Under the pieces are notes generated by a model. It saw nothing but the letters and a program-made list of their open reading frames with translations, was not told the origin of the DNA and made no database searches. A stretch of DNA of 49,802 nucleotides from Zetaproteobacteria bacterium CG_4_9_14_3_um_filter_54_145. GTDB taxonomy: Bacteria > Pseudomonadota > Zetaproteobacteria > Mariprofundales > Mariprofundaceae. The stretch lies in contig PFXI01000070.1 in the NCBI GenBank assembly GCA_002791575.1, forward strand, positions 1-49,802, in the 5' to 3' direction. Below, one piece after another: positions 1-49,802 of this stretch (positions are counted from its first letter, which is position 1; every line of letters begins with the position of its first letter). The position numbers were made by a program, and so were the translations under genes.

Positions 1-121
1 CAATGCGATCTACTTTCACTTGGGTGCTTTGGACCTGTATCCGGCACCCAATCAGGCAGGTTCGACTTGTGCTGCCCACACAACTTCGTGAAGCGCCCCG
101 GATATTATGTGCGCTAACGTA

Positions 122-214
122 CAGTGACGGGACACTGCAAAGCATAGAGTATGTGCATTCAATGCTGTGAAGAGCATTGCATATTAATGCGGGGAGGTGC
201 CATCAAGTCTCCCC
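122..214 (+). promoter_or_regulatory. Structured leader upstream of a micro-ORF
   Basis: Three inverted repeats lie in succession before the small ORF at 234. CAGTG (122-126) pairs with CACTG (133-137). CAATGCT (160-166) pairs perfectly with AGCATTG (173-179), and can be extended by GCATT (155-159) with AATGC (186-190). GGGGAG (191-196) pairs with CTCCCC (209-214). A TATTAT hexamer at 103-108 could be a -10 box, but I see no convincing -35. The pairings are seen directly; a role in transcript stability or translation control is inference. Confidence 0.4.
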
Positions 215-233
215 CAATACAAAGGAGTTTATC

Positions 234-290
234 ATGATTGGTCTCTTGATCGTTGTCATACTCGTAATAGTCATTCTCAAGATCGTTTAA
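234..290 (+). CDS. 18-residue hydrophobic micro-protein
   Basis: The ORF encodes MIGLLIVVILVIVILKIV followed by TAA. It is preceded by AAGGAG at 222-227, an excellent ribosome binding site about six bases before the ATG. The peptide is almost wholly Val/Ile/Leu and would form one membrane helix, with a single Lys near the C-terminus. It is followed at once by a hairpin. The size, composition and structured leader recall type I toxin peptides of the Ibs class. They also resemble a shortened form of the small hydrophobic DUF3309-type membrane proteins. No homology can be claimed at this length. The strong ribosome binding site is the main reason to consider it real. Confidence 0.5.
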   Translation: MIGLLIVVILVIVILKIV

Positions 291-322
291 ACCGGCGCGT
301 GTGGGAGTCATGCGCCTGGTTT
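289..322 (+). terminator. Hairpin directly after the micro-ORF
   Basis: AAACC-GGCGC (289-298) pairs with GCGCC-GGTTT (312-322) with one bulged T at 317 and a 13-base loop. The 3' arm ends in TTT but no long U-tract follows. It could terminate or stabilise the short transcript. Confidence 0.35.
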
Positions 323-452
323 CAGAATAATGGCGGCGCTTGCCCGGCATTCGCCGCCAAACTATCAGGATGAACAATACTACGTTTGCTTCAGGCCGCA
401 TTTACCGGCTCTGTCAGGCTTGAATTTCCATTTATAGATGGAGCGATAATTT

Positions 453-1133
453 ATGCAGCTCGAAATCCGCAATCTTGCAAAGCTCTATGATCATAAAAGG
501 GGGCTTGCGCCGACCAGCTTTACAGTCAACCGGGGCGAGCTGATCGCGATTGTCGGCCATAATGGTGCCGGGAAATCCACACTGCTGAAAATACTGGCCA
601 ACTGGATTATTCCGGATGGTGGCAGCGCGCTGATGAACGGCATCGATTTGAGAAACAGGACAGCTGTTGCCAAAAACGTCGGGTTTATTCCGGAAGTGCC
701 CAACCTGTTCGACGTTTTCTCCGTTGAATACAACCTCAAGCTGTTCGCTGCGCTCTCCCGCACCCCCTTTTTGCGGGTGGAAGAGATTCTGGGCGAATTC
801 AATCTGCTGCCGTTTCGCAAAACCCGGGTACAGTCACTGTCAAAAGGCTTGAAGCAACGGGTGAACATCGGGCGCGCCCTGTTGGCGGACCCGGCACTGC
901 TTATTCTCGATGAGCCCACATCGGGCCTGGATTTCGAGATGACCAAGGAGATCCACCGGCTGTTGAACACAATGCATGCCGCCGGCAAAACCATTCTCTT
1001 CACCTCGCACCGGCCAGAAGAGATCAAGAGCCTGGCAACGCGTATCATGGTGCTGCACGAAGGCAGCCTGATCTTCGATGGCTCACCTGCGGAATATTTC
1101 CGCTCTGAAACCCATGAAAAGCTGTACGCCTGA
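453..1133 (+). CDS. ABC transporter ATP-binding protein (NatA-like)
   Basis: Cytoplasmic ATPase subunit of an ABC-2 type exporter, 226 residues, the usual size for a single-domain NatA/CcmA-like subunit. The Walker A motif GHNGAGKST is at residues 35-43. The signature LSKGLKQR lies near 130, Walker B LLILDEP near 150, and the switch histidine in TSHRPEE near 186. The ATG at 453 has GGAG nine bases upstream. The stop overlaps the start of the downstream permease by one base (TGATG), so the two are translationally coupled and form one transporter. The substrate cannot be told from sequence; NatAB-type pairs export Na+ or small toxic compounds. Confidence 0.9.
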   Translation: MQLEIRNLAKLYDHKRGLAPTSFTVNRGELIAIVGHNGAGKSTLLKILANWIIPDGGSALMNGIDLRNRTAVAKNVGFIPEVPNLFDVFSVEYNLKLFAALSRTPFLRVEEILGEFNLLPFRKTRVQSLSKGLKQRVNIGRALLADPALLILDEPTSGLDFEMTKEIHRLLNTMHAAGKTILFTSHRPEEIKSLATRIMVLHEGSLIFDGSPAEYFRSETHEKLYA

Positions 1134-2161
1134 TGATGAGAAACATTCTGCTTCTGGCATACAACGATCTGGCTATCGCACTGAAAAACAAGACCTTTCT
1201 TCTGATCCTGTTTATTCCGCTATTCGTCTTTGTTTCGCTGAATCTGGTAGACAAGATGGGTGCCGAAGCAAGCAAAGTCAGGCTCGTTATGGTTCAGGAC
1301 TATGCCTATGCCCCCGAGATCACCCGCAGCATCGATGCCGCCAGACAATTCATTGAAGTAACATGGGTTCAGGATGAAAAAGATGGTGTGCGTCTGTTGA
1401 AGGCACACAAGATAGACGGGATATTGACCCACAGTGATGAAGCAAGCGGCAGTCTTACACTGCTGGTTTTAAAGAAAGGCTCCATCCCCACCATTGCCAT
1501 CATGCAGCATTTCTCAGCCCTGCAGAAGGCGGCGGAAGGCAATGCACCCGATTGGATCCGCAGCATCAAATCGCTGCATCAGGGCGGCGTGCAACGCGAG
1601 TCGCTGCCTACCTGGATATTGATGCTGGTCCTGCTTATCGGTTTTATTATTCTGCCGACACAAGTTGCCGAGGAGAAAGAGAAGAAGCTGCTCCTGGCCC
1701 TGCTGCAGATGCCCATACACGAGATCCAGTGGCTGATTGCCAAATTGATCCTGGGCATGGTTCTGATCATCGCTGCCGTGCTGTTTCTGCATCTGCTGGG
1801 TCAGTTCGGCCCGATACATCTGCCGGACTATATCGTTTTCATCCTCGCAGGCAGTTTCTGTTTCAGCGCCTGCGGGATATGTCTGGGCTTTCTCTGCCGC
1901 AGTCAGGCCAGCGCCCGGGTGCTGGGCGTGATCTTCTATCTGCCGCTGCTGCTGCCTGCCGCGATGTCTGATGTGTCACAAAAACTGACCGCTGTTGCAC
2001 CCTTTCTGCCGTCATATCAGCTGTATCAGCCGCTTCAGTCCATACTGCTGGAAAATGGCAGATTGGCGGATATGACCTTTGACTGGGTCTATTTATGCGG
2101 GCTGGGCTTGCTGATGTGTTATCTCTCCTACCTGTTGATGAAAAGGGGCTGGCTGATGTGA
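1133..2161 (+). CDS. ABC-2 family permease (NatB-like)
   Basis: Membrane subunit paired with the upstream ATPase, 342 residues. The topology is classic for ABC2_membrane_3 proteins. One N-terminal helix lies at about residues 22-38. An extracytoplasmic domain of about 120 residues follows. At least five helices make up the C-terminal half, including WILMLVLLIGFIILP and LILGMVLIIAAVLFLHLL. The conserved helix boundary PTQVAEEKEKKLLLALLQ, typical of NatB-like permeases, sits after the second helix. Two ATGs in a row occur at 1133 and 1136; the first overlaps the stop of the ATPase gene. No neighbouring gene hints at the exported substrate. Confidence 0.85.
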   Translation: MMRNILLLAYNDLAIALKNKTFLLILFIPLFVFVSLNLVDKMGAEASKVRLVMVQDYAYAPEITRSIDAARQFIEVTWVQDEKDGVRLLKAHKIDGILTHSDEASGSLTLLVLKKGSIPTIAIMQHFSALQKAAEGNAPDWIRSIKSLHQGGVQRESLPTWILMLVLLIGFIILPTQVAEEKEKKLLLALLQMPIHEIQWLIAKLILGMVLIIAAVLFLHLLGQFGPIHLPDYIVFILAGSFCFSACGICLGFLCRSQASARVLGVIFYLPLLLPAAMSDVSQKLTAVAPFLPSYQLYQPLQSILLENGRLADMTFDWVYLCGLGLLMCYLSYLLMKRGWLM

Positions 2162-2217
2162 TTCCGGCCTGCAGCGGATAAGGTTCAGCGCCCCTTCCAT
2201 GCCCCGGAATCATGCTG

Positions 2218-3066
2218 CTAAAGTGATTGCAGGCCGGAGCTCAGTGATTTGAATTCATGATGATCCGGCCCAATCAGGCCATGACGCAACAGAAAGTCGA
2301 TCACCACCAGGTTGCAGTTGGGTTTAAAGGCATCACTCTCAGCCACCATGCGCGCCACATTCTCTATCCGCCACAGATAGAATCCGGCCACCTCACCATC
2401 GGTGCAAACTGGCTTGAATGCAGCCGGCAGACTCAGGTCATAACAGTAGATGGTATCCGAGCGCAGCCCGGCTTCAGTTTCGCGCCGGTAAGTGATCACA
2501 CTTGTGGCAACCGCCTGTGCTGCCAGTTCAGGTGCAATACCCGCCTCTTCCTCACACTCCTTGGCAAGGTTCTCTTCGGCCGTGATGCCGAATGGAAAAC
2601 CACCTGCCACCATCTGATCGAGCAGATCCGGAAAGGTGTGCCGATCTGCTGCACGCCGGCCAACCCACATCAACAGGCCATCGTCACTCTCCACGAAGCC
2701 ATTCACATGCTGACCAAATGAGCGCACGCCAAAAACAGATACAGCAGCCCTATCCAGCAAAAATGCAGGCGACTCGCTCCTGTCATTCAAAACAGGGTAG
2801 AGCTCCCCCATCAGATGATCGAGCAGACCGAGGCGAACCAGCTCAATCAGCACCTCAGCCACCGCACTGTTGCGCGCCTCAAAGCTCTGCAAGGCAGGAT
2901 GCAGCGCCACCTGGCGATCATCCACGACAAATACAGCCGGGAAACGCCGCAGCTCGCCGGCAAAGGCCGGGCGCATCCATCCATAACCCACTGCCCCCAC
3001 AATAAAGGGGATAAAATTGTCCGGATTCCACCGGTTACACTGTTCGATATGACGCGTATAGTTCAT
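2218..3066 (-). CDS. DUF4743 and Nudix hydrolase
   Basis: 282-residue protein with an N-terminal DUF4743-like domain (about 1-120) and a C-terminal Nudix domain. The Nudix box reads GGFPFGITAEEN then LAKECEEEAG, which fits G-x5-E-x7-xE-x2-EE-x-G with a Cys in place of the usual residue after the first catalytic Glu. This two-domain architecture is found in the yeast YJR142W/Tnr3 family, linked to hydrolysis of damaged thiamine diphosphates. That role is a family-based inference. The ATG at 3066 has a GGTGGA-like site just upstream. The gene is convergent with the ABC permease; a 9-bp inverted repeat (2159-2167 with 2204-2212) spans the junction. Confidence 0.75.
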   Translation of the reverse strand: MNYTRHIEQCNRWNPDNFIPFIVGAVGYGWMRPAFAGELRRFPAVFVVDDRQVALHPALQSFEARNSAVAEVLIELVRLGLLDHLMGELYPVLNDRSESPAFLLDRAAVSVFGVRSFGQHVNGFVESDDGLLMWVGRRAADRHTFPDLLDQMVAGGFPFGITAEENLAKECEEEAGIAPELAAQAVATSVITYRRETEAGLRSDTIYCYDLSLPAAFKPVCTDGEVAGFYLWRIENVARMVAESDAFKPNCNLVVIDFLLRHGLIGPDHHEFKSLSSGLQSL

Positions 3067-3183
3067 TCAGATCCACCCACAACTCATTTCAACTACAAAT
3101 ACCAGGCCGGCATGGTTATTGTATTGTTTAAATCATCCCGCCGCAGTCATGAAAAATGCAGTGCTGCTGCGGAGATCGTACGA

Positions 3184-4815
3184 CTAGAAGCAGGCGTTGC
3201 GGCTGCGCACAAAGGCCTCGAACTCGGCGGCCAGCAGCGGCTTGCTGAAGTAGTAGCCCTGAATCTCGTTGCACTGGCGCTCCTGCAGCCAGCCGAACTG
3301 GTCGGCATCTTCCACACCCTCGCAGATCACATTCAGCTTCAGATTGTGCGACAGGCCGATAATTGCCTCGACAATCTTGGCATCGTCATCGCTGATGATG
3401 ACATCATCGATAAAGGATTTGTCGATCTTCAACTTGTTGATCGGAAAGCGCTTGAGATAGCTCAGCGATGAGTAGCCGGTGCCGAAATCATCGATGGAGA
3501 GCGATGGCCCCATCGCCGCAATCTTCTCCAGTAGTGCAATGGTGTTTTCAATATCTCTCATGACCATCGATTCGGTGATCTCCAGCTCCAGATAGGCCGG
3601 ATCCAGCCGACTCACAGCCAGTACCTGTGCAATCCTGTCGAGCAGGTGTCGATCGGAGAACTGGCGTGCCGACAGGTTGACCGCCACCTTCAGATCGATG
3701 AGCCCCGCATCGTGCCAGGCTTTGGTCTGGCGGCAGGCTTCATGCATGACCCAGTCGCCGATCGACACGATCATGCCGGTCTCCTCGGCGATCTGGATAA
3801 AGTGGAACGGGGCAACCATGCCGCGCTCGGGATGCTGCCAGCGGATCAGTGCTTCCATACCGATCACATGGCCGCTGATGGTATTGATCTGCGGCTGGTA
3901 GTGCAGCACAAACTCCCTGCGCTCGATCGCCTTGCGCATCTCGCTCTCCAGGCTCAGGCGGTTGACCGCCGAACTCTGGATGGAGGCCTTGAAAAACTGG
4001 TAATTATTGCCGCCATCGGCCTTGACGCTGTACATCGAATGCTCGGCATGATGCAGCAACTCCTCGCTGTCATCGCCGTCGCCGGGGAAAATGACAATGC
4101 CGATACTGACAGTAATGACCACATCCTGGCCATCAATGTCAAAGCCGCTCTCCAGCGCATGCATCAGCTTCATGATCACAATCGTGGCATCTTCGGCATG
4201 GACCAGATCGGTCAGCAGCACGGCAAAACGGTTGCCGCCGACACTGGCGATCAGGTCGTTACCGCGCAGCAGTTTTTTCAGCCGTTGCGCCATCTCCCCG
4301 AGCAGCTGGTCGCCCTTAACATAGCCCAGCGAGTCATTGATCACCTTGAAGTTGTCGACATCGATAAACAGCACACCGATCTGAAAATGCTTGCGTTTGG
4401 CGTTCTCCAGCTCCTGGGTCAGGATCTCCTTGAACATCCTGCGGTCGGGCAGGTGGGTATTCTGGTCATAGCTGCCGGAGGCGCTGTCGAGCGGCTCGAT
4501 AATATGGATATAGTGGCACCTGCCCTCGTCCTCGATGGTTGTGGCAACGGTTGTCTGCATCACCTTGATAATACTGCCATCGGCCTTTTTCAGGCTGACC
4601 TGGCCCGACCAGATGGCCTCAGCATCAAGTGCTGCCCGCTCGATAGCATGATCCTGATCCGACTGTCGCAGGTAGAGGTCGGCGGAAGGGGAGCCTGCCA
4701 GCAGTGCGGCCGGGAAGCCGGTCAGCTCGGTGAAGGCGGGATTCACACGAAGAACCCGGTAGGCATCGTCGGCAACCATGACGGCACCTGTGACGCGTTG
4801 ATATTCTGTGGCCAT
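3184..4815 (-). CDS. PAS - degenerate GGDEF - EAL phosphodiesterase
   Basis: 543-residue signalling protein. A PAS sensor domain covers residues about 1-115, a GGDEF domain about 120-285 and an EAL domain about 295-540. The cyclase signature reads GGNRF instead of GGDEF, so diguanylate cyclase activity is very unlikely. The EAL domain keeps EALIRW, DDFGTGYSS and KIDKSFI, so it probably hydrolyses c-di-GMP, with the GGDEF as a possible GTP-binding regulator. I chose ATG 4815 because GGAG lies eight bases upstream. An open frame continues to 5421, but that extension looks non-coding and runs into the divergent gene. It is transcribed away from another c-di-GMP gene. Confidence 0.85.
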   Translation of the reverse strand: MATEYQRVTGAVMVADDAYRVLRVNPAFTELTGFPAALLAGSPSADLYLRQSDQDHAIERAALDAEAIWSGQVSLKKADGSIIKVMQTTVATTIEDEGRCHYIHIIEPLDSASGSYDQNTHLPDRRMFKEILTQELENAKRKHFQIGVLFIDVDNFKVINDSLGYVKGDQLLGEMAQRLKKLLRGNDLIASVGGNRFAVLLTDLVHAEDATIVIMKLMHALESGFDIDGQDVVITVSIGIVIFPGDGDDSEELLHHAEHSMYSVKADGGNNYQFFKASIQSSAVNRLSLESEMRKAIERREFVLHYQPQINTISGHVIGMEALIRWQHPERGMVAPFHFIQIAEETGMIVSIGDWVMHEACRQTKAWHDAGLIDLKVAVNLSARQFSDRHLLDRIAQVLAVSRLDPAYLELEITESMVMRDIENTIALLEKIAAMGPSLSIDDFGTGYSSLSYLKRFPINKLKIDKSFIDDVIISDDDAKIVEAIIGLSHNLKLNVICEGVEDADQFGWLQERQCNEIQGYYFSKPLLAAEFEAFVRSRNACF

Positions 4816-5109
4816 AGTCATTGCTCCAATGTATCCATTGACATGCCATGGCATGTTGGCGCCGGTTTGCCTCTGCCGCAAGTGCCGGCTGCAAAACAGC
4901 AGTAGTGGAAATGACTCTGCCGGTAGCGCAAACAGGTCCTGCCGGCCCGCGCTACAGCGGGCCGTATCACAACTGAAAAACGAAAATGGCATTGAACGTG
5001 CTTGTGCTAATAATCCTGCGGCCTGATTGCTGCCGAGGATCGGCAGGTGCATCATCGTGTGTGCTGTCGACCCGCCGCAAAAAACTGGGCTTCTGGAAGG
5101 AAGTATGAG

Positions 5110-6855
5110 ATGACATCTGAACACATCGCCGATCTCTGCGTGCAGGAGCAACCGCAGTCTATTATTGTCTATCACAAGATACTGCATCTGGCATTGGCGC
5201 TCGGCATGCCCGAACATCCGGCCGAACTGCTGGCCGCGGCCGTTGCCGGGCGCTGTCATCAGGATCAGATGATTCAACTGCACTGCCTGCTGGAGAGTGA
5301 GCAGGATAACCACCTGCTGGTTATTCGCAAAGGCAGCACCCTGCAGTGGCAGGAGCAGGCGAGCCTCCCCTCCGCACCCGCTACGGAGATAGTGCAACAG
5401 CAGCGTCACGCACTGCAGCAAAGCTCGCTCGCCCTGTTGCTACAGCAGATGCACGGCCGATATGAGGAGCTGCAACAACAGCGCGATGCGATGATACACG
5501 AAACCGAGCGGCTATCGGTCAAACTCAACCACAATCACAGGGAACTGAAACACCAGTCCATGCACGACACGCTGACAGGGCTGGCCAACCGCACGCTGCT
5601 GGCCGAGCGCGCCGCACATGCTTTCCAGATTGCCCGCCGTCAGGCATTCAACTGCTGCCTGATCGTGATGGACCTGAGCAGATTCAAACAGGTCAACGAT
5701 GCGCTGGGGCAACTGGTCGGTGACTTGCTGCTGCAGGCGGTAGCCAGCCGTTTAAAACAGAGCGTGCGCACCTCCGATACACTGGCCCGGCTTGGTGGTG
5801 ATGAGTTTGCCGTGCTGCTGCTCAACAACACCACCGAACAGGCGGCCATTGTCGCAGACAAACTGCTGCATGCGCTGATCTGCCCGTTTGAGCTGCAGGG
5901 ACATGTGCTGAGTGTTGGCATGAGTATCGGCATTGCCGAATTCCCGACCCACGGCGAGGATATGCCGGTGCTGATCCAGCGCGCCGATGTGGCGATGCAC
6001 CACGCGAAAGACAACAAGCTGGACAAGATGATCTACCACGCCCAGCTCGATGGGCACAGCCTTGAGCGACTCTCCCTGTATAATGATCTGAAGCATGCGA
6101 TCGCCACCGGGGCGATGGAGCTCTACTACCAGCCGCAGGTACTGACAGCGGGTGACGGCATGCCGTCACTGGAGGCCCTGATTCGCTGGCCGCACCCTGA
6201 GAGGGGCATGGTATTTCCCGACCGCTTTATCCCGCTGGCCGAAGATTCCGGCCTGATTATCCCTATGACCTGGTGGGTCCTGGAAACAGCCGTAGCGCAG
6301 TGCGCGGCATGGCACCGCGCCGGGTTACCGGTGAAAGTCAGCGTCAACTTCTCCGCCAACTGCCTGCAGGAGATCGATATGGTGCAGCGTGTTTCCGACT
6401 GTATCCAGCGCCATCAGCTGCCCGATAATGCGCTCGCACTGGAGATCACCGAAAGCATGATCATGGCTGATCCGCATCAGGCATCCAAGGTACTGCTGGA
6501 GATCGACGAGATGAAGGTGGATGTGTCGATCGACGACTTCGGCACCGGTCACTCGTCATTGGCTTATCTGAAGCACCTGCTGGTCGATGAGCTGAAAATC
6601 GATCGCTCGTTTGTCATGGGCATGCACGATCATAAAAATGACGAGGTGATTGTGCGCACTGTGATCAGCATGGCCCACAATATGGGCCTGCGCGTGGTTG
6701 CCGAGGGCGTGGAGACACGCCGCGACTGGGATGCACTGGCCGCCATGGATTGCGATCGCATTCAGGGTTACTTCATCTGCCGGCCACAGCCGGTGGATTA
6801 TATCACCGACTGGCTGGAAACCTTCGCCAGAGACGGTTTGAAACTGGGCGAATAA
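5110..6855 (+). CDS. GGDEF-EAL c-di-GMP turnover protein
   Basis: 581-residue protein with a short N-terminal region, a glutamine-rich coiled coil at about 100-160, then GGDEF and EAL domains. The GGDEF motif is intact (RLGGDEFAVLL), as is DTLTGLANRTLL at the domain start. The EAL domain has EALIRW, DDFGTGHSS and ELKIDRSF, so both cyclase and phosphodiesterase chemistry are possible. The N-terminal part has no recognisable sensor domain and no transmembrane helix, so it is cytoplasmic. ATG 5110 is preceded by GGAAGGAAG. It is divergent from the PAS-EAL gene at 4815; the 294-base gap shows no clear operator. The stop is followed within 40 bases by a repeat element. Confidence 0.88.
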   Translation: MTSEHIADLCVQEQPQSIIVYHKILHLALALGMPEHPAELLAAAVAGRCHQDQMIQLHCLLESEQDNHLLVIRKGSTLQWQEQASLPSAPATEIVQQQRHALQQSSLALLLQQMHGRYEELQQQRDAMIHETERLSVKLNHNHRELKHQSMHDTLTGLANRTLLAERAAHAFQIARRQAFNCCLIVMDLSRFKQVNDALGQLVGDLLLQAVASRLKQSVRTSDTLARLGGDEFAVLLLNNTTEQAAIVADKLLHALICPFELQGHVLSVGMSIGIAEFPTHGEDMPVLIQRADVAMHHAKDNKLDKMIYHAQLDGHSLERLSLYNDLKHAIATGAMELYYQPQVLTAGDGMPSLEALIRWPHPERGMVFPDRFIPLAEDSGLIIPMTWWVLETAVAQCAAWHRAGLPVKVSVNFSANCLQEIDMVQRVSDCIQRHQLPDNALALEITESMIMADPHQASKVLLEIDEMKVDVSIDDFGTGHSSLAYLKHLLVDELKIDRSFVMGMHDHKNDEVIVRTVISMAHNMGLRVVAEGVETRRDWDALAAMDCDRIQGYFICRPQPVDYITDWLETFARDGLKLGE

Positions 6856-6896
6856 CAACGACACCCGGCGCGCGACAGGATCCATAAAGAACATCT

Positions 6897-7122
6897 CACC
6901 GCAAAGGAGCAAGCGCCAGCGCTCCCGGCGCGCGATAGGCCAAAACCTTTTCACCGCAAAGGACGCAAAGGAACGCAGAGGAAAGACGAAGATGAATATG
7001 GGCTCTGGCACTGCACGATTCAGGTGTGCCCGGATATTCATGCGCGAGCGCGACACCGTATGAACAGGCATTCTCTTTTATTGCCTTGCTTTTCCTTCGC
7101 GTCCTTTGCGTCCTCTGCGGTG
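6897..7122. repeat. Terminal-inverted-repeat element, copy A
   Basis: The 171-base core runs from 6952 to 7122. It begins CACCGCAAAGGACGCAAAGG and ends in its imperfect inverse (TCCTTTGCGTCCTCTGCGGTG). I count only four mismatches between this core and the core at 15059-15229. A second, partial left end starts at 6897 (CACCGCAAAGGAGC), as in the other copy, although here nine bases are missing. No transposase is encoded, so this looks like a non-autonomous, MITE-like element between the GGDEF-EAL gene and the hydrolase gene. Confidence 0.8.
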
Positions 7123-7179
7123 CCGGGCTTTGATTCTGATAGCAGTGATGCGCAAACTTGTAACTGGCAAGCGCCCCCC

Positions 7180-8175
7180 CTATGGGGCAGGTGACAAGAA
7201 GGGGCGGCTCAGCTGCAGTTCTTGCGAAGGCAGCGGAGCAGCGCTGTCGCGCACCCAGCTCAGGATATCGCGCCAGACCACCTCGGCCTGCAGATCACGC
7301 AACAGCATATGATAACCATTGCGATAGAGCTGCAAGCGCTGCTGCGGTTGGCGTATGGCGGGCCCGAAGGCGGCCCGTACGGCTGCGGCCGGAATCACCT
7401 GATCCTTTTCACCGTAGAGCACAAGCGCCGGCACGCTCAGCTGTTGCGCATCATCAAAGCCTGCCTGCATCAGGTTCACCAACCCGTAAATCGTATCGAC
7501 GCGCGTTTTTTTAATAACCAGCGGATCACGCCCCAGTGCGATCAGCATCGCCCGGTTATCGGAGGCAACCACGCCGAGCGATTCACCGGTAAAGCGCTGC
7601 CACGGGATGGTATGGGCTGCCAGCCGCAAACCCCACTGCTGCCAGAGCGGCATCGCGCGCCAGCCCCGGACAGCGGGCGCCGACAGAATCACACCGTCCA
7701 CCTGCAACTTCGTTTCCGCCAGCGCTTCCAGCACCACGGCCGCCCCCATACTTTCACCCAGCAGATAGACCGGCAGCGACCCGTACTGCTGCCGGATCAC
7801 ACTGACAAAGGCTTGCAGATCGAGGGTAAACATCTGCCTGCCCGGCCAGCGGCCGTGATCGGGTGCGGCACCAAAACCGCGCTGATCATAGGCGTAAACG
7901 GCAATGCCGCGCGCCGACCACCAGCTGGCGGCAGGGGCAATGAAGTGCGCATAGTCGTTGAAGCCGTGCAGGGCAATGATCACCGCCTGCGCCGGCCCCT
8001 GCGGTAACCAGCGCTGTACGGGCAGCCTCGCGCCGTCAAATGAGACGAACTGGCCGACCGTCATCAGCGGCGTAACCCGCGACTCTGCCGGCGTTATAAA
8101 TTTCGGTGCGCAGGCCGTCAGCAGCGAGAGTAGCAGCAGGGTCAGGTAAAGTGTGCTGCGCGATTGCAGTTTCAT
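7180..8175 (-). CDS. Lipoprotein alpha/beta hydrolase (monoglyceride lipase-like)
   Basis: 331-residue protein of the Hydrolase_4 / serine aminopeptidase S33 family, which covers monoacylglycerol lipases and lysophospholipases. The signal peptide ends in a lipobox, LLTAC, at about residue 22, so the protein should be membrane-anchored through a lipid. The oxyanion HGFNDYAH, nucleophile elbow GESMGAA, acid YGEKDQVIP and terminal catalytic histidine NGYHMLLRD are all present. ATG 8175 is chosen because it places the signal peptide at the N-terminus and has GAGG upstream; the frame stays open to 8289 without coding character. It is flanked by repeat copy A and a divergent nitroreductase remnant. 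Confidence 0.85.
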   Translation of the reverse strand: MKLQSRSTLYLTLLLLSLLTACAPKFITPAESRVTPLMTVGQFVSFDGARLPVQRWLPQGPAQAVIIALHGFNDYAHFIAPAASWWSARGIAVYAYDQRGFGAAPDHGRWPGRQMFTLDLQAFVSVIRQQYGSLPVYLLGESMGAAVVLEALAETKLQVDGVILSAPAVRGWRAMPLWQQWGLRLAAHTIPWQRFTGESLGVVASDNRAMLIALGRDPLVIKKTRVDTIYGLVNLMQAGFDDAQQLSVPALVLYGEKDQVIPAAAVRAAFGPAIRQPQQRLQLYRNGYHMLLRDLQAEVVWRDILSWVRDSAAPLPSQELQLSRPFLSPAP

Positions 8176-8306
8176 GGCACAAGCCTCGTATGAGCATCGC
8201 CACAACACAATCGCTTTCATGCATAGGGCAGAGCCGCTATTTCTGTTATGCTCCCAGCACAGGGACAGAGAGGTGATCATGCACAACAACGCCGGAGCAA
8301 CTCAGC

Positions 8307-8937
8307 ATGCATGTACGTGATGCACTACAACAGCGACGCTCCGTCCGCGCCTTTCTGGATCGGGCGGTTGATCCGGCCCTGATCGAGCGACTGCTCGATG
8401 TGGCGCGCCATGCACCATCGGGTGCCAATATCCAGCCATGGCAGGTGGCCGTGGTCTCCGGCGCAACGAAACTGGCCCTGCAGGAACAAATCGGATTATC
8501 ATTACTACCCGTTGCAGTGGCGCCAGCCCTACAAGGAACGCCAGCTGGCGTGCGGTCTGCAACTCTACGGAGCTCTGGGCATTGAACGTACGGACAAGCA
8601 GCGACGGCGCGAGCAGTGGGCGGCCAACTATCGCGCCTTCGATGCACCCGTCTGCCTCTTTTTCCTTATTGATGGCGATATGGAAGCCGGCTCATGGCTG
8701 GATTGCGGCATGTTTATCCAGTCACTGATGCTGGCGGCGGTTGAAGAGGGGCTGGATACCTGTGCACTGGCTTCAATGGGCGAATACCCGGCCATCGTCA
8801 AGGCTGAGCTCGGCTTTGACGAGCAGACTATCCTGCTCTGCGGCATGGCGCTGGGTTATGCCGATCATGATGCGCCGGTAAACAGTTATCGCACCCCGCG
8901 CGCAGATGTGCATACTTTCGCGCACTACTACACATAA
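8307..8937 (+). pseudogene. Nitroreductase-like gene with frameshift and short deletion
   Basis: The N-terminal part, read from ATG 8307, is a clear FMN nitroreductase: RRSVRAFLDRAVDP, then APSGANIQPWQVAVVSG. Near 8485-8490 the reading must move by one base to continue as DYHYYPLQWRQPYKERQ, GSWLDCGMFIQ, DTCALASMGEYP and CGMALGYADHDAPVN, which ends at 8937. Family members usually have roughly ten more residues between these two blocks. A small deletion that is not a multiple of three, between about LALQEQI and DYHYY, is therefore the simplest reading. All other conserved blocks are preserved, so the event is recent, or it is a sequencing error. purN follows after ten bases. Confidence 0.8.
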
Positions 8938-8947
8938 GGATGAACAG

Positions 8948-9565
8948 ATGAATCCCGGATCAATCGCAGTTATGGCCTCCGGTCGCGGCAGCAACCTCGC
9001 TGTTATTCTCGATGCAATCGAAGCAGGCAGCTGCCCTGTCGATCTGCGGCTGGTGATCTCCGACAGGGCCGGTGCCGAGGCACTGACCATTGCCCGCAGG
9101 GCAGGTGTCCCCGAGGTAGTGCATATCAGTCCGAAGCAGTATGCCGACCGGGCAGCCTTCGATGCCGCCTGCGCCGATGCTATTGAGGCCGCCGGATGCC
9201 AGTGGATTGTACTGGCAGGTTACATGCGCATTCTCTCTCCCTCTTTTGTACAGCGTTTTGCCGGTCGCATTATTAATATTCACCCTGCCCTGCTACCATC
9301 GTTTATCGGTGCGGATGGCGTGGGTGATGCACTGACTTACGGGGTGAAGCTCAGTGGTTGCACAGTCCATCTGGTAGATGAGGTGCTCGATGGCGGCCCG
9401 ATCCTGGCTCAGGCAGCGGTGCCGGTATGCGATGACGACAGTCGCGACAGCCTGCACCTGCGCATCCAGCAGGCGGAACACCAGCTCTATCCGGCCACGC
9501 TCACCCGCATCGTCACCACTGGTTTCCGGCTCGACGGGCGCAGGGTCATCTGGCTTAAACCGTAA
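8948..9565 (+). CDS. purN: Phosphoribosylglycinamide formyltransferase
   Basis: 205-residue PurN, which transfers a formyl group from 10-formyl-tetrahydrofolate to GAR in purine synthesis. It shows the phosphate-binding SGRGSNL near residue 10 and the folate-site ILAGYMRILS. The catalytic Asn and His are in NIHPALLPSF, and the catalytic Asp is in VDEVLDGGPILAQ. The segment after NIHPALLPSF reads IGADGVGDALTYGVKLSG rather than the common PGLHAQRQAL, but the fold and length match. ATG 8948 has AAGGA eight bases upstream. No purM is adjacent in this window; the gene directly upstream is a broken nitroreductase. Confidence 0.93.
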   Translation: MNPGSIAVMASGRGSNLAVILDAIEAGSCPVDLRLVISDRAGAEALTIARRAGVPEVVHISPKQYADRAAFDAACADAIEAAGCQWIVLAGYMRILSPSFVQRFAGRIINIHPALLPSFIGADGVGDALTYGVKLSGCTVHLVDEVLDGGPILAQAAVPVCDDDSRDSLHLRIQQAEHQLYPATLTRIVTTGFRLDGRRVIWLKP

Positions 9566-9722
9566 ACCTCTACGCCTGCTTTGCCCGCACACACGGCGGC
9601 AGGCGAAACAGACGATATTTATCTTTGTGCGTCACATCACTTTTCCCGCCACCCTCTACAACTAGTTTCGGCAAAAAAACAGGGAAGGGGCCGCAAGCGA
9701 AGGCGGTTGCAGGGAGATGCAA

Positions 9723-10520
9723 ATGCACAGTATTCACAAGCGAACATGGTTATCAGGAATCACACGTGTGGCAGCAGCCATGCTGTTGATGCTGCTCGGC
9801 GCCTGTGCAACCCACACCTCTCACGTCTCTATGGACCGGGACACACAAAAAACCGTACAGGTGATCGGCCTGCCGCAATTCAGCGTCAGCCAGCAGATCG
9901 ATATTCGTCAGGAAAACCCCGTTTACGCCATTATCGGCATCAGCGCCAAGATGGTGCAGCAGGTCGCACGTCAGGCCAAACGTATCCAGTATCGGGATGA
10001 AAATCCGGAACTGCTGCAGGAGTGCCTGACCCAGATGCGTGAAGGCATGAAGCAGCGCCTGCGCAAACAGGGGTATATCGTCAAGGATCTGGACATGACC
10101 TACTGGCAGGCTCTCTCCGGCCACCGCAAACAGGATCCGCGGGTTGAAGGCGTCGATGCGCTGTTAAAACTGGATATCAAGCAGTTCGGTTATTTTTCCG
10201 GCTCACCGTTCAAGCCCTATCGTCCGGGCATGGTCATGGTAGCCGACCTGGTCTCTATGGGTGACCGCAAGACACTGGCATCGAATGTGTATAATGTCGG
10301 CTTTGATCGCGAGGATATTTCGCTGCTCTCGTTCCGGGCCAGTTATGCAACCAGCGTCTATGTGGCGGACGAGCGCTATTTCTACAAAAACTTCGATACC
10401 CTGCTGTCAAAAGCCAAACAGAGTGCGGGCGGTCTGGAGTTTATCGCCCGGGTTGCTGCTGAATCAGTGGCCGGCGATCTGAAGCGGAGACAGACACACT
10501 ATATGGTCGCCAAACAGTAA
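9723..10520 (+). CDS. Predicted outer-envelope lipoprotein, unknown function
   Basis: 265-residue protein with a basic N-terminus, a hydrophobic segment and the lipobox LLGAC at about residue 27. It should be lipidated and envelope-localised. I do not recognise the family. The mature part is a single region with a basic, glutamine-rich helix (about 85-125) and later beta-rich sequence (KLDIKQFGYFSGSPF). It contains several aromatic residues and no obvious catalytic motif. ATG 9723 has GGGAG six bases upstream and is preferred over the ATG six bases earlier, which overlaps that site. It is convergent with the histidine kinase gene and separated from purN by about 160 bases, so it is probably monocistronic. 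Confidence 0.75.
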   Translation: MHSIHKRTWLSGITRVAAAMLLMLLGACATHTSHVSMDRDTQKTVQVIGLPQFSVSQQIDIRQENPVYAIIGISAKMVQQVARQAKRIQYRDENPELLQECLTQMREGMKQRLRKQGYIVKDLDMTYWQALSGHRKQDPRVEGVDALLKLDIKQFGYFSGSPFKPYRPGMVMVADLVSMGDRKTLASNVYNVGFDREDISLLSFRASYATSVYVADERYFYKNFDTLLSKAKQSAGGLEFIARVAAESVAGDLKRRQTHYMVAKQ

Positions 10521-10529
10521 ACTGTCGGG

Positions 10530-12056
10530 TTACCGAGCTACGTCACCCATCACATCTTGCAGCCGCTGCTGATGGGCAGGTGCGGCACTGCTCAGCGGCA
10601 GGCGGATCAGAAAGCACGCACCCTCACCCTGCTTGCTTTGTACCCAGATATCACCGCCGTGAGCATCAACGATACGCTTACAGATCGCCAGCCCCAGCCC
10701 TGCCCCCTCACCATCCTTTCGGCAACGTGCATCATCGGCGCGGAAAAAGCGATCGAACAGCGCCGCCTGTTGCTGATCTGCAATACCCGGCCCTTCATCA
10801 CGCACGCCGATAATCACCGACTGCTCCACAGCCGTGGCCGACAGGTAGATGGCGGAGTGAGCCGGTGCATGCTTGAACGCATTGGAGAGCAGATTCATGA
10901 TCGTGCGCTCGATCTGCGAGGCATCACCCATGATCTCCAGCCCGTCCTCAATATCCATCTCCAGCGCGACATGCTGGCTGTCAAACAGAATCAGGTGCTG
11001 TTGCCCCACCTCCTGTAGCAGCAGTGACAGATCGACAGGCGACTGGACCAGCTCCAGCTGACCGGCATCGGCGCGAGCCAGCGTCAGCAGGTCGTTCACA
11101 ATACGCTGGATGCGGTTGATCGTCTCCAGCTGCTGACGCAGGATATGCTGATACTCCTGCTCACTGCGCGGATGACGCAGTGCCACCTCTATCTCGCCCT
11201 TGAGGATGGTCAGCGGCAGGCGCAACTCATGCGAGGCATCGGCAGTAAAACGTTTCTGCCCCAGAAAACTGGTTTCCAGATCGGCAAACATCTTGTTGAG
11301 CACCCGCACCAGCAGCCCGATCTCTTTCTCCTGTGCACGCGAAGTAAGCCGGCGCGACAGATCGCCCGCCGCCACCGCACGCGCAATGCGGGTGATTTCA
11401 TGGATGGGATCAAGCGCCCGTTTCGCCATATAATAACCGGCGCCGGCACTGATCAGGATGGAGATCGCGCCGAGTATGCCGCCGATCAGGTACATCAGAT
11501 TGAATACCGAGCGAATATCGGCAGTGCTGTGCCCCAGCAGCAGCGATGCAACAATGCGGTTGTCCCGGTAAATCGGAAAAGCAATCACCCGGATATTGGC
11601 CTTGTTGAGCAGCGATTCGGTTGAGGCAAACGCCGGCCTGCCGCTGCTAAAGGAGATGCCGAGCGCCCGGCTGATATCATTGCCGCCGCGATCGATCAAT
11701 GAGCGGTCGGAGCGGAACAACTCCAGGCCATTGGCGCTGAGCAGCTGGATCGCACCGGCATAGTGGTCGGCAAAATTGCTCATATGGGCCGACCAGAAAT
11801 AGCTGGAGGTATCTTCCAGGCTGCTGGCCAGCGAGGTAGCCTGATTGGCCAGCTGCTCATCCACCTCGTTGTATACCCGGTTGGAGAGGGCTGTATACAG
11901 CACGATGGCGGCAAACAGCAGAATGCCCAGCTCCAGCGACACATACATCAGCGCCAGCCGCCCGCGGAAGGTGCGGAACATATTGGAGCGCATCCGGTTC
12001 AGGATGCCGACAGGATTAATAGTCAGGTTGGTCTGCTCAGGCCTGCTGCGAATCAT
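10530..12056 (-). CDS. Sensor histidine kinase (heavy-metal/OmpR type)
   Basis: 508-residue inner-membrane kinase. Two transmembrane helices lie near 37-57 and 187-208 and bracket a periplasmic sensor of about 125 residues. A HAMP linker follows (about 208-262). The H-box SHELRLPLT carries the phosphoacceptor His276, with Leu where Thr is usual. The ATPase boxes are intact: N-box NLLSNAFKHAP, G1 DEGPGIA, F-box FDRFFRAD and G2 GAGLGLAICK. It overlaps the upstream response regulator by 20 bases, so the pair is one operon. The architecture matches CusS/PcoS-like kinases, but no metal-resistance gene is adjacent, so the signal is unknown. Internal Met codons at residues 22 and 26 could be the true start. 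Confidence 0.88.
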   Translation of the reverse strand: MIRSRPEQTNLTINPVGILNRMRSNMFRTFRGRLALMYVSLELGILLFAAIVLYTALSNRVYNEVDEQLANQATSLASSLEDTSSYFWSAHMSNFADHYAGAIQLLSANGLELFRSDRSLIDRGGNDISRALGISFSSGRPAFASTESLLNKANIRVIAFPIYRDNRIVASLLLGHSTADIRSVFNLMYLIGGILGAISILISAGAGYYMAKRALDPIHEITRIARAVAAGDLSRRLTSRAQEKEIGLLVRVLNKMFADLETSFLGQKRFTADASHELRLPLTILKGEIEVALRHPRSEQEYQHILRQQLETINRIQRIVNDLLTLARADAGQLELVQSPVDLSLLLQEVGQQHLILFDSQHVALEMDIEDGLEIMGDASQIERTIMNLLSNAFKHAPAHSAIYLSATAVEQSVIIGVRDEGPGIADQQQAALFDRFFRADDARCRKDGEGAGLGLAICKRIVDAHGGDIWVQSKQGEGACFLIRLPLSSAAPAHQQRLQDVMGDVAR

Positions 12057-12720
12057 CAGCCAGCAGGTAACCCTGCCCGCGTAGCGTGTGCATCAACGGC
12101 ACATCGAAGCCCTTGTCGACTTTGGAACGCAAATGGCTGATATAGACATCAATCACATTGCTCTCCGGATCAAAATTCATATCCCAGACATGCTCGCCGA
12201 TCAGCGTGCGCGACAGTACCTTACCTGGATTACGCATCAGGTACTCCAGCAGCGCATACTCCTTGGTGGTCAAACGGATCGATTTACCCTGACGACTGAC
12301 ACGGCGGCTGATCGGGTCCAGCTCCAGATCGGCGACCTTCAGTATCGGCGATTTGCTTTCCGACTTGCGCCTGAGCAGCGCGCGAACCCGCGCCAGCAGC
12401 TCCTCGAAAGCAAACGGCTTGGCCAGGTAATCATCGGCACCGGCATCCAGACCGCGCACCTTGTCTTCAACCGAATCGCGCGCAGTCAACATCAGCACCG
12501 GTGTAGATACGCCACTGGCACGCAGTTCGCGGCAGACCACCAGACCGTTCTTTTTCGGCAGCATCAGATCCAGGATGATCAGGTCGTAATCATTGACCTC
12601 GGCAAGAAATTCGCCGTCTTCACCGTCATAGGAGACATCAACGGCATGGCCCTCTTCCTTCAATCCTTTCTGAATAAAATGCGCAACACGCTCTTCGTCT
12701 TCAACCACCAGAATCTTCAT
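12037..12720 (-). CDS. OmpR/PhoB-family response regulator
   Basis: 227-residue DNA-binding response regulator. The receiver domain (1-115) carries the acidic pocket VVEDEE, phospho-acceptor Asp51 in LIILDLMLP, the conserved Thr in MLTARD and Lys in LAKPF. The C-terminal winged helix (about 130-223) contains LTTKEYALLEYL and the recognition region VIDVYISHLRSKVD followed by LRGQGYLL. It is most like the CusR/CopR heavy-metal subgroup. It is cotranscribed with, and overlaps, the histidine kinase. The ATG at 12720 faces the divergent Nudix gene across only 68 bases, so the two promoters must sit close together or overlap. Confidence 0.92.
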   Translation of the reverse strand: MKILVVEDEERVAHFIQKGLKEEGHAVDVSYDGEDGEFLAEVNDYDLIILDLMLPKKNGLVVCRELRASGVSTPVLMLTARDSVEDKVRGLDAGADDYLAKPFAFEELLARVRALLRRKSESKSPILKVADLELDPISRRVSRQGKSIRLTTKEYALLEYLMRNPGKVLSRTLIGEHVWDMNFDPESNVIDVYISHLRSKVDKGFDVPLMHTLRGQGYLLADDSQQA

Positions 12721-12788
12721 GCGGCTTAGTGTAGCATTGCACCAGCCGTTTCGTGAAGAAAGAATTTCTAGTCACCGGAGAGCCGAGC

Positions 12789-13406
12789 ATGGAATACCGT
12801 ATTGTCAGCAAGAAACCGTTATATCGCGGCTTTTTCTCGATGGATGCCATCGAAGTCGAACATGATCGTTTCGATGGCGGCAAGCAGACCGTGTTGCGCG
12901 AGAATATGGAGCGCGGTGATGCCGCCGCCATGCTGCTGTTTGATCCGCAAACCGATCAGGTACTGCTGCTTGAGCAGTTCCGTATCGGGCCCGTACCACG
13001 TCAGGATAACCCGTGGCTGATCGAGATTGTCGCCGGCATTGTCGATGAGGGTGAAACCGTTGAGCAGGCCATTGTGCGTGAAGCGCATGAGGAGGCCGGT
13101 TTTGTGCCATACCGGACAACCTGGCTGGGCCGCTACTATACGACACCGGGTGCCTGCTCCGAACGTATCGACCTGTTTCTGGGCCTGGTCGACAGCAGCA
13201 CGCCTGCAGGTGATGGCGGCGGCATGGCCGACGAGCATGAGGATATCCGCAGCTACTGGGTTTCCAGAGCTGAGGCGATGCAGATGCTGACCGATGGCCG
13301 TATTGCCTCGGGCGCTCCAATGCTCGCCCTGCTGCTCGCCTTCGGCTGTCAGGGTGTGGTCAATAACAAATCTTTCACCACAGAGGACACGAAGGACGCA
13401 GAGTAA
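12789..13406 (+). CDS. ADP-ribose pyrophosphatase (Nudix, NudF-like)
   Basis: 205-residue Nudix hydrolase. The Nudix box runs GIVDEGETVEQA then IVREAHEEAG, matching G-x5-E-x7-REUxEExG. The protein also has TVLRENMERGDAAAML upstream and the TTPGACSERIDLFLG segment downstream, both typical of the NudF/YffH ADP-ribose pyrophosphatases. ATG 12789 has GGAG eight bases upstream; a GTG at 12753 is in frame but poorly placed. The last 12 residues (KSFTTEDTKDAE) and the stop codon are not family sequence. They are encoded by the left end of a repeat element that begins at 13376, so the C-terminus has been rewritten by an insertion. Confidence 0.85.
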   Translation: MEYRIVSKKPLYRGFFSMDAIEVEHDRFDGGKQTVLRENMERGDAAAMLLFDPQTDQVLLLEQFRIGPVPRQDNPWLIEIVAGIVDEGETVEQAIVREAHEEAGFVPYRTTWLGRYYTTPGACSERIDLFLGLVDSSTPAGDGGGMADEHEDIRSYWVSRAEAMQMLTDGRIASGAPMLALLLAFGCQGVVNNKSFTTEDTKDAE

Positions 13407-13535
13407 AGACGAAGTATATGAGCCGGATCTCTGCTACGGCACGTCTCCGGGGAACACGGATATTCATTCGCCGAGCGCGTCATACAGGAATTCTTTTCAT
13501 TGCCTTTCCTCTGCCTCCTTTGCGCCCTCTGCGGT
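13376..13535. repeat. Terminal-inverted-repeat element, diverged copy C
   Basis: It begins CACCACAGAGGACACGAAGG and ends TGCCTCCTTTGCGCCCTCTGCGGT, an imperfect inverse of the start. The interior shares AAAGACGAAG and the CGGATATTCAT...CGAGCGCG block with the copies at 6952 and 15059 but is otherwise diverged. Its left end forms the 3' end of the upstream Nudix gene, and its right end lies about 75 bases before trmFO. Confidence 0.7.
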
Positions 13536-13608
13536 AAATGCTTTGGACTATCGCACTACGGAAACGCATTTGCTTGGTCTGAAGTGCGCTCGCGATTAGC
13601 GTGCCGCG

Positions 13609-14982
13609 ATGACCCAAACAGCTACCCCCACCATCACCATTATCGGCGCAGGCCTGGCAGGCTCGGAAGCGGCCTGGCAACTGGCCCGGCGCGGCATCCG
13701 CGTGCGGCTGCATGAGATGCGCCCGACCACGATGACCCCGGCACATAAAACAGGTAACTGCGCTGAGCTTGTCTGCTCCAACACCTTCCGCGCCGATCAT
13801 ATGGAGAACGCCGTCGGCCTGCTGCATGAGGAGATGCGCCGCATGGACTCGCTGATCATGCGCTGTGGTGATGAAGCACGCATACCTGCCGGCACGGCGC
13901 TGGCCGTAGATCGCGAGCAGTTTTCAGCGCTGGTCACGGCGGCACTGATGGCCGAGCCGCTGATCGAGATCGTTCCGGGTGAGGTGACCAAGATTCCGGC
14001 AGAAGGCCTGGTGCTGATCGCCTCAGGCCCGCTCACCTCCGATGCGCTTTACGATCAGATTCAGCTGCTGACCGGCGAGGATCGGCTCTGCTTTTTCGAT
14101 GCCATTGCGCCTGTGATAGATGCCGAGTCGATCAATATGGATATCGCCTACTGGAAAAACCGCTACGACAAGAATGTGGCAGAGGGCGAGGCGGGTGACT
14201 ACCTCAACTGCCCGATGGACGAGCAGCAGTACAAGGCCTTTATCGCCGAGCTGGTTGCCGCCGACAAGGTCGCCTTCAAGGGCTTTGAAGACATCCCTTT
14301 TTTCGAAGGTTGCATGCCGATCGAGGAGATGGCCGAGCGCGGCGAGAACACCCCCCGCTTCGGCCCCATGAAGCCGGTTGGACTTGATCATCCGGTCAGC
14401 GGTGAAAAAGCCTATGCCGTGGTGCAGCTTCGACGCGACAACCGCATGGGCAGCCTGCTCAATATGGTCGGTTTCCAGACCAAGATGACCTACGGTGAGC
14501 AGAAGCGCGTATTCACCATGATTCCCGGCATGGAGCAGGCCGAGTTCTTCCGCCTCGGCTCCCTGCATCGCAACACCTTCATCAAATCACCGGCGCTGCT
14601 CGATGGCACGCTGCGGCTGAAAAGTGAGCCGCGCATCCTGTTTGCCGGCCAGATTACCGGTGTGGAGGGTTATGTCGAATCGGCCAGCATGGGGCTGATG
14701 GCCGGCCGTTTTCTGGCCGCCATGGCACATGGTGAAGAGCCGGAGGCGCCACCGGCAGAGACCGCTCACGGCGCCCTGCTCGCCCATATATCGCAAACCC
14801 GGGTTGAGGATTTCCAGCCTATGAATATCAATTTCGGTCTGTTGCCACCGGGCAAGAAACGCGATGGCAAGCGTCGTTTTTCACGCGCCGAACGGCGCCA
14901 TGCCATATCCGATCAGGCACTGGCCGTACTGGATACATGGCTGCACGGTGCTGCGCCCGCCGACACTTCCGGTGCGCGATAG
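13609..14982 (+). CDS. trmFO: tRNA (uracil-54-C5) methyltransferase, folate-dependent
   Basis: 457-residue TrmFO (formerly Gid), which uses methylenetetrahydrofolate and FAD to make 5-methyluridine at tRNA position 54. The FAD-binding GAGLAGSEAAWQLARRG is at residues about 12-28. The conserved CAELVCSNTFR and the HMENAVGLLHEEMR segment follow. DYLNCPMDEQQY, IEEMAERGENTPRFGPMKPVGL and GQITGVEGYVES are also present. ATG 13609 is the only sensible start, though the ribosome binding site is weak. The final codons and TAG lie in CCGGTGCGCGATAG, a stretch that recurs inside the adjacent repeat, so the C-terminal tail may be repeat-derived. TrmFO marks the lineage as one that does not rely on SAM-dependent TrmA alone. 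Confidence 0.95.
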   Translation: MTQTATPTITIIGAGLAGSEAAWQLARRGIRVRLHEMRPTTMTPAHKTGNCAELVCSNTFRADHMENAVGLLHEEMRRMDSLIMRCGDEARIPAGTALAVDREQFSALVTAALMAEPLIEIVPGEVTKIPAEGLVLIASGPLTSDALYDQIQLLTGEDRLCFFDAIAPVIDAESINMDIAYWKNRYDKNVAEGEAGDYLNCPMDEQQYKAFIAELVAADKVAFKGFEDIPFFEGCMPIEEMAERGENTPRFGPMKPVGLDHPVSGEKAYAVVQLRRDNRMGSLLNMVGFQTKMTYGEQKRVFTMIPGMEQAEFFRLGSLHRNTFIKSPALLDGTLRLKSEPRILFAGQITGVEGYVESASMGLMAGRFLAAMAHGEEPEAPPAETAHGALLAHISQTRVEDFQPMNINFGLLPPGKKRDGKRRFSRAERRHAISDQALAVLDTWLHGAAPADTSGAR

Positions 14983-14994
14983 TAAAAATATTTT

Positions 14995-15229
14995 CACCGC
15001 AGAGGACGCAAAGGAGCAAGCGCCGGCGCTCCCGGTGCGCGATAGGCCAAAACCTTTTCACCGCAAAGGACGCAAAGGAACGCAGAGGAAAGACGAAGAT
15101 GAATATGGGCTCTGGCACTGCACGATTCAGGTGAGCCCGGATATTCATGCGCGAGCGCGGCACCGTATGAACAGGCATTCTCTTTTATTGCCTTGCTTTT
15201 CCTTCGCGTCCTTCGCGTCCCCTGCGGTG
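14995..15229. repeat. Terminal-inverted-repeat element, copy B
   Basis: The core 15059-15229 is 171 bases, the same length as copy A, with four mismatches. A second left end starts at 14995 (CACCGCAGAGGACGCAAAGG), giving a nested or tandem left half. The motif CCGGTGCGCGATAG occurs just before each left end: at the trmFO stop and again at about 15032-15045. This suggests a partial duplication of the element. Each core holds a small conserved open frame on the minus strand that I regard as spurious. Confidence 0.8.
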
Positions 15230-15242
15230 AACGGGCTCTGTT

Positions 15243-15965
15243 TCAGATCAGGCGAGGATGCAGCTCACCGGCCATGCGGGTCAACTGCTGCTTGAGCCAG
15301 GCCGGGCCCGGGCGGTGATGCTGCTCAAAAGAGCGGCGCTCAAGCTCTCTCAGGGCCGGGATCAGCACATCCAGCTGGCGCGGCAGATAGATCAGCATCG
15401 CCTGCAGCACCTGCTGTCGGATCTCCCACTGCAGGCGACCGGCACTGCTATGCAGAATATTGAGCAGGGCATCATCATCCGATGGCGGCGACAGCTCGCA
15501 CTGCTCCATCGCCAGCAGACGCGAAGAGAGCTCCGGCGGTAGCGACGCGGTGTCGCCACGCCATGCCAGAGCCAGAGGTCGCTGCAAATCGCGTGCGCGC
15601 TCCAGACAGTGGAACAGAGCCTGCGCCACAGGCACAGCAAGCACACCCGGCTGCACATCCAGCATCCACATCGAACTCTTCTCCAGCTCACCCATCCACT
15701 GCTGCACCAGCTGCCAGGCAGGCTGATCCGCGGCATCCGCCGCTACTTCCAGCAGAGCTATATGATCGTGTTCACGCGCCAGCGTGCGCAACAGATGTGT
15801 TTTTCCGGCAGGATCGAGTGAGCGCAGCCACAATGCGCCGCCATGCACGCACCAGAGCGCCATGCGATTACATGCCGCATCGACACCGTCATGGCGAATC
15901 CAGTCACCATAGTCGTAGCGCTCCGGCAGACTCAGCGCCAGCCGCATCTGTGCTTTTGACTGCAT
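15243..15965 (-). CDS. hda: Hda-like DnaA regulatory inactivator
   Basis: 240-residue protein related to the DnaA AAA+ domain. The N-terminus has MRLALSLPERYDYGDWI, where Hda and DnaA paralogues carry their clamp-binding QLxLxL-type motif; here Gln is replaced by Met-Arg. The P-loop is degenerate (SLDPAGKTHLL, lacking the first Gly), and Walker B is poor (WMLDVQPG). It is likely to bind nucleotide weakly or not at all. Known Hda stimulates ATP hydrolysis by DnaA together with the sliding clamp. ATG 15965 overlaps the stop of the upstream gene (TGATG), making it the last gene of the sspB operon. The open frame extends to 16112 but only over the upstream gene. Confidence 0.7.
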   Translation of the reverse strand: MQSKAQMRLALSLPERYDYGDWIRHDGVDAACNRMALWCVHGGALWLRSLDPAGKTHLLRTLAREHDHIALLEVAADAADQPAWQLVQQWMGELEKSSMWMLDVQPGVLAVPVAQALFHCLERARDLQRPLALAWRGDTASLPPELSSRLLAMEQCELSPPSDDDALLNILHSSAGRLQWEIRQQVLQAMLIYLPRQLDVLIPALRELERRSFEQHHRPGPAWLKQQLTRMAGELHPRLI

Positions 15966-16522
15966 CAGCTGTTTTCCGCGCTGACAGCCTTGCGCATCCA
16001 CAACACCATATACTGAATGCCGGAGAGGCAGGTAAAGGCAAACGTCAGCCAGACAACAACCTGCAACACCATGGGCCCCGGCGTCTGCCAGGCCATATCG
16101 GCCAGCACACACAAGACCAGCATAATCTGCAGGAATGTGGTAATTTTCGATGTAAACAACGGCGTCATCTCCAGCTTGTGCGTCACCATCTCATAGGCTG
16201 TCGCGCCGAGCACAATAACCATATCGCGGAACACCACAGCCAGAAACAGATAGACCGGTATATGCTCGAGGAAATAGAGCGCCACAATCGTGCTGATCAA
16301 CATCAGCTTGTCCGCCAGCGGATCCATGAAGGCGCCAACCGTGCTGCGCTGGTTGAACATGCGGGCAATGGCACCATCAAGCATGTCGGTCACACCCGCG
16401 ATGCCCATCAATAACAGTGCAAACGCCGGTTTTCCCTCGATGATCGCATAGACAATGAACGGCGTGATAATGATACGCGCCAGCGTCAGCATATTGGGGA
16501 TATTGAGGATACGATCCTTCAT
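15965..16522 (-). CDS. CDP-alcohol phosphatidyltransferase (PgsA-like)
   Basis: 185-residue integral membrane enzyme. The family motif D-x2-DG-x2-AR-x8-G-x3-D-x3-D is exact in DMLDGAIARMFNQ followed by STVGAFMDPLADK, near residues 46-72. About five hydrophobic helices surround it. The likely product is phosphatidylglycerophosphate, as for PgsA, but the segment after the motif (FRDMVIVLGATAYEM) differs from E. coli PgsA, so another alcohol acceptor is possible. Start and stop each overlap the neighbouring genes by one base (TGATG on both sides). An in-frame TTG at 16525 is less likely than ATG 16522. Confidence 0.87.
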   Translation of the reverse strand: MKDRILNIPNMLTLARIIITPFIVYAIIEGKPAFALLLMGIAGVTDMLDGAIARMFNQRSTVGAFMDPLADKLMLISTIVALYFLEHIPVYLFLAVVFRDMVIVLGATAYEMVTHKLEMTPLFTSKITTFLQIMLVLCVLADMAWQTPGPMVLQVVVWLTFAFTCLSGIQYMVLWMRKAVSAENS

Positions 16523-17523
16523 CAACGGGCCGGCATCTCCTGACTGGCCACCCAGCCCTCGATGGTCGGCGTCAATACCATGCCGCGGCGGCTGAACCAG
16601 TCACGCAACCACAAATCATCCGAGCCTTTCAGGTGCAGGCGATACTGCTGCCCGTCGCGGTTCACCTGCCTGAGCGACAGATCGAGAATACGCGGATCCT
16701 GCAACAGGTCCTGCTCAAACAGAATCTGTTCAGACAGTGGCGCCTGACGTTGAACCTTCAGCAGCAGATAGCCATCCGCAGATGCTGATACGGCTTCCAG
16801 CGGCTGATCTGCAGGTGCAACCTGCGGCCCGGTAACAACGGGGAGGATAGGCTCCGCCGACGCCACATAGGCATCGCGCGCCTTGAGCAGCAGCTCATCC
16901 AGCCATGGCTGTAGCTGTTGTGCCGGGTCCCCTGAGGCAACTATACGCGTCTGGGCGAATTCACCCAGTCTTGTGCCGCCACGCACACTCAGGCTGACCT
17001 GCCGGCTATCCAGCCAGCGCCACGCCAGCACCAGGGCCGGTGCAGTACTATCTTCACTATAACCGATATATTCCGCCAGATTCTCCGCATGGCGCCGCAA
17101 TCTGGCCGCGGATTCAGGCATGCTGCGCCCGGCCGCATTTTGCAAATCAATCGTCAGATGCCATGCCGGGGCCTCGGCGATATAGGGTATATTGTTGGCT
17201 TTCAGCCAGGCAAAAACACGCCGGGACTGAAATACAATCGTAACGCCGTCATCGCCCGGTGTCGCCCGCTGCAGAAAGCGTATCCCCTTTATATTGCCCG
17301 GGATATCCCTCTGCGCCTGTTGCGGCACGATACGCGCCCACAGACGTGGCAGCGCCATATCCGCAGCCTGGGCGATATTCGAACGCAGGGTATCAAGGGT
17401 AATGCCCCGCTCTGCATCGGGCGCCACCAGAACCTGCATACGCGCATCTGATGCAGCCAGTGCCGGTTGCGCGAGCAGCAGCAACAGCGCTGTAAACCAT
17501 AGATGGGGAAGCAGGCGGCGCAT
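16522..17523 (-). CDS. DUF2066 periplasmic protein
   Basis: 333-residue protein with a cleavable Sec signal peptide at 1-23 (LWFTALLLLLAQPALA, AxA type), so it is exported. The mature protein matches the DUF2066 family in length and layout. In gammaproteobacteria this family lies next to hda, with an AI-2E permease between them; here the intervening gene is a CDP-alcohol phosphatidyltransferase. The function is not known. No catalytic motif is visible; the central part carries VLAWRWLDSRQ and a repeat-like beta-rich C-terminal region. The TAATG overlap with sspB and the TGATG overlap with the next gene place it inside a four-gene translationally coupled operon. Confidence 0.75.
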   Translation of the reverse strand: MRRLLPHLWFTALLLLLAQPALAASDARMQVLVAPDAERGITLDTLRSNIAQAADMALPRLWARIVPQQAQRDIPGNIKGIRFLQRATPGDDGVTIVFQSRRVFAWLKANNIPYIAEAPAWHLTIDLQNAAGRSMPESAARLRRHAENLAEYIGYSEDSTAPALVLAWRWLDSRQVSLSVRGGTRLGEFAQTRIVASGDPAQQLQPWLDELLLKARDAYVASAEPILPVVTGPQVAPADQPLEAVSASADGYLLLKVQRQAPLSEQILFEQDLLQDPRILDLSLRQVNRDGQQYRLHLKGSDDLWLRDWFSRRGMVLTPTIEGWVASQEMPAR

Positions 17524-18059
17524 TATTTCACCACACGCAGATGGCTGACCTTGCGCTCGCCCGGAGCGTCCGGTGCAGGCGCAGGTTCTTCACCGGTAAC
17601 GGCACCGCCACCACCTTCAATGACGGTCATCGGCGATGGTGCAGCGGCAGGCTCTGCCTCCTGGTCACCGGATGGCTGATCGCTATCATCATCCGGCTGG
17701 TTGCTGCGCACGGCCTGGACCATGCTCTTGATAATTTCCGGTACACTGTCATCCCAGATGATCCCCTGCTCCAGCTCCCCTTCCGGCTGATAGGCAGCCC
17801 AGATAGTATGCATGGGGATGCGGCAGGCGTAAATCTGGCCGGAAAACGAGAAGTCGGAATCCAGACGGTCATCCCTGATATGAATTTGCTGCGGCATGCG
17901 CAGGCTCAGCACCAGACGCAGGGCGGGATCACCCTTCAGGTTATCCGGCAGCACCACATCGTCACCTGTGGCATCGACGACGATGTATATACGCCCGTAA
18001 CGGTTGAAATAGTCGCGTAATTCCTTTGCTTTGGCTGCATCCGCAAAACTCAGACTCAT
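17523..18059 (-). CDS. sspB: ClpXP adaptor SspB
   Basis: 178-residue SspB-type adaptor that delivers ssrA-tagged and other substrates to ClpXP. The folded substrate-binding domain covers about residues 1-115, with VLSLRMPQQIHIRDD and the conserved IYACRIPMHTIWAAY. An acidic, Pro/Ala/Gly-rich flexible linker spans about 118-168. The extreme C-terminus, RKVSHLRVVK, matches the ClpX-binding module of E. coli SspB, which ends in LRVVK, so docking should be conserved. ATG 18059 is preceded by a weak GAG. It heads the operon sspB - DUF2066 - phosphatidyltransferase - hda and lies about 110 bases beyond the end of rnpB on the same strand. Confidence 0.92.
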   Translation of the reverse strand: MSLSFADAAKAKELRDYFNRYGRIYIVVDATGDDVVLPDNLKGDPALRLVLSLRMPQQIHIRDDRLDSDFSFSGQIYACRIPMHTIWAAYQPEGELEQGIIWDDSVPEIIKSMVQAVRSNQPDDDSDQPSGDQEAEPAAAPSPMTVIEGGGGAVTGEEPAPAPDAPGERKVSHLRVVK

Positions 18060-18170
18060 CTCAGGATCTGCCCATCATGGTTGTAGCGACGTGGTTCATG
18101 TATGACTCTATGCAAGGTGATACCCCCGGATGCAGCCCAAGGCTAACGGCAAAGGGCAGGAAGATAAAAT

Positions 18171-18530
<360 letters not shown>

Positions 18531-18724
18531 GCCGCGCAGTGTAGGAACTTTTTCGCATAAACGCACTGAGCAGATTTACCTCAGCCGGCTGCAAACAAAT
18601 TTCCGCTTTGCTAACCGATTGACACAGAGCATCCTAATTCACGAGCAAGCGCATTAACTGACCGCCTTCGGCCAACATTAGCCATGCGTATTCACCATTT
18701 TCGCAGCGACCAGGAGATATCATC

Positions 18725-19125
18725 AAGAGCTATAGCTCTTGTCCTTTCTTTGACGGCAAAGAAATGAAAAGAAAAATCAGCAGGATAGCTGATTTTGGCG
18801 CCTAGAAGGCGGGGTGCGGCCCAGAGGGGCAGGATGGCCCGAATCAAAAACGCCCCGATATTTTGATTAGATGCCTATCGCGCGGAGGGACAGCGCCGCT
18901 TGCTCCCATGCGGGGGCCCAATCTGATTATTTACAGCCTGCAAGCGGGGGATTAAAGGCCTTGGTTTAGACTTTACTCCCCTTTCAGATCTGCTGAATCA
19001 AATAAATTCGGAGGGAGTAGAGCGGCGCAGCCGTGGCCCTTCGAATTTATGCGGATGAAGGAACTCGAAGAGCAGAGCTGTGGGGTGCCATTTCTTTGGT
19101 TCGTTTCTTTGGGCAAGCAAAGAAA
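18725..19125. repeat. Non-coding element with paired TTTCTTTG/CAAAGAAA hairpins
   Basis: The stretch from 18531 to 19209 has no credible gene. It holds a perfect 16-bp palindrome AAGAGCTATAGCTCTT at 18725-18740. Two perfect 8-bp hairpins of the same sequence follow: TTTCTTTG/CAAAGAAA at 18745-18764 and at 19104-19125, about 340 bases apart in direct orientation. The second hairpin follows GGGGTGCCATTTCTTTGG, closely similar to a block at 49493-49507. This looks like a non-autonomous repeat or mobile-element remnant. Confidence 0.6.
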
Positions 19126-19209
19126 TGAACGCAGCAGGGAGCTTTACGGCCTGCATGTTAAAAAATGCTTGCGCTTGCGTCAGCGTCGGCATGACCTATC
19201 GTTGCCGGC

Positions 19210-21276
19210 ATGAAGCCACTGACCATTTCCGACAACCCGCTCATCAAGGGCATCGATAACAATCTGCCGCTGTTTGATCAAATCAGTGCCGAGCATGTGC
19301 TGCCGGCGCTGGAGTATGCGCTCGCTCAGGCACATCAACAGGTGGCGGCGCTGACCGCGATCGAAAACCCGGACTGGCAAACCCTGATGCTGCCGCTGGA
19401 GGGCATGGATGAGATGCTCGGCCGTGTGTGGGGGCCGGTCACCCATCTGAATGCTGTATGTGATTCTGACGAAATGCGCGCTGCCTATCAGCAGGGCGTG
19501 GCGCAAATGTCGGAGTGGCATACGGAGCTGGCACAGAATGAGCTGCTCTATGCCGCCATGCGCAAGGTGCATGCGCGCAGTGATTTCGCCCTGCTCGGGC
19601 GTGAACGCCAGCAGGTGATTGAGCACGCGCTACGCGACTTCCGCCTCTCCGGCGCAGAGCTGGAAGGTGATGCCAGAGCGCGATTCAAGCAGATTATGAT
19701 GCGACTCTCCGAGCTCTCTACCGCCTTCAGTGAGCATGTACTGGATGCAACACATGCCTTCGAGCTGCATCTGACCGATGCCGCCGATATTGCCGGCCTG
19801 CCGGATTCGATTGCGGCGTCGGCGGCCCAGCGGGCGGAACAGGCAGGCAAAAGCGGCTGGCTGGTTACACTGGATGCACCCTCCTATATCCCGTTCATGC
19901 AATATGCTGAAAACAGTGCCCTGCGTCAGCAGCTCTACACGGCCTATGTCACCCGCGCCGCAGAAGGCGAGCTGGATAACAGCCCGCTGATCCATGAGAT
20001 GCTGACACTAAAAGCAGAGGCAGCGACACTGCTCGGGTTCAGCAACTACGGGGAGTACTCGCTGGCGACAAAAATGGCCGGCAGCGTCGATGAAGTAACC
20101 TCTTTTCTGCGTGAGCTGGCGGCAAAATCGCAAACCTTCGCCAGACAGGATGTGGCAGAGCTGAAGGCATTTGCCACGGCCGAGCTTGGCCTGAGCGAGC
20201 TCAATGCCTGGGATATCGGCTTTGTCTCCGAGCGCCTGCGCCTGCAGACATTTGCCGTATCGCAGGAGGAGCTGAAACCCTACTTCCCGGAGCAGAGTGT
20301 TATCGACGGCATGTTCGGTCTGGTTGAAAAGCTCTACGGCATAGTCATCCGCCCCAATGATGCTGTCCCGCGCTGGCACAAGAGTGTGCGTTATTTCGAG
20401 CTGTTTGACGCCGATGATGCACCGATTGCGGCATTCTATCTCGACCCCTATGCGCGGGCCCACAAACGCGGCGGCGCATGGATGGATGAGTGCATCACCC
20501 GCTGGCAGCGACCGGACGGGCAGCTGCAGCTGCCTGTGGCCTATCTGGTATGCAACTTCGATGCGCCGGTTGGTGATAAACCGGCGTTGTGGACGCATGA
20601 TGAGGTAACCACGCTGTTCCACGAGTTCGGTCACGGCCTGCATCATATGCTGACACAGGCGAGCGAGCTGGGTGTATCGGGCATACGCGGCGTGCCGTGG
20701 GATGCTGTCGAGCTGCCCAGCCAGTTTATGGAGAACTTCTGCTGGGAAAAAGAGGTGGTGGATCTGTTCGCCCGCCACTACCAGACAGGCGAAACGATGC
20801 CGGACGCGCTGTTCTCCCGCATGCTGGCGGCCAAAAATTTCCAGACCGGCATGCAGATGCTCAGGCAGGTGGAGTTTTCGCTGTTCGATATGCTGCTGCA
20901 CAGCACATTCAAGCCGGAGGGCACGCAATCCGTCCATGAACTGCTTGAGCAGGTGCGTGATGAGGTGGCTGTGCTCAGGCCGCCTGTCTTCAACCGTTTC
21001 GAAAACAGCTTTTCGCATATTTTTGCCGGCGGCTACGCGGCGGGTTACTACTCCTACAAATGGGCCGAGGTACTCTCAGCCGATGCCTTTGCCGCTTTCG
21101 AGGAGGAGGGGATCCTCAATGCCGCTACCGCCGCACGCTTTCGCGCTCACATACTCTCGGTCGGCGGCAGCGCCGATATCATGGCGGCATTCAGCGCCTT
21201 CCGCGGCCGCAAACCATCGGTCGACGCGCTACTGCGCCACTCGGGCCTGACCGTACAAGGAGATATACATGGATAA
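19210..21276 (+). CDS. prlC: Oligopeptidase A (M3 metallopeptidase)
   Basis: 688-residue cytoplasmic zinc oligopeptidase of the M3 family, close to the length of E. coli OpdA/PrlC. The active site HEFGH is at residues 471-475, within TTLFHEFGHGLHHML. The third ligand Glu follows in WDAVELPSQFMENF. The N-terminus starts with NPLIKGIDNNLPLFDQI, as in OpdA. It clears signal peptides and short peptides, and in E. coli it affects protein export phenotypes. The ribosome binding site before ATG 19210 is weak. Its 3' end overlaps by eight bases a strong ribosome-binding-site-driven small membrane protein gene, and recQ follows, so the three may be one transcript. Confidence 0.95.
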   Translation: MKPLTISDNPLIKGIDNNLPLFDQISAEHVLPALEYALAQAHQQVAALTAIENPDWQTLMLPLEGMDEMLGRVWGPVTHLNAVCDSDEMRAAYQQGVAQMSEWHTELAQNELLYAAMRKVHARSDFALLGRERQQVIEHALRDFRLSGAELEGDARARFKQIMMRLSELSTAFSEHVLDATHAFELHLTDAADIAGLPDSIAASAAQRAEQAGKSGWLVTLDAPSYIPFMQYAENSALRQQLYTAYVTRAAEGELDNSPLIHEMLTLKAEAATLLGFSNYGEYSLATKMAGSVDEVTSFLRELAAKSQTFARQDVAELKAFATAELGLSELNAWDIGFVSERLRLQTFAVSQEELKPYFPEQSVIDGMFGLVEKLYGIVIRPNDAVPRWHKSVRYFELFDADDAPIAAFYLDPYARAHKRGGAWMDECITRWQRPDGQLQLPVAYLVCNFDAPVGDKPALWTHDEVTTLFHEFGHGLHHMLTQASELGVSGIRGVPWDAVELPSQFMENFCWEKEVVDLFARHYQTGETMPDALFSRMLAAKNFQTGMQMLRQVEFSLFDMLLHSTFKPEGTQSVHELLEQVRDEVAVLRPPVFNRFENSFSHIFAGGYAAGYYSYKWAEVLSADAFAAFEEEGILNAATAARFRAHILSVGGSADIMAAFSAFRGRKPSVDALLRHSGLTVQGDIHG

Positions 21277-21436
21277 TCACGTCACCATCACCGATATTAA
21301 AATGCCGTTTTTTTCCATGGTCTTTTTCATGGTCAAATGGGCCATCGCCTCGATTCCGGCATTTATCATCCTGACCTTCATCGGCGGCATTGTCTTTGCC
21401 CTGCTGGGCCACCTGTTCACGCCACAACAGTTCTGA
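21269..21436 (+). CDS. Small membrane protein coupled to prlC
   Basis: 55-residue ORF starting [15 protein letters not shown] and ending HLFTPQQF. A near-ideal ribosome binding site, AAGGAGATATAC, precedes the ATG; it lies inside the last codons of prlC, and the two genes overlap by eight bases. The middle (about residues 25-48) is a single long hydrophobic helix, [19 protein letters not shown], with a Met/Phe-rich amphipathic segment before it. The protein is therefore a one- or two-span inner-membrane protein. I do not recognise a family. The overlap and strong start make it very likely to be real and translated with prlC. recQ begins 20 bases downstream. Confidence 0.75.
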
Positions 21437-21455
21437 CGCAGCTGATACAAGCGCA

Positions 21456-23264
21456 ATGAAACAGGCCCGCCACATCCTGAAAACGATTTTCGGCTATGAT
21501 GATTTCCGTCATCATCAGGCCGATATTATCGATGCGCTGATTCAGGGGCAGGATGTGCTGACGCTGATGCCTACCGGTGGCGGCAAATCGATCTGTTACC
21601 AGATTCCCGCCCTGATACGCAGCGGTACAGCGATTGTTGTCTCGCCGCTGATTGCGCTGATGCAGGATCAGGTGGACGCGCTGAAACAGCTGGGCGTGAA
21701 GGCCGCCTTCCTCAACTCCACCCAGCATGCGGGTGAGCAGCGCGAGGTTGAAGAGGAGCTACGCAGCGGTGAGCTGGATCTGCTCTATATGGCTCCCGAG
21801 CGGCTGCTCAACGGCCAGATGTTACAGATGCTGGATCGCTGCCAGATCTCTCTCTTCGCCATTGATGAGGCGCACTGCGTATCGCAGTGGGGCCACGACT
21901 TCCGCAAGGAGTATCAGCAGCTCTCTATGCTGCATGAGCGCTACCCGGATGTGCCGCGCATTGCGCTCACCGCCACGGCCGATGCCCGTACGCGCGGCGA
22001 GATTATCGAGCAACTGGCACTACAGCAGGCGATGGTCTTTGTGAACAGCTTTGATCGCCCCAATATCCACTATGCAATCAGTGAGGCCGGTAACGGGCGC
22101 GAGGCGCTGTGGCGCTTTCTCTCGCAGCAGCACCCCGAAGATACCGGTATCGTCTACTGTCTGAGCCGCAAGAATGTCGAGGCCACGGCCGAGTGGCTGA
22201 ATGCAAAAGGGCGCATTGCACTGCCCTACCATGCGGGTCTTGCCCAGGATGTCCGCAGCCGCAACCAGCAGCGTTTTCTGCGCGAGGACGGGCTGATTAT
22301 TGTCGCCACGATCGCCTTCGGCATGGGTATCGACAAGCCGGATGTGCGTTTTGTCGCGCACATGAACCTGCCGAAAAATATCGAATCCTATTATCAGGAG
22401 ACCGGGCGCGCAGGACGCGACGGCATGGCCTCCGATGCATGGATGAGCTATGGCTTGCAGGATGTGATCAACCTGCGCCTGTTTATCGACAAGAGCGATG
22501 CTGAAGAGCAGTTCAAGCGGGTGATGCTGCAGAAGACCGATGCGATGCTGGGCCTGTGCGAGCTAACCCGCTGCCGCCGACAGGCGCTGCTGGCCTATTT
22601 CGATGAAGCCATGAGTGAGCCCTGCGGCAACTGCGATAACTGCATCAATCCACCGCAGACATGGGATGCCACCATTGCCGCCCAGAAGGTGCTCTCCTGC
22701 GTCTACCGCACCGACCAGCGCTTCGGCGCACAATATGTCATTGATATCCTGACCGGCAAAAGCAACGAGCGCATGGCAAGAAATGGCCACGACAAGCTCT
22801 CCACATTTGCCATCGGCGCCGAGCACAGCGGCCCGGAGTGGCGCGGCATCTTCCGCCAGCTGATTGCGCACGGCTACCTGGTTGCCGATACGGAAGGTTA
22901 CGGCGTACTCAAACTGACACCGAAGGCGTGGCCGCTACTCAAACGCGACTGCAGCGAGAGTGTGCAGTTGCGCCAATTAAGCAAACCCGCAGCAAGCCGG
23001 CAAAAAAAGACAAAGTTTACCGCCGCCTCAAACCTCACAGATGTGGAACAGACGCTGTTCGAGGCACTGCGCACCCTGCGCGCACGTCTGGCCAAGGAGC
23101 AGAACGTACCGCCCTATGTCATTTTTTCTGACAAGACGCTCTCCGCCATGGCCGTCGCCCAACCGCAAACACCCGGCCAGCTGCTGGATGTCTCCGGCGT
23201 AGGTGAAGCGAAGCTTGCCCGCTACGGCGATGCTTTTCTGGGAGAGATCACCGCTTCAGCCTGA
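21456..23264 (+). CDS. recQ: ATP-dependent DNA helicase RecQ
   Basis: 602-residue 3'-5' helicase of the RecF recombination and replication-repair pathway, similar in length to E. coli RecQ (609). Domain order is: helicase core with [11 protein letters not shown] (Walker A), [14 protein letters not shown] (motif II plus the aromatic-rich loop), TATAD and [10 protein letters not shown] (motif VI). The zinc-binding RQC follows, with Cys in [10 protein letters not shown] and EPCGNCDNC, then a winged helix and a C-terminal HRDC domain (ending [15 protein letters not shown]). ATG 21456 gives the canonical start; an in-frame ATG at 21390 would overlap the upstream small gene. It is convergent with the Trypco1 gene, 23 bases away. 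Confidence 0.95.
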
Positions 23265-23287
23265 TCCGGCGCGTCGTCTTCGGCACT

Positions 23288-23677
23288 TCATGCAGCGGGT
23301 CTGGCAGACTCTCTTTTGATCTTGACCTTGATGGCCGCCTCAATTCCCACCTCCATCCTGCCAATCAGGGCAATGCCGCCACTGCCATTTACCCCCATAT
23401 TCAGCTCGATCTCATCAATGCAGTAGCCATCTGCCGACTGCGGCAGCCCATCCATCACCTGCTGGAAATCACTTAACACCTGCTTTAAATTGTCTGCCAG
23501 TTCGGTCATATCAACCTGATAGGAGCGCAGTGTTTCAATGGTAGTGCTGGCCATTGCTTGGCGGGTGAACGGCGCATCGGCCGCATTGCCGGGCATTGTC
23601 TCTTCAGCGATTTTGACCCCGCTGACCGGTGTCGCAAACCGGGCCGGCGCCCAGATTTCAATTTTTGATGAAGCCAT
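23288..23677 (-). CDS. Trypco1 (CU044_2847-like) domain protein
   Basis: 129-residue protein. The C-terminal half reads DEIELNMGVNGSGGIALIG followed by EVGIEAAIKVKIK. It matches the trypsin-co-occurring domain 1 pattern of an acidic strand, a Gly-rich turn and a final amphipathic strand. A helix at about 50-80 (ELADNLKQVLSDFQQVMD) precedes it, as in the family. Trypco domains are small, non-enzymatic and found beside proteases and effectors in bacterial conflict systems; their role is not established. AGGAGG lies seven bases before ATG 23677. It is the last gene of the lipoprotein - coiled coil - membrane protein - patatin operon, 44 bases after the patatin stop. The family call is from pattern recognition only. 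Confidence 0.7.
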   Translation of the reverse strand: MASSKIEIWAPARFATPVSGVKIAEETMPGNAADAPFTRQAMASTTIETLRSYQVDMTELADNLKQVLSDFQQVMDGLPQSADGYCIDEIELNMGVNGSGGIALIGRMEVGIEAAIKVKIKRESARPAA

Positions 23678-23721
23678 CTGACCCCTCCTTCTCTACCGGA
23701 CTGGCGGCTGTGACTGCAGCT

Positions 23722-24762
23722 TCAATCGATATCGGGATGATTTTTCGCCGGATCTTCGGCCGTATCTTCAAACCAGCCAAAATAGTGCCGGGCACCGGCC
23801 TCGCCGGATGCGGCAAGTGCTGCCTTCCTTTCGTCGGTCAGATCAAAGTCGGTCGTTTTTACCCCCAGCGTGTCGACATAGACGGTACGGTGCCAGTCGT
23901 CGCTATGCAGGTGCTGGTTCTGCTGACTCTCCATAATCGTCGTTATCAGACCCCATGCATAATCAAACAGATCATCCACCTTGTGGTGTTCAGGCTCTGC
24001 ACCATCGCGAAACACAGCGATCTCTTTGCCCGAATCCAGCCTAAAGCCCAGCGTCTGCTTGTTATAGAGATAGGGGCTGACCACCACCCCTTCTGCAGCA
24101 AGCGCCTCGTTATGTTCGCTATAATAGCCCGTAGCCCGACTGTGCCTGGCCAGCAGTGAAGCATCGATATATTTCTGCCGGTCAAACAGCTTGACCGGAT
24201 AGTTATTCAGCACACCACCATCAACAAAGCAGTCACCCCGCACATCCCTGACCGAGGTAAAAAACAGCGGGATCGACATGGAAATTCGCGCAGCATCAGC
24301 CACGCGGGTACGCGGCGTATGCTCGGCGGAGAACACTTCCGCAAAACGGGTCGAGAGATTTGTCCCCACCAGATAGAGATCCAGGCAACCGCGCCCCTTC
24401 AGCTCGGCAAAAGTTGCATTCGGGTTGCCCAGCTTTCGCACAATCAACTTACCGATCCACGCCCTGAAAAAATCACCTTTGTACCAGCCGAACTTGCGCG
24501 TCAGCCGCTTGGTATCCCGGATCACGCCCCAGTCGTCATCCATAAAATTATTAAAGTTCAACTCCGACAACACCTCGGCTGTCTCTTCCGGCGTATAGCC
24601 TAGACTCAGCAGGATGGCATTGATGGCACCGGCCGATGTGCCGGCCACCCGCTCGACCTGATCAAGCACCCCCTTCTCCTGGAGTACCTTCAGTGCACCT
24701 ACATAGGCGATGCCTTTCACTCCCCCGCCTTCAAATACCAAATTCCTGAATGGATAGATCAT
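23722..24762 (-). CDS. Patatin-like phospholipase
   Basis: 346-residue cytosolic acyl hydrolase. The oxyanion loop EGGGVKG is at residues 11-17, the nucleophile elbow GTSAG places Ser43, and the dyad partner Asp181 is in VDGGVLNNYP. The catalytic machinery is complete, so it should cleave phospholipid or other acyl esters. The sequence after the dyad (about 195-346) is a specific C-terminal extension rich in charged and aromatic residues. There is no signal peptide. ATG 24762 has GGAGG five bases upstream; an in-frame GTG at 24768 sits within that site. Its neighbours are a seven-helix membrane protein upstream and a Trypco1 protein downstream. Stand-alone patatins of this size act as membrane-damaging effectors in some defence systems. 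Confidence 0.9.
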   Translation of the reverse strand: MIYPFRNLVFEGGGVKGIAYVGALKVLQEKGVLDQVERVAGTSAGAINAILLSLGYTPEETAEVLSELNFNNFMDDDWGVIRDTKRLTRKFGWYKGDFFRAWIGKLIVRKLGNPNATFAELKGRGCLDLYLVGTNLSTRFAEVFSAEHTPRTRVADAARISMSIPLFFTSVRDVRGDCFVDGGVLNNYPVKLFDRQKYIDASLLARHSRATGYYSEHNEALAAEGVVVSPYLYNKQTLGFRLDSGKEIAVFRDGAEPEHHKVDDLFDYAWGLITTIMESQQNQHLHSDDWHRTVYVDTLGVKTTDFDLTDERKAALAASGEAGARHYFGWFEDTAEDPAKNHPDID

Positions 24763-24824
24763 CACCACCTCCGTTACCCTGCTGCTTCATCGCGGCCAGA
24801 GCCGACCAGACCTGCGGGCCGGCA

Positions 24825-26048
24825 CTACACAATCTCTTTAATAATTTTGACTCCCAGAAAAGCACTGGCCAGGGCAAACGCAACAATAATGCCCAACTTG
24901 GAAGACCAGTTCCGATCCAGCGGCCAGAGCCGCTGTTCGTGATATTTTGTTGGATCCAGCGACTTATCCGTTACCAGGCGCTGCCAGACCGCCGGCAAGT
25001 GCGCCTGACGGGCGGTAATATTCGCAATCATCGGTGTCAGCAGCAGAATCGGTATCCATACCGAGATCAGCTCCTGCCCCTTGCTGGGATCATCCGGATT
25101 GATCTGGCTTAGCCTGGATGCAATCGGTGCAATCAGCGCCAGCGAGAGCACCCAGTAGATATTGTTCAGCACCTGATTCCAGTGTTCCAGGCCGAACTCC
25201 TTGAGTGGTGACTGCGAATCCAGCTCAATGGTCAGCTGATGACTGCGCGAATAGGGCAGATGGTTAAACAGTGCAAACAGCAAGGGGTAGAGAATAAGCT
25301 GAAACAGTACCCATGCACCGATAAAGACAAGTGCAAACTGCTCGCCATAGAGCAGGTTTTTCAGCAGCAGCTGACTGGTGGGTGGATTAACAAACTGCAT
25401 GGTCGTCGCGGCCTGCGCGATGCGTGTATCTGAAGTATTCCCGGCTGTGTCGGATGCCGCAGGCTTCAGGCAGACCGACGTGTCGCTGTGCTTTTTCGCC
25501 CACGCATCAAACAGCCATTTGACAAAAAAATCGGCGTTGTCACAGGCATACTCCATCTGCTCGTTGTAACCAGCCACTGCTTCTCCATCCTGTTGGGGCT
25601 GCTGATATACCGCATTAATCTGTTTCATATCCTGAGACATCAGGAGTAGTGGCAGCAACAGCGCCAAAGGCAAGCAGAAAACCAGGCGCCAGCGCCTGAT
25701 GTAATCCACCAACTCCCCTGCCTCCGCAGGTGATAGCCTGAGCCCCTTCTTTTTCAGCACACCGGTATCGTTCAGGCTTTTCCAGGCATGCAGGAAGCTG
25801 TAACCAGACCAGTGCAGTAGCGGAAGCGTCGCCACAAAAAACAGCGGGTAGCCCCACCAGTTAAACTTCTCGCCATAGCTCAGGTAGTCAACCCCGGCAG
25901 CAGTCACCTCATCAAAGAGATCATATTTAAACGCCAGCGCCAGACAGCACAGAGAGTATGGCAGCAGCACGCCGATGACCAGCCGGGTTTCCGGTGTGGC
26001 ATTCCGCCAAAATCCACAGCATTTCTCCTTCAGATAGCCGGCATTCAT
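24825..26048 (-). CDS. Polytopic membrane protein, unknown family
   Basis: 407 residues with about seven hydrophobic helices, near 23-41, 63-85, 119-137, 236-262, 291-310, 327-343 and 385-405. A large non-membrane loop (about 138-235) between helices 3 and 4 contains two Cys (EYACDNADFF and SVCLKPAAS) and could be a periplasmic sensor. I do not recognise the family. Its ATG overlaps the stop of the upstream coiled-coil gene (ATGA), so the two are translationally coupled and probably made in fixed ratio. The patatin gene follows after 62 bases on the same strand. A membrane sensor or anchor for the phospholipase is an inference from context. Confidence 0.75.
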   Translation of the reverse strand: MNAGYLKEKCCGFWRNATPETRLVIGVLLPYSLCCLALAFKYDLFDEVTAAGVDYLSYGEKFNWWGYPLFFVATLPLLHWSGYSFLHAWKSLNDTGVLKKKGLRLSPAEAGELVDYIRRWRLVFCLPLALLLPLLLMSQDMKQINAVYQQPQQDGEAVAGYNEQMEYACDNADFFVKWLFDAWAKKHSDTSVCLKPAASDTAGNTSDTRIAQAATTMQFVNPPTSQLLLKNLLYGEQFALVFIGAWVLFQLILYPLLFALFNHLPYSRSHQLTIELDSQSPLKEFGLEHWNQVLNNIYWVLSLALIAPIASRLSQINPDDPSKGQELISVWIPILLLTPMIANITARQAHLPAVWQRLVTDKSLDPTKYHEQRLWPLDRNWSSKLGIIVAFALASAFLGVKIIKEIV

Positions 26049-26431
26049 GATCCGGAAACCAAACGGGCAAGCTCGTCGAGCTTATCCGACAGGGCTTTGG
26101 CATCATCCAGATATTTTCCTGCCCCCTGCAGCTTGGTTCGCAAGCCGGAGATAGCCTTCTTAATCTTGCCCAAGCTCTGATTGACCGCCTCTCCGTTTGC
26201 TGTTGCACGGGCCACCTCATCAACGAGCTTCTGAAGCTTCTCATTATTTGCAATAAACTGCTGCTGAAACAGCTTATATTCCAAATCATCCAGCTCATCC
26301 CAGAGGTCGCGAAAATGATCCTCCTGGTCATTTAAACCCTTAAGGCCGGCCTCTGTCCTGAGACGACTTGCCTCACTCTTCAATGCTGTGATCTCACCCT
26401 GTAGCTCACTCATTGTATTGTTAACATTCAT
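26045..26431 (-). CDS. Soluble coiled-coil protein, unknown function
   Basis: 128 residues, almost entirely predicted helix with heptad patterns (MSELQGEITALKSEASRLR, then ELDDLEYKLFQQQFIANN and SLGKIKKAISGLRTKL). It has no signal peptide, no hydrophobic helix and no catalytic motif. ATG 26431 has GGAGGAAACC directly upstream, an ideal start; an earlier in-frame ATG at 26455 overlaps the stop region of the preceding lipoprotein gene. Its stop overlaps the start of the membrane protein gene by four bases. It is probably a structural or signalling partner of the coiled-coil lipoprotein encoded just upstream; both share long charged helices. No similarity to named families is recognised. Confidence 0.75.
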   Translation of the reverse strand: MNVNNTMSELQGEITALKSEASRLRTEAGLKGLNDQEDHFRDLWDELDDLEYKLFQQQFIANNEKLQKLVDEVARATANGEAVNQSLGKIKKAISGLRTKLQGAGKYLDDAKALSDKLDELARLVSGS

Positions 26432-26444
26432 GGTTTCCTCCAGA

Positions 26445-27572
26445 CTATCCTGCACTTATCGCCTGCAGGGATATTTTGACTGCATTCGCACGGTCCCTGA
26501 AATCCTCAATCTGTTTCACCCAATCCTCGTAGGAGGGCATAGCGGCTTTTCTCACCAGAGAGGCCTGTGATTTCAGCGCTGCATCAAAGACCGATCCGAT
26601 GCTCTCAGCCTCTTCCAACTCCTGCCGCGTAGCGTCAACCTGCTGCAAACAGGCGGCCGCCTCGTGAAAAGAGCTTACCGGCACAGTCAGCAGCCGGTCT
26701 TTTCGCTTATTATTTTCTTCAAAAGATTCGATTTTATTTCTCAGTTCCTGCTCACTGCCAGCATAGCTCTCGATGGCTTTTTGCCGGGCCAGAACCGCCT
26801 CACTCCGCAAAATCACAATCAGCTCGTGAATCGGTTGATCGGCGATCATAATGGTTTGACGGATAGCCCTGTTGCGCACAAACCCGGAAACAATCTCACC
26901 AACCTGAACCAGTGCTGTAACCATATTCGACATCGGCCCCAGCCACGCTGCTGCCTCTTCACTCAAGTGATGTATTTTCTGGATGGTTTTGGCATGTTCG
27001 ATGATCTTGGACGCATCCCCTACCAGCCCGTTAACTTCAGCAGAAATGGCATCTGTACTGTCATTGGAGGCTAGGCTCAGCAGTATTGAGGCATAGGTAC
27101 CAATGGTTTTGAATGCCAGATGACGAAGCGCGATCGTCTGCTCATCCTCGACCGCTTTTTTCTGTCGGGCTTTAGCCACCTCTGCTGAGTAACTTTCAAT
27201 CTGCTTCAGTGTCGGGTTTGCCTTCATCCAGAAGCTGCCCTTCGCCTGAATCAGGCTGTTTTCCACCCGTGCCTTATCGTTGACTGCCAGCTGCAGAAAA
27301 TAGGCATCCCGCATGCTCTGGTTGGCATCCCTGAAATCGGTCAGTGGTTTCTTGTAAATGGTGGGGTCACAGCCCTGTAACAGCAAGGCCAGCAATGGAA
27401 TGGCAAAAAGGGCGAAGCTCCGCCCGCATGGAGACAGAGCCCTGATCCGTCCGCCCTCTTTGATGCCTGTAGCAACTCTGTTGGCTTTTTTTCTTGCTCC
27501 AATGGCAGAAGCTGCCGGCCAGGAGTGCGCCAGTTGCGTCAGGACAGATGTTATTCTTATGACTTTCTGCAT
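26445..27572 (-). CDS. Coiled-coil lipoprotein, unknown function
   Basis: 375 residues with a lipobox LLQGC placing the lipidated Cys at residue 68. The mature part is mostly helical and charged, with long coiled-coil stretches at about 130-180 and 285-370. A short hydrophobic patch, NMVTALVQVGEIVSGFV, lies in the middle. The start at ATG 27572 has GAGAGG upstream and is the only in-frame ATG or GTG before the lipobox. This leaves an unusually long, basic 50-residue segment (KKANRVATGIKEGGRIRALS) ahead of the hydrophobic core, possibly a short in-frame insertion. It is the first gene of the five-gene patatin operon, 13 bases before the coiled-coil gene. Confidence 0.75.
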   Translation of the reverse strand: MQKVIRITSVLTQLAHSWPAASAIGARKKANRVATGIKEGGRIRALSPCGRSFALFAIPLLALLLQGCDPTIYKKPLTDFRDANQSMRDAYFLQLAVNDKARVENSLIQAKGSFWMKANPTLKQIESYSAEVAKARQKKAVEDEQTIALRHLAFKTIGTYASILLSLASNDSTDAISAEVNGLVGDASKIIEHAKTIQKIHHLSEEAAAWLGPMSNMVTALVQVGEIVSGFVRNRAIRQTIMIADQPIHELIVILRSEAVLARQKAIESYAGSEQELRNKIESFEENNKRKDRLLTVPVSSFHEAAACLQQVDATRQELEEAESIGSVFDAALKSQASLVRKAAMPSYEDWVKQIEDFRDRANAVKISLQAISAG

Positions 27573-27662
27573 ATCAACCTCTCTGATCGATTGCAGATTC
27601 CGGGTGGAAGCTCCTGTGTCCGATGAATGCGTTTTCTTGACGCCCCTTCCTCTTCTTGTCTG

Positions 27663-27692
27663 AGTATAGACACGCCAAATCCGGTTCCGCAA
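27663..27692 (-). promoter_or_regulatory. Candidate promoter of the patatin operon
   Basis: On the minus strand TTGCGG (27692-27687) and TATACT (27668-27663) are separated by 18 bases. The -10 matches the consensus at five of six positions; the -35 matches at three. Transcription would start near 27656 and leave a leader of about 84 bases before the lipoprotein ATG. Confidence 0.4.
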
Positions 27693-27962
27693 ATTTTATT
27701 TTCACTATGATCTGATCGCGGCAGCGGGGCTCCGGGCCCGTTCGTGCGGCGTCCGGGCATAGTCGGAATGGCTGAAAACAGCCTGAGATTGACCCGGCAG
27801 ACCTTCAAACGCCACAGGGTAAGAATCCAAGCGCGCAACTGCAGCGCTGTCAGATCATTACAGAGAGCGCCGGCTGTATCTCCTGTGTGCATGCCATGGA
27901 AGGCGGTGACAGCTATAGGAAGAGTGAATCGTCACGCTTGACAGGGTTGCACGGAGAGCGCC
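27693..27962. other. Intergenic region without recognisable gene
   Basis: These 270 bases lie between the patatin operon and the LEA-like lipoprotein gene. They contain short open frames without ribosome binding sites or protein-like composition. I see no RNA gene, strong hairpin or repeat shared with the rest of the window. Confidence 0.5.
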
Positions 27963-28583
27963 TCAGAACGCCCGGCTCTCGCTCTCCACATGCGGCTTCG
28001 GCTCAATCAGGATCGGTTTGCCGTAGGTCATCGGGCCGAATATCGTGTCGATGGTCGGACGCACCTTCAGGGTCAGTCCCTGCGGCACGCGGCCATCTTC
28101 AGCAGCAAAAGCCAGCGCCATATCCAGCATATCCATGGCACTCTTCTCGTTGAAGAACTCGAACATATTGAGGCGAAGTCGCAGCGGGATATCGGTTGCA
28201 TCACCTGCCGGCAGGCGTACCGAATCGTGCAGTGTGCCGCTGATGGTTTCACGACCATCAAGGATCAGCGTCCAGTCCAGGCGGGTGAGCGTGGCGGCGA
28301 TTTGATTGGCCTGCGGATTTTCCGAACGCAAATGCAGGGTCAGCTCCAGCGGCAGGTCTTCACGCGATAGCGCGAGGCTGGCGCGGGCGATCTGGTACAT
28401 ATTGAGCTGCTCCGGCGAATCGATACGCATCAGATCGATACCGGCCACCTTTACCGATGAGATATGGTCCAGTGTAAACTCTACCTGCGACAGGGTGGTG
28501 AGACTGCGCAGGCTGGCGCAGGCAGTGAAAAACAACGGGGTGATAACCGCCATGATCAACAGCAGTCGGTTCGGTGATTTCAT
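27963..28583 (-). CDS. LEA/WHy-like lipoprotein
   Basis: 206-residue lipoprotein. The signal peptide ends with lipobox FFTAC at about residue 22. The mature region has the beta-sandwich pattern of WHy (water-stress and hypersensitive response) / LEA14-like domains: SVKVAGIDLMRI, then LPLELTLHLRSENPQANQIA and LTRLDWTLILDGRETISGTL. The call is by pattern, not by motif. Such proteins bind lipids or protect the envelope, but the role is unknown in bacteria. GGAGG lies four bases before ATG 28583. A weak minus-strand promoter may lie upstream (TATAGT at 28620-28615). The gene is divergent from the RMD1 gene and monocistronic. Confidence 0.7.
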   Translation of the reverse strand: MKSPNRLLLIMAVITPLFFTACASLRSLTTLSQVEFTLDHISSVKVAGIDLMRIDSPEQLNMYQIARASLALSREDLPLELTLHLRSENPQANQIAATLTRLDWTLILDGRETISGTLHDSVRLPAGDATDIPLRLRLNMFEFFNEKSAMDMLDMALAFAAEDGRVPQGLTLKVRPTIDTIFGPMTYGKPILIEPKPHVESESRAF

Positions 28584-28770
28584 ACATCCTCCGGGTAGCG
28601 CTTGCCGAGACTACACTATATTGACGCCCAATGGTGTGCGGTAAATTACATCGTATGGCGCAAACAGAACGCCGTGCCGGCGATAATCGCCCACAACCAT
28701 CTGGCGCGATCATACAAAATGCATAGACTATACCAGCACAACTTATAGCCAGTTTGCGCAGGAGGACATT

Positions 28771-29571
28771 ATGCCATTTGCCGAGCAACAGAACATCATC
28801 GGACGCGGGTTCTATATCGGGCAGCGGCTGGATATCAAAGCCTTTGAGAAGGCCCGCCGTCTGGCAACCAGCCCGCTGATCATCAGCGCCGGCAGTCAGG
28901 GTGCGGCAGTGCTGTTTCGCTATGGTGTGGTCGTGCTGTTCGGCCTGAGCACCTCGGAGGAGGTCGCCTTCCTCAAGGATATGCAAGGTTTTATCATCGA
29001 TCCCTTTGATAACTATGAGGTGGAAGAGATAAACCTCTGCCTTACCATCGCCCAGTCGAAACCGGAAAACAGCGGCCACATGCCGCTGGATGAATTCAAT
29101 CTGCCACGCCTGCAGGTCGTGGCCAGCGTACTGGCCAAGAGCGAGATTCTGTCACACTACGAAGCTGAGGTGGCGCAAAGCTTCGATCGTATCGAGCCGC
29201 TGGCCCATGACCTTCAACATGGCGGCCGGTTCATGCACAAGGGACGCGAGCTGCTGGCCCATATCGGCGATGTGCTGATGATTCAGGGACGCATGGTCGG
29301 CCGCGTGGAGATCTGTGAAAAACCCGAGCTGCTGTGGGAAGAACCCCAATATGACCGCCTCTACCTGCGCATGGCCGAAGAGTATGAACTGATCGAGCGA
29401 CACAGGGCACTCGAACGCAAGCTGGATCTGGTATCCAAAACGGCCGAAACACTGCTGGATCTGCTGCAGAACAGACGCTCACACCGTGTCGAGTGGTATA
29501 TTGTCATCCTGATTGTGATAGAAATCCTGCTCACCATCTACGAGTTGTGGGGCCAGCATCTGCTGGGGTAA
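28771..29571 (+). CDS. RMD1/YagE (DUF155) family protein
   Basis: 266 residues. The protein matches the RMD1/YagE family in layout: an N-terminal alpha/beta domain (about 1-100, with SQGAAVLFRYGVVVLFGL), a helical middle, and the diagnostic C-terminal block YDRLYLRMAEEYELIERH. It ends with a single membrane anchor, VEWYIVILIVIEILLTIYEL (about 240-259). In eukaryotes the relatives (RMND1, Sif2/3) support mitochondrial translation or meiosis; the bacterial function is unknown. AGGA lies six bases before ATG 28771. The parvulin gene follows after 45 bases on the same strand, possibly cotranscribed. Confidence 0.85.
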   Translation: MPFAEQQNIIGRGFYIGQRLDIKAFEKARRLATSPLIISAGSQGAAVLFRYGVVVLFGLSTSEEVAFLKDMQGFIIDPFDNYEVEEINLCLTIAQSKPENSGHMPLDEFNLPRLQVVASVLAKSEILSHYEAEVAQSFDRIEPLAHDLQHGGRFMHKGRELLAHIGDVLMIQGRMVGRVEICEKPELLWEEPQYDRLYLRMAEEYELIERHRALERKLDLVSKTAETLLDLLQNRRSHRVEWYIVILIVIEILLTIYELWGQHLLG

Positions 29572-29616
29572 ATCATATTGTCGGCCCGCTTCGGGTACGC
29601 AGATCAGGGAGTTTCG

Positions 29617-29895
29617 ATGCGCAGTGCTATGGCAAAACATATTCTGGTAAAGACCAGGGCTGAGGCCGAGCAGTTGAAACAGCGGCTGGAAAGCGGTGAG
29701 CAGTTCGCCAGGCTGGCCAAACAGTATTCACTCTGCCCGTCGAAAAAGAAGAGCGGCGATCTCGGCGAGATTTTCCCCGGCCAACTGGTCAAACCGGTTG
29801 AGGATATCATTTTCAAAAAGGCCCTGCTGACACTGCACGGACCGGTAAAAAGCCGTTTCGGCTTTCATCTGATCATCGTCTATTTCAGAAGCTAG
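29617..29895 (+). CDS. ppiC: Parvulin-type peptidyl-prolyl cis-trans isomerase
   Basis: 92-residue single-domain parvulin, almost the same length as E. coli PpiC (93) and with the same landmarks. These are AKHILVKTRAEAEQLKQRL, then SGEQFARLAKQYSLCPS, the Gly-Asp-Leu-Gly turn (SGDLGEIFPGQLV), and the C-terminal RFGFHLIIV. The conserved active-site residues are His in KHILVK, Cys in SLCPS and His in GFHLI. There is no signal peptide, so it is cytoplasmic. ATG 29617 has GGGAG five bases upstream; the frame is open further 5' from a TTG at 29578 without coding character. The role is folding or prolyl isomerisation; substrates are unknown. Confidence 0.9.
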   Translation: MRSAMAKHILVKTRAEAEQLKQRLESGEQFARLAKQYSLCPSKKKSGDLGEIFPGQLVKPVEDIIFKKALLTLHGPVKSRFGFHLIIVYFRS

Positions 29896-29997
29896 TATCG
29901 GGTCATAGCAGGATCTTTTCGACCAGCTGACAAGTATGCCGGAGCGACTGCTTTACTGCGTGACCGTGTTGATTCAGCATCTTTCGGGGTGAATACC

Positions 29998-31104
29998 ATG
30001 AGTTCTGTTACGCCATCCGATTTGAGTGCCTTCGCTGTCGATTACCGGCAGGCACGTGCTGCATTTTTAACCGCTGCTACACAGGCCGGCGCACGCATCT
30101 CCACCCATGATCATCCGCTGACAGGGCCAAAGGGCGAGGCGCTGGCGACGGATCTGGCATGGCTGGGAGATGCCGATGCCCAGACCGTGCTGGTGCTGCT
30201 CTCTGCCACCCACGGTGTCGAAGGCTTCAGTGGCTCGGCAGCACAGATCGATTTTCTCCGCCGCATGCAGGCACTACCACACGGCGTCGCTGTGCTGATC
30301 GTACATGCGATCAACCCGCACGGCTTCGCATGGCTGCGTCGGGTCAACGAGGACGGGGTCGACCTTAATCGCAACTATATCGACTTCTCACATCTGCTGC
30401 CGGTCAACGCCGGTTACGGGGCACTGGCCGATGCCATCGTACCTGCCGCGCTGGACAGCGCTACGCTGGAAACATGCGACCGGCGTCTGGCCGACTATCT
30501 GGCAACGCATGGTCGCAAGGCTTATGAAAGAGCGCTATCCGGCGGCCAGTACGATGATCCGCACGGGCTCTTCTTCGGTGGTACCCGGCCCTGCTGGTCG
30601 CGCCTGATCAGTGAGCAGATCGTTACCGATTTCCGGCTGGCTGAACGCAAACGGGTAGCGCTGATCGATTTTCACACCGGCATCGGCCCGTTCGGCTATG
30701 GCGAGCCGATCTGCGATCACCCGCCGGGCAGCAGCGGTGTACGGCTGGCGCGCCACTGGTACGGCGATTCGGTGACGGAGCCGGCGCTCGGCACCTCGAT
30801 CTCGGTGGCCAAGCACGGGCTCTCCGACTACGGCTGGATGCAGATGGTTGGCGAGCCACTGGTATTTATCGCGCTGGAATTCGGCACCTATCCCTTCGAC
30901 GTGATGATGCAGGCGCTACGGGCCGATCACTGGCTGCATGCACAGGGTGTTGTTGATTGGCATGAAGCGCAGACGCAGGCCATCAAGGCCGGCATGCGCA
31001 AACATTTCTACCCGGCGACAACAGACTGGCAGCAGATGGTGCTCGTCCGCTCCCGCCAGTGCATCGATCAGGCTCTTGCCGGACTTGCCGCAAAGACGGG
31101 TTAG
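29998..31104 (+). CDS. DUF2817 (M14-like) zinc carboxypeptidase
   Basis: 368-residue member of the DUF2817 group of M14-type metallopeptidases. Likely zinc ligands and substrate-site residues occur in SATHGVEGFSGS (His and Glu), VHAINPHGF, and LNRNYIDF, with DFHTGIGPFGYGE further on. There is no signal peptide, so it is cytoplasmic. ATG 29998 has GGGGTG six bases upstream; a GTG at 29989 overlaps that site. The stop overlaps that of the convergent ATP-grasp gene by three bases (31101-31104). A peptide-trimming peptidase, ligase and C39 peptidase together suggest shared substrates, which is inference. Confidence 0.85.
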   Translation: MSSVTPSDLSAFAVDYRQARAAFLTAATQAGARISTHDHPLTGPKGEALATDLAWLGDADAQTVLVLLSATHGVEGFSGSAAQIDFLRRMQALPHGVAVLIVHAINPHGFAWLRRVNEDGVDLNRNYIDFSHLLPVNAGYGALADAIVPAALDSATLETCDRRLADYLATHGRKAYERALSGGQYDDPHGLFFGGTRPCWSRLISEQIVTDFRLAERKRVALIDFHTGIGPFGYGEPICDHPPGSSGVRLARHWYGDSVTEPALGTSISVAKHGLSDYGWMQMVGEPLVFIALEFGTYPFDVMMQALRADHWLHAQGVVDWHEAQTQAIKAGMRKHFYPATTDWQQMVLVRSRQCIDQALAGLAAKTG

Positions 31105-32594
31105 CCGTTGCGCGTGGCCTCAATGCGGCGGATAAACTCGTGGATAATGGTACTGTACAACTCACCCTTGAGCACCTTGTCCTCGACACCGTGGTCGATA
31201 TTGGGGTTGTCATTGATCTCGATAACAAAGATGCCGTTGTCATTCTGTTTCAGGTCAACGCCATACAGACCGTTACCGATAAGGGCGGCCGCGGCCAGTG
31301 CCGTTTTCACCACCTCAACGGGGGCATCCTCGACAGGCATGGTGGCAAAACCGCCCGGCACGGATGAGCCGTCTGCCTTGTGGTTGACGATCTGCCAGTG
31401 GCCACGCACCTGTTTATACTGACAGGCATAGAGCGGTTGACCGTTGAGGATGCCGATGCGCCAGTCGTAAGAGGTATACATAAACTCCTGCGCCAGAATA
31501 ATACGTGAGCGCTCAAACAGGGTTTTTGCCGCCTCCATGACCTTGCTGCGGGTATCGGCCTTGAACATACCGCGCGAGAAAGAGCCATCGGGAATTTTCA
31601 GAATCATCGGATAGCCCAGCTCATCTTCCAGACGCCGGATCACCTGCTCATCAAAACGGAGGCGGTTAAGGGCAATGGTTTTCGGCGTCGGCAGGTTCTG
31701 CGCCGACAAACGCTCCCACATATAGACCTTGTTGGTACAACGGATAATCGATTTCGGGTCGTCGATCACCGGCATCCCTTCGGCCTCGGCCTTGCGGGCA
31801 AAACGGAAGGTGTGATTGTCGATAGCCGTGGTTTCGCGCAGCAGCAGTGCATCGAACTCACTCAGCCGGCTGTAATCTTTTTTCTGGATCAGCTCGACAT
31901 CAACGCGCAACTGCTTGCCTGCCTTGATAAAACGCTCCAGTGCGGCCGTATTCGACGGCGGCAGTTGTTCATTCGGATTGTGCAGGATGGCCATATCGTA
32001 GAGCGCCGGTTTACGGCTGCCGCTGCGCTTGCGCCGCGGCACGCGCGCATAGTTGCGCAGACTGCTTTCAAAAAAGTCGCCGAGGGCGGCTGTCACCTGA
32101 TGCAGTCCCATCGGTCGGATCGAGCGGATCTTCCAGCCGCCACCCGGCTGGATGCTTAACTTAAGCAATGGATAGCGAAACAGATCAAACAGCTCCGAGG
32201 CCAGGCGGTGAAAACGGGCGTCATCGCAGTGGCCGAAGAAAATGAACAGCTCAAAGGGGCCTTCGGGCGGCACAGCCAGGCGCTTGATCGTCTGCTGTAG
32301 CTGACGCTCCAGATCGGGCAGGGCAAAGGCGTAGAGGCTCTGGCGTGAGAGATCGACGATATCGGCAACCGTCGGCATCGGGGTATCATTGCGCGCCTCG
32401 GCCAGCAGCGAGCAGTAGTAGCCGCCGCTCAAATAGGTGTAGTGGCGGCAGAGGTTGATGATGCGCATCGGCCGCTGCTGCGGAGTCGCCTGCCTGGTCA
32501 GATAATCATTGGCAGGGATAAGCTCCAGCCCTTCGATCTGCCATTTCCAGTCTTTCAGACGATCGACAATCACAGTATGGCGTACCGACATCAT
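31101..32594 (-). CDS. RimK-like ATP-grasp peptide ligase
   Basis: 497 residues. The N-terminal part (about 1-200) is the accessory domain found in long RimK-like proteins, with MRIINLCRHYTYLSGGYYCS. The C-terminal part (about 215-490) is an ATP-grasp fold with KSIIRCTNKVYMWERL, PMILKIPDGSFSRGMF, AQEFMYTSYDWRIGIL and the metal-binding EINDNPNIDHGVED. It should form amide bonds between a carboxylate and an amine, for example by adding glutamate residues to a peptide. AGGAG lies four bases before ATG 32594, which overlaps the stop of the upstream GNAT-C39 gene (ATGA). Both belong to one operon. Confidence 0.9.
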   Translation of the reverse strand: MMSVRHTVIVDRLKDWKWQIEGLELIPANDYLTRQATPQQRPMRIINLCRHYTYLSGGYYCSLLAEARNDTPMPTVADIVDLSRQSLYAFALPDLERQLQQTIKRLAVPPEGPFELFIFFGHCDDARFHRLASELFDLFRYPLLKLSIQPGGGWKIRSIRPMGLHQVTAALGDFFESSLRNYARVPRRKRSGSRKPALYDMAILHNPNEQLPPSNTAALERFIKAGKQLRVDVELIQKKDYSRLSEFDALLLRETTAIDNHTFRFARKAEAEGMPVIDDPKSIIRCTNKVYMWERLSAQNLPTPKTIALNRLRFDEQVIRRLEDELGYPMILKIPDGSFSRGMFKADTRSKVMEAAKTLFERSRIILAQEFMYTSYDWRIGILNGQPLYACQYKQVRGHWQIVNHKADGSSVPGGFATMPVEDAPVEVVKTALAAAALIGNGLYGVDLKQNDNGIFVIEINDNPNIDHGVEDKVLKGELYSTIIHEFIRRIEATRNG

Positions 32595-33688
32595 TGTTCT
32601 CCTTTCGTTAGCAGCAGTGTCGCATACTGGCGACGCGAACCATAGAAACGCATACGTTCGAACTCATTGCGCGCGACCGGAATACCGAAACAGGTGGTTT
32701 CGGACTGGCCATCATCCGTATCGACAAACGGTTCGTGGATGTAGACAAAACGCTTGTCGATGCCGCTGACCACAACCCAGTGCGGTGATTTGTCACCGGT
32801 CAGCCGGTAGGCACTGATCAGCACCACCGGAATCGCACCGTTGCAAAACTGCTGCTCCATCTCGACCAGTGGCAGGTGGCGCTCATGCAGCGGCAACCCC
32901 AGCGCGTGGATCTCCTGCAGGAAATCCTCCTGCACAATGCGGATCACCTCACGCTTCTCCTCGTTGCGTACCGAATCGATAAACATCACCGCGTCGCAAG
33001 AGGTAAATATCTCGGGCGTAAAGCCGCGATGAAATGCCGACAGCGCCAGTCCGAAAGGGCTACACCCGCCGTGGCCGGAGGTCATGAAAATACTGGTCGC
33101 CTCGCGCCATATCCTCAGCTCCAGCCGGCGACTCAGTGCCAGTTCGGGATCCAGCGATTTCATGGCCATCATCAAACTGGCCGGACCACAGGTAAAATCG
33201 AGAGTCTGGCCATAGTAGGGCACCGAACTCAAATCAGGGGCAAGGTTGGGGGCCAGCGGTTTTTCCATGCGCAAAGCCGCCGCATGATCCTCATAATAGT
33301 CGGGATAAACGTCAAAATCATGATAGCCCAGTTTGTGATAGAGCGCGATGGCAGTGCTGTTGTTGATATGCACTTCCAGTCGCATGGATACAACGCCATG
33401 CTCCAGCGCATCCAGCTCGCTGATCGCCAGCAGCTCGCGGGCAATGCCCTTACCCCGACCTTCGGGGGCGACGGCCAGTGAGTACAGACGGGCCATCGAG
33501 GTGTTCTGGTGAAACAGCACCAGCACATAGCCCCGCAGCTGTTCATCCTCATCAAACACAAACAGCGAGGCCTTGCCGCGAGTCAGCAGATGGCGAAAAC
33601 TGCGCTCGGAGAGGCGGTCGGTGGCAAAGCAGCGATTCTCAAGCGCTACCAGCGCCGGAATGTCGGTCAGGAGAGCCGCCCGGATCAC
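32591..33688 (-). CDS. GNAT acetyltransferase - C39-like peptidase fusion
   Basis: 365-residue two-domain protein. The N-terminal GNAT domain (about 1-145) has IRAALLTDIPALVALE at its start, the acyl-CoA loop VAPEGRGKGIARELL, and HKLGYHDFDVYPDYYED. The C-terminal papain-fold C39-like peptidase (about 165-365) has the catalytic Cys in DFTCGPASLMMA, His in SPHWVVVSGID and the associated HEPFV. The combination with an ATP-grasp ligase in one operon is a known arrangement in amidoligase systems that modify peptides. The start is uncertain: GTG 33688 gives the normal GNAT beginning, and the frame is open to a TTG at about 33742 with no good ribosome binding site. Confidence 0.85.
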   Translation of the reverse strand: MIRAALLTDIPALVALENRCFATDRLSERSFRHLLTRGKASLFVFDEDEQLRGYVLVLFHQNTSMARLYSLAVAPEGRGKGIARELLAISELDALEHGVVSMRLEVHINNSTAIALYHKLGYHDFDVYPDYYEDHAAALRMEKPLAPNLAPDLSSVPYYGQTLDFTCGPASLMMAMKSLDPELALSRRLELRIWREATSIFMTSGHGGCSPFGLALSAFHRGFTPEIFTSCDAVMFIDSVRNEEKREVIRIVQEDFLQEIHALGLPLHERHLPLVEMEQQFCNGAIPVVLISAYRLTGDKSPHWVVVSGIDKRFVYIHEPFVDTDDGQSETTCFGIPVARNEFERMRFYGSRRQYATLLLTKGEQ

Positions 33689-33879
33689 ACCGGAACCACA
33701 TAAAAATATTGCATCGTCGAAAGCTGGAACTGCGCGCGGCAACCGTCAATCGGCAACACCGATCAGGGCATATTCCACGCCACTGACAGCCTGTATCGAC
33801 AGCCCTCTTTTGCGGAGTACGGGCAAGCAGAATAATAAAAGGATTCAACTCTCCACTGTTTTTCCCTAAGCTGCTGGCC

Positions 33880-35292
33880 ATGCATCGATTATCTCTTCTG
33901 CTACCACTTACTCTGCTACTGCCATCTGTGGCATTTGCATCATCAGGCGCGGCCGCCCCGCTGGATATGACCATGACCTGGTTCGGCATAGCGGCCCTCA
34001 TCGTGTTTGTTTTCGCCTATGCGCTGGTGATCGGCGAAGAGACGCTGCATATGCGCAAATCCAAGCCTGTGATGGTCGCGGCAGGCATCATCTGGATTCT
34101 GGTTGCCCTCGCCTTTAATGCAGACGGCGACACCACCAGTGCACACACACTGGTTCAGCATAATATTCTTGAATATGCCGAGCTGCTGCTGTTCCTGCTT
34201 GCCGCGATGACCTACGTTAACACGATGGAAGAGCGCAATATATTTGCAACCCTGAGGGCCTACCTGGTGTCGAAGGGGCTATCGCTGAAAGCGATCTTCT
34301 GGCTGACCGGGCTGCTGGCATTCTTTATCTCTCCTATCGCCGATAACCTGACCACCGCGCTGGTGATGGCCGCTGTAGTCATGGCTGTAGCCCGGGATAA
34401 CGCAAAATTTGTCACACTCGGATGCATCAATATCGTCGTTGCCGCCAATGCCGGTGGCGCATTCAGCCCCTTTGGTGATATCACGACACTGATGGTCTGG
34501 CAGAAAGGCATGGTTGAATTTCAGCAGTTCTTCGCACTGTTTCTGCCGGCCATCGTGAACTGGCTGGTGCCGGCGGCAATTATGGTCTGGTTCCTGCCCA
34601 ACGCTATCCCGCAAAGCGTTACCGAGGAGGTACATGTCAAACAGGGCGGTTACATCATCATTGCCATGTTTCTTGCCACCATCGCCATGGCGGTTCTGTT
34701 CCACAGCCTGCTGCATCTGCCATCGATGCTCGGCATGATGACCGGCCTTGGCATGCTCAAGCTCTATGGTTACTGGTTAAAGCGGGTGGCCTTCCAGTAC
34801 GAAGAGTCCTTTGTCGGCAACACCCAGCTGGATGGCTCTCCCGGCGATCCGCCATTCGACATCTTTCATCAACTGCAGCGCTCAGAGTGGGATACGCTGA
34901 TGTTTTTTTACGGCGTGATTCTCTGCGTGGGTGGTCTGGGTGCACTGGGCTACCTGAATCTCACATCGCACCTGATGTATGATCAACTGGGCGCAAGCTG
35001 GGCAAATATTCTGGTTGGTCTGATGTCCGCCATCGTTGATAATATACCGGTCATGTTTGCCGTATTGAGCATGTCACCGTCGATGGATGTAAATCAGTGG
35101 TTGCTGGTAACATTGACGGCCGGCGTTGGCGGCTCGCTGCTCTCTGTCGGCTCTGCTGCCGGCGTTGCCCTGATGGGGCAGGCACGGGGCACCTATACCT
35201 TCTTCAGCCACCTGAAATGGACATGGGCGATTGCACTGGGCTATATCGCCTCTATTGCAACCCACTTCTGGTTAACCGGCATGGTTTTTTAG
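33880..35292 (+). CDS. nhaD: Na+/H+ antiporter NhaD
   Basis: 470-residue polytopic ion transporter of the IT superfamily, as expected for NhaD. The N-terminus looks like a signal sequence (LSLLLPLTLLLPSVAFA). About eleven more helices follow, including LTGLLAFFISPIADNLTTAL, the characteristic INIVVAANAGGAFSPFGDIT repeat, and ANILVGLMSAIVDNIPVMF in the C-terminal half. These two half-repeats with SPIADN and AIVDN carry the conserved Asp-Asn residues. It exchanges sodium for protons and supports growth in saline or alkaline conditions, which fits a marine host. The gene is monocistronic and convergent with the following small membrane-protein gene. Confidence 0.93.
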   Translation: MHRLSLLLPLTLLLPSVAFASSGAAAPLDMTMTWFGIAALIVFVFAYALVIGEETLHMRKSKPVMVAAGIIWILVALAFNADGDTTSAHTLVQHNILEYAELLLFLLAAMTYVNTMEERNIFATLRAYLVSKGLSLKAIFWLTGLLAFFISPIADNLTTALVMAAVVMAVARDNAKFVTLGCINIVVAANAGGAFSPFGDITTLMVWQKGMVEFQQFFALFLPAIVNWLVPAAIMVWFLPNAIPQSVTEEVHVKQGGYIIIAMFLATIAMAVLFHSLLHLPSMLGMMTGLGMLKLYGYWLKRVAFQYEESFVGNTQLDGSPGDPPFDIFHQLQRSEWDTLMFFYGVILCVGGLGALGYLNLTSHLMYDQLGASWANILVGLMSAIVDNIPVMFAVLSMSPSMDVNQWLLVTLTAGVGGSLLSVGSAAGVALMGQARGTYTFFSHLKWTWAIALGYIASIATHFWLTGMVF

Positions 35293-35306
35293 CCGGCGTT
35301 TCGCCT

Positions 35307-35789
35307 TTAGTTAGCCGGAGCCACTCCCGCCGCTGCATTCTCTGCAAAGCTGCCGGCTCTGATAAAGTCATGAAAAGCGGCCTTGAATTTATGTTTGTTA
35401 TCCTCCAGCTCTAGCCATGCCCGGTGTTTCCTGCACTCCGCATCAATCACCGGATACCACGTCTCGCACAGTTGCTTGCTGTTTCCACAGCGATCATGAA
35501 TCGCTTCTATAAAATTCCACACCATAAAGGCGTATATATCGTATTCCATCAGCTGGTCGCCGCTACGGGTGATGCCGCCGCTATTCAGATGTGGCTTCTC
35601 CAGCGCCAGCTTCAACAGCTCAAAGTACATTGAGTCCAGCTCGGTATAGTGTGCCGCCTGCAGGGTTTGCCTGAAACTGGTCATGGAGTAGATCAGTGCT
35701 GCAATCGCCATGATCGTTGCAATGCCCTGAGCGATGGTGCCGATAATGCTCCACATGGCCGGATCAGCAGGGTTAGAGATGATATCCAT
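35307..35789 (-). CDS. Hypothetical protein with one N-terminal membrane helix
   Basis: 160 residues. One hydrophobic helix at about 14-34 (TIAQGIATIMAIAALIYSM) anchors a soluble helical C-terminal domain of about 120 residues. That domain contains two Cys-bearing segments (AIHDRCGNSKQLCETWY and VIDAECRKHRAWLE). The layout resembles uncharacterised single-span proteins found near phage or defence genes, but I cannot assign a family. AAGGA lies upstream of ATG 35789. It is convergent with nhaD, 14 bases away, and is followed upstream by a GNAT gene on the same strand. The function is unknown. Confidence 0.65.
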   Translation of the reverse strand: MDIISNPADPAMWSIIGTIAQGIATIMAIAALIYSMTSFRQTLQAAHYTELDSMYFELLKLALEKPHLNSGGITRSGDQLMEYDIYAFMVWNFIEAIHDRCGNSKQLCETWYPVIDAECRKHRAWLELEDNKHKFKAAFHDFIRAGSFAENAAAGVAPAN

Positions 35790-35821
35790 TATTGTACATC
35801 CTTATGATTTGACGGGTCTGT

Positions 35822-36472
35822 TCATACAAGTGATACTGAATCTTCAACAGACGCCATCATTTGCGCGATACGCGGATCATCAGCGGGGCAATCATACACA
35901 TTGTTGTATATCACCCTCAACCAGTGCTCCAGTTGCCGCCTGTTTATCGGTGGCAACAGCGATGGCTGAAACACCATCAGATCCATCTGCGGGGGCTCCC
36001 CCTCTCCGGGCAGCGGCAGCAGATAAGAGAGATCCCTGATGCAGAGACAGCCCAGCCGGCGGTAAAACTGCTGCCTGCGCTTGCGCATCGGCTGGTCGGC
36101 CGATGGCTCCTTATCGGAATCCACCTCCAACAGGCCGTAAACCGGCCCGCAACGCTGCGTAATATGTTCAAAGGTATGCAGGAACAGTTCTCTGCCCAGT
36201 CCCATATTTCGGTAGCCTGCATGAACAGCCATATACTCCAGCAGACAGAACTGCTCGTTGAACGGTGAATAGACGATACTGAAACCGATGACAGCATGCG
36301 CGCTTTTCAACAACAAGATGCTGTAATCATCGCGGCCTGCAATGGCGGCAATCTCGGAGCGGGGCTTGCGCTCGCGCAGTGTGATTGCATCAACATAGAT
36401 GGCATAGAAGGCATCGAATAACGGATCACTATCCGATACCAGTTGCTGATAGCTGCAGTGATTCCCGATCAT
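35822..36472 (-). CDS. GNAT-family N-acetyltransferase
   Basis: 216-residue single-domain acyltransferase. The acetyl-CoA loop is HAGYRNMGLGRELFLHTF (R-N-M-G-L-G), preceded by the strand SPFNEQFCLLEYMAV, where GNAT fold members have strand 4. YDCPADDPRIAQMM lies near the C-terminus, and no second domain is visible. The substrate is unknown. ATG 36472 has GGA a few bases upstream and yields a standard GNAT start; the frame is open to 36538 without coding character. It shares strand with the small genes around it, with lipB about 450 bases upstream and the single-span protein 32 bases downstream, so it may be in a loose operon. Confidence 0.75.
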   Translation of the reverse strand: MIGNHCSYQQLVSDSDPLFDAFYAIYVDAITLRERKPRSEIAAIAGRDDYSILLLKSAHAVIGFSIVYSPFNEQFCLLEYMAVHAGYRNMGLGRELFLHTFEHITQRCGPVYGLLEVDSDKEPSADQPMRKRRQQFYRRLGCLCIRDLSYLLPLPGEGEPPQMDLMVFQPSLLPPINRRQLEHWLRVIYNNVYDCPADDPRIAQMMASVEDSVSLV

Positions 36473-36654
36473 CTTTCCAGCCCCTTTCGTTGACCTTACA
36501 GGCGACAACCCGGTCAGTATAGGCGGGAAACCGGACAAGGCAAAGAAGCCGGGCTCCTTTCAATGCTGATGATGCGGGGGCTCTATCAGAGGTGGGTTAT
36601 CCGCTACAGAGAGCGGTATGATAGAGTGACATGGAGCCTGTTGCGCTGAATGAC

Positions 36655-36825
36655 TCAGGCCATTTCCAGACATGGTGCATGGGTCATGGCGGTTGCATCC
36701 GTATCCCCGCCGAAGGGAGCTATCCCCATCAGGAATTCCAGGTCGGATATCGGAATGTGGGTATTGCGCTCACTGATCCATTTCAGCAGTTCCAGTCGAT
36801 CAGTAATACTATCCCGTGTAGTCAT
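36655..36825 (-). CDS. Small hypothetical protein, 56 residues
   Basis: The ORF begins MTTRDSITDRLELLKWISER and continues with NTHIPISDLEFLMGIAPFGG. The first half looks like a real amphipathic helical segment. AGGGGC lies six to seven bases before ATG 36825. The tail (DTDATAMTHAPCLEMA) is featureless. It lies between lipB and the GNAT gene on the same strand. The frame is also open upstream to 36876. Overlapping plus-strand frames have no ribosome binding site and no protein-like composition. I do not recognise a family. It may be a small regulatory protein or a chance ORF. Confidence 0.4.
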   Translation of the reverse strand: MTTRDSITDRLELLKWISERNTHIPISDLEFLMGIAPFGGDTDATAMTHAPCLEMA

Positions 36826-36922
36826 GCCCTGCCCCTTGGTGAAAGTGTTCTTGCCGGGACGCACACTCCACAGCAATGAGACATATTGATGTCAACGCTG
36901 TGACATACAGATGACAGAGCGC

Positions 36923-37552
36923 CTAATCGGAGTCCTGCAGCGGATCAAACAGGCTATTGCAGTGGGCGATAATAGTACGCTCCAGCGCAGCGCGTGGTAT
37001 ATCCAGACCCAGTTGCAGCATGGAAGTGACCGGATGATCGAGCATGCCACAGGGCACAATACCTGAAAAGTGTTTCAGATTCGGGCTGTTATTCAGCGCG
37101 ATACCATGAAAGGTGATCCACTTGCGGCAACGCACACCGGCAGCTGCAATCTTCAGGCCGTTCACCCAGACGCCGATACCGCGCGCATCGCGGCTCGATT
37201 CAACGCCGAAATCCGCCAGCGAGCAGATCACCATCTCCTCCAGTCGCCAGACATGGCGATGCAGATCCGGCTGTTTGCGCAGATCGGCAATGACATAGCA
37301 GACCAGCTGACCGGGGCCGTGATAGGTCACCTCCCCGCCACGACCGGTCGGATAAACAGCAATAGCTTCCCCGTCCACATGCCGCATCAACACATCCGCA
37401 TCACTGCCCGATGTGCCGATTGTATAGACCGGCGGGTGCTCGGTCAGGATCAGGCTCGGCGGCATGTTTCCTGCGAGGATATCGGCAACCACTCTCTCCT
37501 GCTCGATCAGGGATTCCGGATAAGCCTGCTGCTGATGGCGAATGACATGCAT
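36923..37552 (-). CDS. lipB: Octanoyl-(acyl carrier protein):protein transferase
   Basis: 209-residue LipB, which moves octanoate from acyl carrier protein to lipoyl domains. Conserved features are RGGEVTYHGPGQLVCY (residues 71-86), the catalytic Lys134 in GLKIAAAGVR, FHGIALN, and the catalytic Cys168 in GIVPCGM. The length is normal for the family. Its targets are encoded in the same window: the lipoyl domains of pdhC and of the lipoyl-bearing dihydrolipoamide dehydrogenase at 47434. No lipA is next to it. It is divergent from the M16 peptidase gene at 37683; about 130 bases separate the starts. Confidence 0.95.
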   Translation of the reverse strand: MHVIRHQQQAYPESLIEQERVVADILAGNMPPSLILTEHPPVYTIGTSGSDADVLMRHVDGEAIAVYPTGRGGEVTYHGPGQLVCYVIADLRKQPDLHRHVWRLEEMVICSLADFGVESSRDARGIGVWVNGLKIAAAGVRCRKWITFHGIALNNSPNLKHFSGIVPCGMLDHPVTSMLQLGLDIPRAALERTIIAHCNSLFDPLQDSD

Positions 37553-37682
37553 CGCTGCACTCTATGCAGAGTGATCGGCCAATGCATCCATGCCAGCTGT
37601 AAAACCGGATACGGCGAAGGTTTGCCAGACTCAGCCCTTTGAATCATGATCCCGGCCGAATCCTGTTTCACCGGAGTTACGC

Positions 37683-39008
37683 ATGCCATTGAAGATCCTC
37701 ATCATGCTGATGTTACTTTTCAGCGTACCAGCCATAAGCTCAGCCGCACCGCTGCAAGAGGCGACATTCAAGAACGGCGTCAAACTGATCGTCGAGGAAG
37801 ACCATTCAGCACCGGTGGCGATGGTGCAGATATGGTTGAAAGTGGGCGGTCGCGATGAGGTGCCCGGCAAAACCGGTCTGGCGCATGTATTCGAACATAT
37901 GATGTTCAAGGGCTCGAAAAAGCTGGCGCCGGGCGAGTACTCCAGACGGATTTCAGCCATGGGCGGTAATGACAACGCCTTCACCACCACCGACTATACC
38001 GCCTATTTTGAAACGATTCCCGCCGACCGTGTGGATGAAGTACTGGGGCTTGAAGCCGAGCGTTTTGCCAATCTGGCACTGCGCGATGAGGATTTTCAGA
38101 AAGAGATCCGCGTGATTATGGAAGAGCGGCGCATGCGCACAGAGGATGATCCGAACAGCCATATGTTCGAGGAGCTGTCGGCCGCTTCATTACGCCTGCA
38201 CCCTTACCGCAATCCGGTAATCGGCTGGATGCAGGATCTGAAAGCCCTGACCATCGAAGATGTACGCGCCTTTTACAAAAAACATTATGTGCCTGGCAAT
38301 GCCACAGTTGTGGTTGTCGGCGATGTGGATTTTGCCCGGGTAGAAAAAACCGTAGCCCGTACATTCGGCCGCATGCGCGCACGTGATATCGAAGCCCGCT
38401 TTAACCCGGTGGAGCCCGAGCCCTTCGGCCCCAAACGCATTCAGGTTAAACTGCCGGCGCAGCTGCCGATGCTGGCCATCACCATCCCGGTGCCTGTCTG
38501 GCAACCCGGCAAGAATGACAGGGAGATGGCAGCCCTGGCTGTCGCCACCCATATTCTGGCCGGCGGCCGCAGTGCCCGTCTGCAGCGGGAGCTGGTCGAT
38601 GAGCAGCGCCGCGCATTTGCCGCCAGTGCAGGCTATGACCCGTTCAGCATGGGGCTGGATCTGTGGTATGTCTACGGCATGCTCGGCCCGAAACAGACAA
38701 CTGCCGCCTTCGAGAAATCCTTATGGGCCCTGCTGGCGGACATGAAAACCCATCCGGTTGCCGCCGCTCCGCTGGCCGCAGCCAAGCGCAATATGATTGC
38801 CGCCGAAGTGTTCGCGCAGGATTCACTCTATCTGCGCGCCAAAGAGATCGGCCGCATGGAGGTATCCGGCATCGGTGCCGACCACCGCGACCAGTGGCTG
38901 CAGGCCATCGGCAACGTCACCGCGGCCGATGTCCAGGCAGCGGTAAGCCGCTGGCTTAAACAGGATCGCTCAACCACAGGCATCCTGACCCCGGAGGTGA
39001 AATCATGA
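37683..39008 (+). CDS. M16 zinc peptidase, catalytic subunit
   Basis: 441 residues with a Sec signal peptide (MPLKILIMLMLLFSVPAISS), so it is periplasmic. The inverted zinc motif HVFEH, in GLAHVFEHMMFKGS, is intact and is followed by the third ligand Glu about 75 residues later, in FQKEIRVIMEERRM. The family includes PqqL/YmxG-type peptidases and processing-peptidase-like enzymes that work as a pair with an inactive partner. GGAG lies six bases before ATG 37683. The stop overlaps the start of the partner gene by four bases (ATGA). The substrate is unknown; family members clear peptides or process exported proteins. Confidence 0.93.
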   Translation: MPLKILIMLMLLFSVPAISSAAPLQEATFKNGVKLIVEEDHSAPVAMVQIWLKVGGRDEVPGKTGLAHVFEHMMFKGSKKLAPGEYSRRISAMGGNDNAFTTTDYTAYFETIPADRVDEVLGLEAERFANLALRDEDFQKEIRVIMEERRMRTEDDPNSHMFEELSAASLRLHPYRNPVIGWMQDLKALTIEDVRAFYKKHYVPGNATVVVVGDVDFARVEKTVARTFGRMRARDIEARFNPVEPEPFGPKRIQVKLPAQLPMLAITIPVPVWQPGKNDREMAALAVATHILAGGRSARLQRELVDEQRRAFAASAGYDPFSMGLDLWYVYGMLGPKQTTAAFEKSLWALLADMKTHPVAAAPLAAAKRNMIAAEVFAQDSLYLRAKEIGRMEVSGIGADHRDQWLQAIGNVTAADVQAAVSRWLKQDRSTTGILTPEVKS

Positions 39009-40333
39009 AACGTCATCTGATGCTGACACTGCTGCTCCCTCTGTTGCTGATCTGCGCCCACACTGCCCGCGCCGTACCGCCCATTCAGGAGGCAACGATG
39101 GCCAACGGCCTGCGCGTGCTGTTGATGGAAGCGCATAATGTACCGATGGTCGCCATGCAGCTGTCGGTTGCCGCCGGCAGTCGCTTTGACGCCACAGGCA
39201 AAGCGGGTACCGCCACACTGCTGGCAGCCATGCTGGGCGACCATAGCGCACGCCACGATCACCGCGCATGGGCCGATCTGCTTGATGCTGATGCCATCCA
39301 TCTGGGGGCAGGTGCGAGCAGGGATGACATGAGTATGTCGCTGACCGTGCTCAAAGATGCACTGCAGCCGGGACTTGATGCCTTTGCCGAAGCACTGCTT
39401 ACACCCGGCTGGAACAAGAAGCGATTCACCATTCTGCAACAGGACTCCATAGCCGGAGCGCGCAAGGAGCTGGAGGACCCGGGGGCACAGGCCGCAACGG
39501 CCGCAGCTGTGCTGCTGTACGGCGATCACCCTTATGGCCACCGCTCCAGCGGCACGGTCACCTCACTGGCCGCGATCGGCATCACCGACCTTCAAAACCT
39601 GTACGCCAAACAGATCAAGCCAAAGGGCGCGGTGCTGGCGGTCAGTGGCGACATCACCATGGATGAACTGCTGCCGCTGCTCAATGCCCGCCTCTCCGGC
39701 TGGCAGGGTGCGCCCGCCCATGACCTGATGGATATTACACCTGCTGCTGTCGTGCAGGGCAAAACAGCCGATATGCAGCTGCCAACCAGCCAGACACTGG
39801 TGCAGCTGCTGCGTCAGGGGCCAGCCCGTAGCGATGCCGACTTCTTTCCTGCCTTTGTGCTCAATCATATTATCGGTGGTGGCGGCTTCGGCTCGCGCCT
39901 GATGGAAGAGGTGCGTGAAAAGCGCGGCCTCGTATACGGCGTCTACTCCTACTTTATACCACTGGCCGTGCCAGGCCCGTTTGTCATTACCCTGCAAACC
40001 AAAGCCGATCAGGCAGCCGAAGCAGAAAGCGTGGTGCGCGATGTCATGCAGCAGATGGCTGATGGCAAAATCACCAAAAAGCAGCTGCAGGCCAGCAAAG
40101 ACAACCTCAGTGGCAGCTTCGCCCAGCGTATGGACTCCAACCGCGAGCGCGTGGGTCTGATTTCAATGATCGGCCTGTATCATCTGCCGCTGGATTATCT
40201 GGCTACCTGGACCGCCCATATTGATGCAGTGACACTTGCTCAGGTCAAGGCACAGGCTGCGCTCTACCTGCAACCTGCCCAGTGGAACCGTGTACGTGTC
40301 GGCGCCAATCTGGGGAGCAGTACCGGCAAATGA
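39005..40333 (+). CDS. M16 peptidase-like partner, catalytically dead
   Basis: 442 residues with a Sec signal peptide (HLMLTLLLPLLLICAHTARA). The fold is M16, but the active-site HxxEH is gone: the corresponding stretch reads GTATLLAAMLGDHSARH. The C-terminal half with LMEEVREKRGLVYGVYSY, typical of the second lobe, is well preserved. It is therefore the structural half of a heterodimer with the upstream peptidase, a known arrangement for bacterial M16 pairs. ATG 39005 overlaps the stop of the upstream gene, and its own stop overlaps the rsmD start (ATGA), so all three genes are translationally coupled. Confidence 0.92.
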   Translation: MKRHLMLTLLLPLLLICAHTARAVPPIQEATMANGLRVLLMEAHNVPMVAMQLSVAAGSRFDATGKAGTATLLAAMLGDHSARHDHRAWADLLDADAIHLGAGASRDDMSMSLTVLKDALQPGLDAFAEALLTPGWNKKRFTILQQDSIAGARKELEDPGAQAATAAAVLLYGDHPYGHRSSGTVTSLAAIGITDLQNLYAKQIKPKGAVLAVSGDITMDELLPLLNARLSGWQGAPAHDLMDITPAAVVQGKTADMQLPTSQTLVQLLRQGPARSDADFFPAFVLNHIIGGGGFGSRLMEEVREKRGLVYGVYSYFIPLAVPGPFVITLQTKADQAAEAESVVRDVMQQMADGKITKKQLQASKDNLSGSFAQRMDSNRERVGLISMIGLYHLPLDYLATWTAHIDAVTLAQVKAQAALYLQPAQWNRVRVGANLGSSTGK

Positions 40334-40863
40334 TCATCACCGCAGGAGTATTGCGCGGGCGCAAGATGAACGTGCCCGATCTGCCGGATTTGCGGCCGAC
40401 ACCGGCCAAGGTGCGTCAGGCGCTGTTCAATATTCTGGCTGATGTGGACGGCATGTGTGTACTCGACCTGTTCGCCGGCTCCGGCGTCATCGGTCTGGAA
40501 GCGCTATCGCGCGGAGCCGCATCACTGATCTCCATCGAGCAACAGCGACGTGCCACCCGCAACATGGAACAGATATGTGCAGAATGGCGACTGAGTGATC
40601 AGTGGAAGATCTATACCAACGGCGTGGAGCGCGCACTGACGCCGCTCACCGGCCAGCATTTTGAGCTGATCTTTGCCGACCCGCCCTATAAACAGGGATT
40701 CTGTGAACTGCTGCCGCAGTGGTTGGACAGGCAACAGATCGGCTGTGACAAACTGGTTATTGAAGAGTCCTCCCGCGTCGATCCCCAGTGGCCGGCCGGA
40801 TGGACCTGTGAGCAGTCCCGCCGCTACGGAGACACCACCCTGCATTTCCTCTCCCGCTCATAG
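40330..40863 (+). CDS. rsmD: 16S rRNA (guanine-966-N2) methyltransferase
   Basis: 177-residue RsmD, which modifies G966 of 16S rRNA. It has the SAM-binding VLDLFAGSGVIGLEALSRG (about residues 41-59), the N6/N2-amino methyltransferase motif FADPPYKQGF, and the family start IITAGVLRGRKMNVPD with RPTPAKVRQALFNIL. ATG 40330 overlaps the stop of the M16 partner gene by four bases. The frame is open to 40282, but that extension has no protein character. rsmD is commonly followed by coaD; here it is followed by a palindrome and then a toxin-antitoxin pair on the other strand. Confidence 0.93.
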   Translation: MIITAGVLRGRKMNVPDLPDLRPTPAKVRQALFNILADVDGMCVLDLFAGSGVIGLEALSRGAASLISIEQQRRATRNMEQICAEWRLSDQWKIYTNGVERALTPLTGQHFELIFADPPYKQGFCELLPQWLDRQQIGCDKLVIEESSRVDPQWPAGWTCEQSRRYGDTTLHFLSRS

Positions 40864-40876
40864 GTTTTAACCTATG
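40859..40876. terminator. Perfect palindrome at the rsmD stop
   Basis: CATAGGTT (40859-40866) and AACCTATG (40869-40876) pair perfectly around TT, starting inside the last codons of rsmD. There is no U-tract after it. It may be a weak transcription end or a protein site; both readings are inference. Confidence 0.3.
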
Positions 40877-40998
40877 GTCGGCGCAGGCTGGTTAAATCCG
40901 ATAGGACAAGAGGATGCTTCGTTACTAAGCGTGCGATTCAACCATCCAGTAAGTCTGATGTACTTGCTCCGCCAATTTCTTTCAGGCTACAATCATAT

Positions 40999-41412
40999 TT
41001 ACAGCTTGAGCTGCATAAACTTACCTTTGCCACTAAATCGCAAAGGAACCTCAAAAGCGGCGGCCCCTTCCAACCTTTCAGTTTGTTCAATAATTGCCGG
41101 CCACCATCGCACCAGTTGATGAGCCTTAGACCAGAAGTTTTGATCTTTCCAACTTTTCCCGAGCAGAAATACGATCAATCCAGCTCGCCGAAGCACCTCT
41201 GGCTCCATGGATTTTTTGAATTTGTCCTGGCTGATAACAACCCAGCCGCCTTCATCGGCTAAAGTCTGTATCCACTCAGTATCTTGGGTATTGGCAGGAA
41301 ACATGTCACGCAAAGCTATAACGGAATGTGTTTTGTTCGAGGCGAGATAGGTCAGTTCATGTAGCGCCCGCGCAAGTGCGGGGGAAAGATTATTGTCCAG
41401 AAAGAATTTCAA
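40999..41412 (-). CDS. VapC45-like PIN-fold toxin
   Basis: 137-residue protein starting MKFFLDNNLSPALARAL. This is the start of PIN-like (DUF5615/VapC45) nucleases, with the first catalytic Asp at residue 6. The second acidic pair is in NTQDTEWIQTLADEGGW, and Asp in VVISQDKF completes the site. The length matches M. tuberculosis VapC45 (138). It is expected to cleave RNA, as PIN toxins do; the target is unknown. ATG 41412 overlaps the stop of the antitoxin gene (ATGA), the standard toxin-antitoxin order with the antitoxin first. The pair is on the minus strand between rsmD and hemC. Confidence 0.85.
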   Translation of the reverse strand: MKFFLDNNLSPALARALHELTYLASNKTHSVIALRDMFPANTQDTEWIQTLADEGGWVVISQDKFKKSMEPEVLRRAGLIVFLLGKSWKDQNFWSKAHQLVRWWPAIIEQTERLEGAAAFEVPLRFSGKGKFMQLKL

Positions 41413-42080
41413 GCTGCTAGTCGTTGTTCGAAGCGAATGGCTGCTTCGACAGCCTTCACCGGAACTTCAAACTGGGATGCAACACGGCGCTTGTCTTTTT
41501 CTTCCGCCTTCCATGCATCGTATAGAATATCCGTGCGTATCCCGATATCCGTGATGATCGGCTTGCCGAAGGCGATAGTCGGATCAAGTACGACCTTTTT
41601 GCTTCTTTTCATTGGAAACCAGCGCGATGCCCTGTCACCAGCAACGAATTCAATCCCCTCATAAAGCGATGGGCGGATAACCTTCTCAAACACAAACTGT
41701 TTCTTGCGCAAATCAAGCATGGCCTGTTCGCCGGTTTCACGCACAGCATCCCAGAAAATAGTTTTTCCATCTGTTTGAAAACGATGGCTGGTAAACGGAT
41801 AGGCACTGTTAAACATCTCTCGAGCATTGTGGGAGGCAATGCGAATGCCTTGGAGAGGAACGCCATACTTTCGGAACTCCTTAACGAAGCGGATCTCCAG
41901 TAAATCATGAAAACTGAGTCCCTCCAGATCAGAGCCTGCCAATTCGGTTTCCCAAAGTGGGGGCATGCTTTTCGAGCCTGCTTTGTATCCATGCAGCCAG
42001 CGCCGTAGCTCACCAGACTTGATGCCGGTCAGCCGTGTGGCTTCCTGAAAGGTGTAAAGTCCGATACCCGTGAGCTGCAT
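41409..42080 (-). CDS. VapB45-like DUF433 antitoxin
   Basis: 223-residue antitoxin. The N-terminal helix-turn-helix of MerR-like type is at about 8-40 (GLYTFQEATRLTGIKSGELR followed by WLHGYK), a central helical region follows, and the DUF433 domain is at about 165-223 (DPTIAFGKPIITDIGIRTD, then VKAVEAAIRFEQ). This two-domain layout and size match VapB45 rather than a lone DUF433 protein. It should bind the toxin and repress the operon. A 27-bp palindrome lies just upstream of the GGAGG site. GGAGG is about 12 bases before ATG 42080, rather far. The neighbouring genes are unrelated, suggesting insertion of the module. Confidence 0.85.
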   Translation of the reverse strand: MQLTGIGLYTFQEATRLTGIKSGELRRWLHGYKAGSKSMPPLWETELAGSDLEGLSFHDLLEIRFVKEFRKYGVPLQGIRIASHNAREMFNSAYPFTSHRFQTDGKTIFWDAVRETGEQAMLDLRKKQFVFEKVIRPSLYEGIEFVAGDRASRWFPMKRSKKVVLDPTIAFGKPIITDIGIRTDILYDAWKAEEKDKRRVASQFEVPVKAVEAAIRFEQRLAA

Positions 42081-42097
42081 GAATTCGCCACGCCTCC

Positions 42098-42124
42098 TTA
42101 AGATTTCTGGTCAAGAAAACTTAA
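42098..42124. promoter_or_regulatory. Palindromic operator of the toxin-antitoxin operon
   Basis: TTAAGATTTCT (42098-42108) and AGAAAACTTAA (42114-42124) match in 10 of 11 positions as an inverted repeat around GGTCA. The site lies directly upstream of the antitoxin's GGAGG, exactly where a VapB-type repressor should bind. Its function is inferred from position and symmetry. Confidence 0.6.
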
Positions 42125-42177
42125 TGACAGAAACCGCGTGTTATATTGCCAGCAGACTAAGCCCTTGAGTGGCTGAA

Positions 42178-42193
42178 TTCAATTTTGATTGAA
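42178..42193. promoter_or_regulatory. Small palindrome upstream of hemC
   Basis: TTCAAT (42178-42183) and ATTGAA (42188-42193) pair perfectly around TTTG. It lies in the 140-base gap between the toxin-antitoxin operator and hemC and could be a regulator site for either. There is no stronger support. Confidence 0.3.
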
Positions 42194-42264
42194 AAAATAT
42201 CTGCAGGTTTTTACTTCGGGAGGGCAAGCAGGTACGTTTCGGATTCTCAATCAGGAGGATTCCA

Positions 42265-43188
42265 GTGCCACACATCCGCATCGCCACCCGTCGTTCCCCG
42301 CTTGCCCTGTGGCAGGCAGAATATATTGCCGCCGAACTGGAGAAGATGAGTCCGGACATTACGACCGAGCTGGTAAAGATTGTTACCCGTGGCGACAAGA
42401 TCCTCGATGTGCCGCTGGCACAGGTAGGCGGCAAGGGGCTGTTCACCAAAGAGATCGATGAAGCGCTGCTCGACGGACGCGCCGATGTCGCCGTCCACTC
42501 GATGAAAGATGTACCTACCCAGCTGCCCGCAGGTACCAGCATTCGCGCCTATCCCGAGCGGGCCGATCCGCGCGATGCCATTGCCACCATTACCGGCGGA
42601 GGCCTCGATACGCTGCCTGAAGGCGCCACCATCGGTACCTCCAGCCTGCGCCGCGTCGCCCAGCTGCAGGCGCTCTACCCGTCATTCCGTTTCATCTCGG
42701 TGCGCGGCAACATCCAGACACGCCTTTCCAAAATGGGCACTGAAGTAGATGCTATCATCCTCGCTGCTGCCGGCATCCGCCGCATGGGCATGCAAGATCA
42801 GATGCATGAATTTATCGATACAGAGGTGCTTATGCCGGCAGTGGCACAGGGTACGCTGGGTATCCAGACACGTAATGGTGATGACGCCATCAATGCGCTG
42901 GTTGACCGGCTCAATGATACAGACACGGTGGATCGCACACGTGCCGAACGCGCTTTCCTGGCTCGCCTGGAAGGCGGCTGTCAGGTGCCGATTGCAGCAT
43001 TTGCAACGCTCGATGGTGATCAACTGACCCTGAAAGGGCTGGTTGGGTCCGTTGACGGAAAGATTGTAATCAGGCGTGAAATTATCGGTTTACGCTGCGA
43101 TGGCGCTGCCATGGGCATTGCGCTGGCCGATGAAGTGCTCGATGCTGGTGCGCGCCCTATTCTCGAGGCCCTCTACGCCGAAGGTTAA
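42265..43188 (+). CDS. hemC: Porphobilinogen deaminase (hydroxymethylbilane synthase)
   Basis: 307-residue HemC, which joins four porphobilinogen units to hydroxymethylbilane in haem synthesis. Landmarks are IRIATRRSPLALWQAEYI at the start, the Arg-rich TIGTSSLRRVAQLQ and VRGNIQTRLSKM segments, and the dipyrromethane-cofactor Cys239 in LEGGCQVPIAAFA. The start is GTG 42265; AGGAGG at 42253-42258 fixes it. The gene is followed by a strong intrinsic terminator and appears monocistronic; hemD is not next to it. Its 5' side borders the toxin-antitoxin operator, so the module may have landed beside the hemC promoter. Confidence 0.96.
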   Translation: MPHIRIATRRSPLALWQAEYIAAELEKMSPDITTELVKIVTRGDKILDVPLAQVGGKGLFTKEIDEALLDGRADVAVHSMKDVPTQLPAGTSIRAYPERADPRDAIATITGGGLDTLPEGATIGTSSLRRVAQLQALYPSFRFISVRGNIQTRLSKMGTEVDAIILAAAGIRRMGMQDQMHEFIDTEVLMPAVAQGTLGIQTRNGDDAINALVDRLNDTDTVDRTRAERAFLARLEGGCQVPIAAFATLDGDQLTLKGLVGSVDGKIVIRREIIGLRCDGAAMGIALADEVLDAGARPILEALYAEG

Positions 43189-43300
43189 GTCAAAAGCTTT
43201 TTTTTGCCGCTTGTGAGGCGTGTCACAGAGCTGACATGAAATGGCGCTAGCGTTAGCCGCACAGCAGCAGAAAAAAGCATCCTTGAAAAGATTGGCAAGA

Positions 43301-43326
43301 AGCGGAGCAGGCACTCCGCTTTTTTT
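43301..43326 (+). terminator. Intrinsic terminator downstream of hemC
   Basis: AGCGGAG (43301-43307) pairs with CTCCGCT (43314-43320) over a six-base loop and is followed by seven T bases (43320-43326). The A-side has no matching run for the opposite strand, so it acts on plus-strand transcripts. Confidence 0.85.
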
Positions 43327-43377
43327 GTGCCCGCAACAGAGGCTAGCTACTAGCCATCAGCCGCCGCGCAGAGCCCG

Positions 43378-43746
43378 CTAGCCGCCGGCAAGCTTGGCTT
43401 TATGCCCCTCTTTCTCCAGCAGTAGCAGCAGCTTTTCACGGTGGTCACCCTGAATTTCCAGCTCATCGCCCTTGACCGCGCCACCGCAACCGAGTGATGC
43501 CTTCAGCTTTTTCAGCAACAGTTTTAGCCCGCCCGGATCCAGCGACAGACCATCAATCACACAGACCGATTTACCACCCCGCCCCTTGCTTTCACGACGA
43601 ATGCGCACGCCCTGCTTGCCCGGTTTTTTGATAACCGTCGGCTGATTGCCCGGTTTTGCCCGGTTTTTCCTGCCTGCGGGCTTGTCCATGGCCTTGGCCG
43701 TCTGCCCCTGTTCGGTGGAATAGACCACCCTGTATCTGTCATCCAT
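43378..43746 (-). CDS. SUI1/YciH-type translation factor
   Basis: 122-residue bacterial eIF1 homologue. The start MDDRYRVVYSTEQG and the end LEKEGHKAKLAGG match E. coli YciH. The central KGRGGKSVCVIDGLSL and LGCGGAVKGDELEIQGDH are the SUI1 landmarks. Between about residues 15 and 45 it has a basic linker (KPAGRKNRAKPGNQP) longer than in E. coli. YciH-type proteins can influence start-codon selection in vitro; the physiological role is unclear. ATG 43746 has only a weak site; the frame is open to 43890 but reaches the divergent pdhA promoter. It is divergent from pdhA, 177 bases away. Confidence 0.9.
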   Translation of the reverse strand: MDDRYRVVYSTEQGQTAKAMDKPAGRKNRAKPGNQPTVIKKPGKQGVRIRRESKGRGGKSVCVIDGLSLDPGGLKLLLKKLKASLGCGGAVKGDELEIQGDHREKLLLLLEKEGHKAKLAGG

Positions 43747-43923
43747 GCGCCGATAATGACATCGATCATGATAATTCCCAATGTTTTGTGAGGCTTTGGG
43801 CACCCGCTCAACACCCCGGATGCTTGGCTGTGCCTCAATACAAAGACCACAATCCGGCTGCCGGTTGCTGCTCTGCATAGGGTGGGGCATTATTCGCCTT
43901 CACTAAACTTTACTGGGGGTGCC

Positions 43924-44973
43924 ATGTCTGCACAGCAGAACCAGGGCGCGGGCATCATGCGTGAAGGTGTGTTCTACGATGAGAGCACCCTGCATCAGCT
44001 GCATGATTCCATGTTATATATACGCCGCTTCGAAGAAAAAGCCGGCCAGATGTACGGGCTGAAGAAAATCGGTGGCTTTTGCCATCTCTGTAACGGACAG
44101 GAAGCGGTATGCGTCGGCTTGCAGCATGCTGCCGAGGCCACCGACTATATGATGACCAGCTATCGTGACCACGGCCATATTCTGGCTCGCGGCACCGATC
44201 CGACAGCTGTCATGGCTGAATTGCTCGGGCGTGCCGGTGGCATCGTCAAAGGCAAGGGCGGCTCGATGCATATGTTCGACATCAGCAAAAACTTTGCCGG
44301 TGGTAACGGCATCGTCGGCGAACAGGTGCCAATCGGCCTCGGCTTCGGCTTCTCCAGCTGGTACCGCGATGACGGACGCGTCACCATCTGCATCATGGGT
44401 GATGGCGGCATCAATCAGGGCGCAGTATACGAATCCTTCAATATGGCAGCGCTGTGGAAGTTGCCGATCGTATTCGTTGTGGAGAACAACCAGTATGCCA
44501 TGGGCACATCGCTGGAGCGTGCTTCGGCTGAAACCCAGCTGTTCAAGCGCGGTATCTCCTTCAAGATCCCCGGCATGAAGATCGACGGTATGGATGTACT
44601 GGAGTTTGAAAAACAGATGCGTGAAGCCATTGCCCACGCTCGCTCCGGTGAAGGCCCTATTCTGGTAGAGGCGATGACCTACCGTTATCGCGGCCATTCG
44701 ATGTCCGATCCGGCTACCTATCGCACCCGCGCGGAAGTGGATGAGTGGCGTACCGGCCGTGATCCGATTGCCCGCCTGCAGGGGCAGATGGTTGAAGCGG
44801 GACTGGCTACGGAAGATGATTTCAAACAGAAAGATCGCGACATCAAGAAGGCCGTCGTGGCCGTTGCCAAGGCTGCTGAAGCGCAACCGGAACCGGATGC
44901 GGCTGAGATGTGGACAGATGTATACAGCGACCCGATTGAGGGCGGCTATCCCTATTCGGGCAAGGTGAGTTAA
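43924..44973 (+). CDS. pdhA: Pyruvate dehydrogenase E1 alpha subunit
   Basis: 349-residue E1 alpha chain, which binds thiamine diphosphate and decarboxylates pyruvate with the beta chain. Features are [15 protein letters not shown], the [11 protein letters not shown] loop, the thiamine-diphosphate motif [18 protein letters not shown], and the phosphorylation-loop region [16 protein letters not shown]. This heterodimeric E1 is the alphaproteobacterial/Gram-positive type, not the single-chain AceE. ATG 43924 has GGGGGT directly upstream; a frame open from 43882 lacks support. It is the first gene of pdhA-pdhB-pdhC-lpd; three bases separate it from pdhB. Confidence 0.95.
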
Positions 44974-44975
44974 CG

Positions 44976-45953
44976 ATGAAAATAACCTACCGTGAAGCAC
45001 TGAATCAGGCCATGTGTGAAGAGATGGCACGCGATGATCGCGTGTTCCTGATGGGCGAGGAAGTGGCTGAATATAACGGCGCTTACAAGGTCAGTCAGGG
45101 CATGCTCGAAAAATTCGGCTCCAAGCGGGTGATCGACACCCCGATTACCGAGCTCGGCTTTGCCGGCCTCGGTGTCGGTGCCGCCATGACCGGCCTGCGT
45201 CCGATCATCGAATTCATGACCTGGAACTTCGCCATCCTGGCGCTCGACCAGATCGTCAATGCTGCTGCCAAGATGCAGTATATGTCCGGTGGCCAGTATA
45301 AGGTGCCGATGGTATTCCGTGGCGCCGGCGGCTCTGCTGCCCGCGTGGGTGCCCAGCACTCACAGAGTCTGGAAAACTGGCTGGCCAATGTACCGGGGCT
45401 GAAGGTGGTGATGCCATCGTGCCCTGCCGACGCCAAGGGCTTGCTCAAGGCCTCTATTCGCGACAATGATCCTGTGGTCTTTATTGAAAACGAGATCAAT
45501 TATGGTGATGTCGGCACGGTTCCGGAGGGTGAATATATCATCCCGCTGGGCAAGGCGGATATCAAACGCGCAGGCAAGGATGTCACTATTGTTGCCCACT
45601 CGCGCATGACCGGCTTCGCGCTGGCTGCTGCTGTTGAGCTGGCCAAGCAGGGGATCGATGCCGAAATCATTGATCCGCGCACCATCCGCCCACTGGATGA
45701 GACCACGATTCTGCGCTCGGTTGCCAAGACCAATCGCGTGGTCACCGTCGAAGAGGGCTGGCGTTTTGCCGGCATCGGCGCCGAAATTTCCGCACGCATT
45801 ATGGAAAAGGGCTTTGATGATCTGGATGGCCCGGTCATTCGTGTCACCGGCAAGGAAGTACCGATGGCCTATGCCGCGAATCTGGAAGCGATGACGCTGC
45901 CCAGTGTTGCCGATATTGTAGAAGCTGCGCGCGTGGCGTGCGGCAAAGCCTGA
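44976..45953 (+). CDS. pdhB: Pyruvate dehydrogenase E1 beta subunit
   Basis: 325-residue E1 beta chain completing the alpha2-beta2 E1 of pyruvate dehydrogenase. The sequence has [47 protein letters not shown] and the C-terminal transketolase domain with [10 protein letters not shown] and [14 protein letters not shown]. Its length is normal. The ATG follows the pdhA stop after two bases with GTGAG in the end of pdhA as the likely ribosome binding site. The downstream pdhC is separated by 93 bases that contain an inverted repeat, so the stoichiometry of E1 to E2 may be adjusted there. Confidence 0.95.
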
Positions 45954-45974
45954 TAAGTATTGATCCACTACCAA

Positions 45975-46027
45975 GGGTACGAAGGACACGGCATTTTCAC
46001 TTGCATGCCTTTGTGTACTTCGTGCCC
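45975..46027 (+). repeat. Inverted repeat between pdhB and pdhC
   Basis: GGGTACGAAGGACACG (45975-45990) and the inverse TGTGTACTTCGTGCCC (46012-46027) form a long imperfect hairpin. The arms resemble the ends of the larger repeat family in this window (ACGAAGGACAC), so this is probably a shortened, diverged copy. It lies 19 bases before the pdhC start. Confidence 0.55.
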
Positions 46028-46046
46028 AAGCTTGCAGAGGTAAAGC

Positions 46047-47339
46047 ATGCCGATTGATGTATTTATGACCCAACTGTCGCCGACGATGACCGAAGGCAAA
46101 ATCGCCCGCTGGCTGAAGAAAGAGGGCGATGAGCTGGTTTCCGGTGATGTCATGGCCGAAATTGAGACCGACAAGGCAACCATGGAAATGGAAGTGGTGG
46201 ATGAGGGTATACTGCACCGCATCATTGCCCCGGAAGGCTCAATCATCACGGTCGGCGAAGCTATTGCCGTGATTGCCGAGGATGGTGAAGAGGTTGCGGC
46301 CGATTACCAGCCGGCCGCCGGTTCACCAGACGAAGCCGCTGCTACAGCAGAACCGGCCAGCGAAGCCGCAGCCCCCGCGGCTGCACCGGCAGCCGTAGCG
46401 CCCGCACCAGAGGAAGCACCGGCGGCACCCGCCCCTGGCGGCCGCATTGCCGCGAGCCCTCTGGCACGCAGAATGGCAAAACAGAAGGGCATTAACCTCG
46501 CTGCCATTACCGGCACCGGTCCGAACGGCCGTATTGTTAAATCCGACATTGAACTGGCGATGCGTCGCGGCATCAATATCGGTGGTGCGACTGCTGCCAC
46601 CACACCGCCACCGGTCAGGCCACTGCCTGCTGGTCCCCTGCCTTATCATGCCGATGAGTACGAGCGCGTTGAAAACTCGATGATGCGCAAGGCCATTGCC
46701 CGCCGCCTCTCCGAATCCAAACAGCATGTGCCGCACTTTTACCTGAGTGTGGATGTCGCCATGGACCGGCTGATGGATCTGCGTGCCCAGCTCAACAGCG
46801 CCGCCGACGGCAAGTTCAAGCTCAGCGTCAACGACTTCGTCATCAAGGCTGTCGCCAAGGCACTGGTCGATGTACCGGCGGCCAATGCCGCCTGGACTGA
46901 TACCCATACGCTGATGCACAAACATGCGCATATCTCTGTTGCCGTGGCCATCAATGGCGGCCTGATCACACCGGTGATCCGCTTTGCCGAGCAGAAGGGC
47001 ATCGTGGATATCTCGACAGAAGTGAAGGAGCTGGCTGTGCGTGCACGTGCCGGTGAATTGAAACCGGAAGAGTATGCCGGTGGCACGTTCTCGATCTCCA
47101 ATCTCGGCATGTACGGCATCTCCCAGTTTTCCGCCATCGTCAATCCGCCTGAAGGCGCAATCCTGGCCGTTGGTGCAACGCAGGAACGGGCCGTGGCCGA
47201 CAACGGTGCCGTGGTTGTGAAGAAGATGATGACACTGACGCTCTCCTGCGATCACCGTGTTGTTGATGGTGCTGTCGGCGCTGAATTTATGGCTGCCCTG
47301 AAAAAACATATTGAGTGCCCTGCGGGCGTACTGATTTAA
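46047..47339 (+). CDS. pdhC: Pyruvate dehydrogenase E2, dihydrolipoamide acetyltransferase
   Basis: 430-residue E2. A single lipoyl domain (1-77) carries the acceptor Lys43 in EIETDKATMEMEV. An Ala/Pro-rich swinging linker follows (about 85-130), then a peripheral subunit-binding domain (ASPLARRMAKQKGINL through NGRIVKSDIE). The catalytic domain ends with the active-site His in CDHRVVDG. The first 26 bases of the gene are identical to those of the lpd gene downstream; both genes encode near-identical lipoyl domains. ATG 46047 has AGAGGT upstream. LipB (36923-37552) is the likely modifier of the domain. Confidence 0.95.
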   Translation: MPIDVFMTQLSPTMTEGKIARWLKKEGDELVSGDVMAEIETDKATMEMEVVDEGILHRIIAPEGSIITVGEAIAVIAEDGEEVAADYQPAAGSPDEAAATAEPASEAAAPAAAPAAVAPAPEEAPAAPAPGGRIAASPLARRMAKQKGINLAAITGTGPNGRIVKSDIELAMRRGINIGGATAATTPPPVRPLPAGPLPYHADEYERVENSMMRKAIARRLSESKQHVPHFYLSVDVAMDRLMDLRAQLNSAADGKFKLSVNDFVIKAVAKALVDVPAANAAWTDTHTLMHKHAHISVAVAINGGLITPVIRFAEQKGIVDISTEVKELAVRARAGELKPEEYAGGTFSISNLGMYGISQFSAIVNPPEGAILAVGATQERAVADNGAVVVKKMMTLTLSCDHRVVDGAVGAEFMAALKKHIECPAGVLI

Positions 47340-47344
47340 TATTC

Positions 47345-47398
47345 AACACGAAGGACACGAAGTGATAGCAATCTGTTTTTCTTCGTGCAGTTCGTGGT
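47345..47398 (+). repeat. Inverted repeat between pdhC and lpd
   Basis: AACACGAAGGACACGAAG (47345-47362) pairs imperfectly with CTTCGTGCAGTTCGTGGT (47381-47398). Its sequence is close to the repeat between pdhB and pdhC and to the ends of the larger family. It lies about 35 bases before the lpd start, in the leader of the lpd gene. Confidence 0.55.
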
Positions 47399-47433
47399 AA
47401 ATCTTTATTGATTAGGGAATAGAGGAAACACCC

Positions 47434-49263
47434 ATGCCGATTGATGTATTTATGACCCAGCTCTCACCAACCATGATCGAAGGTAAAATTGCCCGCTGGT
47501 TGAAAAAGGAAGGCGATGAGCTGGTTTCCGGCGAAGTGATGGCCGAAATTGAAACCGACAAAGCCACGATGGAGATGGAAGTGGTCGATGAGGGTGTATT
47601 GCACCGTATTCTGGCCAGCGAAGGCTCCATAGTACCGGTTGGCTCACCGATTGCCATTATTGCCGAAGACGGCGAGGTCATTGCCGATGACTATATGCCC
47701 GAAGGCACTGTCGCCGAATTCTCTGAAGATGATCCGGCAGAAGAGGCGGCTGAGCTGGGCGCTGAATCGGCACCCGATGCGCAATCTTCTGCAATCATCG
47801 GCCATGCGGCGCATGATGCCGAGGAGGAGCTGGAGTTGAAGCTCAAGCCTGCCGGCCTGTTCAATGCTGATGGCGAATATGATGTTGTGGTTATCGGCGC
47901 CGGCCCCGGCGGCTATGTGGCTGCCATTCGCGCCGCCCAGCTCGGCCTGAAAACCGCCTGTATCGAATCCACCCATCTGGGCGGCATCTGCCTGAACTGG
48001 GGCTGTATCCCGACCAAGGCGCTGTTGCGTACGGCCGAGCTGATCAATGTCGTTAATCACCACGGTGGTGAGCTGGGGCTGGGCATCTCCGCCACCGCAC
48101 CCGATATCAGCAAGGCGGTCAGCCGCTCACGCAAGATTTCCGAAAAACTGAACAACGGCATCGGCTTCCTGTTAAAGAAGAACAAGATCGATCACATCAA
48201 CGGTTACGCAAAATTCGAAGCCGGCAACAAATTGATGGTTGAAGATGCGGACGGCAAAATCACCCAGGTGACCGCCAAGCATGTGATTGTGGCTACAGGC
48301 GCACGTGCACGCGCCTTTCCGGGCATGGATGTCGACAATGAGGTGGTGATCACCTACAAACAGGCACTGGTACCGGAAAAGACACCTCAGAAGCTGGTAG
48401 TCATCGGCTCCGGCGCCATCGGTATGGAATTCGCCTACTTCTACAATGCCATGGGCTCGGAAGTGACGGTGGTTGAGGCTGCCGATCAGATCCTGCCGCT
48501 GGAAGATCATGAGATCGCCAAAGTGGTTGAACGCAGTTTCAAGAAACAGGGCATCAAGATCATTACCGGCGCCATGGTTTCCAAAGCCGCCAATGTCGAT
48601 GGCAAGGCTGTGGTTGCATATGAGGCCAAAGGCAAACAGCAGACAATTGAAGGCGACATCTGCCTGGTCGCTGTAGGCGTACTTGGCAATACCGATGGCA
48701 TCGGCGCTGAACACACACAGATGCAGATCGAACGCAACACGATTGCAGTGGATGACTGGTACCGCACCGATCATGCCGGCATCTATGCCATCGGTGATGT
48801 GGTCGGCGCACCGGCACTTGCACATGTGGCCAGCCATGAAGGCACGGTCTGCGTGGAAGCCATTGCCGGCAAGCATCCGCACAGGGTGGATTACGGCAAT
48901 GTACCGGGCTGCACCTACTGCCAGCCGCAGGTCGGCTCTTGCGGCAAAACCGAAAAACAGTGCAAGGATGAGGGTATCCCGGTCAAGATCGGCCGCATGG
49001 GCTATGGCACCAACGGCAAGGCCATGGGTCTGGCCGAAACCGAAGGTATGGTAAAAACCATCTTCCATGCCGAGACGGGTGAGCTGGTAGGCGCCCATAT
49101 TGTCGGCGCTGAAGCGACCGAGCTGATTGTTACCCTGCAGCTCTCGCGCACGCTGGAAACGACGGAATCGGAGCTGGCGCATCATATGTTCCCGCATCCG
49201 ACGCTGTCTGAAATGATTCACGAATCGGTACTCGACTCCGAGGGCCGCGCAATCCACATCTGA
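47434..49263 (+). CDS. lpd: Dihydrolipoamide dehydrogenase with N-terminal lipoyl domain (E3)
   Basis: 609-residue fusion. The N-terminal lipoyl domain (1-78) has the modifiable Lys43 in ETDKATMEMEV. An acidic linker (about 80-130) joins it to the flavoenzyme, which has FAD-binding VVIGAGPGGYVAA and the redox pair Cys186-Cys191 in GGICLNWGCIPTKALL. It also has a second nucleotide site (VVIGSGAIGMEFAYFYNAMG) and the active-site His-Glu in HPTLSEMIHE. Lipoyl-E3 fusions occur in several bacteria; the domain nearly duplicates that of pdhC. AGAGG precedes ATG 47434. The strong terminator at 49283 ends the operon. Confidence 0.95.
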   Translation: MPIDVFMTQLSPTMIEGKIARWLKKEGDELVSGEVMAEIETDKATMEMEVVDEGVLHRILASEGSIVPVGSPIAIIAEDGEVIADDYMPEGTVAEFSEDDPAEEAAELGAESAPDAQSSAIIGHAAHDAEEELELKLKPAGLFNADGEYDVVVIGAGPGGYVAAIRAAQLGLKTACIESTHLGGICLNWGCIPTKALLRTAELINVVNHHGGELGLGISATAPDISKAVSRSRKISEKLNNGIGFLLKKNKIDHINGYAKFEAGNKLMVEDADGKITQVTAKHVIVATGARARAFPGMDVDNEVVITYKQALVPEKTPQKLVVIGSGAIGMEFAYFYNAMGSEVTVVEAADQILPLEDHEIAKVVERSFKKQGIKIITGAMVSKAANVDGKAVVAYEAKGKQQTIEGDICLVAVGVLGNTDGIGAEHTQMQIERNTIAVDDWYRTDHAGIYAIGDVVGAPALAHVASHEGTVCVEAIAGKHPHRVDYGNVPGCTYCQPQVGSCGKTEKQCKDEGIPVKIGRMGYGTNGKAMGLAETEGMVKTIFHAETGELVGAHIVGAEATELIVTLQLSRTLETTESELAHHMFPHPTLSEMIHESVLDSEGRAIHI

Positions 49264-49282
49264 TCGCATGCTTCGATGATCA

Positions 49283-49312
49283 AAAAGGGGTGCTTTCGCA
49301 CCCCTTTTTTTT
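49283..49312 (+). terminator. Intrinsic terminator of the pdh operon
   Basis: GGGGTGC (49287-49293) pairs with GCACCCC (49298-49304) around TTTC. The stem is extended by A-T pairs and followed by eight T bases (49305-49312). It starts 20 bases after the lpd stop. The A-run on the 5' side means it may also work for minus-strand transcripts. Confidence 0.95.
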
Positions 49313-49479
49313 GTGCTTCGCCAATTTTCGATAAGTATGCTTTGTGAAACGGTTAGCGTGAATCTTGTGCCTGTTCTTGATCCCCCGCTAGCAGCCTGCC
49401 AATCCGGCCAGTTCAACAGCGGGAAAAGCGGCAGAGCCGCGACCGCTTTTGGACTTGTCGGATGGGGAACCCGTCAGGA

Positions 49480-49674
49480 CAGGCTGGTTTCGGGGTGCCT
49501 TTCTTTGGTTCTTTCTTGGACATGCAAGAAAGAACGTTGAACAATAAACTGCGATGGCTGGCAGGGCGGCAGGCAGTGTTACCTATGTTTACATACCGTA
49601 AAGTTTTAAAACATGATTGTTCATGCTTTGTGCGTACAAAGAACGAACCAAGAAAAACGCCCGAAACCAGTCTG
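49480..49674. repeat. Inverted-repeat element in the gene-free right end
   Basis: From 49313 to 49802 there is no credible gene. CAGGCTGGTTTCGGGGTGCC (from 49480) is repeated in inverse near 49660-49674 (CCCGAAACCAGTCTG). Inside the left arm TTCTTTCTTG/CAAGAAAGAA is a perfect 10-bp hairpin (49509-49534). Inside the right arm CTTTG/CAAAG pairs at 49626-49641. The left arm shares GGGGTGCC...TTTCTTTGGTT with the element ending at 19125, so both belong to one family. Confidence 0.6.
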
Positions 49675-49802
49675 CCCTGCGGGGCCCGTATAGGCTTTCC
49701 TTGCCACTAGCCTGAATAATTCATAAACCTTTCAGGCGACCGATTAATATTGTTCACAAAATGGTTTAGTCTTATGCAATCGCCGTTATTTCGGCTCTGT
49801 TT

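What the first reader, a model, noticed from the sequence alone, without database searches (positions are those of the whole stretch)
122..322. 18-residue hydrophobic micro-ORF in a hairpin-rich leader
A strong ribosome binding site, an all-aliphatic 18-residue peptide, three leader hairpins and a 3' hairpin form a compact unit. This organisation recalls type I toxin mRNAs, where a structured leader and an antisense RNA control a toxic membrane peptide. No antisense RNA promoter was identified with confidence.
Basis: partly seen in the sequence, partly recalled or inferred. Interest (0 to 1): 0.5.

Follow-up and report, generated by a model that had tools for sequence, protein, structure and literature searches.

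The report
Tiny membrane protein beside ABC exporter
An 18-residue, almost purely hydrophobic peptide gene turns out to belong to a protein family shared by bacteria of several phyla and nearly always found beside one particular export pump, so it is most likely a tiny stress-related membrane partner of that pump rather than an antisense-controlled toxin.

Summary
The ORF is real: window 234-290, MIGLLIVVILVIVILKIV, behind AAAGGAG. It belongs to an apparently undescribed microprotein family (18-24 aa, one presumed membrane span) encoded upstream of a dedicated ABC exporter (ATPase 453-1133, ABC-2 permease 1133-2161). Of 20 orthologous exporter loci with upstream DNA, 18 carry one to three such ORFs within 0.7 kb of the ATPase, one 5.2 kb upstream, and one none that I found. 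In 395 genomes of one phylum, permease and micro-ORF occur in the same four. Selection acts on the peptide: pairwise differences at codon positions 1/2/3 are 0.40/0.14/0.62, and one Leu is invariant in 25 of 25. The leader barely folds better than chance (z -1.7) and its stems are mostly not kept in two relatives; antisense promoter-like sites are weak and share no common place. Neighbours include stress genes and sigma-54 activators. Most likely it is a stress-induced transmembrane partner of the exporter; the main rival is that it is the exporter's cargo. No expression, toxicity or binding data exist here.

The parts
108..123 (.). Palindrome TGTGCGCTAACGTACA (half-site spacing as in CRP/FNR-family sites, recalled), putative operator, starting 126 bp before the ATG
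   Evidence: 12 of 12 consensus positions; also at -126 (G028, 11/12), -131 (L065, 12/12) and, weakly, -121 (L049, 10/12, reached by 8.5% of shuffles); 0 of 15 other loci reach 10. No other match with up to 3 mismatches to the 22-bp form in the own genome.
122..137 (+). Leader stem 1 (5 bp)
   Evidence: kept 5/5 in G028 (three through G-U), 3/5 in L049
160..179 (+). Leader stem 2 (7 bp), not kept in relatives
   Evidence: 3/7 and 3/7
191..214 (+). Leader stem 3 (8 bp); only a loose positional counterpart in relatives
   Evidence: 4/8 and 4/8; covariation term +1.66
221..227 (+). Shine-Dalgarno AAAGGAG
   Evidence: GGAGTTTATCATGATTGGT identical in G028
234..290 (+). Micro-ORF, 18 aa, MIGLLIVVILVIVILKIV, stop included
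290..321 (+). 3' hairpin directly after the stop
   Evidence: z -3.32; the stretch after the last micro-ORF folds at z -2 or lower in 11 of 18 loci, the window itself at -1.82 over the whole gap
331..359 (+). Second 3' hairpin
   Evidence: 290-370, z -2.61
453..1133 (+). ABC ATPase, 226 aa (PF00005)
   Evidence: 80% identical in G028
1133..2161 (+). ABC-2 permease, 342 aa (PF12698)
   Evidence: 48-82% identity to 16 orthologues; AF2 model nearest to type V ABC exporters

Best explanation
The locus is a compact envelope-stress module. A stress-responsive promoter drives a very short mRNA segment encoding an 18-aa single-span inner-membrane protein, followed by hairpins and then a dedicated two-gene ABC-2 exporter. 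Shown here: the peptide is conserved as a peptide, is tied genetically to this exporter across phyla, and often sits among stress genes. Inferred: it inserts as one helix (C-terminus in the cytoplasm by the positive-inside rule; 20 of 25 members have Lys or Arg near the C-terminus, list), may be made in excess over the exporter because of the intercistronic hairpin, and acts as a small accessory or modulating subunit packed against the permease, as AcrZ does for AcrB or CydX for cytochrome bd (analogy, not homology). The palindrome is inferred to be the site of a Crp-family regulator; in Desulfobacterota loci that role is inferred to be taken by sigma-54 promoters and NtrC-type activators.
For: Linkage: 18 of 20 exporter loci adjacent, 1 at 5.2 kb, 1 without. 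Permease (E <= 1e-60) in 4 of 395 genomes, the same 4 with short micro-ORF hits (Fisher 1e-9, not corrected for relatedness). In the own phylum, of 7 pattern hits in 398 genomes only the two beside the exporter are free-standing micro-ORFs. Peptide-level selection: codon-position differences 0.40/0.14/0.62 over 300 pairs; Leu 25/25, Leu 24/25, Val 23/25 and Ile 23/25 in a 16-residue core aligned by hand offsets without gaps. All 22 GRAVY>=2 rows among 209 GGAG-preceded 15-30-aa ORFs (overlapping loci counted more than once) are family members. Peptide and permease distances correlate (Mantel r 0.45, P 0.0007, 16 loci). Strong conservation between phyla fits a structural partner better than a fast-changing bacteriocin. 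Stress context.
Against: No physical, expression or phenotypic data. One locus (L060) keeps the exporter without a recognisable micro-ORF, and in G412 the micro-ORF is 5.2 kb away, so the partner is not strictly adjacent. A one-sided conserved helix face, expected for a packed subunit, was not significant (P about 0.10). Tandem divergent copies in 5 of 19 loci fit a cargo or a membrane-acting peptide as well. The intergenic stretch is not unusually structured in 7 of 18 loci, the window included. A complex of peptide and permease was not modelled.
Confidence: 0.45

Rival explanations
1. The peptide is the cargo: a leaderless, membrane-active or signalling peptide that the exporter extracts and exports, which also protects the producer (as Pmt does for phenol-soluble modulins; recalled).
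For: Strict linkage to an exporter; tandem, diverging copies in 5 of 19 loci; structured stretches after the micro-ORF in 11 of 18 loci that could raise peptide over exporter; the permease model is nearest to type V exporters such as a ceramide-bound ABCH, ABCA and ABCG; the ATPase resembles drug-resistance and lantibiotic-protection ATPases, at scores far below the curated cut-offs.
Against: The sequence is strongly conserved between phyla, unlike typical bacteriocins or pheromones (recalled); it is uniformly hydrophobic, not amphipathic; no peptide-processing gene among the 19 neighbours scanned.
Confidence: 0.3
2. A stress-induced membrane-acting peptide that lowers membrane potential or rigidifies the membrane on its own (type I toxin-like or YohP-like), with the exporter handling the consequences.
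For: Size and hydrophobicity match IbsC (19 aa) and similar toxins (PMC8309996, passages read) and the stress-linked YohP (27 aa; PMC12719787, abstract read); tandem copies; stress neighbours; a slight excess of antisense promoter-like sites over shuffles.
Against: Leader stems mostly not kept; no antisense promoter place shared by more than 3 of 19 loci, and two of the three shared places lie over start or stop codons; exporter linkage is not expected of a free-acting toxin.
Confidence: 0.12
3. A cis-acting leader peptide: its translation controls the downstream exporter genes by attenuation or coupling.
For: Short ORF with a strong SD, followed by hairpins, upstream of an operon.
Against: The stop-to-ATPase distance runs from 15 to 682 bp and is 5.2 kb in G412, with other genes between in G028 and G412; up to three copies; conservation at the amino-acid level.
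Confidence: 0.06

Closest known systems
Small accessory membrane proteins of transporters and membrane complexes (AcrZ-AcrB, CydX-CydAB, KdpF-KdpABC)
   Same: Very short hydrophobic membrane proteins acting on one membrane complex (AcrZ: PMC7267776 abstract read; CydX: PMC4325964 abstract opening seen in a listing; KdpF recalled).
   Different: Shorter (18-24 aa); partner is an ABC-2 exporter; no sequence relation shown; tandem copies in 5 of 19 loci; stress-gene setting.
YohP of E. coli
   Same: A membrane protein under 30 aa linked to stress (PMC12719787 abstract).
   Different: No exporter linkage known to me; 27 aa; sequences were not compared.
IbsC/SibC-type type I toxin-antitoxin
   Same: IbsC is a 19-aa peptide with a predicted membrane helix (PMC8309996 passages); Ile/Val/Leu-rich and in repeated copies (recalled).
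   Different: Leader stems mostly not kept and no shared antisense promoter place here; bound to an ABC exporter; conserved across phyla.
Phenol-soluble modulins with the Pmt exporter (recalled; only a search listing seen)
   Same: Leaderless short peptides with a dedicated ABC exporter; several tandem peptides.
   Different: Modulins are amphipathic and secreted; these peptides are uniformly hydrophobic and highly conserved.

Membership tests
Type I toxin-antitoxin (Ibs/Sib-like) | Hydrophobic peptide under 60 aa with a presumed membrane helix | tested here: met
   18 aa, GRAVY 3.38; the helix itself is inferred
Type I toxin-antitoxin (Ibs/Sib-like) | Antisense RNA that pairs with the toxin mRNA | tested here: inconclusive
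   One antisense 9/12 site (259-231; 1 found, 1.4 expected in 2 kb); over 19 loci mean best score 8.16 vs 7.09 shuffled, above the shuffle mean in 13 of 19, no place shared by more than 3; no RNA data
Type I toxin-antitoxin (Ibs/Sib-like) | Conserved leader structure controlling translation | tested here: inconclusive
   Mostly negative, on three sequences only: stem 1 kept 5/5 in G028 but 3/5 in L049, stems 2 and 3 not kept; fold z -1.71
Type I toxin-antitoxin (Ibs/Sib-like) | Overproduction stops growth or depolarises the membrane | not testable with these tools
   Needs expression
Small accessory subunit of a transporter | Genetic linkage to the transporter | tested here: met
   18 of 20 adjacent, 1 distant, 1 absent; same 4 of 395 genomes
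Small accessory subunit of a transporter | Position-specific conservation on a packing face | tested here: inconclusive
   Fixed Leu/Val/Ile columns; periodicity P about 0.10
Small accessory subunit of a transporter | Physical association with the transporter | not testable with these tools
   Needs pull-down, crosslinking or structure
Named small-protein families in Pfam or NCBIfam | Match above the curated cut-off | tested here: not met
   Relatives of 21-24 aa: 4 scanned in NCBIfam and 5 in Pfam, none reaches a cut-off; the 18-aa peptide itself is below the 20-aa minimum and was not scanned
Cis-acting leader peptide | Constrained position relative to the regulated gene | tested here: not met
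   Stop-to-ATPase 15-682 bp, 5.2 kb in one
Secreted leaderless peptide with dedicated exporter (Pmt-like) | Peptide found outside, exporter-dependent | not testable with these tools
   Needs culture work

The most novel reading that the evidence does not exclude
An undescribed family of 18-24-residue proteins, among the shortest conserved bacterial proteins, is a dedicated transmembrane partner of a type V ABC exporter. The pair moves between phyla as one envelope-stress module and is wired to Crp-family control in Pseudomonadota and to sigma-54 control in Desulfobacterota.
Probability: 0.45. Interest if true: 0.75.

Novelty: new variant of a known kind. Interest (0 to 1): 0.6.

Why it matters
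Proteins this short escape annotation. Here a purely comparative test shows that an 18-residue reading frame is conserved across phyla and tied to one exporter, which makes a testable two-partner system out of an ABC transporter of unknown substrate and gives a clean case for how little sequence a functional membrane protein may need. It also shows how a lookalike of a type I toxin can be told apart by context and peptide-level conservation.

Tried and rejected
Leader covariation: three sequences; only stem 1 is kept, and only in G028. Extra copies in the own genome: none (next best E 1.8). Rfam over the window: only RNase P. Helix-face periodicity: not significant. Plasmid and viral-contig searches for the permease: no relative. 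PDB by sequence: no match. The first sigma-54 scan used a wrong offset for the -12 element and was repeated correctly. My note 3 gave the G412 micro-ORF as 2.2 kb upstream; note 4 corrects it to 5.2 kb. The G092 hit is the C-terminal end of a 452-aa frame, not a micro-ORF. The short palindrome with up to 2 mismatches has fewer real than control hits in the own genome (11 vs 19), and none of the ten other sites I looked at precedes a family micro-ORF, so only the long form is informative. The palindrome-plus-SD pattern hit 9 of 398 genomes; besides the window and G028, the other seven loci (L073-L079) gave no hydrophobic SD-preceded ORF in the scan. L061 (contig begins inside the permease) and the seven distant ABC-2 loci L066-L072 (22-31% identity) were left out of the 20-locus count; L066-L072 also gave none. 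The pattern finds a short ORF in 14 of the 17 micro-ORF-bearing genomes among the 18 (G398, G404, G410 missed), and the GRAVY scan finds 21 of 25 micro-ORFs, so absences are soft. Papers: searches are listings only; abstracts and outlines read for PMC12719787 and PMC7267776; passages for PMC8309996; PMC10903887 searched for six terms with no occurrence. No paper on this family was found in these searches; that is not proof of absence.

Full report
WHAT IS THERE. The window starts at the first base of contig C71 of its genome. Bases 234-290 encode MIGLLIVVILVIVILKIV behind AAAGGAG (221-227), followed by two hairpins (290-321, 331-359), an ABC ATPase gene (453-1133) and an overlapping ABC-2 permease gene (1133-2161). 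Of 8 GGAG-preceded ATG ORFs of 15-30 aa in the whole window, this is the only one with GRAVY of 2 or more. The leader folds only slightly better than shuffles (z -1.71, 11 of 200).

CONSERVATION. There is no second copy in the own genome. Among 61 genomes (own and 60 relatives), only G028, of the same family but another genus, has a clear DNA match (E 3e-12; next best 0.01): ribosome binding site and ORF at 83% over 69 bases, encoding MIGVLLIVLLVMVILKVS, with the same ATPase (80%) and permease (82%) downstream and an extra gene between that resembles a receiver domain (28.9 bits, just under Pfam's cut-off of 30.2). The ATPase (E <= 1e-40) is in 2 of 61 genomes and the permease (E <= 1e-15) in 2 of 78 of the class: the module is patchy.

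THE FAMILY. With the window, G028 and two more loci found later (G558, G591), 20 loci have DNA upstream; L061 was dropped because its contig begins inside the permease. 18 of 20 have one to three short hydrophobic ORFs within 0.7 kb of the ATPase. L064's genome G412 has one 5.2 kb upstream, with co-oriented genes between, including DUF5670, a Transgly_assoc (GlsB-like) gene and a hybrid histidine kinase. L060 has none that I could find. In all, 25 micro-ORFs of 18-24 aa in 19 loci; five loci have two or three in tandem. Record titles name Gallionella, Desulfobulbaceae, Desulfuromonadales, Syntrophaceae, Desulfotignum, Chitinivibrionales, Nitrospirae, Bdellovibrio, Manganitrophus and Seongchinamella, by recall at least five phyla.

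CHANCE AND LINKAGE. A degenerate pattern (GGAG, ATG, hydrophobic core) in the 18 exporter-bearing genomes hit 17 places; 16 are micro-ORFs and one the start of a 310-aa frame; it found 14 of the 17 micro-ORF-bearing genomes. In 395 genomes of the phylum of G406 it hit 26 genomes; only four hits are ORFs of 30 aa or less (G401, G406, G558, G591), each beside the exporter. The permease profile (E <= 1e-60) found the exporter in exactly these four (Fisher 1e-9 without correction for relatedness). In 398 genomes of the own phylum, 7 were hit: the window and G028, four starts of frames of 267-514 aa, and the end of a 452-aa frame. A pattern-free scan of the DNA fetched until then agreed: all 22 rows with GRAVY of 2 or more (21 micro-ORFs, one with two possible starts), among 209 SD-preceded short ORFs with overlapping loci counted more than once, are family members; it missed 4 of the 25.

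SELECTION ON THE PEPTIDE. Over 300 pairs of the 16-codon core, aligned by hand offsets without gaps, differences at codon positions 1, 2 and 3 are 0.40, 0.14 and 0.62. One Leu is invariant (25/25, several codons); others are Leu 24/25, Val 23/25, Ile 23/25. In 165 pairs with at least 60% DNA identity, 10.5 residues are identical against 6.9 expected for random substitutions. Peptide and permease distances correlate (Mantel r 0.45, P 0.0007, 16 loci, L060, L063, G558 and G591 not included). A conserved helix face is not significant (P about 0.10).

RNA AND ANTISENSE. Pairs kept in G028 and L049: stem 1 5/5 and 3/5, stem 2 3/7 and 3/7, stem 3 4/8 and 4/8, 3' hairpin 5/12 and 4/12; refolding stem 3 gives a covariation term of +1.66. 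So, on these three sequences, the leader is mostly not conserved as a structure; the leaders of the other loci were not aligned. The stretch after the last micro-ORF (up to 260 bases, which cuts the gap in G028, L050, L059, G558 and G412) folds at z -2 or lower in 11 of 18 loci; the window has -1.82, and L062's gap of 15 bases cannot be tested. Antisense sigma-70-like sites: mean best score 8.16 against 7.09 in shuffles, above the shuffle mean in 13 of 19; one place is shared by window and L049 (over the start codon), one by L055, L056 and L063 (at the stop codon), one by L059 and G591, the rest differ. Coding constraint can explain the first two; an antisense RNA is neither shown nor excluded.

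CONTROL. The palindrome TGTRCG-N4-CGYACA (10 of 12 or better within 500 bp, 233 bp in the window) is in 4 of 19 loci (window, G028, L065 and, weakly, L049) at -121 to -131 from the ATG. In L065, 5 sites of 11 or better lie in 11 kb, among them one about 90 bp before CsbD and one just before a Crp-family gene; in L049 one lies about 90 bp before the likely CsbD start; the window has 2 in 49.8 kb, L034 2 in 14 kb, and five other 11-kb loci none. That a Crp-family protein binds it is inference from spacing and neighbourhood. Sigma-54 -24/-12-like sites scoring 10 or more lie within 600 bp upstream in 8 of 19 loci (L050, L051, L052, L053, L057, G558, G591, G412; in L053 and L057 ahead of the CsbD gene) against 1 of 19 on the other strand. 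Sigma-54 activators are neighbours in L050, L051, L059 and G412. CsbD or BON genes are neighbours in L049, L052, L053, L054, L055, L057 and L065 (L057 by sequence likeness only).

THE EXPORTER. The permease is PF12698, has one NCBIfam match at E 0.026, far below its cut-off, and no PDB chain by sequence. The AF2 model (pLDDT 70.6, pTM 0.60) is nearest to type V ABC exporters (ABCH, ABCA, ABCG, NosFY; best E 5e-7, TM 0.59), many of which move lipids or other hydrophobic compounds (recalled). The substrate is unknown. It was not found in plasmids or viral contigs.

READING. What is shown: a conserved, selected, exporter-linked micro-ORF family, often in a stress setting. What is inferred: membrane insertion, topology, partnership with the permease, regulation. 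I put a stress-induced transmembrane partner first (0.45), the exporter's cargo second (0.30), a free membrane-acting peptide third (0.12) and a cis leader last (0.06). Mending the antisense and leader statements on re-check did not change these odds.

Noticed in passing
L063 5001-6032: The permease frame of Candidatus Manganitrophus is broken (two pieces in different frames) although both micro-ORFs are intact; a real loss or an assembly error.
   Followed up: no
L065 4041, 6946, 8874, 9817, 10508: Five copies of the TGTRCG-N4-CGYACA palindrome in 11 kb beside CsbD, BON, DUF5670 and a Crp-family gene: a possible stress regulon with a recognisable operator.
   Followed up: partly
L009 855-1325 (-): In G028 a gene resembling a receiver domain (28.9 bits, cut-off 30.2) lies between micro-ORF and ATPase.
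   Followed up: partly
L123 2570-8509 (-): In G412 the micro-ORF, DUF5670, a lipoprotein-like, a GlsB-like, a coiled-coil-like, a LapA-like and a hybrid histidine kinase gene precede the exporter in one co-oriented run of about 6 kb (three of these names by eye only).
   Followed up: partly
window 18169-18528 (-): RNase P RNA, class A (RF00010), 330.6 bits.
   Followed up: no
window 2218-3066 (-): Convergent gene with DUF4743 and NUDIX domains next to the exporter.
   Followed up: no

Follow-up and report, generated by a model that had tools for sequence, protein, structure and literature searches.

The window, i.e., the whole stretch of 49,802 nucleotides that was analysed, derives from a genome which groups, as judged from its ligase, with the iron-oxidising bacteria of the genus Mariprofundus. 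Three genes are gathered between positions 29998 and 33688. The first one, on the forward strand (29998..31104, start ATG at 29998 and stop TAG at 31102-31104), encodes a 368-aa M14-type zinc peptidase of the DUF2817 family (PF10994, 380.2 bits). The second one, on the reverse strand (31101..32594, start ATG at 32594 and stop TAA complementary to 31101-31103), encodes a 497-aa RLAN-RimK-like ATP-grasp amidoligase, assigned from Pfam and from its PDB relatives, which comprises a RLAN domain (32064-32513, PF14401, 154.6 bits for a cut-off of 25) and a RimK-like ATP-grasp domain (about 31191-31733, PF08443, 31.7 bits for a cut-off of 21), both read on the reverse strand. The third one, also on the reverse strand (32591..33688, start ATG at 33688), encodes a GNAT acetyltransferase (about 54 bits) fused to DUF3335, a papain/C39-like peptidase (PF11814, 275.4 bits) whose C39 domain occupies positions 32609-33223 of the same strand. 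All the domains of these genes exceed their Pfam cut-offs in the profile search. As read directly from the DNA, the TGA of the GNAT-C39 gene lies within an ATGA motif (32591..32594, reverse strand) that overlaps the ATG of the ligase gene and couples the two genes, and the convergent ligase and DUF2817 genes overlap by their stop codons (31101..31104), TAA and TAG having two bases in common.

The coordinates and domains bear out the preliminary description of the locus, which had a DUF2817 gene facing a translationally coupled pair with overlapping stops, and the RLAN and DUF3335 matches in adjacent genes agree with its view that an ATP-grasp enzyme accompanied by a GNAT and a papain-fold peptidase represents a known amidoligase arrangement. 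The interval it delimited was correct for the three genes but left out a fourth linked gene, located on the forward strand (28771..29571), which encodes a 266-aa DUF155 protein of the RMND1 family, subfamily 'a' (PF02582, 114 bits for a cut-off of 27).

Enzyme families and resemblance to known systems

The zinc and catalytic residues of the DUF2817 protein are encoded at 30211-30213 (His), 30220-30222 (Glu), 30673-30675 (His) and 30877-30879 (catalytic Glu), and the HxxE...H zinc site, the catalytic Glu and an N-R pair are invariant in 18 relatives. The predicted structure (pLDDT 82) matches the fold of 1pyt_B (E 8e-6). Carboxypeptidase A, AstE/AspA-type hydrolases and the cyanophycin dipeptide hydrolase CphZ occur among the fold matches with modest TM-scores, the carboxypeptidase and AstE/AspA deacylase subgroups scoring similarly. 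By eye, no N-terminal signal sequence is evident in this protein. The ligase, 85% identical to that of Mariprofundus ferrooxydans PV-1, finds its nearest PDB relatives in RimK and LysX, and its ATP-grasp motifs are invariant in 17 relatives. Since it scores below the RimK cut-offs (83.5 vs 143.4 bits for TIGR00768, 25.1 vs 331 for NF007764), the specificity of RimK is not transferable to it; no retropepsin-like RimB was found among the ten locus proteins scanned, and membership of a RimK/RimB system was rejected on both grounds. The nearest characterised relatives of the GNAT domain are N-terminal acetyltransferases and RimI, and residues Q161, C167 and H303 of the C39 domain are invariant in 18 relatives.

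Amidoligase systems associating RLAN/RimK-like ATP-grasp enzymes with GNAT-papain fusions were reportedly described by Iyer et al. 2009 (Mol Biosyst 5:1636). These systems, widespread in Pseudomonadota, contain the same protein pair and the same fusion as found here, and the present locus differs from them by its linked DUF2817 and DUF155 partners. A passage of PMC10318531 mentions that DUF3335 is often fused to GNAT and cites Iyer 2009 for the fusion. The pair formed by the ligase and the GNAT-C39 protein was thus already known, and DUF2817 and DUF155 as linked partners would be what is added here. In the open literature, a coverage to which Iyer et al. 2009 does not belong, no description of DUF2817 or DUF155 as partners of the ligase was found: DUF2817 appears in an unrelated context only, and DUF155 is nowhere named together with an ATP-grasp protein. 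Neither an assigned substrate for the GNAT-C39/ligase pair nor a role for bacterial DUF155 was found in that literature.

The RimK/RimB system of Pseudomonas similarly pairs an ATP-grasp ligase of the RimK type with a peptidase devoted to reversing its action (PMC11957791). However, the present locus differs by the RLAN domain, the GNAT-C39 partner, the DUF155 protein and the sub-cut-off RimK scores of the ligase, and its peptidase is an M14 zinc enzyme whereas RimB is a retropepsin-like aspartic peptidase. The Rlo operon of P. aeruginosa (RloA/RloB/RloC) also resembles the locus in gathering an ATP-grasp protein, peptidases and a membrane protein for a single process (PMC12239564). Its membrane component, though, is a seven-helix, inactive transglutaminase, and its peptidase a secreted retropepsin, neither of which was seen here. 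The system devoted to the osmolyte N-acetylglutaminylglutamine amide (NAGGN) brings together a GNAT, an ATP-grasp enzyme and a peptidase. At this locus, the GNAT matches the NAGGN synthetase model TIGR03103 weakly and far below its threshold (23.8 bits for a cut-off of 569), so that the locus was not assigned to the NAGGN system; no amidotransferase was seen either. In eukaryotes, TTLL ligases of the ATP-grasp type are opposed by M14-type carboxypeptidases, the CCP deglutamylases; these pairs belong to a glutamylation system with another ligase family, and their likeness to the present locus is an analogy only.

Linkage of the DUF2817 gene to the ligase pair

Of the 74 genomes representing the window's family, 13 contain the RLAN ligase and 15 contain DUF2817, with an overlap of 13 (hypergeometric 1e-12, relatedness being ignored), and DUF3335 is present in the same 13 genomes as the ligase. 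In all 13, DUF2817 adjoins the ligase within about 2 kb and in a convergent orientation. The 13 loci sit in nine different, unrelated flanking gene contexts, which are more telling for the linkage of DUF2817 than the hypergeometric overlap.

Beyond the family, the same link is encountered in Magnetococcaceae-type genomes and in an alphaproteobacterial MAG. Depending on the genome, GNAT-C39, ligase and DUF2817 run on one strand (locus L056, genome G081), or the ligase and DUF2817 converge as in the window (L099, the alphaproteobacterial MAG). In L174 (genome G078), GNAT-C39, DUF2817 and DUF155 are consecutive and the ligase is absent from the row; it is located elsewhere in the genome, beside a GNAT-only gene. 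The preliminary question whether DUF2817 neighbours the ligase pair in other genomes is answered positively for the family and for L056 and L099, but negatively for all the Pseudomonas and Azospirillum loci examined, where no DUF2817 gene lies beside the ligase. Of the 58 ligase genomes that the phylum sample contains outside the family, G081 alone shows such an adjacency. DUF2817 can therefore be regarded as a lineage-limited accessory, and both DUF2817 and DUF155 as accessories, since the ligase-GNAT pair exists without either of them in most Pseudomonadota; a role of the two proteins as general partners of the pair was discarded in view of their absence in Pseudomonas and Azospirillum. Once the window's family is removed from the phylum sample, the co-occurrence of DUF2817 and DUF155 with the ligase is weak (p 0.013 and 0.025, ancestry being ignored), and many genomes carry DUF2817 or DUF155 without the ligase.

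A tree built from 39 DUF2817 proteins places all 16 ligase-linked members in a single clade of 21 rows (support 100/99). Three further rows of the clade are unlinked and belong to genomes from outside the family (G086, G127 and G280), each of which owns a ligase, located 44 kb from the DUF2817 gene in G086; the last two rows come from members of the family whose genomes yielded no ligase. DUF2817 proteins from ligase-free genomes lie mostly outside this clade. Pairwise distances of the ligase and of DUF2817 correlate (r 0.86 overall, 0.67 within the family). That DUF2817, ligase and GNAT-C39 belong together, as first proposed from the window, is supported by the adjacency in all 13 family loci, by its recurrence in two other lineages and by the dedicated clade.

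The DUF155 partner and the retention of the C39 domain

Within the family, the linkage of DUF155 is nearly as tight as that of DUF2817: a single gene occurs in 12 of the 13 ligase genomes (G017 being devoid of it), and lies within the module in 11 of them, G044 carrying it elsewhere in the genome. Two subfamilies, about 20% identical, are separated in the tree by a long and fully supported branch and represent an ancient split. Subfamily 'a' is located upstream of DUF2817 (the window, L045, L047, L049 and L050), and subfamily 'b' between the ligase and DUF2817 (L042, L044, L046, L051, L052 and L053). Each of these loci possesses one or the other, and no genome contains both.

Outside the family, ligase-linked DUF155 genes occur in more genomes than ligase-linked DUF2817 genes. 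A second sample, consisting of 120 genomes of a gammaproteobacterial family (f9), reproduces the ligase-DUF155 link in another lineage: DUF155 occurs in 22 genomes and the ligase in 58, and 21 of the 22 DUF155 genomes own the ligase (p 3e-7). By coordinates, DUF155 adjoins the ligase in nine genomes. In seven of the nine loci read (L175 and L197-L202), the three genes follow one another on the same strand in the order ligase, GNAT-C39, DUF155. In L196, DUF155 follows the ligase and GNAT-C39 is divergent, and in L176 DUF155 is encoded on the opposite strand, with GNAT-C39 on one side of it and a GNAT-ligase pair on the other.

The predicted DUF155 structure (pLDDT 85) consists of a β-rich head, long helices and a C-terminal membrane helix, the hydrophobic character of which was judged by visual inspection of the alignment and of the model. 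The fold search returned no clear structural relative; the resemblance to one TBP-type sheet is weak and partial (E 9e-4, 92 columns), and that to the layout of MRS2 is weaker still (E 0.012). RMND1, the human relative of DUF155, has been proposed to tether mitochondrial ribosomes (PMC7564844).

A comparison of 147 ligase loci also relates the accessory genes to the peptidase half of the fusion. The C39 domain is kept in all 24 loci with DUF2817 or DUF155 nearby, against 90 of the 123 others (Fisher 0.002; 0.0003 when most Pseudomonas are left aside), the remaining 33 lacking a full GNAT-C39 protein. Among the ligase-free genomes bearing DUF2817 or DUF155, the C39 domain was found in 1 of 44. 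Owing to this pattern and to the arrangement of L174, the module is suggested to consist of two halves, the ligase with the GNAT domain on the one hand, and the C39 domain with DUF2817 and DUF155 on the other.

A putative amide-bond writer/eraser module and its alternatives

The linkage of the genes is observed in three ways: their adjacency recurs in several lineages, their co-occurrence is near-perfect in two families, and a DUF2817 clade is dedicated to the module. That the ligase, GNAT-C39, DUF2817 and DUF155 genes form a module which writes and erases amide bonds is, on these sequence data, slightly better than an even proposition. From its homology to RimK and LysX, the RLAN ligase would use ATP to activate a carboxyl group and join it to an amino compound, and the GNAT domain may acylate an amino group of the product. 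As suggested by their folds and intact active sites, the C39/papain domain would cut the amide bonds of the product internally, or act as a transpeptidase, and the M14 enzyme DUF2817 would cut them at the C-terminus. The C-terminal helix of DUF155 would tether the assembly to the inner membrane. The ligase and GNAT would thus represent the writer, the two peptidases the editors, and DUF155 the membrane anchor. No small ORF is conserved across the 13 family loci, which agrees with the initial remark that a small precursor peptide gene is missing and led to the rejection of a cluster-encoded precursor; with no linked gene for a precursor, the substrate is more likely to be the tail of a protein encoded elsewhere, or a small peptide, than a cluster-encoded peptide.

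A pathway for a small metabolite, in which an N-acylated di- or oligopeptide, possibly serving as a compatible solute similar to NAGGN, is produced by the GNAT and the ligase and recycled by the peptidases, is a serious though unlikely alternative. It shares its types of parts with the NAGGN system and draws on the weak match of the GNAT to the NAGGN synthetase, on the cation antiporters adjoining some loci and on the presence of the dipeptide hydrolase CphZ among the nearest DUF2817 folds. However, the synthetase score is far from the cut-off, the antiporters are not constant, the locus shows no amidotransferase, and a soluble product needs no membrane anchor.

A more specific form of the writer/eraser reading, namely the reversible tagging of the C-terminus of a ribosomal or other protein in the manner of RimK/RimB acting on RpsF, appears rather doubtful. 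DUF2817 would replace RimB, and DUF155 would link the ribosome to the membrane. RimK and LysX as nearest solved ligases, RimI among the nearest characterised GNATs and the carboxypeptidase fold of DUF2817 are in line with it, as are the removal by RimB of what RimK adds (PMC11957791, PMC12239564) and the mitoribosome tether proposed for RMND1. Against it, the ligase lies under the RimK cut-offs, so that specificity is not transferable, and the role of RMND1 comes from mitochondria only. It is improbable that DUF2817 and DUF155 are neighbours of unrelated function, kept together by descent or joint transfer, for although one family supplies most DUF2817 cases, the pair does without both proteins elsewhere and the moving flanks would suit a block transferred as a unit, the links occur in several lineages with differing gene orders, two distant DUF155 subfamilies reached the same locus, and C39 is always kept where DUF2817 or DUF155 is present.

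With regard to the writer/eraser module, the almost constant position of the pair beside a zinc peptidase and an RMND1-family protein in the Mariprofundus group suggests a single system adding and removing peptide bonds. A speculative extension is that bacterial DUF155 serves as the membrane anchor of an ATP-grasp amidoligase by which a protein is tagged reversibly, a dedicated M14 peptidase acting as the eraser; if true, this would place the bacterial members of the RMND1 family in a first biochemical context. Two handles on the substrate of the pair are offered by the dedicated peptidase clade and by the membrane protein, whose family is linked to disease: the product is expected to build up in a mutant of the eraser, and the enzyme to be recovered in a pull-down of the anchor. 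Bacterial DUF155 gains, in the GNAT-C39/ligase pair, a testable partner.

Other assignments were discarded, namely anti-phage defence (no PADLOC match) and a plasmid-borne cassette (no plasmid match at the megablast level). The PpiC parvulin gene (29578-29895), present in the window and not in the sister locus L045, was not retained as a member of the module, nor were the cation antiporters, which occur in some loci only. NhaD adjoins the module in the window and in L045, and a Na/Ca exchanger in L044, L046 and L083.

Apparent loss of the ligase pair around a retained DUF2817 gene

In genome G005, the DUF2817 gene is kept (locus L055, 2126-3265) among flanking genes that are common to the module-bearing loci L042, L044 and L046, and both the ligase and the GNAT-C39 genes are missing from this locus. 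Apparently, the ligase and GNAT-C39 have been lost there, leaving the DUF2817 peptidase behind.

Predicted fold of DUF155 and the adjoining parvulin gene

In the AlphaFold model of DUF155 (28771-29568), the N-terminal sheet, comprising residues about 8-106, resembles one half of the TATA-binding protein, with a Foldseek E of 9e-4 over 92 columns and TM of 0.25-0.34. The overall layout of the model bears a weak likeness to MRS2. In the window, DUF155 and DUF2817 are separated by a PpiC-type parvulin gene (29578-29895, + strand); in the sister locus L045, the spacing of these two genes is too small to accommodate it.

Ion transporters and a second GNAT gene

A gene for a NhaD-type sodium/proton antiporter (33880-35292, + strand) diverges from GNAT-C39, with its start located about 190 bases away, whereas the NhaD-type antiporter of L045 (2248-3732) is placed upstream of DUF155. 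Na/Ca exchangers occur within or adjoining the module in two Mariprofundaceae loci, L044 (7498-8568, PF01699) and L046 (6087-7070), and another adjoins the ligase in L083 (3606-4574), from a genome of family f9, and is 52% identical to that of L046. Past NhaD, a separate second GNAT-family gene (35822-36538, - strand) lies about 2 kb outside the module.
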